Part shown: one piece after another, positions 1-64,000 of the stretch
How the letters are laid out: every line of letters begins with the position of its first letter
Position numbering within the stretch: the first letter of the stretch is position 1
Assembly: GCF_000420345.1 (NCBI RefSeq)
Contig: NZ_ATUT01000006.1
Location: forward strand, 1-64,000
DNA from: Faecalicoccus pleomorphus DSM 20574
GTDB taxonomy: Bacteria > Bacillota_I > Bacilli_A > Erysipelotrichales > Erysipelotrichaceae
DNA length: 64,000 nt
Reading direction: 5' to 3'
Notes under the pieces: generated by a model
What the model saw: only the letters and a program-made list of their open reading frames with translations
Database searches by the model: none
Told to the model about the DNA's origin: nothing
Made by a program: the position numbers and the translations under genes

Positions 1-172
1 TAGGTAAAGAGTTTATAAATATTATTTCTTCCTTTGACATCGTACGATGTTTGGCATCATACCATTCAGAAACTGTAGATTCGACTAAAAGCTGATCCGT
101 TGTTTTGACTTCGGATTTAGACCACGAAAAAGAACGTAAAGGTGTGTATTTTTTACGTTTCTTAGATTTCAT
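1..172 (-). CDS. Partial hypothetical protein, cut by the left window edge
   Basis: An ATG at 172-170 opens a minus-strand frame that stays open to base 1 (57 codons). The visible N-terminus begins MKSKKRKKYTPLRSFSWSKS and is very basic, then becomes mixed and polar. I do not recognise the family. An in-frame TGA four codons upstream (185-187) fixes the ATG as the earliest possible start in this frame. There is no Shine-Dalgarno sequence before the ATG. A short open frame with a good ribosome site ends 12 bases upstream, so translation may depend on it. The frame could also be the tail half of a gene broken at that TGA. Confidence 0.45.
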   Translation of the reverse strand, partial: MKSKKRKKYTPLRSFSWSKSEVKTTDQLLVESTVSEWYDAKHRTMSKEEIIFINSLP

Positions 173-176
173 TGTT

Positions 177-220
177 TTGGCGGTTCAGAGTTTCACGAGA
201 TGAACAACCAGAACCGCCAA
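177..220. repeat. 10-bp inverted repeat with 24-base loop
   Basis: TTGGCGGTTC (177-186) and GAACCGCCAA (211-220) are perfect reverse complements. The hairpin lies between the possible leader peptide and the ATG at 172. No T run follows on either strand, so it is not an ordinary intrinsic terminator. Confidence 0.7.
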
Positions 221-241
221 GTTCTCTTGATGGTTATTCAC
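185..241 (-). CDS. Possible 18-residue leader peptide
   Basis: A GTG at 241-239 opens a short frame (VNNHQENLAVLVVHLVKL) that stops at 185. AGGAG lies nine bases upstream, at 255-251. An extended -10 box lies about 45 bases upstream. The frame covers the 5' arm of a 10-bp inverted repeat whose other arm sits just before the next ATG. This arrangement resembles translational attenuators, but nothing confirms that the peptide is made. The alternative is a broken longer gene, since this frame and the downstream one share the same phase. Confidence 0.3.
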   Translation of the reverse strand: MNNHQENLAVLVVHLVKL

Positions 242-284
242 CTCATGAAGCTCCTCAAGAGCTTGCCTTTCTACAAGCGTCTAA

Positions 285-293
285 ATTATACCA
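285..293 (-). promoter_or_regulatory. Extended -10 promoter element
   Basis: The minus strand carries TGGTATAAT here, an extended -10 (TGn plus TATAAT). No strong -35 is visible, which is usual for extended -10 promoters. It would drive the leader peptide and the truncated gene. Confidence 0.4.
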
Positions 294-435
294 CCAAGAT
301 TTCATTTTTAATATTTATTCATCCTTTATGTGCAAAGGACGAGCCTTTTCTAAAAACTATGGTAAAAAAGATGGATTTTCTATTTTCATTCTCTGAATTT
401 ACACCCCTTCCCCTTTATATTTTAAATTCCTACTG

Positions 436-441
436 TATAAT
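436..441 (+). promoter_or_regulatory. -10 box of the GDPD gene
   Basis: TATAAT at 436-441 with a weak TTTATA at 414-419 (16-base spacer). The gene's ribosome site GAGGT (456-460) and ATG (465) follow. Confidence 0.45.
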
Positions 442-464
442 GTAAATCGTGTTTTGAGGTAATT

Positions 465-2261
465 ATGAAAGAGATTTTGAAATTTGAGCTGTTTTATAAA
501 CTATTGATGAATGCCATCCTTCTTCCCTGTCTATCGCTTTTAACAGGATGGTTTTTACGGTATGTAATAGGAGATACAGTTTTATATAACTTTGATATGG
601 TATATTCCTTATTCTCCATTCCGGGAATTCTATTGGTACTTGCTTATGTGCTTATTGTGATCCTCTGTGTTTACTTTGAATATATCGTGGTTTATAAACT
701 CGTCTATTGTTTTAAAACCCGACAAACTATTGACTGGAAAAATTTGAGTCTTTCTTCCCTGCAAGATCTTTCTGTTTTAAAGACCAAGTATTTTCCTTTA
801 TTGTTTCTATATTATGTTTTGTTGAACCCTTTATGGCATCTTGGTTTTGTATCTTCTTTTTTACCCCGTATTTCTATACCGGCTTTTATTATCAATGAAG
901 CTTTAAAAATGAATTATGGATCGTATTTGATCTTTATTGTTTACATACTTTTATTCATGGTTTACGCATTTTTATGGTACGTACCTTTTTACATGATTTA
1001 TACAAAAGCACCCTTTTTCCAAGCTTGTAAACAATCTATTCATAAAATGCTGCAGATAAAGAAATTATGGCTGTTTTTAATTGGTATATTTCTGATGTAT
1101 TATGTTTTGGAAACTTTTATCTTTCCCGAATTCCTATTAACAACATCTGATTTTAACTTTTACTTTTTACGTTATTTTCTGTTCTCTTCTTATTTTCGTT
1201 TTCGCACCTTACTGTTTGTCGGCTATTCTATACTATGGACGATCCTAGAAGTATTTGCGATTTACACGCAGTTAAAACAGGAAGAAGTCGATCCAGTCTG
1301 TCTGTTTAGCCAGACAGAAAAACCTCTTAAAATGAAGTGGCACAAAAAGGTTGCCCACCATAAAATCATATACAGTACAATCTTTTTGTGTGCAACGATT
1401 GTGTTTGTCGTGATGTACTTCCATCAATGGCCATTGGTACATCCCCCTTATTCCATTGGTCATCGCGGCGATATCACACAAGTGGAAAACAGTTTGGAAG
1501 GCATCTTGGCAGCTGATCAAAACAACACTGATTTTGCGGAAATCGATATACAGATGACAAAAGATCACATATTGGTCGTATGCCATGATACAAATTTAAA
1601 GCGATTGACTAAAAAAGACTTAGAAATCAAAGATTGTACATTCGAACAGTTACAGAAGCTTACGCTAACGGATAAACAAGGTCATACTGCAAAGATTGCG
1701 ACTTTGGAGCAGGCAATTCAAACTGCGAAATCTTCGCCTAATCAGATTGGTCTTTTGATTGAATTTAAGCCACTAGATGGTGATCAACAAGAAACCATTC
1801 AACAAACTATTGAACTGATAGAAAAATACGATTTTTCAAATCGAGCCATGTTCATGTCCATGGATAAAGAAAGCGTTGAACTTTTGGCAAAAGAAAGGCC
1901 AGACTGGTGGATCGGCTATTGTGCGTTTGGAAATTTAGGGCATATCCATATACGATTAAACGATTCTTTCATTCCCGATTTTATTGCCGTAGAAGAAAGC
2001 ATGATCAACACACAGCTTCTGGAAGATGCCAGAAACAACAATCTTCCCATCTATGTATGGACTGTCGATGATGTCAACAAAATAATGGATTATTTACATA
2101 TGGGAATTAGCGGTATTATTGGAGATGCCAGTGATCAAGTTTCGCATGCCGTACATCAATACAAACAAATGTCACCGATGGACGATACACACTATTTAAC
2201 TACATGTTCCGGCTTTCCAAAATTGACAGAAGATGAAAGCGGTTATCTACAATGTAATTAA
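465..2261 (+). CDS. Membrane-anchored glycerophosphodiester phosphodiesterase
   Basis: The 598-residue protein has a long N-terminal membrane part (about residues 10-320, several hydrophobic helices) of the GDPD membrane-domain type. A C-terminal GDPD catalytic domain starts near residue 328. Visible catalytic motifs are IGHRGD, the acidic EIDIQMTKD and VCHDTNLKRLT, and EFKP further on. Such enzymes cleave glycerophosphodiesters, including products of lipid or teichoic acid turnover, to glycerol 3-phosphate and an alcohol. The active site is probably extracellular, judged only from the architecture. The start has GAGGT four bases upstream and a TATAAT box. The gene stands alone. Substrate is not deducible from sequence. 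Confidence 0.88.
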   Translation: MKEILKFELFYKLLMNAILLPCLSLLTGWFLRYVIGDTVLYNFDMVYSLFSIPGILLVLAYVLIVILCVYFEYIVVYKLVYCFKTRQTIDWKNLSLSSLQDLSVLKTKYFPLLFLYYVLLNPLWHLGFVSSFLPRISIPAFIINEALKMNYGSYLIFIVYILLFMVYAFLWYVPFYMIYTKAPFFQACKQSIHKMLQIKKLWLFLIGIFLMYYVLETFIFPEFLLTTSDFNFYFLRYFLFSSYFRFRTLLFVGYSILWTILEVFAIYTQLKQEEVDPVCLFSQTEKPLKMKWHKKVAHHKIIYSTIFLCATIVFVVMYFHQWPLVHPPYSIGHRGDITQVENSLEGILAADQNNTDFAEIDIQMTKDHILVVCHDTNLKRLTKKDLEIKDCTFEQLQKLTLTDKQGHTAKIATLEQAIQTAKSSPNQIGLLIEFKPLDGDQQETIQQTIELIEKYDFSNRAMFMSMDKESVELLAKERPDWWIGYCAFGNLGHIHIRLNDSFIPDFIAVEESMINTQLLEDARNNNLPIYVWTVDDVNKIMDYLHMGISGIIGDASDQVSHAVHQYKQMSPMDDTHYLTTCSGFPKLTEDESGYLQCN

Positions 2262-2370
2262 CGACATAGACTAAGAAACGACTGTTCTCCAAGATTAGAA
2301 TGTTCAAAGGGATACAACTAAATTTGATCATTTTTATAGATAGTGACCGTTGACGATACTGTATAGAAAT

Positions 2371-2398
2371 AAAAAAGACATGCTTTTACACATGTCTT
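2371..2398 (-). terminator. Terminator of the ArsP_2-like gene
   Basis: On the minus strand AAGACATG-8 nt-CATGTCTT is followed by a T run. It lies about 25 bases past the stop of the 2424-3320 gene. The plus-strand side lacks a T run. Confidence 0.8.
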
Positions 2399-2423
2399 CA
2401 TCGATCCAGAGTCTCATTGACAG

Positions 2424-3320
2424 CTACATCAAATTTTCCAGAATAAAGGTTCCCATTCCAAATAACACGGCAACGATCCATAAGATCGCAATGATGCGAA
2501 GAACCATTTTCTTGTTTTCGTTATAGCGAATTAAGACCACCAGTCCTAAACCGGCGTTGGTAATCAGACCGGCTAATAGAGAACCAAACTGTAATTGTCC
2601 ACTCATATATAACTGAGATAATACAACCGTGGCTGCACAGTTGGGAATAAAACCAAATACAGCTGCAAAGAGGGGTTGAAGGAACGACTTGGATAAAAGA
2701 ATCGTACTTAAGTTCTCTTCTCCGATCCATTCAATCAATAAAGTTAATACAAAACTTGTCGCAAAGATAAAAACAAAAATTTTTAATGAACGTAATAGAG
2801 CACTAATATAGATCGGATATTCCGGATAACAGCAGGGACAAGCTGAACCTGCTTGTTCATCCTCTGAGGCTTGCTCTTCCGTTTCTTCTTCCATATCATC
2901 AAAATAAATGACATTTTGATGTCGATAGAGTACATGATCAATAAAATAACCGGCAACGACGGCAATCACAAATTTCAACACCAACAACAACCCCAACGTA
3001 GAATATAGAGAAGGATTGCTTAAAAGAATCGGAATGGCTTCATCGCTTGTAGCTATCATAACAGCTAATAAAGACCCTAATGTGATATTTCTTTGTACAA
3101 ATAACATGGCTGCCAGAATACTGAATCCACATTGAGGCAATAAACCTACAGCGGCACCTACCAGTGGACCATATTTTTGTAAACCAAAGAATATTTTTTC
3201 GTCACTCTGATTGTTTCGTCTTTCAAATACTTCTAAGATCATATAGGTAATCAAAAGAAAAGGAAACATCATCCATGTATCTTCCAATGTATGTTCAAGG
3301 GTATGTACAAAAAAATCCAT
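2424..3320 (-). CDS. Putative metal(loid) exporter, ArsP_2 / DUF2899 type
   Basis: This 298-residue polytopic membrane protein has two similar hydrophobic halves. Each half carries a polar motif: PQCGFS in the first and PNCAATVVLS in the second. The two are joined by an acidic, cysteine-containing loop (EEETEEQASEDEQAG, then CPCC near residue 160). That layout fits the putative 10-helix heavy-metal exporter family (ArsP_2), whose substrates are inferred as arsenic or other metals. The CPCC motif in the loop could bind a metal. No metal-responsive regulator lies beside it. The ATG is preceded by GAGGTG. A TATAAT (3343-3348, minus strand) lies just upstream. Confidence 0.7.
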   Translation of the reverse strand: MDFFVHTLEHTLEDTWMMFPFLLITYMILEVFERRNNQSDEKIFFGLQKYGPLVGAAVGLLPQCGFSILAAMLFVQRNITLGSLLAVMIATSDEAIPILLSNPSLYSTLGLLLVLKFVIAVVAGYFIDHVLYRHQNVIYFDDMEEETEEQASEDEQAGSACPCCYPEYPIYISALLRSLKIFVFIFATSFVLTLLIEWIGEENLSTILLSKSFLQPLFAAVFGFIPNCAATVVLSQLYMSGQLQFGSLLAGLITNAGLGLVVLIRYNENKKMVLRIIAILWIVAVLFGMGTFILENLM

Positions 3321-3377
3321 AGTTTCACCTCACAGAGATTAAATTATACAAATACCTTTTAAAAAAATCCAGTGAAA

Positions 3378-3405
3378 TGAAAATAGAACTGTTAATCAAC
3401 AGTTC
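3378..3405 (-). terminator. Terminator overlapping the end of the AI-2E family gene
   Basis: GAACTGTT-GATT-AACAGTTC on the minus strand, followed by TATTTTC. The stop codon at 3392-3394 lies within the stem. Confidence 0.65.
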
Positions 3406-4573
3406 CCTTTTTATCCGTAATATGAATGTGTTTTTGCGCAAGACGACTTTTTGAGAAATCACGTATGCCTGCATACAACAAAGCAAAAACGGGAACCCCT
3501 AAAAACATGCCGACGACACCGCCAATACCGCCACCGATCGTCACGGAAAACAAAATCCAGAATCCGGAAATGCCCAGCTGATCGCCTAATACAATCGGTT
3601 TGATCACGTTGCCATCGATCTGCTGCAGGATCAAAATAAAAATCGCAAAGATCAAAGCATAGATCGGATCAATCAACAGTAACAGTACAATTACCGGGAT
3701 AGCACCGATAAACGGCCCGAAAACCGGGATCACATTGGTCACACCGACCACAAAGCCAATCATGGGCGCATAGGGAATCTGTAAAAGTGAAACCCCGATA
3801 TAACAGCTTACACCGATAATCGAAGAATCAATAATGCTTCCGACAATGTATTTCTCAAAGACGAGCTTGGCATCCTCGGTCCATGCGGTAACAAAGTTAG
3901 CCATCGATTTATCAAACAACGCATAGTTTAATTTTTTTAGTCCGCGAACCAGACTTTCTTTATCCAGTAAGATATAGAAAGCACTCACTAAAGCCAGGAT
4001 AAAATTGATAATCAAACGAATCACATTGTATGAATAATTGGCAATTTCCGGAAGATATCGAGTCAGTGTCGAAGTCACAGTATTGAAGAGATCCGTTTCG
4101 TTTAACGCTCTTTCAATATCCTGTCCCGAAATATTCAATTGTTTCCCTAAACTTGTCGCATAATCCATTAAATTACCCCAATACGATTTAAAGTTATCCG
4201 CAAACTGCATGGAAGAATCAATCAAACTTGGAATAATAGTTCCAAAAAATAAGACAATCAAACATAGAAACAAGATAAAAGATAATATGATTGACAATAA
4301 TCGTTTATTATTTTGTTTCAAATTTGTATTTCCAAACAGCTTTCTTTCAAACCATTTTGAAGGTTTATGCAGTAAAAAGGCTAGAAAAATTCCTAATAAA
4401 AATGGGGATCCGATCGATAAGATGAATTGAATAAAGTCAACGACTCGATCAAAAAACAGAAAAAACATGGCAATCAATACCGCAATGGATAAAGAGCCTC
4501 CATATACAAACATTCTTTTTTTCATTTCTTCTGTTATACGAAAATTCAATTTGATCACCCGCTTATATTTCAA
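3392..4573 (-). CDS. AI-2E family (PF01594) membrane permease
   Basis: The 393-residue protein has clustered hydrophobic segments at both ends, a soluble helical stretch in the middle (about residues 110-190), and the conserved late motif GVTNVIPVFGPFIGAIP followed by QQIDGNVIKP. This is the hallmark of the AI-2E/YdgG permease family. Members have been linked to autoinducer export, Na+/H+ exchange and sporulation membranes, so the substrate here is unknown. The gene is divergent from the TrmH-like gene with only 47 bases between. It ends 71 bases before the ArsP_2-like gene begins, with a terminator between them, so the two are probably separate units. Confidence 0.85.
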   Translation of the reverse strand: MKYKRVIKLNFRITEEMKKRMFVYGGSLSIAVLIAMFFLFFDRVVDFIQFILSIGSPFLLGIFLAFLLHKPSKWFERKLFGNTNLKQNNKRLLSIILSFILFLCLIVLFFGTIIPSLIDSSMQFADNFKSYWGNLMDYATSLGKQLNISGQDIERALNETDLFNTVTSTLTRYLPEIANYSYNVIRLIINFILALVSAFYILLDKESLVRGLKKLNYALFDKSMANFVTAWTEDAKLVFEKYIVGSIIDSSIIGVSCYIGVSLLQIPYAPMIGFVVGVTNVIPVFGPFIGAIPVIVLLLLIDPIYALIFAIFILILQQIDGNVIKPIVLGDQLGISGFWILFSVTIGGGIGGVVGMFLGVPVFALLYAGIRDFSKSRLAQKHIHITDKKGTVD

Positions 4574-4608
4574 AATTTTATCATATAGATTTAATTTCGG
4601 AAAGGCCT

Positions 4609-4614
4609 TATAAT
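4609..4614 (+). promoter_or_regulatory. TATAAT six bases before the TrmH-like start codon
   Basis: A perfect -10 box ends six bases before the ATG at 4621, which would put transcription start at or next to the start codon. The only purine-rich stretch (GGAAAGG, 4599-4605) is about 15 bases from the ATG and lies upstream of the predicted transcript. No good -35 is visible. Confidence 0.4.
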
Positions 4615-4620
4615 AAGACC

Positions 4621-5340
4621 ATGGAACTTTTATTTGAAGGAAAAATCTCGGTGAAGGCTATACTGGAAAATCAAAAGCGCGATATTTTTCAAGTCATTAT
4701 GGAACAAGGAAAACGCAATAAAGATTTTGGTTATGTCTATTATCTGGCCAAACAAAGAAACATTCCTGTTTCCTATCAAACAAAAGAAGAGATACAAACC
4801 ATGGCCAGCTCTTCTACCCATGGTGGTCTGCTTGTAAAAGCCGGTGTACAGCATCATCCAGGTTTGCCGGATCATTCACTATCTGGTTTTTTATGTCATA
4901 TCGATGGGATTGAAGATCCTTATAATCTGGGAAGTATTTGTCGATCTTTATATGCAGCTGGATGCAATGGTTTGATTTTGATGGAAAGAGACTGGTCTAA
5001 GGTCGAACCGTTAATCTTAAAGGCCAGTGCCGGTGCTTTTGAGCATCTAAGCATCTACTGGATCCAAAAGGAAGAAGATTTGATCTATTATTTAAAACAA
5101 CACGCAATACCTCTTGTAATGGCGCATCGAAAGGATGCCATATCTTTATATGACTATACCTTTCCTGAGAATTTTTGTTTAGCTTTAGGTGGCGCGTTAC
5201 GTGGTATCAGTGCTCAGCTGGCCGAACATTCCACGCAAAACATTTTTTTAGAATATGGAAGAGACTGTCGTTATGCGTTGGATACGGCAAGTACAGTCAG
5301 TGCATTTGGATTTGAAATCGTTAGACAAAGGAGGAAATAA
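4621..5340 (+). CDS. TrmH/SpoU-family RNA methyltransferase
   Basis: The 239-residue SPOUT methyltransferase-like protein shows motif 1 (GIEDPYNLGSICRSLYAAG, about residues 98-116) and motif 2 (KASAGAFEHL). Motif 3, in the knot, is divergent: LALGGALRGIS and GRDCRYALDTAS replace the usual GNEG-G and SLN patterns. The family 2'-O-methylates ribose in tRNA or rRNA using S-adenosylmethionine. The target is unknown and activity is less certain because of motif 3. It is followed after three bases by the DUF4438 gene, with a good ribosome site (AGGAGG) for that gene at its own end, so the two form an operon. Confidence 0.75.
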   Translation: MELLFEGKISVKAILENQKRDIFQVIMEQGKRNKDFGYVYYLAKQRNIPVSYQTKEEIQTMASSSTHGGLLVKAGVQHHPGLPDHSLSGFLCHIDGIEDPYNLGSICRSLYAAGCNGLILMERDWSKVEPLILKASAGAFEHLSIYWIQKEEDLIYYLKQHAIPLVMAHRKDAISLYDYTFPENFCLALGGALRGISAQLAEHSTQNIFLEYGRDCRYALDTASTVSAFGFEIVRQRRK

Positions 5341-5343
5341 GTT

Positions 5344-6210
5344 ATGCGAATCAATCGTGACAAATTAGTAAAAATTGCCGTCAACGGACAGGTCGATCAT
5401 CCTCGTATGAAAGGCTTTCGTGTTGGCTATGACGGAAAAGGCAGAATGCCAATTGGTACCGGTGGTATTACTTACTCTCATGCCATTGGTGATCCCTGCA
5501 TGGGATTAGCCGGTGATCATGTAGAGCCCGGCATCTCACTAGCCAATCCATCCAATGGAGAAAATCATGCCTTGGAAACATTTGCCTGTGTAGGTAATGA
5601 AGCACGTATCATCAACGGGCCACAAAAAGGTAAGAAAGGCTATGTATCGGGAACTCACGGCGGTATCGATCATACGATGATCTGTTTTGATAAAAAGATC
5701 CTGGAGGAAATGGATGGCAATGAAACCATATTGGTCAAAGCCTATGGACAAGGCTTAAAGCTTTTAGATCATGAAGACATTTATGTGATGAACATCGATC
5801 CGGATTTATTAGAAGCTATGCCTATCGAAGAAACCGATAAAGGGATCACCTTCCCTGTTGTTACAGTTGTTCCGGCCTTTTTGATGGGTTCCGGTCTTGG
5901 AAGCAATACCATGATGGAAGGCGATTACGATATCATGACCCAAGATAAAGAAGCCAATGAAGCCTATGGCCTTAACGACCTTCGCTTTGGTGATTTTGTC
6001 GCCATCTTAGATCATGATAGTGAATACGGTCCGCACTATTTAAAAGGAAGTATCAGTGTCGGTGTGATCGTACACAGTGATTCTTATACAAGCGGACATG
6101 GTCCGGGGGTTTGTGTGATTGCCACCAGCAAGACAGGAAGCATCCAACCGGTTGTTACAAAAGACGCCAACTTAAAAACATATATGAAAAATTTAAAGCG
6201 CAAAGGATAA
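5344..6210 (+). CDS. DUF4438 family protein
   Basis: The 288-residue soluble protein is recognised as DUF4438 from its general pattern: a glycine-rich N-terminal half with GTGGITYSHAIGDP and SGTHGGIDH, then VPAFLMGSGLGSNTMM and a C-terminal HSDSYTSGHGPGV. There is no signal peptide or membrane helix. Function is unknown for the family. The many conserved His, Asp and Gly residues suggest an enzyme or metal/ligand-binding fold, which is inference. It is the second gene of an operon with the TrmH-like methylase. Confidence 0.75.
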   Translation: MRINRDKLVKIAVNGQVDHPRMKGFRVGYDGKGRMPIGTGGITYSHAIGDPCMGLAGDHVEPGISLANPSNGENHALETFACVGNEARIINGPQKGKKGYVSGTHGGIDHTMICFDKKILEEMDGNETILVKAYGQGLKLLDHEDIYVMNIDPDLLEAMPIEETDKGITFPVVTVVPAFLMGSGLGSNTMMEGDYDIMTQDKEANEAYGLNDLRFGDFVAILDHDSEYGPHYLKGSISVGVIVHSDSYTSGHGPGVCVIATSKTGSIQPVVTKDANLKTYMKNLKRKG

Positions 6211-6232
6211 CTTTTGTGCTTTTTCTTTGGGC
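6194..6232 (+). terminator. Terminator after the DUF4438 gene
   Basis: An imperfect stem (AAAGCGCAAAG paired with CTTTTGTGCTTT, loop GATAA) begins inside the last codons and is followed by TTTTTCTTT. Confidence 0.65.
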
Positions 6233-6297
6233 ATTTCAATAGGATTTAAACATTAGGCATGATACGATGAAAACAGTTAAAAAAGGAGATCATACAT

Positions 6298-6777
6298 ATG
6301 ACAACATTTAAAGGAAATGAAGTAACATTAGTTGGCGCACCTCTTGTTGAAGGAAGTGAAATGCCTGCATTTACATTTGTAGATAAGGATTTAAATACAG
6401 TTGACAGCACAACTTTAAAAGGAAAACGTGTATTCTTAAGCGTTCCAAGCATTGATACCAGCGTTTGTTCGATGGAAGTCGCAAAGTTTATGAATTCACT
6501 TAAGGATAGAGACGATGTCACAGTGGTATCCCTTTCCATGGACTTACCATTTGCACTGGATCGTTGGTGCCAGGCTAAAAACAATGACAAAGTCATCATG
6601 GGAAGTGACTACAAAGGACAAAACTTTGCCAAGGTCAGTGGAACCTTGATTGAAGAATTGGGCTTGTTGACAAGAGCTGTCTTTGTCGTTGATGAAAACA
6701 ATAAGCTGGTTCACGTTGAATATTGTGCCGAAGTAGCGAATGAACCAGACTACAATAAAGTATTAGAAGTGCTTTAA
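6298..6777 (+). CDS. tpx: Thiol peroxidase (Tpx, atypical 2-Cys peroxiredoxin)
   Basis: The 159-residue protein reduces hydroperoxides with thioredoxin as reductant. The peroxidatic Cys57 lies in PSIDTSVCSMEV, with the family's conserved Thr/Ser context. Cys91 in DLPFALDRWCQ is the resolving Cys position typical of Tpx. Length matches the family (about 165). AGGAG lies ten bases before the ATG. It is transcribed alone and ends at a strong terminator. With KatG and glutathione peroxidase elsewhere in the window it is one of three peroxide-removing enzymes. Confidence 0.95.
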   Translation: MTTFKGNEVTLVGAPLVEGSEMPAFTFVDKDLNTVDSTTLKGKRVFLSVPSIDTSVCSMEVAKFMNSLKDRDDVTVVSLSMDLPFALDRWCQAKNNDKVIMGSDYKGQNFAKVSGTLIEELGLLTRAVFVVDENNKLVHVEYCAEVANEPDYNKVLEVL

Positions 6778-6780
6778 TGT

Positions 6781-6807
6781 AAAAGGAAGGGCAATCCTTC
6801 CTTTTTA
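6781..6807 (+). terminator. Terminator of tpx
   Basis: AAAAGGAAGG-gcaat-CCTTCCTTTTT directly after the stop codon. Confidence 0.9.
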
Positions 6808-6810
6808 TTT

Positions 6811-6844
6811 GCACAAAAAAAGAAGAGCTTTTTTTTGCTCTTCT
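6811..6844 (-). terminator. Terminator of the BI-1 family gene
   Basis: AGAAGAGC-8 nt-AGCTCTTCT type stem immediately after the stop codon, then T7 followed by GTGC on the minus strand. The same T7-GTGC tail occurs at two other terminators in the window. Confidence 0.85.
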
Positions 6845-7552
6845 CTAGTCTTTTGAACTTCCCATTCCCAACAATTGAAGAATGTATAAGAAAATGTTGA
6901 TAAAGTCCAAATAAAGCTCTAATGCGAAATAAATGGATAACTTTTCTCTGGAAACGATTGATCCATCATTGAACGTCATGATCTTATTCATACGCTGTAT
7001 ATCCCATACCGTAATCCCGGTAAAAAGAAGCAGACCTACAAGGCACATAAAACGAGTATCCATTCCAATATGAAATATGGATAAAAGTACTTGTGAAATG
7101 ATCATGGCAATCAAACCGGTAAAACAAATTGATCCAATGCGCGACATATCTTTCTTTGTTGTTAGGCCAATAAACACTAAACAGAGAAAATAGAGGGCCG
7201 CTACCAAAAACGCAACAAAGATAACACCTTCTGAATACGCATAGAAAATGGATGTCATGCTGAAACCGAGGGTTAAAGAATACAACAGAAATAAGATTTT
7301 CATAGTGGCAGCAGACGTATTTCTTGCCAATTGTGAAGAAAATACAACAACTAGAACGATCTGCGCAATCAACAATCCAAAAGCTAAGAATGGACTACGT
7401 TCGATGATGGCTAAAAATGTACCACTTCGATACAAACCAAACGATACTGCAGCGGTCACCATCAAACCAATAGCCATCCAAAGATAGCTGTTTAATACGG
7501 ATTTTTTTACTTCATTTTGTGAATAAAACGAAGCTTCATAATCTTGATACAT
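6845..7552 (-). CDS. Bax inhibitor-1 (BI-1/YccA) family membrane protein
   Basis: The 235-residue protein has a short charged N-terminus and seven hydrophobic helices. The late sequence TGITVWDIQRMNKIM and the final helix ELYLDFINIFLYILQLLG are typical of the BI-1 family. Bacterial members (YetJ, YccA) are thought to act as pH-sensitive calcium leak channels or to interact with membrane proteases. Which applies here cannot be told. It lies 11 bases downstream of the PEPCK-like kinase gene and is probably co-transcribed with it. AGGAGATGATC precedes the ATG. Confidence 0.9.
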   Translation of the reverse strand: MYQDYEASFYSQNEVKKSVLNSYLWMAIGLMVTAAVSFGLYRSGTFLAIIERSPFLAFGLLIAQIVLVVVFSSQLARNTSAATMKILFLLYSLTLGFSMTSIFYAYSEGVIFVAFLVAALYFLCLVFIGLTTKKDMSRIGSICFTGLIAMIISQVLLSIFHIGMDTRFMCLVGLLLFTGITVWDIQRMNKIMTFNDGSIVSREKLSIYFALELYLDFINIFLYILQLLGMGSSKD

Positions 7553-7563
7553 ATGATCATCTC

Positions 7564-9258
7564 CTATTTTTTGATGAACTCAAGCAATTCTTTAGCGGCA
7601 ATATCTAAACCTTTACGATTTGCACGGTCAAATCCTAAGTGCGTATAGATTTCTCCAACAAACACGCCGTTGTCTTTCATGCACTGGAACATTTTATCAA
7701 TCAGCGGTTCACAAAGCTCCTGTTTCTGCATAGGTCCAAATGGGTTGGCAAAATACGTTGTAGAAATACCAACTTCCTGCGTTGTTCCCAATGCCATACG
7801 TTTTCCCTGCTTACAAGTTTCTTTGACATCTTCGATTGGACGTTGTTTCAAGCCATATTCATCTGTATAGTTATTGGCATACGCAAACAGATCGATAGTG
7901 TGATTGTGTACGACAACACGATATGGACTTGCCGGTACAACCATACGAGCATTCGGATTTTCCGGTCCCATGATCACAGCACGATCCATGTCACGATACG
8001 GTGTTCCTGGGTCTAAGTCATCCAATCGTACAAAGGCACCGATTTCTGTTCCCTGTCCATAAGGTACACCATCTTCAACATGAATCGTACCCATATCATC
8101 AAATACTACTTCAATATCACGGATGATATCGTGTCCAACAGCTTTCAGTGCTTCAATGGATTCTGACTTACCAGCACCGGAATCTCCCATCAACATCAAG
8201 CCTTTTCTTCTGCCATCATTTAATGTAATGTTGACAAAAGCTCCGTGGATTGGCAGCCATCCTCTTTGCATCATCGCAAGGTTATGTAATGTCAAACACA
8301 TTTTCTTCAAATATCCAAAATACTCTACACGTGGATGATCACTGATGCATCCTACCCAGATATCATTCGCTTCATCGTGATAGAACTGTGTTTCATTGCG
8401 ATCATCCGGATTTCCATAAATACAGATCAAATCCGGTTTCTGTTCTGATTCTTCGCGGCTGGCCAATTCGAATAAGTTGGCCATACTTAAAGCCGATGCA
8501 ATATATTTTGTATTGAAATATACAAAGCACAATAGTTTTCCGACTTTACATGGGAAACAGAACCATTCTTCCGGATCACCCGCAAAATATGTGATTGGGT
8601 TTGTATCCGTTTCATTGATCACGCCTTCACGCTTACTGGATTTCGGATGCAGGATCATTGGTGTACGAAGCATAACGGTATCAATCACCGGAATATTCAT
8701 TAAGGCTTCATATTGAGGATCCCATAAGTTTTTATGACGATATACCGAGAAACACGCATTTGTACCGGCCTGTGCCTGACGATACACAACATTTCTTCGA
8801 TGCATGGCACGTTCTTCAAATAAACGGTATGTGCGTAAGAACAGAGAATTGACAGCGGAATCTCTTGCGACCAAAGTATTGACACCGAAACCGTCAATAT
8901 TTTCACTGGACATCACCGCAAAACGCTGTAAATCTCGCCATGATTTATAAATTTCTTCAATGGTGTCTAACAGATGTTTTTCATCCAATGCATAGTCATT
9001 GCGAATCTCATCCATTTTAAACACCGACAACAGACGAAGGAAATGCGTAAATTCGGCAGCGGCTTCCTGCGAATCGTATTTTCCATCCTGTGTCAGATAT
9101 TTATACAGATCAACATTTTTTTCTTTTTGACTGGAAATAAAATACTGAATATAAACCTGGAATGTTTTACTTGCCAAAAACTCCTGACGATCTTTCGGAT
9201 ACGCCTTGTTGTAATTTAAAATCACCTGGTTATTGCTGATACTAATCTTTTTTTCCAT
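7564..9258 (-). CDS. PEPCK/HPr-kinase-like P-loop protein, uncharacterised
   Basis: The 564-residue protein has a P-loop GDSGAGKSES near residues 355-364, of the kind shared by PEP carboxykinase and HPr kinase. It continues into a C-terminal half with IRDIEVVFDDMGT, NARMVVPASPYRVV and GTTQEVGISTTYFANPFGP. About 350 residues upstream form an N-terminal region with no motif I recognise. It is similar in size to ATP-PEPCK, but the canonical PEPCK substrate motifs are not obvious, so I call it a PEPCK-fold kinase of unknown substrate. It leads an operon with the BI-1 gene. A 13-bp palindrome sits exactly between its -35 and -10, suggesting repressor control. AGGAGG precedes the ATG. Confidence 0.6.
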   Translation of the reverse strand: MEKKISISNNQVILNYNKAYPKDRQEFLASKTFQVYIQYFISSQKEKNVDLYKYLTQDGKYDSQEAAAEFTHFLRLLSVFKMDEIRNDYALDEKHLLDTIEEIYKSWRDLQRFAVMSSENIDGFGVNTLVARDSAVNSLFLRTYRLFEERAMHRRNVVYRQAQAGTNACFSVYRHKNLWDPQYEALMNIPVIDTVMLRTPMILHPKSSKREGVINETDTNPITYFAGDPEEWFCFPCKVGKLLCFVYFNTKYIASALSMANLFELASREESEQKPDLICIYGNPDDRNETQFYHDEANDIWVGCISDHPRVEYFGYLKKMCLTLHNLAMMQRGWLPIHGAFVNITLNDGRRKGLMLMGDSGAGKSESIEALKAVGHDIIRDIEVVFDDMGTIHVEDGVPYGQGTEIGAFVRLDDLDPGTPYRDMDRAVIMGPENPNARMVVPASPYRVVVHNHTIDLFAYANNYTDEYGLKQRPIEDVKETCKQGKRMALGTTQEVGISTTYFANPFGPMQKQELCEPLIDKMFQCMKDNGVFVGEIYTHLGFDRANRKGLDIAAKELLEFIKK

Positions 9259-9280
9259 TCTAAGTCCTCCTAATAGGGTA

Positions 9281-9309
9281 ATTTTAACCTAACTGTTAGG
9301 AAAAGTAAA
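9281..9309 (-). promoter_or_regulatory. Promoter with operator-like palindrome in the spacer
   Basis: On the minus strand TTTACT (9309-9304) and TAAAAT (9286-9281) are separated by 17 bases. The spacer holds the perfect palindrome CCTAACTGTTAGG (9288-9300, 6-1-6). A repressor bound there would block RNA polymerase. The regulator is not identifiable; the motif is not a CRE, LexA or Rex box. Confidence 0.6.
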
Positions 9310-9368
9310 TCTCAAAAAACGGATGTAACCGTTTTCTTGAAAGAATCTTACATATCCTGAAACAATTT

Positions 9369-9400
9369 GCACAAAAAAAGGATGAGGACTGTCTCATCCT
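9369..9400 (-). terminator. Terminator of proS
   Basis: AGGATGAG-6 nt-CTCATCCT followed by T7 and GTGC on the minus strand. The proS stop codon (9399-9401) is inside the stem. Confidence 0.85.
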
Positions 9401-11093
9401 ATTTTGCATAAATCGCATCAATTCTAGCTTTGATATCCTCTAAAGAGATTTCTGTTTTCTCACCGTTGGCTCTTGTGACAAATTCAACATTGCCATTTTG
9501 AATACCACGTCCAACTGTAATTCGATACGGAATACCAATCAGTTCCATATCTTTAAATTTAACTCCCGGACGCTCATTGCGGTCATCTAAGAGCACATCG
9601 TATTTTTTCGATTGACAATATTCATACAACGCATTGGCAATGGATACTTGTTGTTCATCTTTAGCGCTGACCGGTACGATTGCCAGTTTAAACGGCGCAA
9701 TTTCAGCAGGCCAAATAATGCCGGAAGCATCGTTATGCTGTTCTACGACCGCTGCCATACAACGTTCTAAGCCAATACCATAACTTCCCATCCATACCGG
9801 TTGCAGCTGATTGTTGGCATCCGTATATAACAAATTCATGGATGTTGAATATTTTGTACCCAGCTTAAAGAGGTTCCCCACTTCAATGCCATGTTGGAAC
9901 GTTAATTTCTTTCCACAAACCGGGCAGACATTGCCTTCTTTGACCTGACATAAATCCGCTGCTTTCACATAATCAAAATCCTTGATATTGACATTTTCAA
10001 TATGGTGGTCTGTCTTATTGGCTCCTACAATAAAGTTTTTCTTATGTAAAACCTGTCGATCCAGATAGACCGGACAATCAATACCGATTGGACCGGCAAA
10101 TCCTACCTTGGCATGCGTCACCTTCTCTACATCCTCAAAGGAAGCTAGCTCCATCTCGTTGGCACCCAACAGTTTTAAAACTTTCGTTTCGTTAAGCTCA
10201 CGATCGCCTGGGATACAGAACGCAACAATCTTTCCATCGACATTATAAATCAGGGTCTTAACAAAATCATTGGCTTCTTTTCCAAAGAAGGCTGCGACTT
10301 CTTCAATGGTTTTCGCATTCGGTGTCTCCATCAAATGCATTTCTTTTTCTTTTTCCTGACTTTCTTCCGTCGTATCGATGACTTCAGTAATCTCTAGATT
10401 GCTGGAAAAATCACAACCCTCACAACCTACGATAGTATCTTCGCCAATGCTGGAAATGGCCTGGTACTCTTCCGATAAAAGGCCACCCATAGCCCCTGTA
10501 TCGGCTTTAACAATCTTATATTCTAAACCTAAACGATCAAAAATGCGGCAATAAGCATCATACATCTTCTGGTAGGCTACATCCAATCCTTTTTCATCGA
10601 TGTCAAATGTATATGCATCTTTCATGATAAATTCACGAACACGGATCAATCCATAACGAGGACGTGTCTCGTCTCGATACTTTGTCTGAATCTGATACAG
10701 ATTGTATGGATAATCTTTATACGATTTTCCGTTCATACTTGCCGCAACCGCAAACAATTCTTCATGGGTTGGACCTAGTACATAACGCTTCATATACCGG
10801 TCGTTTAATGAAAACATGTTGGATCCAAACGCATCTCTTCGACCAGACTGCACATACACATCTTCCGGAATCAAAGCCGGCATCAAGAGTTCCTGTGCCC
10901 CTTTGGCATCCATTTCTTCACGAATGATGTTCTCAATCTTCGCCAATACCTTTTTCCCCATCGGCATGATCATATAAATACCGTTGGAAGTTTTTTTGAT
11001 CATTCCGGCACGTACTAACAAATTACTGGAAATACTATCTTCATCTTTTGCATTTTCACGCAATGTATAAAAGAAACTCTGACTCAATTTCAT
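9399..11093 (-). CDS. proS: Prolyl-tRNA synthetase (bacterial type)
   Basis: The 564-residue class II aminoacyl-tRNA synthetase charges tRNA-Pro. It begins MKLSQSFFYTLRENAKDEDSISSNLLVRAGMI-type sequence typical of bacterial ProRS. It has motif 2 (YRDETRPRYGLIRVREFIMKDAY), a YbaK-like editing insertion (about residues 230-380) and the motif 3 region GSYGIGLERCMAA. A longer frame exists upstream, but this ATG is the one preceded by AGAGGG and gives the family's usual length. It follows the two U32 genes by about 31 bases, so it is probably the third gene of that operon. Confidence 0.95.
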   Translation of the reverse strand: MKLSQSFFYTLRENAKDEDSISSNLLVRAGMIKKTSNGIYMIMPMGKKVLAKIENIIREEMDAKGAQELLMPALIPEDVYVQSGRRDAFGSNMFSLNDRYMKRYVLGPTHEELFAVAASMNGKSYKDYPYNLYQIQTKYRDETRPRYGLIRVREFIMKDAYTFDIDEKGLDVAYQKMYDAYCRIFDRLGLEYKIVKADTGAMGGLLSEEYQAISSIGEDTIVGCEGCDFSSNLEITEVIDTTEESQEKEKEMHLMETPNAKTIEEVAAFFGKEANDFVKTLIYNVDGKIVAFCIPGDRELNETKVLKLLGANEMELASFEDVEKVTHAKVGFAGPIGIDCPVYLDRQVLHKKNFIVGANKTDHHIENVNIKDFDYVKAADLCQVKEGNVCPVCGKKLTFQHGIEVGNLFKLGTKYSTSMNLLYTDANNQLQPVWMGSYGIGLERCMAAVVEQHNDASGIIWPAEIAPFKLAIVPVSAKDEQQVSIANALYEYCQSKKYDVLLDDRNERPGVKFKDMELIGIPYRITVGRGIQNGNVEFVTRANGEKTEISLEDIKARIDAIYAK

Positions 11094-11124
11094 GATATCC
11101 CTCTTTTCAGCTTGTTCTATTTTC

Positions 11125-12348
11125 TCATAATCCGTCTTTAGACACAACACGAATCTTACGGATCATCGCATTTTTTTCGATAGGACCTTCCCATTTGGTC
11201 TTAACGATCTGCATTGGTTGCTTACACACAGCTAAAGGTATATCATTTTCATCATAGATTTCTTTGACCTCAACCAATGTGCTTGAAATATTTGGACCAA
11301 AGATTTCTAATGTTTGATTTGGTAAGAAATGATTCTTTACCTGTAAAGTTGCGATTTGTGAAGAGGCATCATAATCAAGGACAATCGCCACATATTCTTG
11401 GGTCACCGTCTCATCATGATCTTGATACAGCTGCACCTTATAACCCGGTAATCCTTGATAAAAGCCTGGACCCGTCGGACGGTTTTCCGCCTTGGCAATT
11501 TCTCTTTTGGCATACGCCAAATCCTCTTGGGAAGCATATCCTTTTTCATAAATACGGTCGATCAAAGTACGATAACTGCGAATAACGGTTGCCAAATAAT
11601 AAGCACTTTTCATACGCCCTTCGATTTTCAAAGAAGCGACACCCATTTTAATAAAGGCTTCAATCTGATCTACGGCCTGCAAATCCTTGCTGGACATACT
11701 AAACAGATTGGTTGGATCACTTAATTCATGATCTCTGTCCATTAAATGATATTTCCACCGACAGCTTTGCGCACAGCCGCCACGATTGGCATCGCGTAAG
11801 GTCATATGATTACTCAAGACACAGCGACCGCTAAAAGAAATACACATACCACCGTGAATAAACACTTCGATTGGTAAAATATTTTTTTTACAGATGGCTT
11901 CGATCTGATCCATTTGGCATTCTCTTCCCAATACTACACGATCCATGCCCTTTTCTTTCCAAAAGGCAACCGCATTGGAGTTTGTGGAAGAATGCTGTGT
12001 TGAAATATGTACTTCATAATGACAGCCCAATTCTTTGGCCTTCATCATGATAGCCGGTGAACAGACAATGATCGCATGAACACCGATCTGATCCAGGGCC
12101 AACAAATAGTCGTCCAGACCGTGCAGGTCTTCCTCATGCGGCAGCATATTCACCGTAACATGCACATGCGCCCCTCTTTCGTTGGCAAAATCCACCAGTT
12201 CCTTCATTTCTTCCAAAGAAAAATTACTGGCACGAGATCGTAAGGAAAATTGTTTTCCTCCAATATAAACCGCATCCGCACCATATAAAATCGCAATTTT
12301 TGCCTTTTCCAGATTTCCTGCAGGAGCCAGTAATTCAATCTTATTCAT
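11125..12348 (-). CDS. U32 family peptidase / tRNA hydroxylation protein, long paralogue
   Basis: The 407-residue protein contains the U32 signature region IEVFIHGGMCISFSGRCVLSNH followed by a second cysteine cluster (RGGCAQSCRW), the residues proposed to hold an iron-sulfur cluster. The N-terminal ELLAPAGNLEKAKIAILYGADAVYIGGK is also typical. By relationship to Bacillus YrrO and E. coli TrhP it probably takes part in prephenate-dependent 5-hydroxylation of wobble uridine in tRNA. It could instead be a collagenase-type peptidase, the historical name. Its start overlaps the short U32 gene by eight bases, so the two proteins are likely made together. Confidence 0.85.
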   Translation of the reverse strand: MNKIELLAPAGNLEKAKIAILYGADAVYIGGKQFSLRSRASNFSLEEMKELVDFANERGAHVHVTVNMLPHEEDLHGLDDYLLALDQIGVHAIIVCSPAIMMKAKELGCHYEVHISTQHSSTNSNAVAFWKEKGMDRVVLGRECQMDQIEAICKKNILPIEVFIHGGMCISFSGRCVLSNHMTLRDANRGGCAQSCRWKYHLMDRDHELSDPTNLFSMSSKDLQAVDQIEAFIKMGVASLKIEGRMKSAYYLATVIRSYRTLIDRIYEKGYASQEDLAYAKREIAKAENRPTGPGFYQGLPGYKVQLYQDHDETVTQEYVAIVLDYDASSQIATLQVKNHFLPNQTLEIFGPNISSTLVEVKEIYDENDIPLAVCKQPMQIVKTKWEGPIEKNAMIRKIRVVSKDGL

Positions 12349-13183
12349 GACTAGCCTCCTTCTTTTTCATGGTCGTCTGATAATACCAGTGGTTGGATCC
12401 CGGTACTTCCGATTGATTTTGATAGGCATTTAATACATGAATCGTCCAATCATCATCCATAAAAATAGAGTCAATTCGGAAGCGATATAATCCATGCTCT
12501 TTCAAAACAGGCAGTTCCTTTTGACTTTGAATCGATGCTTCACTAAAAATATGAGTACCATAATCATCCTCTACGATTGGCATTCGATCCTGACGTGTCG
12601 ATTCTATCAAATCTAATACCTTTTTGTGCCCTTTTTCGTTCGATTTAATCGCATCCAGATAATTAGTGACCAACATTCTTCTGGAATACAAAATTGAGAA
12701 ATAACCAGAAATCAAAATTTCTACTTCTTTCGTTTGTTCTGTCATTTGTAAGATTTCCTCTAATGAACATTCATGTGCTAGTGAAACGGATTGAATCCCT
12801 AACTCCAAATAAAACGCAATGTCCATATGATTGGTAATTAATGTCTCCGGTTGATAAATCAACAAAGATTCCATCCCCTGTTTCTGTGCCTCATAGAATA
12901 CGCCTTCATCACTATAGTAGATACCATCCACCCCGGCTTCTTTGCAGGTCTTTAAAAACTCTGTTAACAAGTTTAATTCATCTTCCATAAAAAAACGTAA
13001 GGCATTCACATACAATTTTAAATTCAGTGCATGACATTGTAAAACAACTTCTTTTAAATCTCTAAGAGAAATAGTAAGACTTTGTCGAATGGAAAAATCT
13101 TCTACACCAATGATAATCGCATCAGCACCAGCCTCTTTTAATTTTTTAATATTTTTTAAATCATGTATCGTTACAATAAACAT
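12341..13183 (-). CDS. U32 family peptidase-like protein, short paralogue
   Basis: The 280-residue protein (MFIVTIHDLKNIKKLKEAGADAIIIG) is the short member of the U32 pair, equivalent to Bacillus YrrN. It shares the TIM-barrel-like repeat of the family but lacks the conserved cysteine clusters of its neighbour. It probably acts with it in tRNA wobble uridine hydroxylation (established for YrrN/YrrO, inferred here). An ATG two codons upstream is only one base from the ribosome site, so the start at 13183, seven bases from GGAG, is preferred. First gene of the U32-U32-proS run. Confidence 0.8.
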   Translation of the reverse strand: MFIVTIHDLKNIKKLKEAGADAIIIGVEDFSIRQSLTISLRDLKEVVLQCHALNLKLYVNALRFFMEDELNLLTEFLKTCKEAGVDGIYYSDEGVFYEAQKQGMESLLIYQPETLITNHMDIAFYLELGIQSVSLAHECSLEEILQMTEQTKEVEILISGYFSILYSRRMLVTNYLDAIKSNEKGHKKVLDLIESTRQDRMPIVEDDYGTHIFSEASIQSQKELPVLKEHGLYRFRIDSIFMDDDWTIHVLNAYQNQSEVPGSNHWYYQTTMKKKEASHE

Positions 13184-13253
13184 GAGCATACTCCTTTACA
13201 GTATTCTTAGTGTATCATAAAAAGTCGTTCCCAGCTAAAAAAGCACTCCATAG

Positions 13254-13287
13254 AAAAAAAGGTAAAGAGCACTTTCACTCTTTACCT
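13254..13287 (-). terminator. Terminator of katG
   Basis: Perfect 10-bp stem AGGTAAAGAG / CTCTTTACCT with an 8-base loop and a following T7 on the minus strand. Confidence 0.9.
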
Positions 13288-13292
13288 AGCTG

Positions 13293-15539
<2,247 letters not shown>

Positions 15540-15685
15540 TCATCTTATTTTTGGGTCATTTAAATTATTTCACATTGACTACTTTTTTACTAGTTATATG
15601 CTTTGAATGTCAAATTTTGTACAATTATGTTCTTTCACTTCTTTTTTCATTTTTTGCTAATCAAACTTTTGAAATACATCATGCA

Positions 15686-15714
15686 TAAAAAAGCCAGAAT
15701 ATGCAATCTGACCT
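15686..15714 (-). terminator. Terminator after the GyrI-like pseudogene
   Basis: AGGTCAGA / TCTGGCT stem with one G-T pair and a following T6 on the minus strand. Confidence 0.65.
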
Positions 15715-15747
15715 TAAAACTTCATTTGATTTTTATTTAAAATCTTT

Positions 15748-16383
15748 TTACCCCCTTATTCGAATGGGATGACGAATAACCGTTTTTAGCTTTTGTACAT
15801 CACAACGTCTTGGATCACTCAAATAGATTTCATGATGCCATCTATGATCATTAAAATCTAAAGTATACCCGTTTTCTTTGACGAACTGATGCATCGCACT
15901 CACGGTATCCGGTTCATCATCAAAAGATCCAATATGCATACATTGAACGCACAATCCTTCATTTACACTTAAAAAATCAACTTTAGAAAAATCCATCTTT
16001 TTCTTTTTAGTTGCTTCCTGTTATGCCCAGTCAAAATCTTCTTTCGTCACAAAATCTGGTAAACGAATCATCGAAATAAAATAAAGATCCTGTTTGCGGA
16101 TATAATCCATACCTTTCGTGTTTTCCTGCCACCAAAATCCTTCTAATGGTGGTACTACGTATTCAAAATAACCTTGTATTTTATGATCCCCTTTATAACT
16201 CATTTTAATAGTAAAAGCAATTCCATATAATAGACCAAGCGTTTGTGCATACTCTCCTTTTTCATCATTAGGATCTCCTTGCCCACGAACCGCAATATAA
16301 TTCATGGCAGGAACTTCAACGATCGTCGGCTTTTTAGGCGGCATGTAAAACTCTTTGTATTCTTTCTTATAATCAAATGGCAT
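15748..16383 (-). pseudogene. GyrI-like small-molecule-binding protein, interrupted by an in-frame TAA
   Basis: Two pieces in the same reading frame together make a normal-length GyrI-like protein of about 210 residues. The first piece is MPFDYKKEYKEFYMPPKKPT to RLPDFVTKEDFDWA. The second runs QEATKKKKMDFSKVDFLSVNEGL to HEIYLSDPRR and VIRHPIRIRG. They are separated by a single TAA at 16023-16021. The stop falls in the linker between the two halves of the fold. The second piece has no ribosome site at its ATG (15996). Family members bind small hydrophobic molecules and often accompany regulators or efflux genes. A nonsense mutation is the simplest reading. Readthrough (TAA is followed by CAG) or sequencing error are alternatives. 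Confidence 0.8.
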
Positions 16384-16485
16384 ATATGTGACCTCTTTCT
16401 ATATCCATTCTATCAAAAAAACTATTTTAATATGGATTTGTATCTAACAAAAAAAGAAGATCTTATCGACCTTCCTTGTGTATTA

Positions 16486-16695
16486 TTAGTCAAAATAAAA
16501 TAAATCTTCAAATTTTTGATCCAGCGCAATACAAAGGATCAATGCCAGCTTAGCTGTAGGATTAAACTGCCCGGTTTCAATCGAACTGATCGTATTGCGA
16601 GATACGCCAACCATCGAGGCTAAAGCTGCTTGCGATAATCCTTTTTTCTGCCGAATCTCTTTTAAATGATTTTTTAAGATCAATTCATTTTGCAT
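16486..16695 (-). CDS. Small XRE-type transcriptional regulator
   Basis: The 69-residue protein is a single Cro/CI helix-turn-helix: KNHLKEIRQKKGLSQAALASMVGVSRNTISSIETGQFNPTAK with the recognition helix VSRNTISSIE. Such YozG-like mini-repressors usually bind the promoter of their own operon. It lies 37 bases downstream of the DUF6442-type gene on the same strand. The promoter of that gene carries a duplicated 17-bp operator-like site, so autoregulation is likely (inference). Confidence 0.88.
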   Translation of the reverse strand: MQNELILKNHLKEIRQKKGLSQAALASMVGVSRNTISSIETGQFNPTAKLALILCIALDQKFEDLFYFD

Positions 16696-16732
16696 AATTT
16701 ACCATACCCCAATATATGCTACATACCGTTCT

Positions 16733-17068
16733 TTACTGAGACTCAAATACGAATTTAATAAAAACCGCAAGAACCAGTAAAAGAGAAAATAAGAAACGGA
16801 CTAAATATTTCTTCTTTCGAAAAAACTTATATTTTGAATAGAAATCTACAGTTACACCTGAAATAAAAATAAAACTCATCAAGATATTAAAAGGTATGGA
16901 TTTGCCAAATAAAAATACATCACCTGAACCAATAAGCATCAAAAAAGCAGCCATAAATGCAGTTACTGTAAAACCTCGATTCTCTGATATTTGAATCTGC
17001 ATTTTCTCTCTTTCATCTCCATTTTGATTTTCCTTTCGACTACGTTCTAAGATTTCTTCTTTTTTCAT
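16733..17068 (-). CDS. DUF6442-like small membrane protein
   Basis: The 111-residue protein starts MKKEEILERSRKENQNGDEREK. That charged N-terminal segment is typical of DUF6442-like proteins commonly found beside small XRE regulators. Three hydrophobic segments follow. Function is unknown. The start is chosen because GAAGGTG lies close before this ATG; an upstream ATG at 17101 would sit inside an operator repeat and lacks a ribosome site. It is first in a two-gene operon with the XRE regulator. Confidence 0.65.
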   Translation of the reverse strand: MKKEEILERSRKENQNGDEREKMQIQISENRGFTVTAFMAAFLMLIGSGDVFLFGKSIPFNILMSFIFISGVTVDFYSKYKFFRKKKYLVRFLFSLLLVLAVFIKFVFESQ

Positions 17069-17082
17069 ATCATCACCTTCTT

Positions 17083-17135
17083 TGCCAAGTTTTCTTGTCA
17101 CTTATAATATACTTTATGCCAAGTTTACTTGTCAA
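17083..17135 (-). promoter_or_regulatory. Promoter with duplicated operator, DUF6442/XRE operon
   Basis: TTGACA (minus strand, 17135-17130) and TATATT (17111-17106) form a promoter with an 18-base spacer. Two 17-bp direct copies, TGCCAAGTTTACTTGTC (17117-17133) and TGCCAAGTTTTCTTGTC (17083-17099), differ at one base and start 34 bases apart, about three helical turns. Each contains a CAAG/CTTG dyad. One overlaps the -35 and the other lies in the early transcript, so a bound repressor could block or loop the promoter. Confidence 0.75.
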
Positions 17136-17175
17136 AATTAATGGATAGAATGGTTAAAAAAGAGGATAAATATGA

Positions 17176-17682
17176 CTATAAGTCTTTTTATAACACATAA
17201 TCTGTTTGTTTTTCTTGACCCATGACAAAGTAATGTGTTCCTATTTGACAGAAGCCATGTTTTTGATAAAATCATAAAGCTTTGTCGTTTTTCCCCCATA
17301 CGCCTAACCAAATATAACGCTTCTTTCTTTGTAAAGCAATTTGGATTGCATTTTCCATCAAATACGTACCAAAGCCTTGTCCTTGAAATTTTCTTCGTAC
17401 ATAGATTCTTTCAATTTCTAAGGAAACTTTATCGTGTATATCCGTCTGTGCCAATCAACTTTAAATATCCAGCTATTTCTTCTTTTTTCTTCAAAAACAT
17501 AAATAAAGAACTTTTTCATCCTGTTCTTGTTCTAACTTATCTTTTGCAAACGCAATTTCTAAATACGCTTGCATAGTTTCTACTGTATTCATCGATGCAA
17601 ATGTATCATAATATGTTTCTATAGATATTTGACGCAGTGTATTTATCTCCTTTTTTGTACACTTTTGTAATGTAGGTTGCAT
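17176..17682 (-). pseudogene. Decayed GNAT acetyltransferase (PaiA-like)
   Basis: The remnant starts MQPTLQKCTKKEINTLRQIS with a good ribosome site (AAAGGA). It shifts frame after about residue 50 (near 17491-17500) into SLFMFLKKKEEIAGYLKL. It shifts again near 17454 into AQTDIHDKVSLEIERIYVRRKFQGQGFGTYL, which holds the acetyl-CoA loop. It then meets an in-frame TGA after GKNDKAL (17272) and a further TAA before the terminal KDL. The pieces together cover a complete spermidine/spermine N-acetyltransferase-like protein of about 169 residues. Four separate lesions mean a true pseudogene, not a sequencing slip. Confidence 0.85.
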
Positions 17683-17698
17683 GTTATTTCCTTTCTTT

Positions 17699-17727
17699 AA
17701 AGAAAAAACTGCCTTTTTAGACAGTTT
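17699..17727 (-). terminator. Terminator of proA
   Basis: AAACTGTC / GGCAGTTT stem with one G-T pair, followed by TTTTCTTT on the minus strand, directly after the proA stop. Confidence 0.75.
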
Positions 17728-17731
17728 ATTT

Positions 17732-18988
17732 CTATGAACGTATTTGTCCATCCCCTTTGATCTGGTATTTGTAAGATGTCATCTCTTTTAACCCCATCGG
17801 TCCACGAGCATGAATCTTTCCAGTGGAAATTCCGATTTCTGCACCAAAGCCAAATACCCCGCCATCGGTAAAACGGGTAGACGCATTCCAATATACACAA
17901 GCCGAATCCACTTCATTTAAAAAACGAAGTGCATTTTCCTTAGACTCGGTAATGATACTTTCGGAATGTTTGGTGGAATAACGGTTAATATGTTGAATAG
18001 CCTGTTCAACATCCTTCACTACTTTTACCGACATCACATAATCCAAATATTCCATGCTCCAGTCTTCCTTAGTGGCATGCTCAATGCGCCCCGGTTGATT
18101 TTTTAAGATGTCATAGCTTATTTCATCGCATTTCAACAAAACCTCTTTTTCATTCAATTTTTTTTGTACCAGGGGCAATACCTGGGCTGCTATATTTTTA
18201 TGTACTAATAAAGATTCTGCGGCATTACACACACCGATTCGTTGGGTCTTGGCATTAAAGACAATATCCACTGCTTTTTGTATATCCGCCGTTTCATCAA
18301 TGTAGATATGGCAATTTCCAGCCCCAGTTTCAATCACCGGTACCTTGGCGTTCTGCATAACACTTTGAATCAGTCGTTTAGAGCCTCTTGGAATAATCAC
18401 ATCAACATAATCCGTCATCTGCATAAAGCGCTGGGTATCTTCATGCGAAGTCGATTCAATAAATTGAATAGCATTTATACAAACACCGGCTTGTTTCAGT
18501 CCTTCCTGTATGGCTTTTGTGATGGCAATATTGGAATGGATCGCATCGCTGCCCCCTTTTAAGATCACGGCATTGCCCGTTTTAAAACAAATGGAAAAGG
18601 CATCTAAAGTCACATTTGGTCTGGCTTCATAAATGATACCAATCACACCGATGGGTACACGCTTCTTTTCAATATGTAAGCCATTTTCCAAGTCATAGGC
18701 ATCCAGTACTTCTCCAACGGGATCTTCCAGTCTGATTATATCCCATACCGCTTTTGCCATATCCGTAATTCTTTGTTCTGTAAGTTGTAGTCGATCCAAC
18801 AAGCCGTCGCTCAATCTTTTTTTGCGCCCATTTTCCATATCAATACGATTTGCTTCTAAGATTGCACCCCTATTTTCCCATATAGAAGAACTGACCATCT
18901 GTAAAGCCTGATTTTTTTGTTCTGTTGATAAAGAGGCCAATTGATAACTGACTTTTTTCGCCTGAATCCCGATTTGTTCTAAATTCAT
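17732..18988 (-). CDS. proA: Gamma-glutamyl phosphate reductase
   Basis: The 418-residue enzyme reduces gamma-glutamyl phosphate to glutamate 5-semialdehyde with NADPH, the second step of proline synthesis. It shows the aldehyde dehydrogenase fold: PIGVIGIIYEARPNVT, ILKGGSDAIHSN and the catalytic Cys in RIGVCNAAESLL near residue 252. GFGAEIGISTGKIHARGPMGL lies near the end. Length matches the family. The ATG overlaps the proB stop by four bases, so the pair is translationally coupled, and a terminator follows. Confidence 0.97.
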   Translation of the reverse strand: MNLEQIGIQAKKVSYQLASLSTEQKNQALQMVSSSIWENRGAILEANRIDMENGRKKRLSDGLLDRLQLTEQRITDMAKAVWDIIRLEDPVGEVLDAYDLENGLHIEKKRVPIGVIGIIYEARPNVTLDAFSICFKTGNAVILKGGSDAIHSNIAITKAIQEGLKQAGVCINAIQFIESTSHEDTQRFMQMTDYVDVIIPRGSKRLIQSVMQNAKVPVIETGAGNCHIYIDETADIQKAVDIVFNAKTQRIGVCNAAESLLVHKNIAAQVLPLVQKKLNEKEVLLKCDEISYDILKNQPGRIEHATKEDWSMEYLDYVMSVKVVKDVEQAIQHINRYSTKHSESIITESKENALRFLNEVDSACVYWNASTRFTDGGVFGFGAEIGISTGKIHARGPMGLKEMTSYKYQIKGDGQIRS

Positions 18989-19800
18989 ACTTTCTCCTTA
19001 TTTGCACAAAAATATGTGCCTGCCTGCTGTCCTTGTAGAATGCGGGTCACAATGCCTTCTTCAAATTTGGCAATCACTAGATCGGCACCGGCATCCATGG
19101 CAATTTGAGCGGCCACTAATTTAGCGCTCATACCGCCGGTTCCCACATTGGAACTGGATTCATTGGTACCCATATTCAATAGCGTTTGATCAATATGGGA
19201 TACATGTCGGATCAGTTGTGCTTTGGGATTTGTCTTGGGATTATCGGTATATAATCCTTCGATATCGCTCAATAAGATAATCAAATCCGCTCCAATCAAA
19301 CTACCGACCGTACTGGCCAGCTGATCATTGTCGCCAAAGCTTTCGACTTCCAGTAACTCATGGGTTGAAATCGTATCGTTTTCATTGACGATAGGAATGC
19401 TTTGGAGGGCAAAAAGCTCCAGAAATGTATTACGGGCATTTTCTCTGGCATGTTTTTCTCGCATGATATTTTTTGTCAATAAAATTTGGGAAGCCACCAT
19501 ATTATATTCACTAAAAAGTCTTTGATAGACCATCATCAATCGAGCCTGCCCCACAGCCGCAAAAGCTTGTTTCTCAGCAGTCGATTCCGGTCTTCTTCCG
19601 ATATGCAAAGCTCTTCGACCACAGGCAATGGCACCGGAAGATACTAAAACAACATCTTTTCCCTGTGCGCGTAAATCACATAGCACACGAACCAACTTCT
19701 CAATTCGAGATAAGTATAAATCTCCATTTTCATGTGTAATGCTGCTGGAACCAACTTTGATGACAATCCTTTTTTTATGCTTCAGACAAGATCTGTCCAT
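18985..19800 (-). CDS. proB: Glutamate 5-kinase, short form without PUA domain
   Basis: The 271-residue amino-acid kinase makes gamma-glutamyl phosphate from glutamate and ATP, the committed step of proline synthesis. It has RIVIKVGSSSIT at the N-terminus, VVLVSSGAIACGR, PIVNENDTIS and GTGGMSAKLVAAQIA. The C-terminal PUA domain of the E. coli enzyme (367 residues) is absent, as in many Firmicutes. GTG at 19809 is an alternative start but lies only two bases from GGAAGG; the ATG at 19800 is chosen with some doubt. It overlaps the HAD gene and is coupled to proA. Confidence 0.93.
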   Translation of the reverse strand: MDRSCLKHKKRIVIKVGSSSITHENGDLYLSRIEKLVRVLCDLRAQGKDVVLVSSGAIACGRRALHIGRRPESTAEKQAFAAVGQARLMMVYQRLFSEYNMVASQILLTKNIMREKHARENARNTFLELFALQSIPIVNENDTISTHELLEVESFGDNDQLASTVGSLIGADLIILLSDIEGLYTDNPKTNPKAQLIRHVSHIDQTLLNMGTNESSSNVGTGGMSAKLVAAQIAMDAGADLVIAKFEEGIVTRILQGQQAGTYFCANKEKV

Positions 19801-20491
19801 TTTTTTCACGACCTTCCAATTTTCTTAAAAGTGAAATCAATTCTTCTTCTGTATAAACTACATGATCACTGCACGGGCCTTCCTTTTGATGATGGCGATT
19901 GAAATGAATCGTATGCAGTCCAGCCTTCTTGGCGCCTTCCATATCGTTGATATAATTATCACCGATATAAACCCAGTCACTCGGTTTTTCATCCAGCGCC
20001 CTCATCACATATTGAAATGCGCGTATATCTGGTTTACTGACTCCGATCTGACCACTGGTAAAAATATGATTGGCAGGAATATAGGAAAAGACTTGTAAAG
20101 TACTCAACTTATTTCGTTGGTGCATATCTTCTCCATTTGTCAAAATACCACATTCGCTCTCAGTCGATGAAAAGTAAGCATGAAAAACAGGATTCATGGA
20201 GATCTTTTGTTGGTAATGTTTATAACATTGTTGGAATAAGACAGCATCCTCTTCTGAAAATGGGATGTCATATTCTTCACAAGCTTTTAAAATTCGGTAC
20301 GCCCCTGATTGATCTACTGTAATCTGATTATTCTGAATTTTTGAAAAGATCGCATCACCATGCGCTCTGTAACAGGCATAAAAAGAATCTATTTGTTCCT
20401 GTGGCACCGGCAATTGGAACTCTTTTAAACACATTTTAAAAGGCCAGGAAAGATCATAGAGGGTATCATCGCAATCAAATAAAAATTTCAT
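19775..20491 (-). CDS. HAD-family hydrolase (pyrimidine 5'-nucleotidase-like)
   Basis: The 238-residue HAD phosphatase has motif I KFLFDCDDTLYD (nucleophile Asp6, acid Asp8), motif II ILTNGED, the Lys of GQIGVSKPD and motif IV YIGDNYINDMEGAKKAG. The cap is helical, of the C1 type. Pyrimidine nucleotidase or phosphoglycolate-type activity is possible; the substrate cannot be read from sequence. It overlaps proB by 26 bases and leads the HAD-proB-proA operon. Linkage to proline synthesis suggests co-regulation, not necessarily a shared pathway. Confidence 0.85.
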   Translation of the reverse strand: MKFLFDCDDTLYDLSWPFKMCLKEFQLPVPQEQIDSFYACYRAHGDAIFSKIQNNQITVDQSGAYRILKACEEYDIPFSEEDAVLFQQCYKHYQQKISMNPVFHAYFSSTESECGILTNGEDMHQRNKLSTLQVFSYIPANHIFTSGQIGVSKPDIRAFQYVMRALDEKPSDWVYIGDNYINDMEGAKKAGLHTIHFNRHHQKEGPCSDHVVYTEEELISLLRKLEGREKNGQILSEA

Positions 20492-20522
20492 GTTTTGATT
20501 ATATAAAAGATAGCTGCGTTTC

Positions 20523-20693
20523 TCAATAGCGAAGTATAAAGTAAATCACATAGATCCAACTCAATAATCCGTGTATGATCGCCCAAAATACAGAATGCCA
20601 GGTTGTGTAGCTGATAACCATTGCCAAGCATGTACCAAAGGTAATACCATTTTTAACCGTCTTTTTAACGATTGTTTGATTTTTTTCTTCCAT
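20523..20693 (-). CDS. Small conserved-type membrane protein, 56 residues
   Basis: MEEKNQTIVKKTVKNGITFG is followed by a hydrophobic stretch holding one or two helices (CLAMVISYTTWHSVFWAII and LLSWIYVIYFILRY). AAAGGAGAG lies five bases before this ATG; an upstream ATG ten codons earlier lacks a ribosome site. It lies 31 bases before the HAD gene on the same strand, so it is probably first in that transcript. Function unknown. Confidence 0.65.
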   Translation of the reverse strand: MEEKNQTIVKKTVKNGITFGTCLAMVISYTTWHSVFWAIIHGLLSWIYVIYFILRY

Positions 20694-20717
20694 ATTGCTC
20701 TCCTTTTGGATATTGTA

Positions 20718-20751
20718 GCACAAAAAAAGGACCGGAATGATTCCGATCCTT
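20718..20751 (-). terminator. Terminator of the pyruvate oxidoreductase gene
   Basis: AAGGATCGGAA-TCA-TTCCGGTCCTT on the minus strand, one G-T pair, then T7 followed by GTGC. Confidence 0.85.
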
Positions 20752-20762
20752 CATTTACGAAA

Positions 20763-23700
20763 TTAGCTGTATAAATCAACCAGTTTCTTCAAGTGTTCGA
20801 AACGAGCGTTGGCTTCTTCTTCTGATTTCGCAAACAATTCTTTTGCTCTTTCTGGGAATGGTTTAACCAAACGAGTGTAACGAGCTTCATTGTTCAAGAA
20901 TTCCTGATAAGTTCCGTCACCTTCTTTAGAAGTTAATGTGAATGGATTCTTACCGGCAGCTTTCTTAGCTGGATCGAAGCTGAACAAGTTCCAGTATCCG
21001 GCCTTAACAGCTTTCTTCATTTCATCCTGACAATGGTTCATACCACCCTTGGCAATACCGTGCAATTCACATGGAGCATAACCGATGATCAAAGATGGTC
21101 CATCGTAAGCTTCTGCTTCTGCGATACACTTAACAGCCTGCGCTGGGTTAGCACCTAAAGCAATCTGTGCAACATATACATATCCGTAAGTCATTGCGAT
21201 TTCGGCCAAAGATTTTTTCTTCATTTCTTTACCGGCAGCAGCAAACTGACATACTTCACCGATGTTACTTGCCTTAGAAGCCTGTCCACCTGTATTTGAA
21301 TACATTTCTGTATCGAATACAAATACGTTTACGTTTTCTCCAGATGCCAATACATGGTCTAATCCACCGAATCCGATATCATAAGCCCATCCATTTCCAC
21401 CGAAGATCCATACAGATTTCTTACCAAAGTACTGTTTGTCAGCCAATACTTCTTTAGCAGCATCTGTACCTAAAGCTTCCAATGCAGCGATCAAAGCCTT
21501 TGTTGGTTCAACGTTTGCTTTAGTATCTTCTTTTGTTTCAACAAATTTGTCGAAAGCAGTCTGAAGATCTGCATTTCCTGCTTCTTCTACAACCTTAGCT
21601 ACCTTGGCAATTGTGTGTTCACGAAGTGTCTTGTAGCCTAAAGCCATACCATATCCGTGTTCTGCGTTATCTTCGAACAAAGAGTTAGACCAGGCAGGTC
21701 CCTGTTTAGATTCTTTGTTTACAGTGTAAGGACATGTTGCAGCCGGACCACCCCAGATAGAAGAACATCCGGTTGCGTTAGAGATATACATCTGTTCACC
21801 AAATAACTGAGTAACTAGACGTGCATAAGATGTTTCGGCACATCCACCACAAGATCCGGAGAACTCTAATAACGGCTGATTGAACTGAGAACCTTTGACA
21901 GTTTCATCTTTCAAACCGATATCTTTCTTAGATACATTGGCAACTAAGTAATCAAATACTGGCTGCATATGTAACTGAGATTCCTGAGGTACCATCTGGA
22001 TGGCACCAGTAGGACATACAGTGATACATTCACCACATCCCATACAGTCAAGCGGTGTAACACTCATTGTGAACTTCAATTCGCTTGCTTTAGGTTTTGT
22101 ATCAGCCAGCTTGATTTCAGCCGGAGCTGCTTTGACTTCTTCTTCATTCAATAAGAATGGACGAATTGTCGCATGGCTACATACGAAGGCACACTGGTTA
22201 CACTGGATACATTTGTTAGAATCCCATTCCGGAACCATAACGGCTGTACCACGTTTTTCATAAGCACTGGCACCTGTTTCCCATTGACCATCTGTATGTG
22301 CATTGAAGGCAGACACAGGTAAGCTATCTCCATCCATCAGGTTAACTGGTTCCATGATTTCTGTAACCATCTTAACTGTGGCAGGACGACCTGTTTTTTC
22401 TGCAGGAGCTACATCAGCTTCTGGATTAGCCCAGGAAGCAGGTACTTCTACTTTATGCAATGCATCTACACCAGCATCAATAGCTTTGTAGTTCATTTCT
22501 ACAACCGCATCGCCTTTTTTAGAGTAAGATTTCTTAGCGGCTTCTTTCATGAAAGTAACAGCCTCATCGATTGGCATGATATCTGCTAATTTGAAGAAAG
22601 CAGACTGTAAAATCGTATTTGTACGTTTACCCATACCGATTTCGATAGCTTTATCGATCGCATTGATCGTATATACCTGAATGTTGTTTTCGGCAATATA
22701 TTTCTTGGCATCAGCAGGCATATGTTTGTCTAATTCTTCATCAGACCACTGACAGTTAATCATGTAGATACCGCCAGGTTTAACGTCCTGTACCATCTTA
22801 TATCCCTTAGTTACATAAGAAGGGTTGTGGCAGGCAACAAAGTCAGCCTGGTTGATGTAGTATGGACTCTTAATTGGGTTGTCTCCAAAACGCAAATGAG
22901 AAATTGTGATACCACCTGTTTTCTTAGAGTCATACTGGAAGTAAGCCTGGATATATTTATCCGTGTGGTCACCGATGATCTTTGTAGAGTTCTTGTTGGC
23001 ACCAACTGTACCATCTCCACCAAGACCCCAGAACTTACATTCGATTGTTCCCGGCGCACTTGTGATTGGAGCTGGTTTTACTTCTGGCAGTGACAAGTTT
23101 GTCACATCATCCACGATACCGATTGTAAAGCGTTCTTTTGGTTCATCCTTCAATAATTCTGTATATACGGCAAATACACTTGAAGGTGGAGTATCCTTAG
23201 AACCTAAACCATAACGTCCACCAACTAATTTGATGTCGTTCATTCCGGCTTCTCTTAATGTTGTCGCAACATCAAGGAACAATGGTTCACCTAAAGAACC
23301 TGGTTCTTTTGTACGGTCTAATACCGCAATTTTCTTAACAGTTTCCGGTAATACCTTCAACAAGTGTTTGCTTGACCAAGGACGATACAAACGAACTTTG
23401 ATAACACCGACTTTTTCACCTTTTGCGGTTAAGTAATCGATAACTTCTTCGCATACATCATTGATAGAGCCCATAGCGATGATCACACGATCTGCATCCG
23501 GTGCTCCATAATAGTTGAACAAATCATAGTTTGTTCCCAGTTTTTCATTGATCTTGCCCATGTATTTTTCAACTACGGCAGGTAGATCATCATAAACTGT
23601 ATTGATGGCTTCACGATGCTGGAAATAAATATCTCCGTTTTCGTGAGAACCACGCATAGCTGGATGTTCTGGATTTAACGCATGGTTACGGAAAGCTTCA

Positions 23701-24299
23701 ACATCTTCCATAGGGCAGATGTCTTTTAAGTCTTCATAATCCCATGTTTCAATTTTCTGGATTTCGTGTGATGTACGGAAACCATCAAAGAAGTTGATGA
23801 AAGGAACTTTTCCTTCCAAAGCAGCACAATGTGCAACCGGAGATAAGTCCATAACTTCCTGTGGGTTTGTTTCACAAAGCATCGCAAAACCTGTCTGACG
23901 GCAAGCATAAACGTCACTGTGATCACCAAAGATGTTCAATGCTTGTGTTGCAACGGTACGTGCTGAAACATCAAATACACAAGGCAACTGTTCAGCAGCG
24001 ATCTTGTACATGTTTGGAATCATCAATAACAGACCCTGAGAGGCTGTGAATGTATTTGTTAAAGCACCGGCAGCTAAAGATCCATGTACAGCACCGGCTG
24101 CACCAGCTTCAGACTGCATTTCTGTAACAACTACCTGATTTCCAAAGATGTTTTTACGTCCACCAGCAGACCAGATATCGATTTGGTCAGCCATTGGACT
24201 AGATGGAGTAATAGGGTAAATTGCCGCAACATCTGTATACGCATAGGCAACATGAGCCGCAGCTGTATTTCCATCCATCGATAGTTTAGCTCTAGGCAT
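20763..24299 (-). CDS. nifJ: Pyruvate:ferredoxin (flavodoxin) oxidoreductase
   Basis: The 1178-residue single-chain enzyme oxidises pyruvate to acetyl-CoA and CO2 and reduces ferredoxin, the main pyruvate route of strict anaerobes. Domains I and II cover pyruvate binding and transketolase-like parts. Two [4Fe-4S] ferredoxin motifs lie at about residues 690-702 (CIQCNQCAFVC) and 747-760 (CMGCGECITVCP). The C-terminal thiamine-diphosphate domain has FGGNGWAYDIGFGGLDH near residue 964 and DTEMYSNTGGQASK. The usual motif is GGDGWAYDIG; here the metal-ligand Asp is Asn. Length matches the family. AAGGAGG precedes the ATG, and the gene has its own promoter and terminator. Confidence 0.97.
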   Translation of the reverse strand: MPRAKLSMDGNTAAAHVAYAYTDVAAIYPITPSSPMADQIDIWSAGGRKNIFGNQVVVTEMQSEAGAAGAVHGSLAAGALTNTFTASQGLLLMIPNMYKIAAEQLPCVFDVSARTVATQALNIFGDHSDVYACRQTGFAMLCETNPQEVMDLSPVAHCAALEGKVPFINFFDGFRTSHEIQKIETWDYEDLKDICPMEDVEAFRNHALNPEHPAMRGSHENGDIYFQHREAINTVYDDLPAVVEKYMGKINEKLGTNYDLFNYYGAPDADRVIIAMGSINDVCEEVIDYLTAKGEKVGVIKVRLYRPWSSKHLLKVLPETVKKIAVLDRTKEPGSLGEPLFLDVATTLREAGMNDIKLVGGRYGLGSKDTPPSSVFAVYTELLKDEPKERFTIGIVDDVTNLSLPEVKPAPITSAPGTIECKFWGLGGDGTVGANKNSTKIIGDHTDKYIQAYFQYDSKKTGGITISHLRFGDNPIKSPYYINQADFVACHNPSYVTKGYKMVQDVKPGGIYMINCQWSDEELDKHMPADAKKYIAENNIQVYTINAIDKAIEIGMGKRTNTILQSAFFKLADIMPIDEAVTFMKEAAKKSYSKKGDAVVEMNYKAIDAGVDALHKVEVPASWANPEADVAPAEKTGRPATVKMVTEIMEPVNLMDGDSLPVSAFNAHTDGQWETGASAYEKRGTAVMVPEWDSNKCIQCNQCAFVCSHATIRPFLLNEEEVKAAPAEIKLADTKPKASELKFTMSVTPLDCMGCGECITVCPTGAIQMVPQESQLHMQPVFDYLVANVSKKDIGLKDETVKGSQFNQPLLEFSGSCGGCAETSYARLVTQLFGEQMYISNATGCSSIWGGPAATCPYTVNKESKQGPAWSNSLFEDNAEHGYGMALGYKTLREHTIAKVAKVVEEAGNADLQTAFDKFVETKEDTKANVEPTKALIAALEALGTDAAKEVLADKQYFGKKSVWIFGGNGWAYDIGFGGLDHVLASGENVNVFVFDTEMYSNTGGQASKASNIGEVCQFAAAGKEMKKKSLAEIAMTYGYVYVAQIALGANPAQAVKCIAEAEAYDGPSLIIGYAPCELHGIAKGGMNHCQDEMKKAVKAGYWNLFSFDPAKKAAGKNPFTLTSKEGDGTYQEFLNNEARYTRLVKPFPERAKELFAKSEEEANARFEHLKKLVDLYS

Positions 24300-24342
24300 G
24301 ATTTCAATTTCCTCCTTATTACAGTAATCCTATACCTTAACT

Positions 24343-24371
24343 ATTATACGAGTTTTTAGTCCGATTTTAAA
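24343..24371 (-). promoter_or_regulatory. Promoter of the pyruvate oxidoreductase gene
   Basis: TTTAAA and TATAAT on the minus strand with a 17-base spacer, about 44 bases before the ATG. Confidence 0.55.
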
Positions 24372-24416
24372 GTCCAACTCAAAAAAAGCTTATGTTTTTA
24401 GTTGTATAACGATAAC

Positions 24417-24441
24417 CGAAAAAGAGCCATTCCGGCTCTTT
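24417..24441 (-). terminator. Terminator of pgi
   Basis: AAAGAGCC / GGCTCTTT stem with a 5-base loop and flanking A/T runs, right after the pgi stop codon. Confidence 0.85.
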
Positions 24442-24444
24442 TAC

Positions 24445-25716
24445 TTATTCTTTTCCCAAAAGCTTGAACATGTTCTTTTTATATACTTCAACGCCAGGCT
24501 GATTGAATGGGTTCGAATCATTCATCAAAGTTGTCATCGCAATGGCCTTAAAGTAGAACATACACATATTACCGAAACTGTAAGCGCTCATATCTGGCAT
24601 AGTAATGATGATGTTTGGTACACCACCCGTTTCTTCATGAGCCTGTAAAGTTCCTTTAGCAGCCATCTTGTTGACCCAGTCGATGGATTTTCCAGCCAAG
24701 TAATTCATGTTATCCAAGTTTTCATCATCACTTGGGAAAGTCAGATCGATCATCGGTTTTTCTACATACAGATTGGTTTCAAACAATATTTTCTTTCCAT
24801 CCTGTACAAACTGCCCCAAGGAATGAAGGTCTGTAGAGTTGCATACGCTATCCGGTAAAATACCTTTTCCGTCTTTTCCTTCACTTTCGCCAAATAACTG
24901 CTTCCACCATTCCGCAATCATCTGCATCTGCATTTCATAGTTGACAAACAATTCCACATCGTAGCCTTCATTTTGTAAGATACGACGAGCTACCGCATAG
25001 CGATAAGCCGGGTTTTTATCAAGATCAGCATCGCCGTATTCGCCCATTCCATCATGCAGGCCTTTCATAATATCATCAATATTGATACCTGCTACCGCAA
25101 TTGGTAAAAGTCCTACCGGCGTAATGACGGAGAAACGCCCACCGATGTCATCCGGAATCACAAATGTCTCATAACCTTCTTTATCGGCCAGTGCCTTTAA
25201 GGTACCACGCGCTTTATCCGTTGTCGCATAAATACGATGTTTGGCATCTTCCCCATATTTTCCTTCCATGAATTGTTTCAAGATACGGAATGCAATAGAA
25301 GTTTCGGTTGTCGTTCCTGACTTCGAAATGACATTGACACTGACTTCCTTATCCTTTATATAGTCCATGACCTGTGCAATATAGCTGCTTGAGAAAGTAT
25401 TTCCCATGAAAATGATTTCCGGTTTTTTCTGTGCGTATAAACCATTGATCATTTCAATGGCTGCACGAGCACCAAGATAGGAACCACCGATACCACATAC
25501 GACAAAGACATCACTGTCATTTTGAATTTTCTGTGCACAAGTTTTAATACGTGCAAACTCTTCTTTGTCATAATCGTTAGCCCATGTCATCCAACCGATA
25601 AAATCATTGCCCTTGCATGTCTTCATGCGTAAAGATTCATCAATCTGATTGACTTGCTCCTGATACGCTTTTACATCCTCTTTTAAATGAGCATGTTGTA
25701 AGTCTAACTGAATCAT
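24445..25716 (-). CDS. pgi: Glucose-6-phosphate isomerase
   Basis: The 423-residue enzyme interconverts glucose 6-phosphate and fructose 6-phosphate. Visible motifs are VVCGIGGSYLGARAAIE, VNVISKSGTTTETSIAFR, GGRFSVITPVGLLPIAVAG and the late SYSFGNMCMFYFKAIAM region. It is the short Bacillus-type enzyme (about 430-450 residues). CGGAGG lies before the ATG. Its promoter region is shared symmetrically with the divergent DUF212 gene. Confidence 0.97.
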   Translation of the reverse strand: MIQLDLQHAHLKEDVKAYQEQVNQIDESLRMKTCKGNDFIGWMTWANDYDKEEFARIKTCAQKIQNDSDVFVVCGIGGSYLGARAAIEMINGLYAQKKPEIIFMGNTFSSSYIAQVMDYIKDKEVSVNVISKSGTTTETSIAFRILKQFMEGKYGEDAKHRIYATTDKARGTLKALADKEGYETFVIPDDIGGRFSVITPVGLLPIAVAGINIDDIMKGLHDGMGEYGDADLDKNPAYRYAVARRILQNEGYDVELFVNYEMQMQMIAEWWKQLFGESEGKDGKGILPDSVCNSTDLHSLGQFVQDGKKILFETNLYVEKPMIDLTFPSDDENLDNMNYLAGKSIDWVNKMAAKGTLQAHEETGGVPNIIITMPDMSAYSFGNMCMFYFKAIAMTTLMNDSNPFNQPGVEVYKKNMFKLLGKE

Positions 25717-25746
25717 GTTATTGTACCTCCGTTATTCTACGAGCAC

Positions 25747-25780
25747 ATTATATCACGAAAAAAAGAATCTGTGATATAAT
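25747..25780. promoter_or_regulatory. Symmetrical divergent -10 boxes, pgi and DUF212 gene
   Basis: ATTATATCAC (25747-25756) and GTGATATAAT (25771-25780) are perfect inverted copies 14 bases apart. Each contains the TATAAT box of one of the two divergent genes. The -35 region of each promoter overlaps the other's -10, so the two polymerases would compete, or a dimeric regulator could bind both. Confidence 0.6.
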
Positions 25781-25808
25781 ACTAACGGTTTAGGAGTGAA
25801 AAAAGAGT

Positions 25809-26270
25809 ATGTTTCCACAAGCTTTATTTCCCTTGTTTGTTGCCCTTTCCTGCAATCTGATTGCACAAGCGGCAAAAACAATCTTTTATTATTTAAAATC
25901 CGGAAAATGGGATTTACATTGGGTAGTTGCCAGCGGCGGTTTTCCAAGCTCCCATTCCAGTACGGTCACCGGTTTATCGATGGCTATCGGCATGCAGGAA
26001 GGATTTGATTCCACAATTTTTGCGGTAACCGCTGTATTCGCCTTTATCGTGATGTATGATGCCTGTCATGTGCGCTACTATTCCGGAAAAAATATCGAAT
26101 TGACACAACAATTGATTAAAGATTTAAAAGACATGGAAGTACAGCTGGATAATCCAATATACGAAGAGCAGTTAAAATCTGTATTGGGTCATCGCTTTAT
26201 AGAGGTCTTAGGTGGATTTGTCGTGGGACTGGTTTTCCCTCTTTTATTCATCCCTTTATTTTTAGGATAG
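25809..26270 (+). CDS. Divergent PAP2 family protein (DUF212, YuiD-like)
   Basis: The 153-residue membrane protein has hydrophobic segments at both ends and the conserved WVVASGGFPSSHSSTVTGLS and YDACHVRYYSGK motifs. The family resembles the acid phosphatase (PAP2) fold, with SGGFPSSHS as the phosphate-binding-like part. Its physiological substrate is unknown. AGGAG is 12 bases from the ATG, a long spacing, with AAAGAG nearer. It is followed after 13 bases by the NifU-domain gene. Confidence 0.85.
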   Translation: MFPQALFPLFVALSCNLIAQAAKTIFYYLKSGKWDLHWVVASGGFPSSHSSTVTGLSMAIGMQEGFDSTIFAVTAVFAFIVMYDACHVRYYSGKNIELTQQLIKDLKDMEVQLDNPIYEEQLKSVLGHRFIEVLGGFVVGLVFPLLFIPLFLG

Positions 26271-26283
26271 GAAGTGAGACAGA

Positions 26284-26532
26284 ATGTCAGAAGAAGTTGT
26301 AATGCCAGACATGAATCAAATCAATGCATGTCTTGATAAGATTCGCCCTTATATTCAACAAGATGGCGGAGATATTGAACTGATGGGTGTCGATGAAAAC
26401 GCAATCGTTTATGTGGCTTTTCGCGGAGCCTGTGCCGGATGTATGATGGCAGCCGAAGATTTTTCTTCCGGTATCAAATTATTACTGATGGATGAAGTTC
26501 CCGGCATTCGCGATGTACTACTGATTGGATAA
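26284..26532 (+). CDS. NifU C-terminal-domain protein (Fe-S cluster scaffold/carrier)
   Basis: The 82-residue protein is a stand-alone NifU C-terminal domain with the Cx2C motif GACAGCMM (Cys50, Cys53) and the preceding IRPYIQQDGGDIELM. Such proteins carry a [4Fe-4S] cluster at a dimer interface and pass it to client enzymes. Clients in this window would include the pyruvate oxidoreductase (inference). GGAAGTGAG precedes the ATG. A strong terminator follows. Confidence 0.92.
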   Translation: MSEEVVMPDMNQINACLDKIRPYIQQDGGDIELMGVDENAIVYVAFRGACAGCMMAAEDFSSGIKLLLMDEVPGIRDVLLIG

Positions 26533-26534
26533 AG

Positions 26535-26565
26535 AAAGATGCTGATTTTGAAGCATCTTTTTTTT
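26535..26565 (+). terminator. Terminator of the NifU-domain gene
   Basis: AAAGATGCT-8 nt-AGCATCTTT followed by a T8 run. Confidence 0.9.
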
Positions 26566-26899
26566 GCACATTTTGTCTAAATATTGCCAGGCAGAATAAT
26601 AAATTCTTTCAAAAATCATAAACCTTGCATATTCAACACATAAAAGAAAGTTTGCGATCTATCGAGTGCATGTTATTCTGCTTTCTTTATAGGATGAAAT
26701 CAAAGATATCTTAAAAAATACAGAAAAACAAACCTGAATGACTCCAGCACCCACTACCGTTGGAATAGGCAGGAAGAAAGTCTCATCATCATTGATGAAC
26801 GAGGCATCAATCAAAAATATGGCTCATAGCAGCGCAACACAAAGCCATGAGAAGATCAAAGAAAAGCTCATATATTCTATTTTGAGTGCTGCACACAAT
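26566..26899. other. Intergenic stretch without a convincing gene
   Basis: On the minus strand a 54-codon open stretch (about 26827-26659) reads like protein (IDASFINDDETFFLPIPTVV). It has no start codon or ribosome site and begins right after a stop, so it may be the remnant of a lost gene. A plus-strand frame from 26738 runs into the esterase gene and looks random. Nothing else is identifiable. Confidence 0.4.
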
Positions 26900-26901
26900 A
26901 T

Positions 26902-26938
26902 AAAAAAGACACAACTTACAAAATATATAAGTTATGTC
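26902..26938 (-). terminator. Terminator of the esterase gene
   Basis: GACATAACTTA / TAAGTTGTGTC stem (one G-T pair) with a T6 run after it on the minus strand. Confidence 0.8.
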
Positions 26939-26978
26939 ATAGATAACTATCTGTTATTCATCAGTATTTACATGAAAT

Positions 26979-27719
26979 CTATACCATCTTTGGCAAGAAA
27001 TATCGCAGCATTACTTCCCACCAAGGCCAGTCATGATTCACATCATAACCCCAGAAATCAATCCAGGCATGAATACCTTTCTCATATAAGATCTTAGATA
27101 ATTTCTGCAATGAGTTCTTACAAACATCTTCCCATGCACCCTGTCCAACCGTTAAGATAATCTGTGAATCATTGTATTTTTGAATATACGGATGCGATGG
27201 GTCCATACCAGTCAGATAAGCACATGGATCATTGTTGTAACAATTATCATCATAAACGCCATGGAAATACTCGTTCATATCATAAACACCACTAATTCCC
27301 AGCACCTTATCAAAGCGATCCGGAAATCTAAAAAATAAATTAGCCGCATGCGTGCCACCCATGCTGGCACCTAAAGTCATGCATTTTTCATCCTGTGGAA
27401 GTCCTGCCTTCCATAAAGCACTTGGTACAAGTTCTTCCATGATATATTGTACCCAGCATTCCTGCAGCCACATACGATGATGTGTATCTCCAAAAGAACT
27501 CCATGTTTCTTTATCAATGGAATCGACTGTACAAAACTGAATACGTCCTTCTTCAATCAAATCTTTGACCAGTTCAAACATACCACGATCTTCCCATTCA
27601 AAAAAACGTCCGTCCTGACAGGGAAAAACAAAACATAGTTTACCGGCATGCCCATACATCTTAAATTCCATAAATCGGTCCAAATAATGAGAATACTCTC
27701 GGAAATAACGAATCTGCAT
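26979..27719 (-). CDS. Esterase-family alpha/beta hydrolase
   Basis: The 246-residue cytoplasmic protein has the nucleophile elbow GASMGG near residue 118, a following LGISGVYDMNEYF, and a terminal NHDWPWWEVMLRYFLPK with the likely catalytic His. It resembles the esterase D / enterochelin-esterase-like hydrolases often annotated as 'esterase family protein'. There is no signal peptide, so the substrate is probably intracellular; it is otherwise unknown. The gene is monocistronic and divergent from typA. Confidence 0.8.
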   Translation of the reverse strand: MQIRYFREYSHYLDRFMEFKMYGHAGKLCFVFPCQDGRFFEWEDRGMFELVKDLIEEGRIQFCTVDSIDKETWSSFGDTHHRMWLQECWVQYIMEELVPSALWKAGLPQDEKCMTLGASMGGTHAANLFFRFPDRFDKVLGISGVYDMNEYFHGVYDDNCYNNDPCAYLTGMDPSHPYIQKYNDSQIILTVGQGAWEDVCKNSLQKLSKILYEKGIHAWIDFWGYDVNHDWPWWEVMLRYFLPKMV

Positions 27720-27760
27720 AATAAAACCTCTCTATTCCGGCCTCATTATAGCATAATCAA

Positions 27761-27789
27761 TTGTCTTTTTAGCAACTCTGCATTATAAT
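27761..27789 (+). promoter_or_regulatory. Promoter of typA
   Basis: TTGTCT (27761-27766) and TATAAT (27784-27789) with a 17-base spacer. Confidence 0.6.
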
Positions 27790-27821
27790 TGTTCTGTTTT
27801 TTACGGAAAGTGAGTGAACTT

Positions 27822-29651
27822 ATGGCTGAAAAAGAAAAGATTTTAAATATAGCCGTCATTGCCCATGTCGATGCCGGTAAAAGTACATTAGTCGATGCCT
27901 TTTTAAGACAAAGTGATGTTTTTAGAGATAATGAAGAAGTTGTAGATTGTATTATGGACTCCAACGATCTGGAAAGAGAACGTGGAATCACAATCTATTC
28001 CAAAAACTGTTCTGTGATTCATAACGGTGTAAAGATCAATATCGTAGATACACCGGGACATGCGGATTTCTCCAGTGAAGTAGAGCGAATCATTCGTACG
28101 GTAGATACTGTTATCTTATTGGTTGATGCCAGTGAAGGTCCAATGCCGCAAACTCGTTTTGTGTTAAGCAAGGCTCTGGAAATCGGATTAAAGCCAATTT
28201 TATTGATCAATAAAATTGATAAAAATGATCAACGTGCCGAAGAAGTTGTCGATGAAGTTTATGAATTGTTCTTAGACTTAAACGCCAATGATGAACAATT
28301 GGATTTCCCTATCCTTTATGGAATTGCCCGCGAAGGAATCGTACAATACGATTTAAATACACCAAGCGAAAATATCGAACCTTTGTTTGATACCATTTTA
28401 AAACATTGTGATGTATATCCGGATTTAGATGATGAACCTTGTCGTATGCAGGTTTCAGCTCTGGCCTATGATGAATATATCGGACGCTTAGGTATTGGAC
28501 GTATTTATTCTGGTGTTTTAAAACAAGGTTCTCCTTATATTCGTTGTAACCAGGATGGTCTTGAGAAAAAAGAAACCATCTCCAACTTATTCGTATATAA
28601 AGGACTCTCTCGAACAAACGTAAAAGAAGCCAGAAGTGGTGATATCGTTGTCGTAGCCGGAATGCCGGATATCAGTATCGGTGATACCATTTGTGATATC
28701 GATCATGTCGAACCCATGGATCATATTCCGATTGAGGAGCCCACGCTTTCTATGAACTTCCATGTCAACTCCAGTCCTTTTGCCGGACGCAGCGGAAAAT
28801 ATGTCACCAGCCGAAATATCAAGGAACGTCTGGAAAGAGAGTTGGAAGTCAACGTAGGCTTAAAAGTAGAGCCGACTGATAGTGCTGATTGTTTTAAAGT
28901 CTCCGGACGCGGTGAGCTGCACATCTCTATTCTGATTGAAAATATGCGCCGCGAAGGCTATGAATTAGCCATCAGTAAACCGGAGGTCATCTTACATCGA
29001 GATGAAAATGGTGTAAAAGTAGAACCAGTCGAAGAAGTTGTTTGTCTGGCACCGGAAGAGTATTCAGGAACTATCATCAACAAACTGAATCTTCGAAAAG
29101 GTGTGATGGAAAACATGGAAGAAGAAAACGGCTATGTCAAGATTACCTATCAAGTACCGACACGCGGATTGTTGGGATTTAGAAATGAATTCATCAACGA
29201 TACTCACGGAGAAGGAACTTTAGTACGACGGATCTGCGGTTATGAACCATTTAAAGGTGAGATCGCCCAACGTATGCAAGGGGCTATGATCTCTACAGAA
29301 ACAGGAACCGCAATGACGTATGGACTATGGAATCTGCAGGAAAGAGGACAGTTATTTATTGGCCCGCAGACAGAAGTCTATGAAGGTATGATCATTGGTG
29401 AATCTGCCAAGAATATCGATATGGATGTCAATCCTTTGAAGAATAAGAAGCTGACCGCCATTCGTTCCAGCGGACGTGATGAAGCCATGTTGTTGACACC
29501 GCCAAGAGTATTTTCTCTGGAAGAAGCTTTGGAATGGATCAATGATGACGAATTAGTAGAAGTGACACCCGATGCGATTCGCATCCGCAAAAAAGGACTT
29601 ACAGCACAAGATCGTAGAGCTTTATATCGTGAAAAAATGGCACAAAAGTAA
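27822..29651 (+). CDS. typA: Translational GTPase TypA/BipA
   Basis: The 609-residue ribosome-binding GTPase of the EF-G superfamily has G1 [10 protein letters not shown], the switch [13 protein letters not shown]3 DTPGHADF and G4 NKIDK in the first 140 residues. EF-G-like domains II, III and V follow, with a BipA-specific C-terminus. It assists 50S assembly and growth under stress or cold. G1 reads HVDAGKST, as in BipA-like proteins. The start MAEKEK is chosen by alignment with the family; GAAAGTGAG lies upstream. Monocistronic with a strong terminator. Confidence 0.96.
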
Positions 29652-29652
29652 A

Positions 29653-29681
29653 AAAGAATCGGGTTCACCGATTCTTTTTTG
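29653..29681 (+). terminator. Terminator of typA
   Basis: AAAGAATCGG-gttca-CCGATTCTTTTTT right after the stop codon. Confidence 0.9.
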
Positions 29682-29719
29682 TCGCAGATAAAGACGACTG
29701 TTTTAAATAATAGTCTCTT

Positions 29720-30277
29720 TTACATGGTCTGTGTTTTGGAAACTTTAGACAGTTTTTTAAATGGAACTACTTTTGTCTTATCTAAAGTAGCCATAATCAT
29801 AGGGATCAAAATAAGCTGAACGACAATGCCCGGTATTGCGCTCAATAAAGCACCGTTGATCAACATCATAGCACTGACATTCGTAAATCCCATCAATAAG
29901 CAGGTGGCAAGAGCCCACACTACTCTTCCGGCAACCATAGAAATAAATAAGGCAATATAAAGTTGTTTGATACATTGCCATTTCGCATGACTGTAAACAT
30001 AACCAATCACTCCGCCATATGTGGCCAGCTCAAAAGCCATGGCGATGGCCGTTGGAAATAATGGCGGCATGCCAAAAATCAAACTTCGCAATACTGGTAA
30101 AATCAATCCGAGACCCAGTCCGTACTCCCAGCCACACAATAATCCACATAAAAATACCGGGATATGCATCGGCAAAAGCATACTGCCGATTTGTGGAATC
30201 TGTCCTGTAAAAAATGGCAGTATAAACCCGATTGCCAAAAATAAAGCCGATAGTGTTACTTTTTGTATTGTTTTCAT
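29720..30277 (-). CDS. ECF transporter S component (substrate unknown)
   Basis: The 185-residue membrane protein has about six helices. Its N-terminal LSALFLAIGFILPF and LLPMHIPVFLCGLLCGWEYGLGLGLILP motifs are typical of substrate-binding S components of energy-coupling factor vitamin transporters. The shared EcfA/EcfT module is not in the window, as is usual for group II ECF systems. The substrate (vitamin, cofactor or precursor) cannot be assigned. The 190-base upstream gap could hold a leader, but no known riboswitch pattern was found. AAAGGGG precedes the ATG. Confidence 0.75.
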   Translation of the reverse strand: MKTIQKVTLSALFLAIGFILPFFTGQIPQIGSMLLPMHIPVFLCGLLCGWEYGLGLGLILPVLRSLIFGMPPLFPTAIAMAFELATYGGVIGYVYSHAKWQCIKQLYIALFISMVAGRVVWALATCLLMGFTNVSAMMLINGALLSAIPGIVVQLILIPMIMATLDKTKVVPFKKLSKVSKTQTM

Positions 30278-30436
30278 TCTGTTCTTTCCCCTTTCTTACT
30301 AAACAACACAAATTTTTGGATGCTCTATCCCACTCGGACAAAACAAAATCGATGTACAAGATTACTGTAGCATAACCAGTACACAATTAAAAATACCTAT
30401 AAACTATAAATAATAACCAAAATGAATGTTTCCCAT

Positions 30437-30457
30437 AAAAAAAAGCCCCTTTGGACT
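30437..30457 (-). terminator. Short terminator after the cupin gene
   Basis: AGTCC-AAAG-GGGCT with one G-T pair, then T8 on the minus strand. Confidence 0.6.
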
Positions 30458-30467
30458 CTTCTGAACA

Positions 30468-30797
30468 TTAATCTCTGGTGTTGATAATCAAAAATTTACA
30501 GTTCTGTTTTGCGATGATTCGATACTCTTGATCTGTTTCAATCAACAACGATTCTCCCTGACGAACGATATAAAGCTCTTTATTCTGTAAGGAAACTATT
30601 AAGGCTCCTTCCATACAAGTAATAAAGATGTCACGATCATCGGCCGGTAAGATCATCTCTCCATCATGCCATAGTGAATGCATGATCATTGAAAAATCAG
30701 GCGTATCTACAAACGTCTTTGTCAAAGACTGTCCCGGGCTGTACATCAGCATGTTCCGCAGCTGCACTGCCTCATTTTTTGGAAAATTTTTAATCAT
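30468..30797 (-). CDS. Small cupin-like protein
   Basis: The 109-residue protein has a beta-rich pattern consistent with one cupin barrel: GEMILPADDRDIFITCMEGALIVSLQNKELYIVRQGESLLIETDQEYRIIAKQNCKFLII. Proteins of this size in gut Firmicutes are often annotated as cupin-domain proteins; the metal ligands are not clearly conserved, so activity is unknown. GGAGG lies seven bases from the chosen ATG. Earlier ATGs are too close to or before the ribosome site. Divergent from the YczE-like gene. Confidence 0.6.
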   Translation of the reverse strand: MIKNFPKNEAVQLRNMLMYSPGQSLTKTFVDTPDFSMIMHSLWHDGEMILPADDRDIFITCMEGALIVSLQNKELYIVRQGESLLIETDQEYRIIAKQNCKFLIINTRD

Positions 30798-30908
30798 ATT
30801 CATCCCTCCTCTTAAAAGGATAGACTGTTTCGGTCTTAAAAACAAGTTAAAAACCAGTTAATTCTAAACTAACCATTTTGTGCTAAAATACACAGGGGGA
30901 GGGATCTT

Positions 30909-31541
30909 ATGGATTTTATCAAAAAATGGTTTTATTTTATCATTGGTGTTTTGATCAATTCTTTCGGTATCGCTTTGATTACAAAGGGAGCTTTAGGAAC
31001 ATCGCCTATTTCCAGTGTTCCTTATGTGCTATCCTTACAATTCCCTTCGTTTTCTTTTGGGATGACCACTTTTTTAATCAATTCACTTTTCATCCTTGTG
31101 CAAATCATCTTGCTCAAGAAAAATTTTAAGCCACTGCAATTCTTGCAATTTGGTGTCAATATTCTCTTTAGCAGTTTCATTGATTTTAGTATGAGCCTGC
31201 TTTCCTTTTTAGAGCTTTCCAACATTTGGATGCAGATGCTCACTTTGCTTCTTGGCTGTCTGGTTCTAGCTATAGGTATTAATTTTGAAGTTGCGCCTAA
31301 AATCATGTTTGTGCCCGGCGAAGGTGCCGTACAAGCCATTTCCGATACATTTCATACGAATTTCGGTAGAACAAAGGTCGCATTTGATACCACACTAATG
31401 GGTATCGCACTCTTACTATCTTTTCTATTCTTTGGACATCTAAACGGTTTGGGCATTGGAACCATTATTTCCGCATTGATTGTCGGTTTATTTGTCAATG
31501 GTGTACGAAATATTCTTCACTTAGAACAAAAGTTTTCCTGA
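30909..31541 (+). CDS. YczE/YitT-like integral membrane protein (DUF6198 type)
   Basis: The 210-residue protein has five or six hydrophobic helices and the conserved pattern GIALITKGALGTSPISSVPYVLS near the N-terminus. PGEGAVQAIS and GRTKVAFDTTLM lie in the second half. This family (YczE/YyaS) has no established function. GGAGGGATCTT precedes the ATG, with an extended -10 (TGCTAAAAT) upstream. It is convergent with the rhodanese gene, six bases away, with no clear terminator between. Confidence 0.75.
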   Translation: MDFIKKWFYFIIGVLINSFGIALITKGALGTSPISSVPYVLSLQFPSFSFGMTTFLINSLFILVQIILLKKNFKPLQFLQFGVNILFSSFIDFSMSLLSFLELSNIWMQMLTLLLGCLVLAIGINFEVAPKIMFVPGEGAVQAISDTFHTNFGRTKVAFDTTLMGIALLLSFLFFGHLNGLGIGTIISALIVGLFVNGVRNILHLEQKFS

Positions 31542-31546
31542 TTCGC

Positions 31547-31864
31547 TTATTTTTCCAGCTTACCATGATAGTTTTCAATACCGCCAATGTTTGTTACGTC
31601 AAGATAACCGGCTTTTTTCATCTGTCGAACAGCTCGGCTGCTTCTGGCTCCACTTCGACAATAAACAAAGACCGGAGTTTTTTTATCCGGTATCTTTTCC
31701 AAAACCTGATTCAAAGAAGCTAAATCGATATTTATACTTTCAGGAATATGTCCCTGCGCATATTCCTGGGCCGTTCTTACATCTAAAAGAATTCCGTTTT
31801 TTGCCATTTTATAAACTTCAACTCCGGCATCAATATCAATTTGAAATAAGTTTTTTAATTGCAT
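31547..31864 (-). CDS. Single-domain rhodanese-like protein
   Basis: The 105-residue cytoplasmic protein carries the rhodanese fold: LLDVRTAQEYAQGHIPESINID, then active-site Cys69 in VYCRSGARSSRA, and a final GGIENY. Such proteins move sulfane sulfur in thiosulfate or persulfide metabolism. The acceptor is unknown. Its start overlaps the end of the GNAT gene by ten bases, so the two are co-translated. Confidence 0.92.
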   Translation of the reverse strand: MQLKNLFQIDIDAGVEVYKMAKNGILLDVRTAQEYAQGHIPESINIDLASLNQVLEKIPDKKTPVFVYCRSGARSSRAVRQMKKAGYLDVTNIGGIENYHGKLEK

Positions 31865-32361
31865 GGTTGTGCCTCCAATCTTTTGATAAAAAAGCGATCC
31901 ATTTTACTATGAACTATACAGGCAGGACGCTCTATTTCCTGAAAGCCTCGTTTTCTGTATAAGGCTATAGCCGGTTTTAATATCGAATGTGTTTCCAAAT
32001 ACAACATCTCATACCCTTTTTGAACCGCTTCCTGCTCTACCATTTCCAACAACCGATATCCCCATCCTTTATTTCTGGCTTCCGGACATAAATAACACTT
32101 TTGGATTTCTAGGCAGTTGGGAAAATACACAAAGCGCTCCAGGCCTATACCACCCATCACTTTTTGATTTGCCTCCAAAACCCAATACCACCGGTTTTCT
32201 TTTTGATAATACTGGCTTAAATGATCCAGATTTTCATCAAAATATGCCGTACCCGGCTGATCTAAATGCACACTTTTCAGACTATTTCGAATGATTTTTG
32301 CTAAAACCAAATCATCCTGTGGCTGTATTTTTCGTATCTTAACATTTTTCTGTTTCAACAT
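31855..32361 (-). CDS. GNAT family N-acetyltransferase
   Basis: The 168-residue protein has the GNAT core: a beta-strand VMGGIGLERFV, CYLCPEARNKGWGYRLLEMVEQEAVQKG (the acetyl-CoA pyrophosphate loop RNKGWG, Q/R-x-x-G-x-G/A type) and IALYRKRGFQEIERP. The substrate amine is unknown. It overlaps the rhodanese gene. Complete, in contrast to the decayed GNAT near 17.4 kb. Confidence 0.88.
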   Translation of the reverse strand: MLKQKNVKIRKIQPQDDLVLAKIIRNSLKSVHLDQPGTAYFDENLDHLSQYYQKENRWYWVLEANQKVMGGIGLERFVYFPNCLEIQKCYLCPEARNKGWGYRLLEMVEQEAVQKGYEMLYLETHSILKPAIALYRKRGFQEIERPACIVHSKMDRFFIKRLEAQPCN

Positions 32362-32409
32362 GCTTTTAGTATAACAGATATTTCAATCAAAAATGCTTAT
32401 CGTAAAAAC

Positions 32410-32769
32410 TTATGGTGTCAGCCAACGATTTACAACATAGAACATAAAACCATATAGAATACACATTCCCAAAACAAGAAGAATTAACAGCCAATACTCT
32501 CCATCTATTCTTCCATGCATCAAATAGAAAAGGGATGCGATTCCTATTCCCAGATAAAATGCTAAATGAAGACACAAGAACTCCGTCTGATAAATTCTTC
32601 TCAGAAACCATCCTAAATATATATGCTGCAATAAGCTTATCATAACGATCCATAGTACAAGCCAGAGAAAACATTTCGGTACCGGGTGATCAGCACCGGC
32701 ATAAAAGACCGATAAATTTAAAACCAAAAACAAGAATGTTTCTATCCACTGCAGTGTTTTTTGCTTCAT
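32410..32769 (-). CDS. Hypothetical four-helix membrane protein
   Basis: The 119-residue protein is almost entirely hydrophobic, with about four helices and a short loop (GRIDGEY). I do not recognise the family. Its ATG overlaps the stop of the glutathione peroxidase gene (ATGA), so it is translationally coupled to it. That coupling is the only clue to function. Confidence 0.6.
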   Translation of the reverse strand: MKQKTLQWIETFLFLVLNLSVFYAGADHPVPKCFLWLVLWIVMISLLQHIYLGWFLRRIYQTEFLCLHLAFYLGIGIASLFYLMHGRIDGEYWLLILLVLGMCILYGFMFYVVNRWLTP

Positions 32770-33308
32770 AATAATTTCTGTATCTCTTCTTTGATTAGAT
32801 CCATTTTTTCTGTTGGTTCAAAGCGAGCAACGACATGACCTTGACGATCTACCAAAAACTTTGTGAAATTCCATTTAATATCCGGATTCTTTTTGTAATC
32901 TTTATCTATTTTCTTTAACATCACATTCATGGCTATTGCCTTAACACCTTTTCCAAACCCCTTAAAGTCTTGTTGTGATTTTAAGTAGGCATACAAAGGC
33001 AATTGATTAGGTCCATTCACATCCGATTTTTTCATCTGTGGAAACTGTGTATTGTATTTCAATGTGCAGAATTGATGAATTTCTTCATCACTTTCAGGTG
33101 CCTGATTGGCAAACTGGTTACAAGGTATATCTAAAATTTCCAAACCTTTCTCATGAAATTCCTCATACATCGACTCAAGATCTTTATATTGTGGTGTAAA
33201 ACCACAACCTGTTGCCGTATTCACAATTAAGATCACTTTCCCTTTCCACTCATCTAATTTGAAAATTCTGCCTTCTCCTGTTTCCAGTATATAATCATAA
33301 ATGCTCAT
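32766..33308 (-). CDS. Glutathione peroxidase-family thiol peroxidase
   Basis: The 180-residue protein reduces peroxides. The peroxidatic Cys35 is in VNTATGCGFTPQY (Cys, not selenocysteine), with the catalytic Gln65 in IPCNQF and the Trp in IKWNFTKFLV. In bacteria without glutathione such enzymes usually use thioredoxin. Cys63 and Cys81 are candidates for the resolving residue, which is inference. It is coupled to a small membrane protein downstream. AGGAGG precedes the ATG. Confidence 0.93.
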   Translation of the reverse strand: MSIYDYILETGEGRIFKLDEWKGKVILIVNTATGCGFTPQYKDLESMYEEFHEKGLEILDIPCNQFANQAPESDEEIHQFCTLKYNTQFPQMKKSDVNGPNQLPLYAYLKSQQDFKGFGKGVKAIAMNVMLKKIDKDYKKNPDIKWNFTKFLVDRQGHVVARFEPTEKMDLIKEEIQKLL

Positions 33309-33376
33309 GGCATTTCCTCCTTCTTTGATTGGAAAGAATTATAGGCTATCCAATCTATACAAACAAGAAATATGCA

Positions 33377-33706
33377 CTATTCCTCACAAGCCTTTTCCTC
33401 AATCTCTATTTCAACGATTTGATCTAAATCAATTTTTTCTTTTACGATCTGTATATATCGTACTTCCAAATCAATCTTAGTGAGCATTCCGGTTTTTTGA
33501 ATATATTCTTTTCCATCATAATAGATGATTTTGATAATATCCCCTTGTTGCACTTCATGAATTTGTTGATCCAGCATCTCTAAATCATCTTCTGACAATT
33601 CTCGTTTTTCGACAACGATTCGCTCTTTTTCATTCAAAAGCTCTCGGAAGCCCTTTAAGGCATCAAAGGCCTGAAAAATATATGCTCTTTGTTGCCGGGG
33701 CATCAT
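33377..33706 (-). CDS. YolD-like protein
   Basis: The 109-residue protein shows the YolD-like pattern: basic N-terminus PRQQRAYIFQAFDALKGF, then GDIIKIIYYDGKEYIQKTGMLTKID. YolD-like proteins are regularly encoded next to Y-family polymerases of the UvrX type and are thought to act with them. Here its start overlaps the polymerase stop (ATGA), which fits. Confidence 0.8.
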   Translation of the reverse strand: MMPRQQRAYIFQAFDALKGFRELLNEKERIVVEKRELSEDDLEMLDQQIHEVQQGDIIKIIYYDGKEYIQKTGMLTKIDLEVRYIQIVKEKIDLDQIVEIEIEEKACEE

Positions 33707-34965
33707 GCCTTATGACCGCCAATCGTCTGATTTCTGTATTTTGCCGTTGCCTGATCTAAACCACTAATTCCTTTAAGTACCGCATTTTTACCAAACCGGT
33801 CGCGAATCTGTACCAATGTCTGCTGAAGTTTTCTTTCCTGTAAAACTTTTTCTGTATCGGTAAACAAATCATATTGTTCATATTTTTCATCTCGCACATG
33901 GCCTAATGTAATGGCAATTTGACGAATCGGCGCTGTTCGATCAGTAATTCTTTGATACAACAAGACAAACTCTTTCCTCAATAAAGAATAGGAATTGGTT
34001 CGATTGGTGATAGCACAAGATCCGCGACTGGCCTTGCGCACATCCTTTGAATAACCGATGAACAAACCGATATGGTCAGTAACCAGATGTCGTTGTGTCA
34101 AAACAAGAACATTGGCATCCACCATCTCTTTTAAGATAATCAAAGCATCCTCATAATTATAGTCTTTAAAAAGGATCTGACTGTTGGATATGGAATTCGA
34201 GCGCGGCTGGTATGCTTTGATATCTTGAATTTCCACACATTCTTTTCCCCAGGCGTGATCGATCAAAATCTCGGCATTTACCCCAAACTCCTTGTATAAG
34301 ATCTCCGGTGGACATTTGGTCACCTGCCACAAATCATGAATTCCCAATCGATGTAATCGCTTAGAAATTCCCTGTCCTATCATCCAAAAATCACTTAATG
34401 GCTGATGATGCCACAATGTTCTATAAAAGGTTTCTTCATCCAGAATGCCTATATTATCCGGTGCATGTTTCGCTGTAATATCCAGGGCCACCTTTGCCAA
34501 AAACAAATTGTTTCCAATACCGGCTGCCGATGTTATACCTGTCTGCTCATATACATCCGCAATGATTTTTTTAGCCAGCTTAGGTGCTGTTGTCTGATAC
34601 AGATCTAGATAGGAGGTCACATCAAAAAAGGATTCATCGATAGAATATACGACAATATCATCCGGCGAAATATATTTTAGAAAAATCCCATAGATCTTTG
34701 CGGCATACTCCATATATAAGTGCATGCGTGGCGGTGCTATTTTATAAGAAATATTCTTAGGAATCTGGAAGATCCGTCCACGACTTGGTACGCCTAATTT
34801 TTTAATAGCCGGTGTTGCAGCTAAAGTAATGGCTCCGCCGCCCCGATCGGGATCGGCCACCACTAAATTGACTTGAAAAGGATCCAGTCCTCTTTCTACA
34901 CATTCCACAGAGGCATAAAACGATTTAAAATCAATGCACAAATATTGTTTTTGTTTGTTCTTCAT
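33703..34965 (-). CDS. Y-family DNA polymerase (UvrX/UmuC-like)
   Basis: The 420-residue translesion polymerase has the first catalytic Asp in LCIDFKSFYASVECVERGLDPF, the second metal site YSIDESFFDVTSYL, and the helix-hairpin-helix region FWMIGQGISKRLHRLGI. It would copy damaged templates with low fidelity. A longer frame extends 30 codons upstream, but that part crosses the promoter, so the ATG at 34965 is preferred; its ribosome site (GGTG) is weak. It is divergent from an S24-type repressor and coupled to YolD. Confidence 0.92.
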   Translation of the reverse strand: MKNKQKQYLCIDFKSFYASVECVERGLDPFQVNLVVADPDRGGGAITLAATPAIKKLGVPSRGRIFQIPKNISYKIAPPRMHLYMEYAAKIYGIFLKYISPDDIVVYSIDESFFDVTSYLDLYQTTAPKLAKKIIADVYEQTGITSAAGIGNNLFLAKVALDITAKHAPDNIGILDEETFYRTLWHHQPLSDFWMIGQGISKRLHRLGIHDLWQVTKCPPEILYKEFGVNAEILIDHAWGKECVEIQDIKAYQPRSNSISNSQILFKDYNYEDALIILKEMVDANVLVLTQRHLVTDHIGLFIGYSKDVRKASRGSCAITNRTNSYSLLRKEFVLLYQRITDRTAPIRQIAITLGHVRDEKYEQYDLFTDTEKVLQERKLQQTLVQIRDRFGKNAVLKGISGLDQATAKYRNQTIGGHKA

Positions 34966-34980
34966 CGAATCACCATTGTC

Positions 34981-35009
34981 ATAGTAACGATTTAATTTCC
35001 TAAATTCAA
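34981..35009 (-). promoter_or_regulatory. Promoter of the Y-family polymerase operon
   Basis: TTGAAT and TACTAT on the minus strand, spaced by 17 bases. The inverted pair AAATTC (35002-35007) and GAATTT (35021-35026) spans the -35 region and could be a binding site for the divergent repressor. Confidence 0.5.
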
Positions 35010-35097
35010 GATAGATTTGGGAATTTTTAACTTTTTTTATTCTTTTATTTCGCAAAATATAGATTTTTTTGTTATGATATAAGCACGGAGGAATACT

Positions 35098-35691
35098 ATG
35101 CGTTTAAAAGAACTTTTGATTCAATACGAACTACAGAATGATTTGAATCATACAGCCATGGCTCAAAAGATCGGCGTTTCTACTTCCACCTATTATCGAT
35201 GGATCAATGAAGAAAGCACCGAATTAAAGAAAACAACGCTTAAAAAAATTGCTCAAGTCTTAGATTGTGACATCGAAAAAGTTCTCAATGATGATGGCGA
35301 GTGTGTCAAACCTATTTTAGGCTTTGCCAAGGCTGGATATGATTTATTTGCCGAGCAGCAGATTGAAGGATATATTGAAGTCAATGCCAGCGATGCCAAA
35401 AAAGGCGATTATTTTTTACGCATTCAAGGCGATTCCATGGAAGGTTCGCACATTTACGATGGTGATCTTGTCTATGTACAAAAATGTGATGTAGTAGAAG
35501 ATGGAAAAATCGCAGTTGTGCTGATTGGTGAAGAAGCCACAGTCAAAAAAGTTCGCTATAAAAAGAATCTCATGATTTTAGAAGCTTCCAACCCTAAATA
35601 TGAGCCTAAATACTTTACCCCTCAGGAAATTGAAGAAATTCCTGTTCGTATTTTAGGGCGGGTTCGCTTTGTACGGACGGACTTTGACTAA
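35098..35691 (+). CDS. LexA/CI-like repressor (XRE domain plus S24 peptidase)
   Basis: The 197-residue protein has an XRE helix-turn-helix (MAQKIGVSTSTYYRWINEES, residues 20-40) and a C-terminal S24 self-cleavage domain. The cleavage site is Ala-Gly in FAKAGYD (about 77-78), the nucleophile Ser is in GDSMEGS (about 112), and the general-base Lys is in ATVKKVRY (about 151). DNA damage would trigger RecA-aided self-cleavage and lift repression. The obvious target is the divergent Y-family polymerase operon. CGGAGGAATACT precedes the ATG. Confidence 0.9.
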   Translation: MRLKELLIQYELQNDLNHTAMAQKIGVSTSTYYRWINEESTELKKTTLKKIAQVLDCDIEKVLNDDGECVKPILGFAKAGYDLFAEQQIEGYIEVNASDAKKGDYFLRIQGDSMEGSHIYDGDLVYVQKCDVVEDGKIAVVLIGEEATVKKVRYKKNLMILEASNPKYEPKYFTPQEIEEIPVRILGRVRFVRTDFD

Positions 35692-35751
35692 CAAAACCTT
35701 TTTTTTGATCGGGTTATTTACTATACTAGAACTAATGAAAAGAGTGTGACT

Positions 35752-37686
35752 ATGAAACGATTTCAATATTATAAAGTGGCTGCCTGTTCTCCATCGGTAG
35801 CCATTGGTGATCCGCAAGCCAATGTACGATCGATTCTTACGGTTTTAAAGCAACTGCCTGCAGACACCCAATGTGCCGTATTTCCCGAACTTTGTATCAG
35901 CGGTTATACATGTCAGGATCTTTTTTATGAAGATTTGTTATTAAGAGAAAGTAAAAGTGCCCTGGAAGAGCTGGTACAAAACATTCCTGACAATCAGGTC
36001 GTCATTGTAGGACTTCCCCTTGCCATTGATGACAAATTGTATAACTGTGCTGCAGTATGCTTTAACCAGGAAGTATTAGGCATCTATGTGAAAACATATG
36101 TGCCGATGTATAACGAATACTATGAAAAGCGATGGTTTTCCAGTGCCAAGGATCTCAAGAAAAATGCGACCATTCATCTTTGTGGAAAAGAAGTACCGGT
36201 ATCCAATCAAATTGTGTTTAAAGATAAGACAACTGCCGCCTGTATCGGTGTGGAAATCTGTGAAGATCTATGGGTAACGATCCCCGTCAGTTCCCGCCTT
36301 GCCTTAGCCGGTGCCAATATTCTTTGTAACTGCAGCGCTTCTAACGAAATTATCGCCAAACAAAGCTATCGAAAAGATCTGGTTGTGCATCAAAGTGCTG
36401 CTTGTTACAGCGGTTATGTCTATGCCAGTGCCGGCCCGGATGAAAGCAGCAGCGATTTGGTCTTTAGCGGACACAATCTGATTGCGGAAAACGGCAGTCT
36501 TTTAGCTGAAAAGACAATGCAGGATACAAGCGAATTTATCATCGGTGAAATTGATCTTCAGCATCTTTTACACGATCGGATGCATTTTAAAACGAGTATG
36601 GAAGAAAAAGAAGAGAGCACACTGGTCATCTCTTTTGCCAGCAAGCCTATAGATACAATTGATTTAAAACGCACTATAGATGCCTATCCTTTTGTTCCTA
36701 AACAGATGGAACAACGCATGGAACGCTGCCAGGATATTCTGCGTATTCAGGCACAGGGCCTGGCAACCCGTTTAAAGAAAATTCACGGAAACAGTGTTGT
36801 CATCGGTATCAGCGGCGGATTGGACTCAACCCTGGCTTTATTAGTGTGCCATGAAGCTTTTAAGATCTGTCAGTTGGATCCTGCCGGAATTCATGCGGTT
36901 ACTATGCCTGGTTTTGGTACGACAGACCGCACAAAAAACAATTCTCATACACTGATGCAGTTGTTACAGGTTTCCCGTGAAGAGATTTCAATAGCCGATG
37001 CAGTTTATCAACATTTTAAAGATATTGGCCACGATATAAATCAGCATGATATTACCTACGAAAACTCACAGGCCAGAGAACGAACACAAATTCTTATGGA
37101 TCTAGCCAATAAATACAATGGATTTGTTATCGGAACCGGCGATTTAAGTGAACTGGCACTTGGCTGGTGTACATATAATGGTGATCATATGAGTATGTAT
37201 GCCGTCAATGCCAGCGTTCCTAAAACATTAGTTCGCTATATTGTGGAAAGCTTTGCCCTTAAAGCAAAAAAAGAAGGAAACCAAGCGCTTTGTGACGTAT
37301 TAATGGATATTTGTGATACCCCGGTATCTCCTGAGCTATTACCACCGGATGAGAAAGGAAACATCCAACAAAAAACAGAGGAAGTACTCGGTTCCTACGA
37401 TCTGCATGATTTCTTCTTATATCACATGTTGCGTTTTCATGAAGAACCACAAAAGATCTATGCACTTTGCCTTACAGCGTTTCCATCCATCAAAAAAGAA
37501 ACGATACAGAAAGCTCTGCAAACTTTCTATTCTCGTTTCTTTGCACAACAGTTCAAACGAAACTGTATGCCGGATGGTGTCAAAGTCGGCTCCATTTGCT
37601 TCTCGCCTAGAGGTGATTGGCGCATGCCAAGTGATGCCAGCCGCAATTTATGGCTCTCACAAACAAAAGCGATCCAGAACGATTAA
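35752..37686 (+). CDS. nadE: Glutamine-dependent NAD+ synthetase
   Basis: The 644-residue two-domain enzyme makes NAD+ from deamido-NAD+, glutamine and ATP, the last step of NAD synthesis. The N-terminal nitrilase-type glutaminase domain has Glu in FPELCISGYT and Cys in GVEICEDLW (about residue 169). The C-terminal synthetase domain has the P-loop VIGISGGLDSTLALL (about 350) and GTGDLSELALGW. A GTG two codons earlier is possible, but AAGAG fits the ATG. The last codons form part of the terminator stem. Confidence 0.96.
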   Translation: MKRFQYYKVAACSPSVAIGDPQANVRSILTVLKQLPADTQCAVFPELCISGYTCQDLFYEDLLLRESKSALEELVQNIPDNQVVIVGLPLAIDDKLYNCAAVCFNQEVLGIYVKTYVPMYNEYYEKRWFSSAKDLKKNATIHLCGKEVPVSNQIVFKDKTTAACIGVEICEDLWVTIPVSSRLALAGANILCNCSASNEIIAKQSYRKDLVVHQSAACYSGYVYASAGPDESSSDLVFSGHNLIAENGSLLAEKTMQDTSEFIIGEIDLQHLLHDRMHFKTSMEEKEESTLVISFASKPIDTIDLKRTIDAYPFVPKQMEQRMERCQDILRIQAQGLATRLKKIHGNSVVIGISGGLDSTLALLVCHEAFKICQLDPAGIHAVTMPGFGTTDRTKNNSHTLMQLLQVSREEISIADAVYQHFKDIGHDINQHDITYENSQARERTQILMDLANKYNGFVIGTGDLSELALGWCTYNGDHMSMYAVNASVPKTLVRYIVESFALKAKKEGNQALCDVLMDICDTPVSPELLPPDEKGNIQQKTEEVLGSYDLHDFFLYHMLRFHEEPQKIYALCLTAFPSIKKETIQKALQTFYSRFFAQQFKRNCMPDGVKVGSICFSPRGDWRMPSDASRNLWLSQTKAIQND

Positions 37687-37704
37687 ATCTGGGTCGCTTT
37701 CTTT
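37666..37704 (+). terminator. Terminator overlapping the end of nadE
   Basis: AAAGCGATCCAGA / TCTGGGTCGCTTT (one G-T pair) with the nadE stop in the loop, followed by CTTTTATATTT. Confidence 0.8.
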
Positions 37705-37709
37705 TATAT

Positions 37710-38555
37710 TTATCTTTCAATCTTTAACATCTGTACCGCAATACAACCTGGTCCACCTTGCGTAATAAACGTCGGTGATAATGGAGAAATGATGATTTTT
37801 GCCTCTGGATATTTTGCCTTTAGTTTCTTTTGTGTTTCAAAAGCCAACTCATCATTAAAAGCATGCGTAATAAAGAAAGTATAATTCTCATCAACATGTT
37901 TCTTATCACATTCTTCCAAAATTGATTTTAAAGCTCTCGTATATGTTCGTGTTACTGTAAATTTGACTAAAGCTTTTCCGTCATCTTGTTTTTGCATCAC
38001 GGGTATAAGTTTCAACAAGCCACCAAGTCCGGCTTCAATTTGACGAACACGTCCTCCCCGAAGCAAAAACTGAAAATCAAAAGGAATTAAAAACGATAAA
38101 TCACTTTCTCTGGATTTCTCCAACATAGACAATACTTGTTCCAAAGAAGCGCCTTCTGCCTTCATTTTTACAGCTTCATCCACCAACAGGCGATGAGGTC
38201 CACAAAGTGTCATGGAATTAAAGATATGAATTCTTTCCGGATGCTCACATTGCTCTTTTGCCAGCATCGCATTTTCGTAAGTACCGCTTAAACCATCGGC
38301 CATGGTAATATCCAATACTTCCCCATCTTTAGTCAGTTCATTATAGGTATCGATCTTATCTCCAATAGAAGGCTGCGATGTGCTGGGAACTTTCTTTTGT
38401 TTGATAAGCGTTAAAAGACGGGTACTGGTAATATCTTCAAAATCTCTATAGCTTTCTCCATCAATATTGACATGAAGCGGACAAACACGTATCCCCTTCT
38501 TTTGTCCCTCCTGAATGGAATATAGTGTCGATGAATCTGTAACAATATGAAACAT
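37710..38555 (-). CDS. DegV family fatty-acid-binding protein
   Basis: The 281-residue protein has the DegV pattern: IVTDSSTLYS, VCPLHVNIDGESYRD, the Ser/Thr-rich PSTSQPS loop, ITMADGLSGTYENA and FLLRGGRV. Family members (FakB) bind fatty acids and present them to a FakA kinase for phosphorylation and entry into phospholipids. FakA is not in the window. The start has AAGGAGG nearby. It is divergent from a DUF1836 gene across a palindromic operator-like region. Confidence 0.9.
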   Translation of the reverse strand: MFHIVTDSSTLYSIQEGQKKGIRVCPLHVNIDGESYRDFEDITSTRLLTLIKQKKVPSTSQPSIGDKIDTYNELTKDGEVLDITMADGLSGTYENAMLAKEQCEHPERIHIFNSMTLCGPHRLLVDEAVKMKAEGASLEQVLSMLEKSRESDLSFLIPFDFQFLLRGGRVRQIEAGLGGLLKLIPVMQKQDDGKALVKFTVTRTYTRALKSILEECDKKHVDENYTFFITHAFNDELAFETQKKLKAKYPEAKIIISPLSPTFITQGGPGCIAVQMLKIER

Positions 38556-38586
38556 TTAAAAATCCTCCTTGGACAACTCTATCATT

Positions 38587-38637
38587 AAAGTATCACTTAT
38601 AGTTTTTAAAGTCAATATATCTAGTTTTTAAAACTAG
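38587..38637. promoter_or_regulatory. DegV promoter and repeated palindromic operator
   Basis: Minus-strand TTGACT (38615-38610) and TACTTT (38592-38587) with 17 bases between make the degV-type promoter. TAGTTTTTAAA occurs twice (38600-38610 and 38622-38632), start to start 22 bases, about two helical turns. The second copy is part of the perfect palindrome CTAGTTTTTAAAACTAG (38621-38637). Confidence 0.65.
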
Positions 38638-38650
38638 TTTGATTAGTTAT

Positions 38651-38656
38651 TATAAT
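38651..38656 (+). promoter_or_regulatory. -10 box close to the DUF1836 start codon
   Basis: TATAAT ends 17 bases before the ATG at 38674, leaving a transcript leader of only about ten bases. No Shine-Dalgarno sequence is present (ACACTTCTTCC precedes the ATG). Confidence 0.5.
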
Positions 38657-38673
38657 TGTGTTACACTTCTTCC

Positions 38674-39186
38674 ATGGAGCAAAAAGAAAACATTCAAAAA
38701 AAACTCATTGCGTTTCGATGTCCCCGATGGAAAGATCTTCCGGACTTTGATTTATACATGGATCAGGTTGTTTTGTGGATCACACAAAAGCTGGAGCCCT
38801 TATATTTTAATCAGGAAAAAATCTTAACCAACAGCATGGTCAACAATTATGTTAAAAACAGTATTGTTGATCCACCTGTAAAAAAACACTATACATCGAA
38901 GCATCTGGCATATTTAATTGTCGTTTGTATTTTGAAGCGTTGTTACACATTATCCGAAATTGCCGGATTGATCGATATTCAGGCAAAAATTCCGGGATCG
39001 AACTATAAAGCGGCTTATGATAAGTTTTCGACTTACTTTGAAATTTACCTGCATGAAGTCATGAGAAAAGGAAATTTAGATTCCATTCATTCTAAATATC
39101 ATTCAAAAGAAGAAGAACTCTTATGTAATGTGGTATCTTCTATTGTTTTAAAAATCTATACAGAATATTATTTGTTGGACCAATAA
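38674..39186 (+). CDS. DUF1836 protein, probable DNA-binding regulator
   Basis: The 170-residue protein starts MEQKENIQKKLIAFRCPRWKDLP and has the DUF1836 core LTNSMVNNYVKNSIVDPPVKKHYTSKHLAYLIVVCILKR. That core resembles a MerR-like winged helix. It likely regulates the divergent degV-type gene through the palindrome between them (inference from position). A TTG further up is possible, but the ATG is preferred. Its leader is very short and lacks a ribosome site. Terminates at a weak hairpin after 39190. Confidence 0.8.
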   Translation: MEQKENIQKKLIAFRCPRWKDLPDFDLYMDQVVLWITQKLEPLYFNQEKILTNSMVNNYVKNSIVDPPVKKHYTSKHLAYLIVVCILKRCYTLSEIAGLIDIQAKIPGSNYKAAYDKFSTYFEIYLHEVMRKGNLDSIHSKYHSKEEELLCNVVSSIVLKIYTEYYLLDQ

Positions 39187-39192
39187 CGCTAT

Positions 39193-39218
39193 AACTAGAA
39201 GTTACTGGTTCTTTTTTT
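39193..39218 (+). terminator. Weak terminator of the DUF1836 gene
   Basis: AACTAG-6 nt-CTGGTT with one G-T pair, then T7. Confidence 0.5.
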
Positions 39219-39230
39219 GTAGGATCGCAG

Positions 39231-39260
39231 AAAAAAAGACACTCAAAGTCTGAGTATCTT
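39231..39260 (-). terminator. Terminator of the nitroreductase gene
   Basis: AAGATACTCA / TGAGTGTCTT stem with T7 on the minus strand; the stop codon lies in the stem. Confidence 0.8.
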
Positions 39261-39737
39261 TTCCTCATTCCATTTATCTTTTACTGGTGGATTTTGATTT
39301 GGGATACCAAAGGCAAGGATCCATAACGGAAGAATATGCTCCGGTAAGTCGATGACTTCTTTTATTTTTTCGATTCTGTCCTGGTTAGGATATCCACCCA
39401 TCCAACAAGATCCGATACCTGATTCTTTGGCCTGCACCAACATATTTTGGGTAGCTGCCGCACAATCTTGTTGACAATAATCCGTACTGGGATTGATTGA
39501 TAAATCCGCACAAACCACAATCGCAAGTGTGGCGGTTTGTAAAGGAGAAGCATAAGGAGAAAACTCCTGCAGTTGACGAATCAGACTTTCCTTTTCGATC
39601 ACCACAAAATACCAAGGTTGAAGGTTTCGTGCCGAAGGTGCACAAAATCCAGCTTTTAAGATGGCATTGACTTGTTCCTGTGTCAATGTTTGATTAGTGA
39701 ACTGACGAACACTCGTGCGCTCGTATATCGCATTCAT
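39243..39737 (-). CDS. Nitroreductase family protein
   Basis: The 164-residue flavoprotein has the N-terminal FMN-binding motif ERTSVRQFTNQ, CAPSARNLQPWYFVVI, and the late GIGSCWMGGYPNQDRI. Such enzymes use NAD(P)H to reduce nitro groups, quinones or flavins. The start is set by GAGAGGA, which overlaps the end of the PurF-like gene two bases upstream. The two are co-transcribed. Confidence 0.9.
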   Translation of the reverse strand: MNAIYERTSVRQFTNQTLTQEQVNAILKAGFCAPSARNLQPWYFVVIEKESLIRQLQEFSPYASPLQTATLAIVVCADLSINPSTDYCQQDCAAATQNMLVQAKESGIGSCWMGGYPNQDRIEKIKEVIDLPEHILPLWILAFGIPNQNPPVKDKWNEEKILRL

Positions 39738-39739
39738 GG

Positions 39740-41149
39740 CTATTCCTCTCCGTCCCAACAATAGGTACAAAGCTTACATTTTGGCAAACCGATAGATTCA
39801 ATCATATCATCTAAACGATGGTAACGAAGCGAAGTAAACTTAGAGCGTTTGCGAATCTCTTCGCACATATTTTGATAACGTTCACTGTCTGGATCTGCAT
39901 ATTCTTTTAATACTTCATCACTGACATTTTCACCTTCCAGATCCTTGATGACACGTCTTGTGATCAGATCCATTTCCGAACTAGAGCGTGAAAAATTTAA
40001 ATATTTACATCCATACATGATTGGTGGACAGGCGGGACGTACATGTACTTCTTTAGCGCCTGACTGATAAAGAAAATCTGTTGTTTCTCCCAGTTGGGTT
40101 CCACGAACGATCGAATCATCAATCAACAACAATTTTTTATCTTTGATCAGCTCCTGCACCGGAATCAGCTTCATTTTGGCAATCATATTTCTTTGTGACT
40201 GGCTGGTTGGCATAAAGCTTCGAGGCCAGGTTGGTGTATATTTGATAAACGGCCTGGAGAATGGTATTTTTGTCGCATTTGAATAACCTACCGCATGGGC
40301 GATTCCACTATCCGGAACACCGGCTACGCTGTCAACTTCGACATTTGTATCTCTTGTTGATAAAATTTCCCCGCAACGATTGCGCATGCATTCTACATTG
40401 ACACCCTCATAAGTACTGGTCGGATAACCATAATATACCCATAAGAACGAACAAATCTTCATTTCTTCCCCGGCTTCTTGTTTTACTTCCACACCATTAG
40501 GCGTCATATACAAAATTTCACCAGGACCCATATCTTTGTAGTGATGATATCCTAAGTTTAAAAAGGCACTGCTTTCAAAGGTTGCACAATATCCCGTTTC
40601 TTTTTCACCGATAATAATAGGGGTACGACCAACCTTATCACGTGCACAATAAATACCGGATTTTGTCAGGATCAATATGCTCATACTGCCTTCTACAACA
40701 TCCTGCACATAACGTAAACCTTCCACTAAACTGGCCTTTTGATTGATCAAGGCTGCCACTAATTCTGTTGGATTAATGCCACCTGTACTCATTTCAAAGA
40801 AATGTGTCATTCCATTTTGAAAACAGCTTTCTTTCAATTCTTCCAGATTGTTGATACGACCTACGGTAGTAATCGCAAAACTTCCTAAATGAGAATGAAC
40901 CAGTAATGGCTGTGATTCAAAATCTGAAATACAGCCAATTCCCAAACCACCTTCAAACTGATCTAAATCTTTATCAAATTTAGTACGAAACGGGCTGTTT
41001 TCTATATTGTGAATGGCTCTGTTAAAACCATTCTTTCCATATACAGCCATACCAGCACGACGTGTCCCTAAGTGTGAATGGTAATCTGTACCAAAAAACA
41101 AATCTAAAACACAACTTTTTTTTGAAGCTACCCCGAAAAATCCACTCAT
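39740..41149 (-). CDS. PurF-like protein with Ser in place of the catalytic Cys
   Basis: The 469-residue protein has the two-domain layout of glutamine PRPP amidotransferase. An N-terminal Ntn glutaminase-like domain contains TDYHSHLGTRRAGMA. A phosphoribosyltransferase domain holds the PRPP loop LLLIDDSIVRGTQLG (about residue 346). The protein starts MSGFFGV where PurF has MCGVFG/MCGIFG, so the N-terminal nucleophile Cys is Ser. Glutamine hydrolysis should be lost or altered; ammonia-dependent activity or another role is possible. C-terminal CKLCTYCW may bind metal. It is likely a paralogue of PurF. Coupled to a nitroreductase. AAGGAG precedes the ATG. Confidence 0.8.
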   Translation of the reverse strand: MSGFFGVASKKSCVLDLFFGTDYHSHLGTRRAGMAVYGKNGFNRAIHNIENSPFRTKFDKDLDQFEGGLGIGCISDFESQPLLVHSHLGSFAITTVGRINNLEELKESCFQNGMTHFFEMSTGGINPTELVAALINQKASLVEGLRYVQDVVEGSMSILILTKSGIYCARDKVGRTPIIIGEKETGYCATFESSAFLNLGYHHYKDMGPGEILYMTPNGVEVKQEAGEEMKICSFLWVYYGYPTSTYEGVNVECMRNRCGEILSTRDTNVEVDSVAGVPDSGIAHAVGYSNATKIPFSRPFIKYTPTWPRSFMPTSQSQRNMIAKMKLIPVQELIKDKKLLLIDDSIVRGTQLGETTDFLYQSGAKEVHVRPACPPIMYGCKYLNFSRSSSEMDLITRRVIKDLEGENVSDEVLKEYADPDSERYQNMCEEIRKRSKFTSLRYHRLDDMIESIGLPKCKLCTYCWDGEE

Positions 41150-41350
41150 AACGTTCTCCTTTTTTAAAAATGTATTATCAGTGTAACACAGTTTTTATAT
41201 TTCAGACAATCGAAGTTTAAAAAGTACAATACACTGTTAAAAGATTACAATCATAAAAGAATTGATTTTACATTGATCTGTCTTGGATTTTGAATTTAAC
41301 AATCTGTATTTCATTATTCGTTTCCTTTACACCTGAAATGGATCGTGTAA

Positions 41351-41384
41351 TAAAAAAAGACTCTCTGGAAACTCCAAAGAATCT
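41351..41384 (-). terminator. Terminator of the lon-engB operon
   Basis: AGATTCTTTGGA / TCCAGAGAGTCT stem with G-T pairs, 3-base loop and T7 on the minus strand, starting in the engB stop codon. Confidence 0.8.
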
Positions 41385-41955
41385 ATTGAATTTGATGGAT
41401 AATGGCTTGATAAACTTCATCAAAGCCAATTTTTTCGGTACTGCTGATACCATAAATGTTTTTTAATGGCAATTGCAGCTTCTGCGAAATATTTTTTAAC
41501 GCTTTGACTCGCTTTGTCTTAGGAATCTTATCGATTTTAGTAGCTACCAACAAGATCGGCATCTGTAAGGATTTAAAATATTCGATCATATCCAGATCAT
41601 CGTTTGTCGGATCATGTCTGGCATCGACAAGTTGAATCGCAAGCTTTAGCTGCTCTCTCTGGGAAAAATAATCTTCCATCATCTTTCCCATCTTCTTCAA
41701 CATTTCCTTGGACATACGAGCGTATCCATAGCCTGGTACATCCACTAACATCCAAGTACCGTCAATATCAAAGAAATTGATCAAGCGTGTCTTTCCGGGT
41801 GTATTTCCTACATAGGCAAGCCGCTTGCGATTGGTCAGTGCATTGATAAAGGAGCTTTTCCCAACGTTACTTCGGCCTACGACTACAACTTCCGGAAGGT
41901 TGGAATCTGGCCATTGTTCCTTTTCAACGGCACTGATAACAAATGTCGCCTGCAT
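41383..41955 (-). CDS. engB: Ribosome biogenesis GTP-binding protein EngB/YsxC
   Basis: The 190-residue GTPase has G1 VVGRSNVGKSSFINAL, G2-region PGKTRLINFF, G3 LVDVPGYGYARM and G4 ATKIDKIPK. It is needed for 50S subunit assembly. Length matches the family. It begins one base after the lon stop, the classic lon-ysxC arrangement of Firmicutes. Confidence 0.96.
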   Translation of the reverse strand: MQATFVISAVEKEQWPDSNLPEVVVVGRSNVGKSSFINALTNRKRLAYVGNTPGKTRLINFFDIDGTWMLVDVPGYGYARMSKEMLKKMGKMMEDYFSQREQLKLAIQLVDARHDPTNDDLDMIEYFKSLQMPILLVATKIDKIPKTKRVKALKNISQKLQLPLKNIYGISSTEKIGFDEVYQAIIHQIQ

Positions 41956-41956
41956 A

Positions 41957-44260
41957 TTACTGAACCAGTGCGTGTGACAGGACTTGTTTCACATTGGAAA
42001 CTGGAATAAATGTCACCGCATCTTTTACTTCCTGTGGAAGCTCGTCCAAATCTTTAACATTACCACGTGGAATCAAGATCGTATCGATACCACTTCGATG
42101 GGCAGCCAGCGATTTTTCTTTTAAACCGCCAATTGGAAGTACATTTCCACGAAGTGTTACTTCTCCTGTCATCGCAATGTTTGCCTTTACAGGAATATTG
42201 CTGAAGCAGGAAACTAAAGCGGTTGTCATCGTAACACCGGCACTAGGCCCATCTTTAGGAACGGCACCTTCTGGAACATGCACATGAACGTCCAGCTTTT
42301 CAAAATCACTGGAATCGATATGATATTCCTTGGCATGTGCACGAATATAGTCTAAGGCAATGCTGGCACTTTCCTTCATAACATCACCTAACTGTCCTGT
42401 CAGGATCAGTTTGCCATGGCCATCAAACTTATTGGCTTCAATCTGTAAGATATCGCCGCCAAAGCTGGTATAAGCAAGTCCGGTTACGGTTCCAACCTGA
42501 TCTTTTTTCTCTTTTTTACCGTAATCCACTTTTTCATTGCCTAACCATTCGTGAATCAGCTTTTTATTTAAAGTAATCGAGCGTTTTCCATCCTTTAAGA
42601 TTGCAAGCACTGTCTTACGACAAATCGTCGCAATCGTTCTTTCCAGCTGACGAACACCGGCCTCTCTTGTGTAGTAACGAATCAGATATAAAAGCATCTT
42701 ATCGCTGACTTTTAACTGACTTGGCTTCAAACCATTTTCTTCCAGCTGTTTAGGAAGCAAATGTTCTTTGGCAATATTGGTCTTTTCAATATCTGTATAG
42801 CTGGAAAGTTCAATGATCTCCAAACGATCTCGCAAGGCCGGCGGAATATTTTCCAAATAGTTAGCGGTTGCGATAAATAAAACTTTGGAAAGATCATAGC
42901 TTTCTTCAATATAATGATCAGAGAACATAGAGTTCTGTTCCGGATCCAATACTTCCAACATCGCTGAGCTTGGATCTCCTTTATAATCCGAAGCCATTTT
43001 ATCAATCTCATCGATTAAGAAGACAGGATTTGTGACCTGCGCTTTTTTCATTCCCTGAATGATACGTCCCGGCAAAGCACCTAAATAGGTACGTCGATGT
43101 CCACGTATTTCCGCTTCATCGCGAACACCGCCTAAGGAGATCTTCACGAAATGACGATCCAAGGCACGAGCTACACTGCGAGCCAAAGATGTTTTACCAA
43201 CACCCGGCGGACCCACCAGACATAAGATTGGCGCTTTTAGTGAATTTGTCATCTGCTTAACGGCCAAATATTCCATGATACGCTCTTTGACCTTTTCCAG
43301 GCCATAATGATCTTCATCTAAAATTCTCTGTGCCTCATTTAGGTCTTCGTTATCATGTGTTTCCTGCCACCAAGGAAGGTCCATCAGCCAGTCAATATAG
43401 TTTTTGATGACACCGGTTTCTCCGGATGCCATAGGCAGCATTTCGTAACGCTGCAATTCTTCTGTAACCTTCTTCTTGATATAATCCGGATATGGATTTT
43501 CCTCTAAACGTTTACGAATTTTTTCCGCATCCTGATCCTGTGATCCGATATCACCTAATTCTTCACGGATGGCATTCATCTTCTCACGCAGATAGTAATC
43601 TTTTTGTCCCTGATCAATGCGTTCTTTGACCGTTTCATTGATCTTCTGTTCAACTTCCGACATTTTCTTCTCTTTTTCCATGTCGGCCAACAACATCTCT
43701 AAACGATCATTGATTCCCAATGTTTCCAGATATTTCTGCTTTCTTTCCGTACTTAAAGGAAAAGCCTGTACCGCACGATCACTTAAAAGATCGGCACCGA
43801 TTCCTTTGGACAGTTCAATGATCAATTCTTTTGACAAGAACTTTTCCGCATTGCCCATCGTATCAAATTCATTAGCGATCATACGAACCAGAGCTACCTC
43901 TTCCATTTCATCCTGACGATAGCTGTGTAAGATATCCACCTGGGCTATGTCACTCAGACTGCCCTGCTCCCATGCGTTTAACTGCACACGATCCAAGCCT
44001 TTAAACTTGATTCGTAAAAAATTTTCAAAACGTCGTACATGACGAATTTCACAAAGTGTTCCGACTTTATAGATATCATCCATGGTCGGATCATCTTTTT
44101 GAAGTTCGATCTGTGAAAACAAGACAACTTTATCTTCATAGTTATCCTGTGCATTTTCAATTGCTTTTAAGGACGGCTGACGCCCTACATCGATTACGAT
44201 TTCCTGTTCCGGGAACAAAATTACGCCCCGTGTACATACTAAAGGATATGTTTGAGACAT
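41957..44260 (-). CDS. lon: ATP-dependent protease Lon
   Basis: The 767-residue AAA+ protease degrades misfolded and regulatory proteins. It has an N-terminal substrate domain, coiled coil (about 180-260), Walker A GPPGVGKTS (about 352), Walker B VFLIDEIDKM and a C-terminal Ser-Lys dyad in PKDGPSAGV (about 672) and LKEKSLAAHRSG (about 715). The frame is open 18 codons further, but AAGGAGG precedes the ATG at 44260. It follows trigger factor after a terminator, so basal transcription may be separate. No CIRCE element is seen. Confidence 0.96.
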   Translation of the reverse strand: MSQTYPLVCTRGVILFPEQEIVIDVGRQPSLKAIENAQDNYEDKVVLFSQIELQKDDPTMDDIYKVGTLCEIRHVRRFENFLRIKFKGLDRVQLNAWEQGSLSDIAQVDILHSYRQDEMEEVALVRMIANEFDTMGNAEKFLSKELIIELSKGIGADLLSDRAVQAFPLSTERKQKYLETLGINDRLEMLLADMEKEKKMSEVEQKINETVKERIDQGQKDYYLREKMNAIREELGDIGSQDQDAEKIRKRLEENPYPDYIKKKVTEELQRYEMLPMASGETGVIKNYIDWLMDLPWWQETHDNEDLNEAQRILDEDHYGLEKVKERIMEYLAVKQMTNSLKAPILCLVGPPGVGKTSLARSVARALDRHFVKISLGGVRDEAEIRGHRRTYLGALPGRIIQGMKKAQVTNPVFLIDEIDKMASDYKGDPSSAMLEVLDPEQNSMFSDHYIEESYDLSKVLFIATANYLENIPPALRDRLEIIELSSYTDIEKTNIAKEHLLPKQLEENGLKPSQLKVSDKMLLYLIRYYTREAGVRQLERTIATICRKTVLAILKDGKRSITLNKKLIHEWLGNEKVDYGKKEKKDQVGTVTGLAYTSFGGDILQIEANKFDGHGKLILTGQLGDVMKESASIALDYIRAHAKEYHIDSSDFEKLDVHVHVPEGAVPKDGPSAGVTMTTALVSCFSNIPVKANIAMTGEVTLRGNVLPIGGLKEKSLAAHRSGIDTILIPRGNVKDLDELPQEVKDAVTFIPVSNVKQVLSHALVQ

Positions 44261-44284
44261 ATGTACAACCTCCTTTTTCCTTTT

Positions 44285-44309
44285 AAAAAAGACGCCAGGC
44301 GCCTTTTTT
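44285..44309 (-). terminator. Terminator between tig and lon
   Basis: AAAAAGGCGCC / GGCGTCTTTTT on the minus strand, a compact GC-rich stem with one G-T pair and a T6 run. Confidence 0.85.
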
Positions 44310-44324
44310 ATCAACTCTATTTTA

Positions 44325-45602
44325 CTACTTTACAGAATTCTTTAGCAACTCAATTGCTTTTTGTTGCGCAAGATCATATTTGATATTGTCAACCGAAATC
44401 AACTGTTTAATTCGATCGATGTCCATACCATAGTTTTCTGACAGCTTTTTGTATTCAGCTTCAACATCTTCATCACTAGCTTCAATAGCTTCTGCTTTTA
44501 CGATTGCTTCCAATACCAAGCTTGTCTTAACGCTCTTTTCAGCTTCCGGCTTCATCATATTGCGGATATCTTCTTCGCTTTGACCACTGGCTTCCAGATA
44601 CTGTTTAGCCGTAAATCCAGATTGAACCATCTGGTTTTCAAAGTTACGATACATACGATCGATTTCATTGGCGATCATCACTTCCGGAATTTCTACTTCA
44701 GCATCTTCTGTGACTTTAGAAACCAAAGCATCGGTAAACTGATTTTCAGCCTGCTGTTCTTTACGCTTTGTCAGATCTTCTTTTGTGACTTCTTTGTATT
44801 TTTCCAGTGTATCCACACCTTCACGTTTTAGCTTCTGGATCAGTTCATCGTTAGCTTCCGGCAATTCTTTATATTTGATGTCATGTACAGTACATTTAAA
44901 TACTGCTTCTTTTCCGGCTAGATCTTTGGCACCATATTCTTCCGGGAAAGTTACGACAACATCTTTTTCTTCTCCGCTTTTTACGCCAACTAACTGTTCT
45001 TCAAAACCTGGAATGAATGTTCCTGAACCCAATTCCAAAGGATAGTTTTCGGCAGAACCGCCATCGAATGGAACCCCGTCAATGCTTCCGGCATAATCAA
45101 TAGTAACCTGATCGCCATTTTCAGCAGCCTGATCTTCTTCACGAAGTACCCAGTCAGCATAACGATTCTGAATACGTTTTACTTCTTCTTCGATATCTTC
45201 ATCCGTTACATTTACTTCTTCTTTGTGAATGTCTAAACCTTTATATTCTTTTAAAGTGACTTCCGGCATAACGATACAGTTAAATACCAAAGTTACTTTT
45301 TCATCATTGGCTTCTTTCACTTCTAAAGTTGGGCGGGCAACCAATTCCAATTTATTTTCTTCGATTCCTTTAGCTAAAGCTTCGTTTGCGACTTCTTCTG
45401 CAGCATATTCATAAACCATCTGTGATGGAATCTGTTTGCGAATCAAAGCTTCCGGAACATGTCCTTTACGGAATCCTTTTAAGTTCACTTGTTTTTTCAG
45501 GTTGTTGAAAACTTTCTTCTGTGCTTTTGTCCAGATGTCACCATCCACTTCTACTTCCAGCACACCATTTGCATGTTCGTTCAATGTCCATTTTGTAATC
45601 AT
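44325..45602 (-). CDS. tig: Trigger factor
   Basis: The 425-residue ribosome-bound chaperone and peptidyl-prolyl isomerase has the ribosome-binding motif VNLKGFRKGHVPEALIRK (about residues 38-55). The FKBP-like domain has NGDQVTIDYAGSIDGVPFDGG (about 165-240). A helical C-terminal chaperone domain follows. Its ATG overlaps the stop of the DUF3196-type gene by four bases, so the two are coupled, and a terminator separates it from lon. Confidence 0.96.
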   Translation of the reverse strand: MITKWTLNEHANGVLEVEVDGDIWTKAQKKVFNNLKKQVNLKGFRKGHVPEALIRKQIPSQMVYEYAAEEVANEALAKGIEENKLELVARPTLEVKEANDEKVTLVFNCIVMPEVTLKEYKGLDIHKEEVNVTDEDIEEEVKRIQNRYADWVLREEDQAAENGDQVTIDYAGSIDGVPFDGGSAENYPLELGSGTFIPGFEEQLVGVKSGEEKDVVVTFPEEYGAKDLAGKEAVFKCTVHDIKYKELPEANDELIQKLKREGVDTLEKYKEVTKEDLTKRKEQQAENQFTDALVSKVTEDAEVEIPEVMIANEIDRMYRNFENQMVQSGFTAKQYLEASGQSEEDIRNMMKPEAEKSVKTSLVLEAIVKAEAIEASDEDVEAEYKKLSENYGMDIDRIKQLISVDNIKYDLAQQKAIELLKNSVK

Positions 45603-46324
45603 TTGAATTCTCCTCTTCTTTCAATCCATAAGATCGTGTCTTGAACTTTTGTCAAATCTTTCTTTTCTGTAAAATCTTCCAATTCATCATCACGCATCAA
45701 AGCCGCATAAACTAAACGAACAATGGCTTTGGCAATCGGCAAAGCTTCTTCTTCACTTAGATCAAAAGGCCGCCTGATAAGGATCTCCTGATGAAGCAAA
45801 GTCATACAGAAATTTAGAAAAGCGGGATCGTCATTTGAAAACCAGGCATCCAATATGGCCCGTACCTCTAATACGACCGGATCAATTTCTTCTAAAAGAA
45901 TCGAACTGGGAATAAAGGTAATGTCCAATCCATTTTTTTCTATTTTGAAAGGTGTATCAATTTTTTGTTCCATCAAATATTCAATCAATTCACCTTTGCT
46001 TTCATCGAGAAGTTCAGCATTCAATAGATCTTGCACTTCCCTGGTATATTGCCGTAAGTTTAGATCCTTCATAAAAGGAATGACCTGCTCCTGTTTGGAA
46101 GGATCTTCATAGATCCATGAAAGGATCGTATCCATCCCTAAAGTATGTTCTTTTCGGATATGCGGTAAGCACTCCTGCTGATACGATTCCAGGATGGCCA
46201 GACAATCCTGCGGCACATACGGAAGTGATATCTCCTGATGAATTAAATCGTACGCTTCCTGATACGCTTTTCCATCGATCTTCTTTTGTATTTCGGCAAT
46301 CAAAGACTGATAATAGGAATTCAT
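45599..46324 (-). CDS. DUF3196-like helical protein
   Basis: The 241-residue acidic soluble protein is predicted largely helical. The opening YYQSLIAEIQKKIDGKAYQEAYDLIHQEISLPYVP looks like a tetratricopeptide-style helical pair and suggests DUF3196. Function is unknown. It is coupled to trigger factor (ATGA overlap), so a role in folding or translation is plausible, but only from context. A GTTTAC/GTAAAC dyad lies in its promoter region. Confidence 0.6.
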   Translation of the reverse strand: MNSYYQSLIAEIQKKIDGKAYQEAYDLIHQEISLPYVPQDCLAILESYQQECLPHIRKEHTLGMDTILSWIYEDPSKQEQVIPFMKDLNLRQYTREVQDLLNAELLDESKGELIEYLMEQKIDTPFKIEKNGLDITFIPSSILLEEIDPVVLEVRAILDAWFSNDDPAFLNFCMTLLHQEILIRRPFDLSEEEALPIAKAIVRLVYAALMRDDELEDFTEKKDLTKVQDTILWIERRGEFK

Positions 46325-46349
46325 CGTACCTCCTAGCGAAACATATAAA

Positions 46350-46368
46350 GTTTACCATAACTGTAAAC
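46350..46368. promoter_or_regulatory. Dyad in the DUF3196-tig promoter region
   Basis: GTTTAC-7 nt-GTAAAC, a perfect 6-7-6 inverted repeat, about 26-44 bases before the DUF3196-like ATG. The minus-strand TTTACA inside it could serve as -35. Regulator unknown. Confidence 0.4.
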
Positions 46369-46459
46369 AAGAATCAATGAATGCCCCTTTGCGAAAGCAA
46401 GGATTTTCAAGGTTTTTATAGCCGATCCATGCTATACTGTTAAAAAGGAAAGGAGAGTT

Positions 46460-47479
46460 ATGAAATACAGATACGGTATTCCCTTACTTCTTGGTATTTT
46501 GGCCTGTCTTTGCCCCCTGCAAATCTATGCCGATGATACCTTGGTCATTGATGATTATATCAACGACCATGCCAATATCGTAGATGAAAATACGGAAGAA
46601 AATTTAAATAAGCTTGGATACCAGTTGGAACAAGAAACCGGTGCACAGGTTGTCTTTATCACAGAAGATACCCTGCATGATCAAGATATACGGCAGGTTG
46701 CCTATCAAACATTTAAAAAGTATCAGCTGGGTGACAAGGATAAAGATAATGGCATTTTGTTTATCGTAAGCATCGAAGATAAGCTTCGCTATATGGAAGT
46801 AGGTCGTGGCTTGGAAGATGTGATCACCGATATCAAAAGTCAGCATCTGCAAACAGATTATCTGGTTCCTTACTTTCAAAAGGAAGACTATTCGACCGGC
46901 ATTAAAGAGCTTTATACTCAAACTGTTCAACTCATCGAGGATCATCAAACCGGAACACCGGTTGAAGAAACCGAAGAGGAAGATGGTATCGAATGGATCA
47001 TGCTGCTGCCGATCTTTGCGATCTTACTAGGTGCCATCTATTTATCAACACAAAGAAAGACAAGATCAGGCTCTACCTTATATATGGTTCCCGGGCAGAA
47101 AACGACCTTAAACATCAAAGGTTATGATTTTGAAGCCGAAAGCATTCTGGTATCCAGTCAGGATCCTAGTGTTGTCAGTGTACAACCTAACGGTGAAATT
47201 CAAGCTCATAAAACCGGAAAAACAAAGATTTTTCTTCAAAAGCCCGGTTCTCTACAAAAAGATTATGTATTGATCATCGTTTCCCGTAAAGATCATTCTT
47301 CTCGAAACAATGAAGATGAGCTTTTAGAAGCCCTGCTTTGGGGCAGTATCTTATCCGGTTCCAGACGAAGACATTATGGAGGCGGCTTTGGTAACGGCTT
47401 GGGATCCGGTGGCTTTGGCGGATTCTCCGGAGGCGGTGGTGGTTCAAGCCGTGGCGGTGGAGCCGGCGGAAGCTGGTAA
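46460..47479 (+). CDS. Secreted TPM-domain protein with Big_2-like domain and Gly-rich tail
   Basis: The 339-residue protein has a signal peptide (cleavage after about residue 24, QIYADD), then a TPM/DUF477 domain (about 30-160) with VIDDYINDHANIVDENTEENLNKL. A membrane helix lies at about 177-195. A bacterial Ig-like group 2 type segment (VPGQKTTLNIKGY, SSQDPSVVSVQPNGEIQAHKTGKT; about 205-275) and a Gly/Ser-rich tail follow. TPM proteins usually pair with LemA, as here (20-base gap). Function is unclear, perhaps photosystem-unrelated phosphatase or membrane organisation. An extended -10 (TGCTATACT) and AGGAGAG precede the start. Confidence 0.85.
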   Translation: MKYRYGIPLLLGILACLCPLQIYADDTLVIDDYINDHANIVDENTEENLNKLGYQLEQETGAQVVFITEDTLHDQDIRQVAYQTFKKYQLGDKDKDNGILFIVSIEDKLRYMEVGRGLEDVITDIKSQHLQTDYLVPYFQKEDYSTGIKELYTQTVQLIEDHQTGTPVEETEEEDGIEWIMLLPIFAILLGAIYLSTQRKTRSGSTLYMVPGQKTTLNIKGYDFEAESILVSSQDPSVVSVQPNGEIQAHKTGKTKIFLQKPGSLQKDYVLIIVSRKDHSSRNNEDELLEALLWGSILSGSRRRHYGGGFGNGLGSGGFGGFSGGGGGSSRGGGAGGSW

Positions 47480-47499
47480 AAAATAGAAATGAGGTTATC

Positions 47500-48123
47500 A
47501 TGAATACAAAGAAAAAAATCCCCGGATGGGGCATCGTACTAATCGTAATTGGTGTGGTTGTCGTACTGGCCGGTGCTTTATTGATCGGACCTTACAACAA
47601 TATGGTGACACTAGAAGAAAATGTGACGACCAGGCAGGCAAACATTCAAAGCTCCCTACAATCTCGTTTGGATAAGATCAACGAGCTGATGCCAAGTGTA
47701 CAAGGTGCCATGGATCATGAAAGTGAAGTCTATCAGGAGATTGCCGCGCTACGCAGCGGAACAAAGGGTATTTCCGTAGATAAAGACGGAAATATGACCA
47801 TCGATTCCAGTGCTTCGACATCCGATCTGGAAAGTGCAGATGCCGCCAGTTCACAAATCATTCGTGACATTCACATTGCCATGGAAGCCTATCCAGAACT
47901 TGGAAGTACACAACTCATGTCCGATTTTATGACCAGTGTAGAAGGTATTGAAAATCGATTAAGTGTAGCTCGTGAAGAATACAACGAAGCGGTTCAAGAG
48001 TACAATACAACAATTCGAAAATTCCCAAATAATATCATTTCCGGCATGATGGGCTTTAATACGATGGATAAATATCAGGCATCCCAAGAGGCACAAAGCG
48101 CACCGGAAGTCAATTTTGATTAA
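47500..48123 (+). CDS. lemA: LemA family protein
   Basis: The 207-residue protein has an N-terminal membrane helix (GWGIVLIVIGVVVVLAGALLIGPYNNMVTLEENVTTRQANIQ) and a long helical domain ending in YNTTIRKFPNNIISGMMGF, the LemA signature. The helix anchors it with the helical bundle on one side of the membrane. LemA and TPM proteins commonly form an operon of unknown physiological role. Confidence 0.92.
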   Translation: MNTKKKIPGWGIVLIVIGVVVVLAGALLIGPYNNMVTLEENVTTRQANIQSSLQSRLDKINELMPSVQGAMDHESEVYQEIAALRSGTKGISVDKDGNMTIDSSASTSDLESADAASSQIIRDIHIAMEAYPELGSTQLMSDFMTSVEGIENRLSVAREEYNEAVQEYNTTIRKFPNNIISGMMGFNTMDKYQASQEAQSAPEVNFD

Positions 48124-48125
48124 AG

Positions 48126-48161
48126 AAAAGGCTGCTTATCTTGCACAAGCAGTCTTTTCTT
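48126..48161 (+). terminator. Terminator of the TPM-lemA operon
   Basis: AAAAGGCTGCTT / AAGCAGTCTTTT with one G-T pair and a T-rich tail. Confidence 0.8.
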
Positions 48162-48206
48162 CACTCTAGATCTTAGATTCAATTATATGCAAACACAGTC
48201 TTCTTT

Positions 48207-49967
48207 TTATGCTTTCCATGCTTTTGCCATATTCTCTTCAACTATAAAGAAAGGGACCGGTCCACAATTCAACAAGATTGTATGAAACTCTTTTTCATTA
48301 TAATCGGACTTTAACGTATTTTTAGCTCTTTCTTTTAAATCCATGATTTGTTCATAGCCCGTATAATATGGTTCAAAGGCACAAGGTGTATATAACAGCT
48401 GTTTGTATTGTTTCTCATCGATCGTAATGCCATAGTTTTCTTCAATCTCTTTTTGACATTTTTCCTGATCCCAATTGTAATAATGAATTCCAATATCAGC
48501 CAAGACCAATGCATCATAAATCACCAACATATATTCACTATAAGCTTTTAATTGTTTTGGTTTGATGCCTTTTAAATAGCGCAGGCTGTAGTGCTGTGCA
48601 TACGTCGCATAGCCTTCCTGATAAGCACTGCTGGCCAGGATAGACCAACGAAGTGGTTCACTGATATGTTCCTGTGCGTAGTTATATTGATACATATGTC
48701 CCGGCATACCTTCATGAGCAACCGTCATATATGTATCAATGGCTTTCATATTGTTGTTATTGGGATTGACACGCAGCTGTCCTTTTAGATCCCCATCAAT
48801 CTCCGGAATTTGAAAATAAGCAGCCACTCCATTATCGCTGGCAACATCTTCTTCCATATCTTTGATTTCATACTCTAATGATTCCACCTTTGGAAAATCA
48901 TCAAACATCTGATCTTGAATATCATCTAACATCTGCTCATAGCTTGTATAATTTGTAGATGTAAAAAGAAAACTCATGTCTGAATCGGCATTTTCAATAA
49001 ATGTCTGCAAATGCTCTTTACAAGCCGTATCCATCAAATCTTCCACTTCGATCACTTCCATATCAGAGCCTGTATTATTCTTCATCAACAGTGAATAATA
49101 TTCTTTTCCAACATCAAAGGAAGCAAGACCATTTGGATGATTATTACCATTTTGTTTGAGATCCGACATCGCCGTTTTGATCAATTGATATGCCTGTAAA
49201 TAAGAATCGGAGAATGCCTGTTCCAGCTCTTGTTTATAAGCTTTTGTTTGATCACTATCCAAATCCAATGCATCAACTTGATCCTGTAATCCTTTTAAAA
49301 CCGAACTCTCTAAGCCCTTATCCAAAATCTTTTCACAATACGATAAGATCGAATCAAAATCCAAACACAGATATCCCTTTTCATTTTGAGTGTATGTATA
49401 ATCTATAGCACTTTGCGTATAATCATCCACATCCTGTATCATCAAAATCAAATCTTTTAATTCTTGTTCACTATCAAAAGTCCAGTCCGCAAAGATAGTA
49501 GGAAACGATACATGAATCCCGGTCATCGGTGAAAATGCCGAAGCAATATAGTCAAATTTAGGATCACTAAGTTCTTTTGAACATTCCATATTATAAGTAA
49601 AGATATCATAGGTATCTTGTTGTTGATCGGTTAACTGTTCATAATCAAATGCCTGTAGCTGATCAAGCGTTTTCTGAATCTCTTTTCGATCTTCCTCCAT
49701 ACTGACGGCATCCATACGACCAAATGTCTTTTCTACGCTTGCACTATCAATATCATAGGTCTCCGGATCTTTTAAATACGAATGAAGTGTATAATAATCT
49801 GATTCCAGTGTTTCCACCAACTGATCTTTAAGAAAGTCATTAAATTCTTCCTGATATTCCGTCAATTCTTCTTCCGGTTCTTCTTTATAAGCTGTCTTAT
49901 TTGATGATGAACAACCACTCAACAACACGACAAAACAAAGTAATAAAACTCCAATCTTTTTTGGCAT
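48207..49967 (-). CDS. DUF885 family lipoprotein, putative metallopeptidase
   Basis: The 586-residue protein has a lipoprotein signal (MPKKIGVLLLCFVVLLSGC, lipidated Cys about 20). A long, acidic, helical body leads to the zinc site HEGMPGHMYQYNYA near residue 419 and EGYATYAQHY near 452. DUF885 proteins are thought to be gluzincin-like peptidases with the metal His residues in HExxGH-like form. The substrate is unknown. It is on the outer face of the membrane. Monocistronic. Confidence 0.85.
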   Translation of the reverse strand: MPKKIGVLLLCFVVLLSGCSSSNKTAYKEEPEEELTEYQEEFNDFLKDQLVETLESDYYTLHSYLKDPETYDIDSASVEKTFGRMDAVSMEEDRKEIQKTLDQLQAFDYEQLTDQQQDTYDIFTYNMECSKELSDPKFDYIASAFSPMTGIHVSFPTIFADWTFDSEQELKDLILMIQDVDDYTQSAIDYTYTQNEKGYLCLDFDSILSYCEKILDKGLESSVLKGLQDQVDALDLDSDQTKAYKQELEQAFSDSYLQAYQLIKTAMSDLKQNGNNHPNGLASFDVGKEYYSLLMKNNTGSDMEVIEVEDLMDTACKEHLQTFIENADSDMSFLFTSTNYTSYEQMLDDIQDQMFDDFPKVESLEYEIKDMEEDVASDNGVAAYFQIPEIDGDLKGQLRVNPNNNNMKAIDTYMTVAHEGMPGHMYQYNYAQEHISEPLRWSILASSAYQEGYATYAQHYSLRYLKGIKPKQLKAYSEYMLVIYDALVLADIGIHYYNWDQEKCQKEIEENYGITIDEKQYKQLLYTPCAFEPYYTGYEQIMDLKERAKNTLKSDYNEKEFHTILLNCGPVPFFIVEENMAKAWKA

Positions 49968-50030
49968 ATTTTTATTATCCTTTCTGATTCAAGTGTATCA
50001 GAAATCCTATGACTTCTCTACAATGTATAA

Positions 50031-50067
50031 GAAAAGCCTGGCCAAATCACAACAATTCAGCCAGGCT
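50031..50067 (-). terminator. Terminator of the sugar nucleotidyltransferase gene
   Basis: AGCCTGGC / GCCAGGCT with a 16-base loop and TTTTCTT after it on the minus strand. Confidence 0.75.
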
Positions 50068-50080
50068 ATTATTTAAATTA

Positions 50081-51034
50081 TTATAGATCAGAATATAAAT
50101 CAGTGGAGTACACGCCTTCTTCAATCAGCTTCTTAAAGCTTTTGACCACTTCTGGTTTATCTTCTTTATACGTGACTCCAAACCATTTATCATGGGTTTC
50201 CAAAACTTTTACCGTACATTTGTTTTCTCTGAGTAAGCTTCCAATTAAAGTCGGAAGTAAGTATTCTGCTTTTAACGGATTATTGATGACATCTTCTTTA
50301 AAGAAAGTGATAAAGTGTTTTTCTAAAACATCTAAAAAAGCAGGATCTTGTCCAACTTTTGCCGGAAAGCCCCAGAAGTTCATCGACACATAGGAATTGA
50401 TATCAAGTTCTGTATCATTGGTTTTTGTTTTGAGTACACCATCTTCCACTACTTTTACGATGTTTGATGTCTCCACAACATCCATCACATGAGTATGTCC
50501 CTCTTCGACTTTACAGACACCACGTGTGACTCCACCATTATCGGATAAGGTATTTTTTAAGATAAAGCCGGCCATCGCATAGGCTGTATCTTCATGATCT
50601 ATAATTAACCAGTCATGTAGTTTCTGAAAGGCTTCTTTTCCATAATAGTCATCGGCATTGATCACCGCAAATGGCTCATGGATCAGTTCCTTAGCTGCCA
50701 AGACAGCCTGCCCGGTTCCCCAAGGCTTGGTTCTTTCGTTTGGAAAAGTAAAACCTTCCGGAATATCGTGAATATCCTGAAAGACATAGCCAATTTCTAC
50801 ATGCATCTTTTGGGCAATGGTTTCTACACGATTGCCGATTCTTTCTTTAAAGTCTTCTTCAATATCTTTTCGAATGACAAAGATGATCTTATTAAAACCG
50901 GCCTGTATCGCATCATGAATAGAATAATCCATGATGATCTCATCGTTGAATCCTACCGGTTCTAATTGTTTGATACCGCCGCCAAATCGACTTCCGATGC
51001 CGGCTGCCATGATCAATAATGTTGTGTTTCTCAT
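50081..51034 (-). CDS. Sugar-phosphate nucleotidyltransferase family protein
   Basis: The 317-residue protein has the nucleotide-binding start LLIMAAGIGSRFGGGIKQLEP, then PWGTGQAVLAAKELI and FAVINADDYYG. This matches NTP-transferase enzymes of the GalU/RmlA group, which make activated sugars from sugar 1-phosphate and UTP or dTTP. Its closeness to the polysaccharide genes suggests supply of a sugar donor, but it sits beyond the regulators and IS. The substrate is not assigned. AAGGAAT precedes the ATG. Confidence 0.85.
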   Translation of the reverse strand: MRNTTLLIMAAGIGSRFGGGIKQLEPVGFNDEIIMDYSIHDAIQAGFNKIIFVIRKDIEEDFKERIGNRVETIAQKMHVEIGYVFQDIHDIPEGFTFPNERTKPWGTGQAVLAAKELIHEPFAVINADDYYGKEAFQKLHDWLIIDHEDTAYAMAGFILKNTLSDNGGVTRGVCKVEEGHTHVMDVVETSNIVKVVEDGVLKTKTNDTELDINSYVSMNFWGFPAKVGQDPAFLDVLEKHFITFFKEDVINNPLKAEYLLPTLIGSLLRENKCTVKVLETHDKWFGVTYKEDKPEVVKSFKKLIEEGVYSTDLYSDL

Positions 51035-51125
51035 AATTTGATTCCTTTCAACTGCATAAAAAAAGAATATTTTTCAACCTCATTAAGAGTATATCGAAAC
51101 ATCCATCAAAACGCAAAAATGATTT

Positions 51126-51599
51126 CTACTTTTTCGTTACACTAAAACTCCAGTAATAGCCACGCTTCTGCATACGTCGAATATATTTTTCTTCAATAGG
51201 TGAAGTTCCGACCATCTTAGAAATACGGGAAGCATATACAATCAGTGATTCTCTTGTGACTTCATGATGATACATCCGTAATAGATCCAATAGTTCGATA
51301 TCCGAGATCACTTCTTTTTGATTTGCTACCAGCATCTGTAGAATCAAGAATTCATGTTCATGCACATTTAATAACTTCTTATCTTTATACGCCAGTTTCT
51401 TTTCAAAATCGATCTTGATATCCCCTGATCGTATCGTCTTATTTTCAAAGGCTTTAAAGTTTTCAAAATGATCTTCATTGGAACTTGTTCTTTTTTCTTC
51501 TCTGTCTTTAACCAGTTTCTGTAGTTCTGTCATACTGATATGATTTTCCATACAGAAATTTCCAAGCAAATTGATCTTATTATCCATTGTCTTACTCAT
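51126..51599 (-). CDS. OmpR/PhoB-type winged-helix DNA-binding protein without receiver domain
   Basis: The 157-residue protein has a variable N-terminal half (helical, ELQKLVKDREEKRTSSNE) and a C-terminal winged-helix domain typical of response regulators: IKIDFEKKLAYKDKKLLNVHEHEFLILQML, ending RRMQKRGYYWSFSV. The phospho-receiver domain is absent. It could bind DNA constitutively or need the adjacent HTH protein. AGGAGATGG precedes the chosen ATG, and the upstream HTH gene ends 16 bases before it. Confidence 0.75.
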   Translation of the reverse strand: MSKTMDNKINLLGNFCMENHISMTELQKLVKDREEKRTSSNEDHFENFKAFENKTIRSGDIKIDFEKKLAYKDKKLLNVHEHEFLILQMLVANQKEVISDIELLDLLRMYHHEVTRESLIVYASRISKMVGTSPIEEKYIRRMQKRGYYWSFSVTKK

Positions 51600-51615
51600 A
51601 CAATACCATCTCCTA

Positions 51616-51945
51616 TTATGATTTCTTTTCCATAGTCTTGATCTGATAGTCCTTGGAAACAATCACCGATTCCAAGTATTCGATTCGACTATCTTTTCGT
51701 TTTAATTCCGCTATCAGGCTTTTCTTATCCAAATCGTTGTATCTTGCCGCATGGATCTTTCGTTTCGCGAATTCATAGTTGTCGATTCCATTAAAGGAAG
51801 TAGGATCCTTACGATATAAAGTCACCCATTTTTCAATGGTCTTTATCGGCAGATTCAATTCTTTGGATACATCGCTGATCTTTTCTTTATCATCACAAAT
51901 ACGATGACAAACCGTCTTCTTTAAATCATTGGAATATAACTTCAT
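51616..51945 (-). CDS. Transposase-OrfA-like HTH protein, possibly domesticated
   Basis: The 109-residue protein has an IS3-OrfA-like homeodomain-type HTH (MKLYSNDLKKTVCHRICDDK, then SKELNLPIKTIEKWVTLYRKDP). A short coiled coil follows (LIAELKRKDSRIEYLESVI). No transposase OrfB lies next to it and no inverted repeats are visible around it. It is paired with the winged-helix gene 16 bases downstream. It may be a domesticated transposase fragment acting as a regulator, or simply a remnant. GGGAG precedes the ATG at 51945. Confidence 0.6.
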   Translation of the reverse strand: MKLYSNDLKKTVCHRICDDKEKISDVSKELNLPIKTIEKWVTLYRKDPTSFNGIDNYEFAKRKIHAARYNDLDKKSLIAELKRKDSRIEYLESVIVSKDYQIKTMEKKS

Positions 51946-52109
51946 ATCACTACTCCCTTCATAACGATAAAATTGACAATATAAAAAGAAGTTCGGAAAG
52001 AACTTCAAATAGATTAAATTTATATTGAGCATAAAAAACATTTATTGATTCTAAGTACTTTAATTCACATTATAATAAATGATACATCGAATCACTTATA
52101 TAAAATCAA

Positions 52110-52382
52110 CTAATCCCAAAACTTACTAGATAGAATATAATGTACTTTAAAGTTTTGATCTATACCTAACTTATTTAGCACTTCGCTCAACCATTTATAC
52201 GCTTTATCATCGTAATAATAAATAAACCATTCCGCGTTCTGATCAACAGATTTTCTAATCATTTTTAAATAAGATATATCTGCCAAACCAGCGGACCATC
52301 CAAATATAATAACTTTATTAACATCTTTAAGCTTTTCCCAGAAACATTGATTAAACGATATAATCCATTTTGTATCTCCGGC
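52110..52382 (-). pseudogene. 3' remnant of an AbiH-like phage-defence gene
   Basis: About 90 codons remain, reading ISFNQCFWEKLKDVNKVIIFGWSAGLADISYLKMIRKSV and then WFIYYYDDKAYKWLSEVLNKLG. This resembles the C-terminal part of AbiH proteins, where GHSLxExD is followed by a YxxIW-type strand. The reading frame enters directly from the left end of the IS256-family element, which supplies the first codons. The N-terminal 250 or so residues are absent on the other side of the IS, so an insertion with deletion is likely. The assignment rests on pattern only. Confidence 0.55.
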
Positions 52383-52407
52383 GGTAGTGTCAAGTATTTT
52401 TCGCAAA
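52383..52407 (+). repeat. Left terminal inverted repeat of the IS256-family element
   Basis: Starts GGTAGTGTCAAG and ends TTTTTCGCAAA; imperfect complement of the right end. Confidence 0.7.
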
Positions 52408-52436
52408 ATGGTTTGCAGGGTCTGGCATGAGTGAAG

Positions 52437-53627
52437 TCAGCCAGCAATGGAGGCATCTTCAAGGGCGGCCTCCAGGTGCTTCATGTTCATGTACTTCTTG
52501 TTGCCCCACTGGGTGCCGGCCACATGGCGCAGCCGGGCACAGACCAGCATAAGGGCGGAATTGCCGTCCGGGAAACTGCCCACCACACGGGTACGGCGGC
52601 GGATCTCCCGGTTGAGTCGTTCAATAACGTTATTGGTACGGATGCGAGTCCAGTGCTCGCTGGGAAAATCGCAGTAGGTCAGCGTCTCCTCAATGCCATC
52701 CTCTACCTTCTTGGCCGCCTCTTTCAGTTTCATGGAGCGCAGTTCTTCCACCACAGCTTTGGCCTTTTCCCGGGCTGCTTTCTTGCTTTCCTGGGCGTGG
52801 ACCGCCTTGAGCATCTTTGCCACCAGCTTCACCTTGGAGCGAGGCGTGACCGAGAATACATTGCGGTAAAAGTGGACGGTACAGCGCTGGTACTTGGCTT
52901 CGGGGAATACTTCTCCCACGGCCTCCAGCATACCAAGGCACTTGTCTCCAACAATGAGTTTCACACCGTCCAGACCTCGGCCACGCAGCCACTGGAAGAA
53001 GCTGACCCAGCTGGACTTGTCCTCCTTCATGCCCTCGGCGGCACCCAGAACCTCACGGTATCCGTCCTCATTGACCGCAATTGCCACAAGAATGGCTACG
53101 TTTTCAAATTCGCCGCCCCAGTTACGGCGCAGATAGATCCCATCCACATAGACATACGGATATCGTCCGCCTTGCAGAGGACGGTTCCGCCAATCCTCGA
53201 TGTGGACATACGCTTTCTTGTTTAACTCACTTATAGTGGAGGGAGAGACTTTGCTGCCCCAGAGGGCCTCGGTAATATCCTCCGCACGCCGAACGGATAC
53301 GCCTGCCAGGTACATCTCAATGAGGGCTTCTTCCACGCTGCTCTCCCGGCGGCGATACCGCTCAATGATGGCGGTTTCAAAGGAGATCCCCTTGAGCTTG
53401 GGCACCTTCAGGGTAACGTCCCCGGATGTAGTGGTGAGATTTCGGTTGTAGTGGCCGCTGCGATAGCCCTGACGCTGCTCATTGCGCTCGTACCGGGCCG
53501 CCTGGGTCAGCTTCTCCGCCTCGGCCTCCAGCAGTTCGTTGAGGGTTTCCTCTACGCTGCCTCGTACCAGTTCTTTGATTTGACCCTTGATTACTTCCTC
53601 GTTAAGCTGTACAATCTTTTCGGACAT
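52437..53627 (-). CDS. IS256-family transposase
   Basis: The 396-residue DDE transposase has catalytic Asp residues in YVYVDGIYLRRN and KLIVGDKCLG. The Glu lies in the C-terminal NNVIERLNREIRRRTRVVGSFP. HFYRN, also typical of the family, is present. An N-terminal zinc-finger-like/basic region binds the ends. Intact and probably active. AAAGGAG lies a short way upstream of the ATG. Confidence 0.93.
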   Translation of the reverse strand: MSEKIVQLNEEVIKGQIKELVRGSVEETLNELLEAEAEKLTQAARYERNEQRQGYRSGHYNRNLTTTSGDVTLKVPKLKGISFETAIIERYRRRESSVEEALIEMYLAGVSVRRAEDITEALWGSKVSPSTISELNKKAYVHIEDWRNRPLQGGRYPYVYVDGIYLRRNWGGEFENVAILVAIAVNEDGYREVLGAAEGMKEDKSSWVSFFQWLRGRGLDGVKLIVGDKCLGMLEAVGEVFPEAKYQRCTVHFYRNVFSVTPRSKVKLVAKMLKAVHAQESKKAAREKAKAVVEELRSMKLKEAAKKVEDGIEETLTYCDFPSEHWTRIRTNNVIERLNREIRRRTRVVGSFPDGNSALMLVCARLRHVAGTQWGNKKYMNMKHLEAALEDASIAG

Positions 53628-53714
53628 GGTTTGCTGTCTCCTTTCAGAATGGTGTGTCGTGACTTCATTCTACCAGAGGGCTGCAAACCATGTCTCTTTT
53701 TAACTACTTTTCAA

Positions 53715-53739
53715 TTTGCGAAACTTATTGTACCTTATC
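53715..53739 (-). repeat. Right terminal inverted repeat of the IS256-family element
   Basis: On the minus strand starts GATAAGGTACAATAAG and ends TTTCGCAAA. Confidence 0.65.
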
Positions 53740-53800
53740 CTTCCGGCACATTTTCAGTTTGATGTGGCCGCTGGATAAACTTATGTTCTTATAACCCTAA

Positions 53801-53847
53801 AACCCGTGATGAACAGTGCGTTATGCCTGTCCATCACGGTTTTTTTC
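53801..53847. terminator. Hairpin terminator between the IS and the coiled-coil gene
   Basis: CGTGATG / CATCACG with flanking AACC/GGTT and one bulge; a T7 run follows on the plus strand and TTTT on the minus strand. It may end the coiled-coil gene on the minus strand. Confidence 0.55.
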
Positions 53848-53850
53848 CTG

Positions 53851-54144
53851 TTATTTCAGTTTTGCGAGAATTTCATCGGCACTCATGCCTTCGGCAAGCA
53901 GCTTTTTCAGAACGGATTCCGCTTCTGCCTTTTTTGCTTCCAGCATTTCCACTTCTTTTTCGACTTTCTTCAAAGCAGCCTTCTTCACTTTCAGATCAGC
54001 TTTCAAAGTGTCAATGTTTGCGGTGATGGATGCGATCTCAGTATTCAGAGACGCAATAGCTTCCTGCTTTTCTGAGATCTGGGATGCGTAGTCTTTGGTA
54101 ATATTAGTTTTGGGACGGTTTTTGCTGCCTTTCGTTCTGGGCAT
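53851..54144 (-). CDS. Small coiled-coil protein
   Basis: The 97-residue protein starts MPRTKGSKNRPKTNITKDYA (basic) and then forms a heptad-like coiled coil (KQEAIASLNTEIASITANID to VKKAALKKVEKEVEML). It ends in an acidic helix that reads LLAEGMSADEILAKLK. Similar short proteins occur in accessory regions of gut Firmicutes. I know no function. GAGGTTATCACCT precedes the ATG. It may be carried as cargo between the IS and the polysaccharide cluster. Confidence 0.7.
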   Translation of the reverse strand: MPRTKGSKNRPKTNITKDYASQISEKQEAIASLNTEIASITANIDTLKADLKVKKAALKKVEKEVEMLEAKKAEAESVLKKLLAEGMSADEILAKLK

Positions 54145-54241
54145 AGGTGATAACCTCTTTCTTTTTTTAGTTGTTTAAGTATAACACTGTACGGGTATGA
54201 GGGCAATATAAGTCTCCAAACAAAAGCATATACGAATGCGC

Positions 54242-54661
54242 TCATTCAATAAATGCCTTGATCTTCGTAAACATATCAAGATAATCTACATACATATCTG
54301 AAACAGAGTCCACCATGTTTAAGTATGTATTCAGCATTCCGGCTGCAACCGTTTCACTTTTATCATCAGTTCGTTCTATAAGCCGATTTCCAATTAAATC
54401 TTCCAGACCGATTACAAAGCTTTTAATGTTATCTTTAAGCATCGCAAATTGGATAGTTTCTGAAGCTTCTGCTGCATAATCATCAAATTCAATATGCTCT
54501 AATTCCGGACGAGTTGGTTTCTTTTGAGAAGCAAATTCATTCTTCATCATACCATACATATCGCTTCTTACACTTTCCAACTTTTCCTTTATCTCTTGAT
54601 AGAATGAGTCTACATATTCGCGAACACTCTCTTCATAATCATCACCCGTTAATTTGATCAA
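54242..54661 (-). CDS. Hypothetical protein, TTG start
   Basis: The 139-residue acidic, largely helical protein (EYVDSFYQEIKEKLESVRSD, then DNIKSFVIGLEDLIGNRLIE) matches no family I recognise. The only start before the first internal ATG is TTG at 54661, two codons after a stop, so the gene may be truncated at its 5' end. AAAGGA lies upstream with a long spacing. It lies between the IS-proximal genes and the polysaccharide operon. Confidence 0.5.
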   Translation of the reverse strand: MIKLTGDDYEESVREYVDSFYQEIKEKLESVRSDMYGMMKNEFASQKKPTRPELEHIEFDDYAAEASETIQFAMLKDNIKSFVIGLEDLIGNRLIERTDDKSETVAAGMLNTYLNMVDSVSDMYVDYLDMFTKIKAFIE

Positions 54662-54770
54662 GTATCATATAAGCTTATCCTTTATAATCAAGTATTAGGC
54701 TCCTTGCACTTGGGGTGACATCAATGTGTGACCTTAGATAAACGCACTACCTGACACCTTAGTTTACCTT

Positions 54771-55757
54771 TCAAAAATTTCCCAAAACAAACTTGTTCGT
54801 CATCGGAATTTTTCTTACAATTTTTTTTGAAATCACTACCGGAAATATAATTCCAGCCACGAAACTAATCAGAAAACACAGATAACCATTCACACCCAAT
54901 TTATTCAATAAAACAACTCTCACAGAGACTTGAAATATATTGGCCATAATATAGATATCCATACTATATCTTCCAAGTTCCTTCAAAATCTTATTCTTCT
55001 CCAATATATGAGCAGCCCCGTATACTACCATTATCCCTAATATTGCCGTCAAAATTTTAAATATGTTTTTCCCATCAATATTCATACACATATTAAGAGC
55101 AATCAGTAGCCCACCCCCGATGATAATCAGCGGTTGATGATTGTCAAAATAGACTTTACCAGAAGCCACGGGCAAGTTCTTCCTGAATAATGCACCTAAA
55201 ATATAGAACAGCGTTTCAAACATAAAATTTCTCAAAAACGCATTATCGACAAACACCGATGAAACCGCCATTATCAATGAGAGAAGAAAAGTAATGTGTA
55301 AAGAGAATTTTCCAGCATTACTCATCACGCAGAGAAAAACAGCATTAAGAAATAGAACATACAATGTCCACAATTGGCTGTTCGGATTGTCCCCACCCAA
55401 AAAACCAAGCACAATGTAACTTATGTCTACTCGTTTTGTTACATAATCCGCCATCAAAAGTTTTATAGGGATATAACATATTCCAACAAAAAAGTAAGGA
55501 ATCATCAGCCTTTTAAATCTTTCCAGAATATATGCTTCTTTTTCATGTAATTGCCGTTTCTGAAGAGCTTTTATCCCGCAAAATCCTGAAAGAAAAAAGA
55601 ACAATGGCATATGAAAGCTGTATATAATCTGAAAGATTTTTCCGAAGATGGGAACATTTGGCGTCGTATCCGCTATTGCATGGCCAAGTACCACGAAAAT
55701 AATCCCCAGACCCTTTGCCGCATCAACCCAATCGTAATGTAACGTCTTTTCTTGCAT
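54771..55757 (-). CDS. Acyltransferase family 3 membrane protein
   Basis: The 328-residue protein has about ten membrane helices. Its N-terminal DWVDAAKGLGIIFVVLGHAIADT carries the His typical of OatA/WecH-type O-acyltransferases. FHMPLFFFLSGFCG follows. It would add acetyl or similar groups to polysaccharide. It is the last gene of the polysaccharide operon on the minus strand. AGGAGG precedes the ATG region. Confidence 0.88.
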   Translation of the reverse strand: MQEKTLHYDWVDAAKGLGIIFVVLGHAIADTTPNVPIFGKIFQIIYSFHMPLFFFLSGFCGIKALQKRQLHEKEAYILERFKRLMIPYFFVGICYIPIKLLMADYVTKRVDISYIVLGFLGGDNPNSQLWTLYVLFLNAVFLCVMSNAGKFSLHITFLLSLIMAVSSVFVDNAFLRNFMFETLFYILGALFRKNLPVASGKVYFDNHQPLIIIGGGLLIALNMCMNIDGKNIFKILTAILGIMVVYGAAHILEKNKILKELGRYSMDIYIMANIFQVSVRVVLLNKLGVNGYLCFLISFVAGIIFPVVISKKIVRKIPMTNKFVLGNF

Positions 55758-55785
55758 AAAAACTTCCTAACCTCCTCACACTGAA

Positions 55786-57249
55786 TCACTGATTAGACTT
55801 CTTCAGCTTTTTCAATATAGGACTCCATACCATATTTAGTAATTCGATGAGCATTTCATACCGAAATGCCAACAGCACCACCGCATATACTCCAAAGAAC
55901 ACCAGCGCCGTGATAAATAATGTTGCAAATGTGCCAACATGGAGTATTGAAGAAATCAAATAATATCCTACTGTTCCCAATATCGTTGCAATCACAACTT
56001 GCACCGTTCCCTTGGTCGAAATTGCTCCCCGAATATAATTTCGTGTAAAAAAGACCTGCACGCAGAATTGTGTAAGCTCAGCAAACAGTGTTCCAATTGC
56101 CGCACCATTTGCACCCATTTGTGGAATTAAAATGACGTTGAGAATTATATCGACCACTGCACCACAAGAGACAGAAATCGCAAACTTCCATTCTCCTCCA
56201 GTTGGTATCAGTATTTGCATTCCCGTTATATTAGAGAGGCTTGAAATTAGCATTATCGGCATTAGGATTCTCATCGGTTTTGCCGCATCTGCATATTCCG
56301 CTCCTGACAAAAAAACAACAGATGGTTTTGCCGCAAGAATAAAATACACCATCATCGGCACAGCTATCATAATAATTGTGCAATAAGATTTCTTTAGCAG
56401 TCTTTTGAACTCCTTCCAATTTTCGCCCGCGATATAAAACGAAAGTCTTGGTAGCAACACCGTCCCTACCGATGTAATAAGGGTCGTTAGTACTGTCCGG
56501 ATTTTTACCGCAGCCGAGTAAATTCCAACTTGGAAATCTCCACACATAAAGCCAAGCATTACACTATCCAAACTAGAGTATACATTAACCGCTAAATATG
56601 TCGCAAACATCGCCAATGTTGGCTTAATATGCTGCTTGCAGTCATAGTCCCCATACCATTTATATGTAATAAAGTTTCGTGAGTAGATGATGTTAAGTAT
56701 ATTACCGCCCACGTTTGCAAATACTGTTATTACAGCATATTTATAGCTGTCTGCCGGACTATGAACAAACAAAAACATTAACACTACGCCTATGAATTTA
56801 AATGCAATGGATCTCTTTGTAATATAATCATATCGTTCAATCGCCGAATACAGCCAGTTCATACCGACTACATTCAAAATCATATTCCAGCTATAAATAA
56901 ACAGAAGCTTCCACTCTTGGTGATATCTCGGCACCACAAAAATAGAAATCACCAGCGCAATACAGGCAATCGTTGTTGTGACCGCATTAATCAGCAAAAG
57001 CTCATGTACTGTCTTTGATAATTTTGTTCTATCTTCTCTAACCCTGGCACATGCCTTTATGCCATATGTCGAAAGACCCAAAGTTGCAAAAAGAGAAAAA
57101 TAAGTCAGTGATGCTGAAGCAAAATTCAGCTTTCCGTTAGTCTCTACTCCCAACACGCGGGAAATGTATGGAAATGCAATCAGAGGAAATATTATATTAG
57201 CTACTGATAGTATGCCATTGACGATAGCGTTATATTTAATGGATTTCAT
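55786..57249 (-). CDS. Wzx-type polysaccharide flippase
   Basis: The 487-residue protein has 12-14 helices, IVNGILSVANIIFPLIAFPYISRVLGVETNGKLNFA at the N-terminus, typical of the MVF/Wzx (PST) family. It would flip undecaprenyl-linked repeat units across the membrane. Its start overlaps the HAD gene stop by 14 bases. Glycan specificity cannot be told. Confidence 0.88.
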   Translation of the reverse strand: MKSIKYNAIVNGILSVANIIFPLIAFPYISRVLGVETNGKLNFASASLTYFSLFATLGLSTYGIKACARVREDRTKLSKTVHELLLINAVTTTIACIALVISIFVVPRYHQEWKLLFIYSWNMILNVVGMNWLYSAIERYDYITKRSIAFKFIGVVLMFLFVHSPADSYKYAVITVFANVGGNILNIIYSRNFITYKWYGDYDCKQHIKPTLAMFATYLAVNVYSSLDSVMLGFMCGDFQVGIYSAAVKIRTVLTTLITSVGTVLLPRLSFYIAGENWKEFKRLLKKSYCTIIMIAVPMMVYFILAAKPSVVFLSGAEYADAAKPMRILMPIMLISSLSNITGMQILIPTGGEWKFAISVSCGAVVDIILNVILIPQMGANGAAIGTLFAELTQFCVQVFFTRNYIRGAISTKGTVQVVIATILGTVGYYLISSILHVGTFATLFITALVFFGVYAVVLLAFRYEMLIELLNMVWSPILKKLKKSNQ

Positions 57250-58990
57250 CTAATTTCTTGCTCCAGTTAAACTCGTTTCTCAACAATCTTGTTTGAATTA
57301 GTTTTACAATTTTCGCCAGCAAAGGTATGCTCCACTTCAAATGTACTTTTTCACAGTACATCTCATACATCCTAAAATAAGCTATAAGACTTGCTTTATT
57401 TAATTTCAGCCATACCAGTTGTGACTTGATGCTGTTCTTTTTCTTTTGCACATTTGCATAAACATGTTTATCCTTTGCTTCATACTTGATACGCGCTATT
57501 CTATGTTCTTTATTTTTATTCAGCATCATGTCAACATACTGTTCCGCGCAATACTCTGTAAACTCTTGAATCAAATAACCTGTTGTCCCACACAATTCCA
57601 TATATCCTTTAAAATTACATTCGATCTCATCTCTTGTTTTTCTCAGTTCCATATAAACCATCTGGGCGGACTGATTATTCTCGTATGCCGGAAGTCCTTC
57701 GTTACTATAGCCATAAACACTTCCGTGATCTGCAGTCAAAAGTTTTTCTTGTAAGAAGCTATCATATATGAAGCAATCATATGCTACTGTTTTGAATGGA
57801 TAAAAGCTAAAAATCAGCCCTCTTTTTTCGCTATTATGCGCATTTAATGCAAGTTCATTTGTCCCAATATAATAACCCACAATATTTGTTGCCGGCCACA
57901 ACGCATGCAACATATCCTGCATAGTGCCCTTCCATCCAACATCAACTAACACAATCTTTGCTGTTGACTTTTCTATTCCTTCCCGCTTTAAATACTTGTA
58001 GAAATTATTCCTTTGATTGCTATCCTCCATTACATTATTTAGTGCATATCTCGAAACACATAAATAATGAGTTTCAATCTCTGAATTTCCCTTCCACAAG
58101 AGATAATCATCAAATAACTTTTTTAAATATTTTCCTTCTCTTGAAAGAAAATATAGCTTTCTTTCTCCTTCTCTGCAAACAGTTCGGTACAATTTCTCTA
58201 CGAACAAGTATAAAACCAGTGAATAATTTGAATAAGGCTCTTGATTGCTCCTTATAATACTCTCCAACTGCTCCTTTACATAATGTTCTGTGTAGTCTAC
58301 TTGGTCATCATAATATTCTTTATAAAGAGCCATAATGCCGCATTCGTTCGGTTTTTCATAATCGGATTTTTCATTGTCTCCTATCATCACAATTTCACTT
58401 TTATTACCCGCTTTTAAAGCAACATCTTCATATATTGAGCCGTCACTTTTTCTCTTATCCAAATCCGAAGAAACAAATATCTCATCAATATATTCGGAAA
58501 TTTTATGGACTTTTAGGAATTTTTCAAAAGCACATTTAGGCAAATAAAAGTCCGATATTATCCATATAAATTTTCCTGCCTTTTTAGCTTCAATTATATT
58601 TGAAGCCATTTCTTTATCCAGAAACTGATTTTCAATTTCTATCTCAATATCACATTTTAGCGCTTCTTCTACAAAATCTATATCAGACAGTTGGTCAGGA
58701 AGGAACATTTCCGTCACTTGCATTACAGCGCGATATGTTGCTTCCCGTTTGAAATCGCAAATTTTTCGCGCATATCCTTCAGCTTTTTTTCTTGCTTCAA
58801 ACAACTGCTGCGATGAAATGTCTCTGCCCTTTGCCAAAAGACGTTCACTCAACCGTGCTGCCCACAGTCTTTTTATATTATTTTCATGTATCTTGCGATG
58901 GACGATTGTGTCGAAATAGTCCAAGCATACAATTTTTATATCCGGTCGCGCTATTATCCGGTCAAACTTTTCCTTGGAATACTCTTCCAT
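57236..58990 (-). CDS. HAD-family protein of polysaccharide clusters (COG5610-like)
   Basis: The 584-residue protein has an N-terminal HAD domain: motif I VCLDYFDTIVHR (Asp24 nucleophile, Asp27), a helical cap, IWIISDFYLPK, and motif IV MIGDNEKSDYEKP. A second domain (about residues 260-584) contains LYFLSREGKYLKKLFDDYLL and IVLVDVGWKGTMQDMLHAL. This layout matches the COG5610-like proteins regularly found in capsule and O-antigen loci. The reaction is unknown; phosphatase or phosphotransferase activity is likely. It overlaps the Wzy-like gene by 29 bases. Confidence 0.75.
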   Translation of the reverse strand: MEEYSKEKFDRIIARPDIKIVCLDYFDTIVHRKIHENNIKRLWAARLSERLLAKGRDISSQQLFEARKKAEGYARKICDFKREATYRAVMQVTEMFLPDQLSDIDFVEEALKCDIEIEIENQFLDKEMASNIIEAKKAGKFIWIISDFYLPKCAFEKFLKVHKISEYIDEIFVSSDLDKRKSDGSIYEDVALKAGNKSEIVMIGDNEKSDYEKPNECGIMALYKEYYDDQVDYTEHYVKEQLESIIRSNQEPYSNYSLVLYLFVEKLYRTVCREGERKLYFLSREGKYLKKLFDDYLLWKGNSEIETHYLCVSRYALNNVMEDSNQRNNFYKYLKREGIEKSTAKIVLVDVGWKGTMQDMLHALWPATNIVGYYIGTNELALNAHNSEKRGLIFSFYPFKTVAYDCFIYDSFLQEKLLTADHGSVYGYSNEGLPAYENNQSAQMVYMELRKTRDEIECNFKGYMELCGTTGYLIQEFTEYCAEQYVDMMLNKNKEHRIARIKYEAKDKHVYANVQKKKNSIKSQLVWLKLNKASLIAYFRMYEMYCEKVHLKWSIPLLAKIVKLIQTRLLRNEFNWSKKLDEIH

Positions 58991-60215
58991 TATTTTTTTC
59001 CTTTCTATTTATCCATCCAATCAATAGTGCCCATGTCAAAAATGCCCCTTGTTGTATAGGGCCTCTGACTACATAGGTATTCGCCACTGCAGCAACTGAA
59101 ATCGCCACCAAAATATTGGAATACACCTTATCTGCTCTATGTTTGACCATGTACAATCCCTTTTTGGCATTTCCCATAAAGAGCCAAAGTAGTGCGGCCA
59201 CACCAATTATACCGCCCTTTATAAGCATTGTATAAAACCCATTGTGTAGCAACGGAATTTCGTTTCCATCAACAACGCCAGCCCATGAATATGGCACATA
59301 CTGAATTTCCACACCTTTTCCCATACCTTCTCCAAATAGCTGTGAGATTACCCATTCACCTTTCCATTGTTCCTTGGCTGATTGGATTTCATATGCTCTC
59401 CAGTTATTCATCGCACTTCCAACAGATGTGATTTTCTGCGACGAGTCCACCTCATCAAAGGAATTCAAAACCTTATCCATCAGCGGAGATTTTATGCTGT
59501 CTGGCATTATATAAAAAACCACCACAAGCGCGACCGTTATTGAAAAGAATAGCTTGACAACTTTTTTTATCTTCGTTTGGTTCTCTGCCTCTCTGCCCTC
59601 CATAAATAGCAGTACTGTAAAAATGATCATCGGCTGGAGAATCGCAATGCGCCCTAAAGACAAAACTACATTGAGCGTCATTAACACAACTATCATGCGG
59701 TCTATTTTTTCCCCCACATAAACTTCCTTGTGCAAAAAGACGCATATGGCTGAAATCGGCAAAATAAACCCAAGATCGTAAACATTAAGACCAAATACTA
59801 AGCGCAAATTGTTAAAATCCAACGAGCCTTTTCCAATAAAAAACAAAAAATTCTTTAATGTTATAAATGTTCCATAAAGAAAAATCGTCTTTTTAATATC
59901 CATTTCCGGATTCTGTGCTGACTCACTCGCTCCAATAAAAATCCACAAAACCGTTGGCAAAATGTAATACAAATCCCGAATCACATTTCTTGTTGTGTAC
60001 AGGAAGAATCCAACAAGTGTCGTATACGCAATAACACAAACATATAGTCTCAATCCCGGAACTCTTGGGAAAACAACCTTTCCCTTCAATTTTATTACAA
60101 GAAGAAAATAGTAACAAATTGAAAGAATGAAAAACTGTGTCGGTGACAAAAAAGTCCCTGCCATCATTATAAGTAACATCTTTTTACATATCTTTTGATT
60201 GCCTTTCTCCATCAT
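58962..60215 (-). CDS. Wzy-like O-antigen/capsule polymerase
   Basis: The 417-residue protein has 11-12 predicted helices and a large extracellular loop in the second half. That loop holds HNGFYTMLIKGGIIGVAALLWLF, a feature of O-antigen polymerases/ligases. It would polymerise flipped repeat units. Sequence is divergent, as usual for Wzy, so the name rests on topology and context (flanked by Wzx, glycosyltransferases and acyltransferases). It overlaps the frameshifted acyltransferase gene by 32 bases. Confidence 0.75.
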   Translation of the reverse strand: MMEKGNQKICKKMLLIMMAGTFLSPTQFFILSICYYFLLVIKLKGKVVFPRVPGLRLYVCVIAYTTLVGFFLYTTRNVIRDLYYILPTVLWIFIGASESAQNPEMDIKKTIFLYGTFITLKNFLFFIGKGSLDFNNLRLVFGLNVYDLGFILPISAICVFLHKEVYVGEKIDRMIVVLMTLNVVLSLGRIAILQPMIIFTVLLFMEGREAENQTKIKKVVKLFFSITVALVVVFYIMPDSIKSPLMDKVLNSFDEVDSSQKITSVGSAMNNWRAYEIQSAKEQWKGEWVISQLFGEGMGKGVEIQYVPYSWAGVVDGNEIPLLHNGFYTMLIKGGIIGVAALLWLFMGNAKKGLYMVKHRADKVYSNILVAISVAAVANTYVVRGPIQQGAFLTWALLIGWINRKEKNNGRVFQGKV

Positions 60216-61270
60216 ATCTCCTCATTTTCAAGCGCTGTGTCAAAGCGTCTCTTCCCTTTATAATTGTCAATGGGATCAAAATTCCGCATAAAAAATAAAT
60301 CGCTTTCCATCCAAAATTTTCTTCTTCGGTTACGCCATACATTTCCAACCAATTTATGTTTCTTCCCTGAAAAATGATTTGAAGTATATTGCCAACTTTA
60401 AAGCCTAAATATTGTGTTCCCAATACAAACATTGTGTGTTGCCCAATATAGACAAAACATCTTTTCAGTTTACTGGTGTAATTATCAACAAGCTGTGCCA
60501 TATCCAACGTTAGAATAATTCCTGCACATCCGGCTGGAAGGATAATCCACGAAAATCGTGGCCAATCTGCCCCCCCGAATTCCAATTATTAATATACCTA
60601 TTGACAAAGCAGCCGTAATCACCGTTTCTTTTTTGTTCTCTATATTTCCCTTTTGCGGTTCCAGATAGGTATGTGTCATATACCCAAGATGATACCAAAA
60701 AAGTAGCACAAGTGCTCTATTCAGCATTCTTGGCAAATCAATCGTTGAAAAACCAAGTAGCATTAAGCAGACGCATACAATCATCACATATATATTGGCT
60801 TTGTTTTCATCTATCACGTATTTACTTATGCCAAAGCGAATACAGGCGTATAAAATCGTAAATTCCAGCATTGCAATCAAATACCACATCGGTCCCGGAA
60901 GACTTTCTCCGCCACCCATTGTCGCAATTGCGATGATTTGATGTACAAAGTCTTTTCCATTGTAATATTTCTGATTACTAAGCTCTCCATAAATATGAAT
61001 TTTATAAAGCAAATTATGCAGCAACAAAAAAACAAAATTATATGTGAGAAAAGGAACATAGCATCCCTTGATTTTCTTTTTTGTATGATTCCAAACTTGA
61101 TTTAATTCCGTATTATATTTTTCACGGTATAACAATCCGGACAGAAATGCAAACAGCGGCATGTGAAACTGTGTCCATACACCACTCAGTATTTGAGCAT
61201 GAAACAGAACAACAATTGTCATTCCCAGTCCTTTTGCAATATCCAGCTGTGAGTTTCTCTCCTTTATCAT
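60184..61270 (-). pseudogene. Acyltransferase family 3 gene frameshifted at a G7 run (possible phase-variable gene)
   Basis: The first part (from the ATG at 61270) reads MIKERNSQLDIAKGLGMTIVVLFHAQ with the catalytic-type His and FHMPLFAFLSGLLYREKY. It continues in frame to ILIIGIRGG. There the frame is lost at GGGGGGG (minus strand, 60576-60570). The remaining protein (GGADWPRFSWIILPAGCAG to the end near 60184) reads on in another frame. With six or nine G the parts join into about 361 residues, the family's size. The single lesion in a homopolymer, in a surface-polysaccharide gene, fits phase variation. A sequencing error is the main alternative. The start overlaps the GT2 stop (ATGA). Confidence 0.8.
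60570..60576 (-). repeat. Homopolymer G7 at the acyltransferase frameshift
   Basis: Seven consecutive C on the plus strand, seven G in the coding strand. Length seven leaves the gene out of frame; six or nine restores it. Confidence 0.85.
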
Positions 61271-62136
61271 TTCATCTGCTTCTCCCATAATTTATACTGC
61301 AGGTTTCTTGAAAACATTGCCATTTTTATCTGAAAAGAATTATAGCCACTGTACTTTTGAATATAATACAATCTACTTTTCAAAAAAATCTGCATTTTAC
61401 TTGCGCTATTTCCCGGTTTTTTATGGTTATAATGTTCATGGTTGGCCGTCACTTCATGAATATAAAGTTCTTTGTATCCGTTATTCACTACACTCTTTGC
61501 GAGAATCGGTTCCTCACAGTACATAAAAACAGTTTCATCCAAATAGTTTGCCTTTTCCACATATTCTCTGGAGATAAAAAAGCAGCATCCACTTACTTTC
61601 TCGCAATATCCCGTCTTATCCTCAGCGCGATAGCCATCCCACATACCAAGTTTTTGTTTTACCATCTCCAATGGCCAAAAGATCTCCTCAAATGGTGTCA
61701 CTTCCCTCATTGGATTCTGCTTTTCTCCCGATGGCAGTCTGATGTCTGTTCCCACAACGGCTGCATCTGGCCATTTTTCAATTTGTGCCATCACATAAGA
61801 AACATATTCCGGATCTCTTAGTTCGACATCTGGATTGATGACAATCATCCAGTCAGCATCACACTTGACAGCCTCACGAAGCCCTACGTTATTACCAGCA
61901 GAGAATCCTCGATTCTCATTATTGAAAATCAGCTGAGCACCTGTCGCACATTCAATATTTTTCAGTGCAACTTTCTCATTAGGATCAGGAGATGCGTTAT
62001 CCACGATAATGGTGGTCAAATTCTGATATGTCTGCTTTTGAAGATACGCTACACATTTTTGGCAGTCGCCGCTTGAATTATAATTCAATATGACTGCTGT
62101 AACCTTTCGATTTTCACTGTTTCTACTATTTTTCAT
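61267..62136 (-). CDS. GT2 family glycosyltransferase (rhamnosyltransferase-like)
   Basis: The 289-residue enzyme has the GT-A fold: VTAVILNYNSSGDCQKCVAYLQKQ, TIIVDNASPDPNE, GFSAGNNVGLREAV and the DxD-like WMIVINPDVELRDPEYV. The C-terminal membrane-proximal helices are short. It transfers an activated sugar to a lipid-linked acceptor; the rhamnosyltransferase resemblance is general. It overlaps the upstream kinase gene and the downstream acyltransferase by four bases each. Confidence 0.9.
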   Translation of the reverse strand: MKNSRNSENRKVTAVILNYNSSGDCQKCVAYLQKQTYQNLTTIIVDNASPDPNEKVALKNIECATGAQLIFNNENRGFSAGNNVGLREAVKCDADWMIVINPDVELRDPEYVSYVMAQIEKWPDAAVVGTDIRLPSGEKQNPMREVTPFEEIFWPLEMVKQKLGMWDGYRAEDKTGYCEKVSGCCFFISREYVEKANYLDETVFMYCEEPILAKSVVNNGYKELYIHEVTANHEHYNHKKPGNSASKMQIFLKSRLYYIQKYSGYNSFQIKMAMFSRNLQYKLWEKQMK

Positions 62137-63224
62137 AATCCTTGTAGTCCTTGCTTAAGCTGATATAAAATTTGGGCTTTTTGATTTGCGATTTTAATAT
62201 CGTCACAGCATCCACGCATTATATAAAGCGAAATGTTATCAATCAAATACATTTTATACTCTTCTATGCAACTCTTGTACTTTTTAAGAAAGTCCGCTGC
62301 TATTTCATCGGCAGACATTCTTTTCTCATATATTGCCGTTTGTGTATAGAAATGCCATCTATCAAGGCATCTTGGCGCATGCCTATGTGCATATTCAAAA
62401 TCAAACACAAAAAGATGTTGATTCACCATACAAGTATTCCATGGTGTAAAGTCCCGATGACAAACTCCCCATAGTACCTGCTGATTTTTATACTCTTGTA
62501 GGATTGCATTTGCTGTTTTTAAAACGCAATTACGGTACTCAGCGCTCAACTCATCTACATTATCTATAATGAAAACTAATGATTTGTAAAAATCTGTTTT
62601 CTCAAATGCAATGTGCTCTCTTGTTTTATCGTACATTTCCTGAAGGAAGTGTTCGTGTTCCTTTCCAAACTCATGAATTGTTTTTGAACCCGGCTTTTTT
62701 TTAGTTGTCTGTACAAACGCTCTCTCATTATCATTAAGTAAAAAAATTCCTTTACATTGCGGAACATTTTCCACATTGCATTGTTTAAGTACATTTAGGA
62801 TATTTTCTTCATTTTGAAAGAGATTAAAAACTCTATTGGAAGTGCCAATTTTGCAGTATCCACATATTTTGTCTCCATCAAATATTTGCACTGTTACTTT
62901 TTGATCCGTTGATGGAGTACCCCAAAAAACAGAAACTTCATATTTGTCATACAACGCCTTTAGCAAATCCTGAAACGGATCTGAAAATATCAAGTCACCC
63001 GGTATACTTTCCGGAACGATTCTACTGCCGAACATTTTAGACAATACCGGCATTCCATATTTTAATATTTTTCCTTTTGCTCCAGAAGGCTCATAGATTT
63101 CAAGCCCAACTCTCATATTTTCAACCGGAATCGACCATTCTTTTCCATCATGATTAGAAAAAGTGATATACCGATATCCAACATTCGATTGAGATACTTT
63201 GATACTCTTTATGTTATTGTGCAT
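62133..63224 (-). CDS. APH/choline-kinase-like phosphotransferase
   Basis: The 363-residue protein has the Brenner-type motif VCHRDFTPWNTCMV (about residues 253-267) and the metal-binding LFVFDFEYAHR, the kinase core of aminoglycoside phosphotransferases and choline kinases. The N-terminal half is less conserved. In a polysaccharide operon it may phosphorylate a sugar or polyol used in the repeat unit; that is inference. It overlaps both neighbours. Confidence 0.75.
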   Translation of the reverse strand: MHNNIKSIKVSQSNVGYRYITFSNHDGKEWSIPVENMRVGLEIYEPSGAKGKILKYGMPVLSKMFGSRIVPESIPGDLIFSDPFQDLLKALYDKYEVSVFWGTPSTDQKVTVQIFDGDKICGYCKIGTSNRVFNLFQNEENILNVLKQCNVENVPQCKGIFLLNDNERAFVQTTKKKPGSKTIHEFGKEHEHFLQEMYDKTREHIAFEKTDFYKSLVFIIDNVDELSAEYRNCVLKTANAILQEYKNQQVLWGVCHRDFTPWNTCMVNQHLFVFDFEYAHRHAPRCLDRWHFYTQTAIYEKRMSADEIAADFLKKYKSCIEEYKMYLIDNISLYIMRGCCDDIKIANQKAQILYQLKQGLQGL

Positions 63225-64000
63225 TTTTGTTTTCCAAAGCCTTTACAATTTCATCTCTAATGTTCTTTCCCTTAATTTCCCATGTGATTTTTTGTCCTTT
63301 CTCAACCATGGCACGGCTCATTTTTTGCCGAATCTCCGTACTCTTCAGGGAAATCATACCCTCTGCAAGTTGATGGATCAATTCATCTCTTCCTGCATGA
63401 TTCAAAATTATAGCGCACTCTGTATCAAAGTTTCTCGTGTATCCGCCAGTGTCGATACAAAGCAACGGTTTGCCCCACTTCATGCAATCAAATGCATTTG
63501 TAACTCCGCCCTCTTTTAAGCACGCATTCAGAACAGCATCGCAATTTTCCATTTCGCTTTGATACTCACTCATCGAAATCTGACCTATTAAAGTTATTTT
63601 GTCGTCTAATCCTTTTTTCTTTATCAGCATCTCCAAATGTTTCTTCTCTGCACCCTCACCGATAATTTTCATCGTAACATTCGACAGTTCCTTTTCAGCA
63701 ATCGAAAAAGCCTCCACCAAGAGATCAAAGCCACGCCATCCATCCAAACGGCCCACCGTAATATATGTAAGCCCCTCCGATTCATCCCGCGCCTTCGGTT
63801 CAAAATATGTTGGTGCACATTCCATTGCAACATCCGTAAAAAGTATAGCTTTATTACGATATTTTTCAGGAATCATTGCCATTGTTGAATTAGCCTTGCA
63901 AAAAATCAAATCAGCATTTTCACATTTCTTATGAAAGGATGGATTTATGGTCATACTTGATACAACAATCCTTCGAACAGCTTCAAGCATTCTGTGTTTC
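63214..64000 (-). CDS. GT4 family glycosyltransferase, 5' end beyond the window
   Basis: At least 262 residues are visible (frame open to the right edge). They include the GT-B C-terminal domain: YITVGRLDGWRGFDLLVEAFSIAEKE, MKIIGEGAEKKHLEML, KITLIGQISMSEYQSEMENCDAVLNAC and the donor-binding EGGVTNAFDCMKWGKPLLCID (an EX7E variant, EGGVTNAFD). The first visible Met is not necessarily the start, since the frame is open further. It is the upstream-most visible gene of the operon and overlaps the kinase gene by 11 bases. Confidence 0.88.
   Translation of the reverse strand, partial: KHRMLEAVRRIVVSSMTINPSFHKKCENADLIFCKANSTMAMIPEKYRNKAILFTDVAMECAPTYFEPKARDESEGLTYITVGRLDGWRGFDLLVEAFSIAEKELSNVTMKIIGEGAEKKHLEMLIKKKGLDDKITLIGQISMSEYQSEMENCDAVLNACLKEGGVTNAFDCMKWGKPLLCIDTGGYTRNFDTECAIILNHAGRDELIHQLAEGMISLKSTEIRQKMSRAMVEKGQKITWEIKGKNIRDEIVKALENKNAQ

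Follow-up and report, generated by a model that had tools for sequence, protein, structure and literature searches.

A G7 tract as a candidate slipped-strand switch in an O-acyltransferase gene of a surface-polysaccharide cluster in Faecalicoccus pleomorphus

An O-acyltransferase gene in a surface-polysaccharide cluster of Faecalicoccus pleomorphus DSM 20574 is divided between two reading frames, most probably at a run of seven G. We think that this run is probably a slipped-strand switch, one of a few candidate G-tracts in the genome. The argument draws mostly on evidence from outside the window (the 64-kb stretch of DNA analysed here); G7 taken alone is weak evidence. Phase variation had been proposed for this gene from its letters alone, and that proposal gains support from G9 tracts in the same cluster, from tracts in promoter spacers, from a difference in tract length between sister species and from a relative, G077, with tracts in the same types of gene. 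It is from these observations together that we infer switching.

Results

The focal gene encodes an Acyl_transf_3 O-acyltransferase in two frames (Table 1). The tract is as the sequence-only reading described it, C7 on the plus strand and G7 on the coding strand, and the accompanying arithmetic is right: six or nine G would restore the frame. No other G/C run in the window is longer than 5. As assembled, the gene is out of frame, and a stop in the wrong frame follows soon after G7. The N-terminal frame matches positions 2–233 of the 326-position PF01757 profile with 74.2 bits against a curated cut-off of 31; the remaining third comes from the second frame, and the two frames together supply the full domain. 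The C-terminal frame alone has no Pfam match. It nevertheless runs for 133 codons without a stop and, with an X placed at the junction, it continues the protein in alignment with four full-length homologues (27–31% identical over the N-terminal part), including their last hydrophobic block.

The same reading held that the two frames part exactly at the tract. G7 is the most probable site of the indel, because every other run in the zone where both frames are open has at most 4 bases; "exactly" claims more than the frames can give, since the shift must fall somewhere within those 98 nt. Only the focal gene, among five Acyl_transf_3 matches in the genome, stops mid-domain. Like the other tracts described below, G7 is placed where a change of length alters either a frame or a promoter spacing. 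An argument from rare codons was set aside as suggestive but weak (CGG, 12%, and GGG, 15%, are uncommon in the cluster).

The nearest homologues of the focal acyltransferase are 25–31% identical. A close homologue was found neither by DNA searches of plasmids and 97 related genomes nor by protein searches covering 315 genomes of the order, genome contigs and 392 genomes of the phylum. Three other short Acyl_transf_3 genes occur in relatives. One of these (L182) is at a contig end; the other two (L183 and L184) lie in interior contig sequence and have no long G-tract, so that truncation of Acyl_transf_3 genes also occurs without G-tracts. A further Acyl_transf_3 gene with an in-frame G8, in genome G063, was rejected as a clean parallel because it is also cut short elsewhere.

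The gene is embedded in a glycan cluster that runs on along the contig past the window, first to an EpsC-like acetyltransferase and then to a LoaP-like antiterminator. The second, intact acyltransferase claimed for this operon does exist (Table 1). At the downstream edge of the cluster, a 396-aa ORF (52437-53627, minus strand) resembles an IS256-type transposase, as judged by its sequence alone.

Table 1. Features of the focal gene, its cluster and the G-tracts of the genome. Positions without a prefix are those of the window.
Feature	Position	Strand	Remarks
Intact second Acyl_transf_3 gene, 328 aa	54771..55757	-	PF01757 E 1.6e-32; weak NolL-like match
Membrane protein ORF, 487 aa, probably Wzx-type flippase	55786..57249	-	judged by sequence alone
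Wzy/ligase-like membrane protein, directly downstream of acyltransferase	58962..60215	-	PF04932 E 1.8e-7, just under cut-off
Whole Acyl_transf_3 gene, two frames	61288-60184	-	
C-terminal frame of same gene	60184..60585	-	aligns to C-terminal third of homologues
N-terminal frame, Acyl_transf_3 O-acyltransferase, 267 aa as assembled	60485..61288	-	PF01757 E 1.3e-20
Zone with both frames open, 98 nt, must contain frameshift	60488..60585	-	
G7 homopolymer (C7 on +), candidate slippage tract	60570..60576	-	
Family 2 glycosyltransferase directly upstream, overlaps acyltransferase start	61267..62136	-	PF00535
Cluster ORF, 363 aa	62133..63224	-	
Group 1 glycosyltransferase, cut by window end	63214..64000	-	
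G9 in hexapeptide acetyltransferase	C6:69175-69183		PF00132; NCBIfam EpsC E 4e-27, below cut-off
Cps2T-like rhamnosyltransferase (DUF1972), two frames split at A7	L022:9211-10454 = C6:69211-70454	-	
Group 4 glycosyltransferase truncated to 157 aa, clearly broken	L022:13564-14037	-	ahead of rhamnose genes
G9 (C6:76709) in promoter TTGACA-18 bp-TAAAAT	C6:76703-76732		ahead of LoaP-like gene
G7 in promoter TTGACA-17 bp-TACTAT	C12		ahead of protein with signal-peptide-like start, at contig end
G9 in ABC transporter promoter	C11		
G7, in frame			2-hydroxyacyl-CoA dehydratase activator-like ORF (assigned by sequence alone)

The genome (a 1.99-Mb draft in 47 contigs) contains 19 G/C runs of length 6, three of length 7, none of length 8 and three of length 9. 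Three G7 are about what the tail of the run-length distribution predicts, and the length of G7 alone is therefore not beyond chance. The three G9, by contrast with that tail, are a clear excess. Half of the six runs of at least 7 belong to this single glycan cluster, where they are spread over no more than 16 kb. The G9 at C6:69175 lies about 30 nt after the ATG and puts an EpsC/CysE-like acetyltransferase out of frame. The next stands in the promoter that precedes an antiterminator gene of the NusG family, whose nearest match is LoaP (E 1e-26, below the cut-off); downstream of this gene come the priming sugar transferase and then the remaining cluster genes. An Rfam scan of the LoaP leader returned nothing credible. 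Of the runs elsewhere in the genome, two are in promoters and the last is an in-frame G7 in an unrelated enzyme gene; we rejected this last run as a switch and take it as probably due to chance, so chance G7 runs do occur in this genome. A search of the same genome for promoters with G5–G6 spacers found TTGACA only at the two sites already known, and the other hits look like chance.

The promoter tract of the ABC transporter is the one place at which a difference in tract length was observed. It has 9 G here and 9 and 8 G in two other species of the same genus, in which the flanking boxes and the gene start are kept.

In a polysaccharide cluster of relative G077, which belongs to another family in the same order, G8 runs interrupt two genes: one for an Acyl_transf_3 protein, which is split, and one for a hexapeptide acetyltransferase, which is out of frame. 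A different contig of that genome has a second copy of each, the Acyl_transf_3 gene with a G10 and the acetyltransferase gene with a G8, both in frame. G-tracts, broken or in frame, are thus found in G077 in the same two types of enzyme that are frameshifted here. Among relatives, G-tracts within genes were also seen in glycosyltransferases, one more hexapeptide acetyltransferase, a TupA-like protein, a DNA methylase and proteins of surface type. An N6/N4 DNA methylase gene (genome G005, L146:1063-1899) has an in-frame G9 and is a candidate phase-variable methylase. Three glycan-cluster genes of G077 (L115:3160-4347, 7475-8572, 9952-11346, minus strand) have G8–G9 near their 3' ends, not their starts.

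Poly-G promoter spacers recur across the lineage. A loose spacer pattern matched 68 of the 315 genomes of the order. When 143 tracts of at least 8 G were gathered from 97 genomes regardless of promoters, 11 of them had a promoter score of at least 11 of 12, against a mean of 0.09 with shuffled flanks. A strict pattern applied to 392 genomes found 88 sites in 36 genomes and a single one for the reversed control. Among the 75 sites listed, TTGACA is present in 70 and a perfect TATAAT in 31, though the pattern required less; the spacers peak at 18–19 and the tracts at 9–10. By a simple rule, 20 of 36 first downstream genes look secreted, as compared with 14 of 111 ORFs from the F. pleomorphus genome and 19 of 88 neighbours at the same loci (p=7e-7, an optimistic value because the 36 genes include several homologous pairs). 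Named downstream products include a polysaccharide biosynthesis protein, a PTS permease, a SIS-domain protein and an ABC transporter.

Discussion

We propose that slippage in replication would change the tract by one or more G at a time and bring the last third of the acyltransferase into or out of frame, so that the glycan would probably be O-acetylated in some cells and unmodified in others. The G9 of the EpsC-like acetyltransferase, now out of frame, would be a second candidate switch in the cluster. At the promoter of the LoaP-like gene, a change in G9 would shift the spacing of the boxes and with it the transcript level, and is expected to tune the operon; the tracts in the promoters of the secreted protein and the ABC transporter are further candidate switches. 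The outcome would be a population mixed in both glycan acetylation and operon output. We infer, too, a useful rate of switching at G7, acetylation of the polymer by this enzyme and a relevance of the switch to phage or to host antibody.

The serious rival is ordinary decay, which we judge unlikely on balance: a recent and irreversible one-base indel in the G run, as part of the erosion of a laterally acquired cluster. The cluster has two other broken genes, the rhamnosyltransferase split at A7 and the truncated group 4 glycosyltransferase, and transposase-like ORFs are found both within the window and close to the head of the cluster. The intact second acyltransferase could have rendered the focal one dispensable, some short Acyl_transf_3 genes of relatives lack a G-tract, and seven G is short for a fast switch. 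Yet we found no damage in either frame of the focal gene apart from the frameshift itself. Moreover, the genes of the cluster contain just two G/C runs of at least 7, and these are the sites at which the two out-of-frame acetyltransferases are broken; G077 has G-tracts in the same two types of gene, in both states.

An assembly or consensus error, by which the true tract would differ in length and the gene would simply be intact, seems to us improbable. The assembly is a draft and G-tracts are hard to sequence; indeed, Penno et al. describe read artefacts at G-tracts and a reference length that disagreed with the culture (PMC9187656). However, 22 A/T runs of 7–8 in the window sit inside intact ORFs, so homopolymer errors are not general here and an error at G7 is correspondingly less likely, and frameshifts occur at the same types of gene in independent genomes.

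Least probable is that the two frames are joined in expression, by ribosomal frameshifting or RNA polymerase slippage, and the gene is always partly on: one-base runs are slippery for both ribosome and RNA polymerase, and the A7 of the rhamnosyltransferase needs a -1 shift, which makes expression of that gene by slippage or frameshifting conceivable, but G7 and the EpsC-like G9 both need +1 rather than the common -1, the C-terminal frame begins with a TTG that immediately follows a stop and for which inspection showed no ribosome-binding site, and the promoter-spacer tracts would be left unexplained.

Slipped-strand switching at G7, the reading that we prefer, has demonstrated counterparts. 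One is the sortase-dependent pili of Bifidobacterium breve, for which phase variation through intragenic G-tracts has been demonstrated, with mixed tract lengths within one culture and with promoter-spacer G-tracts also mentioned (PMC9187656). Both cases concern a Gram-positive gut commensal, a G-tract within coding sequence and a surface structure. The B. breve tracts are longer (about G11–12), lie in pilus genes and belong to another phylum, in which switching was demonstrated.

For the promoter tracts the parallel is porA of Neisseria meningitidis, where poly-G lies between -35 and -10 and its spacing alters the transcript level (PMC3639595). The tract of the LoaP-like gene and those across the relatives share this promoter architecture. 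In our genome a G-tract between -35 and -10 at a spacing of about 17 bp is found in the LoaP-like and secreted-protein promoters, not at the focal gene. Unlike these, porA encodes a Gram-negative outer-membrane porin, and for porA the change in expression was measured.

In its predicted function, the focal enzyme resembles NeuO, which O-acetylates the K1 capsule of E. coli, is phase-variable and alters sensitivity to phage and neutrophils (PMC13001214). The focal enzyme, too, would act on a surface polysaccharide, and NeuO varies through a repeat tract. That repeat is a heptanucleotide and NeuO is phage-encoded, whereas the tract here is a homopolymer and the protein belongs to the Acyl_transf_3 membrane family.

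A study of the Campylobacter phasome used a cut-off of 7 G for poly-G/C tracts (PMC6321876), which G7 barely reaches. As in Campylobacter, there are several poly-G loci per genome at a threshold of at least 7 G. The phylum is a different one and here tracts in promoter spacers are about as prominent as those within genes.

Phase variation by G-tracts is of a known kind, and it is apparently undescribed in this lineage. A limited search of the open-access literature found no report for Erysipelotrichales, and the words Firmicutes, Bacillota and poly-G are absent from a recent phase-variation review. What specialists might not expect is the promoter signature in its wider distribution. Switches in surface glycans, O-acetylation among them, can decide whether a cell is recognized by phage and antibody. 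If switching is shown here, phase variation would extend beyond the mostly studied pathogens to ordinary Erysipelotrichaceae, and it would account for strain heterogeneity that assemblies hide. The signature TTGACA-N-G(8-12)-TATAAT can be used on existing metagenome reads.

We lean slightly towards a broad and undescribed poly-G trait that Erysipelotrichales would share with further lineages in their class and that follows a standard design, in which consensus promoters with spacers of 8–12 G precede genes for secreted proteins, capsule and transporters and further tracts lie in acetyltransferases and glycosyltransferases. In the present genome it would act at two levels, the antiterminator promoter tuning the operon and the other tracts switching single O-acetylations.

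One genome of the same class (G596) has, in roughly 1 Mb, 13 promoters with G-tracts that resemble one another, and G005 has four that are near-identical; both look like multigene sets under one type of switch. In G093, four short ORFs that begin MANI.R (L117:1082-3281, minus strand) have a G9 near or just past each end, and this array is possibly a small phase-variable protein family.
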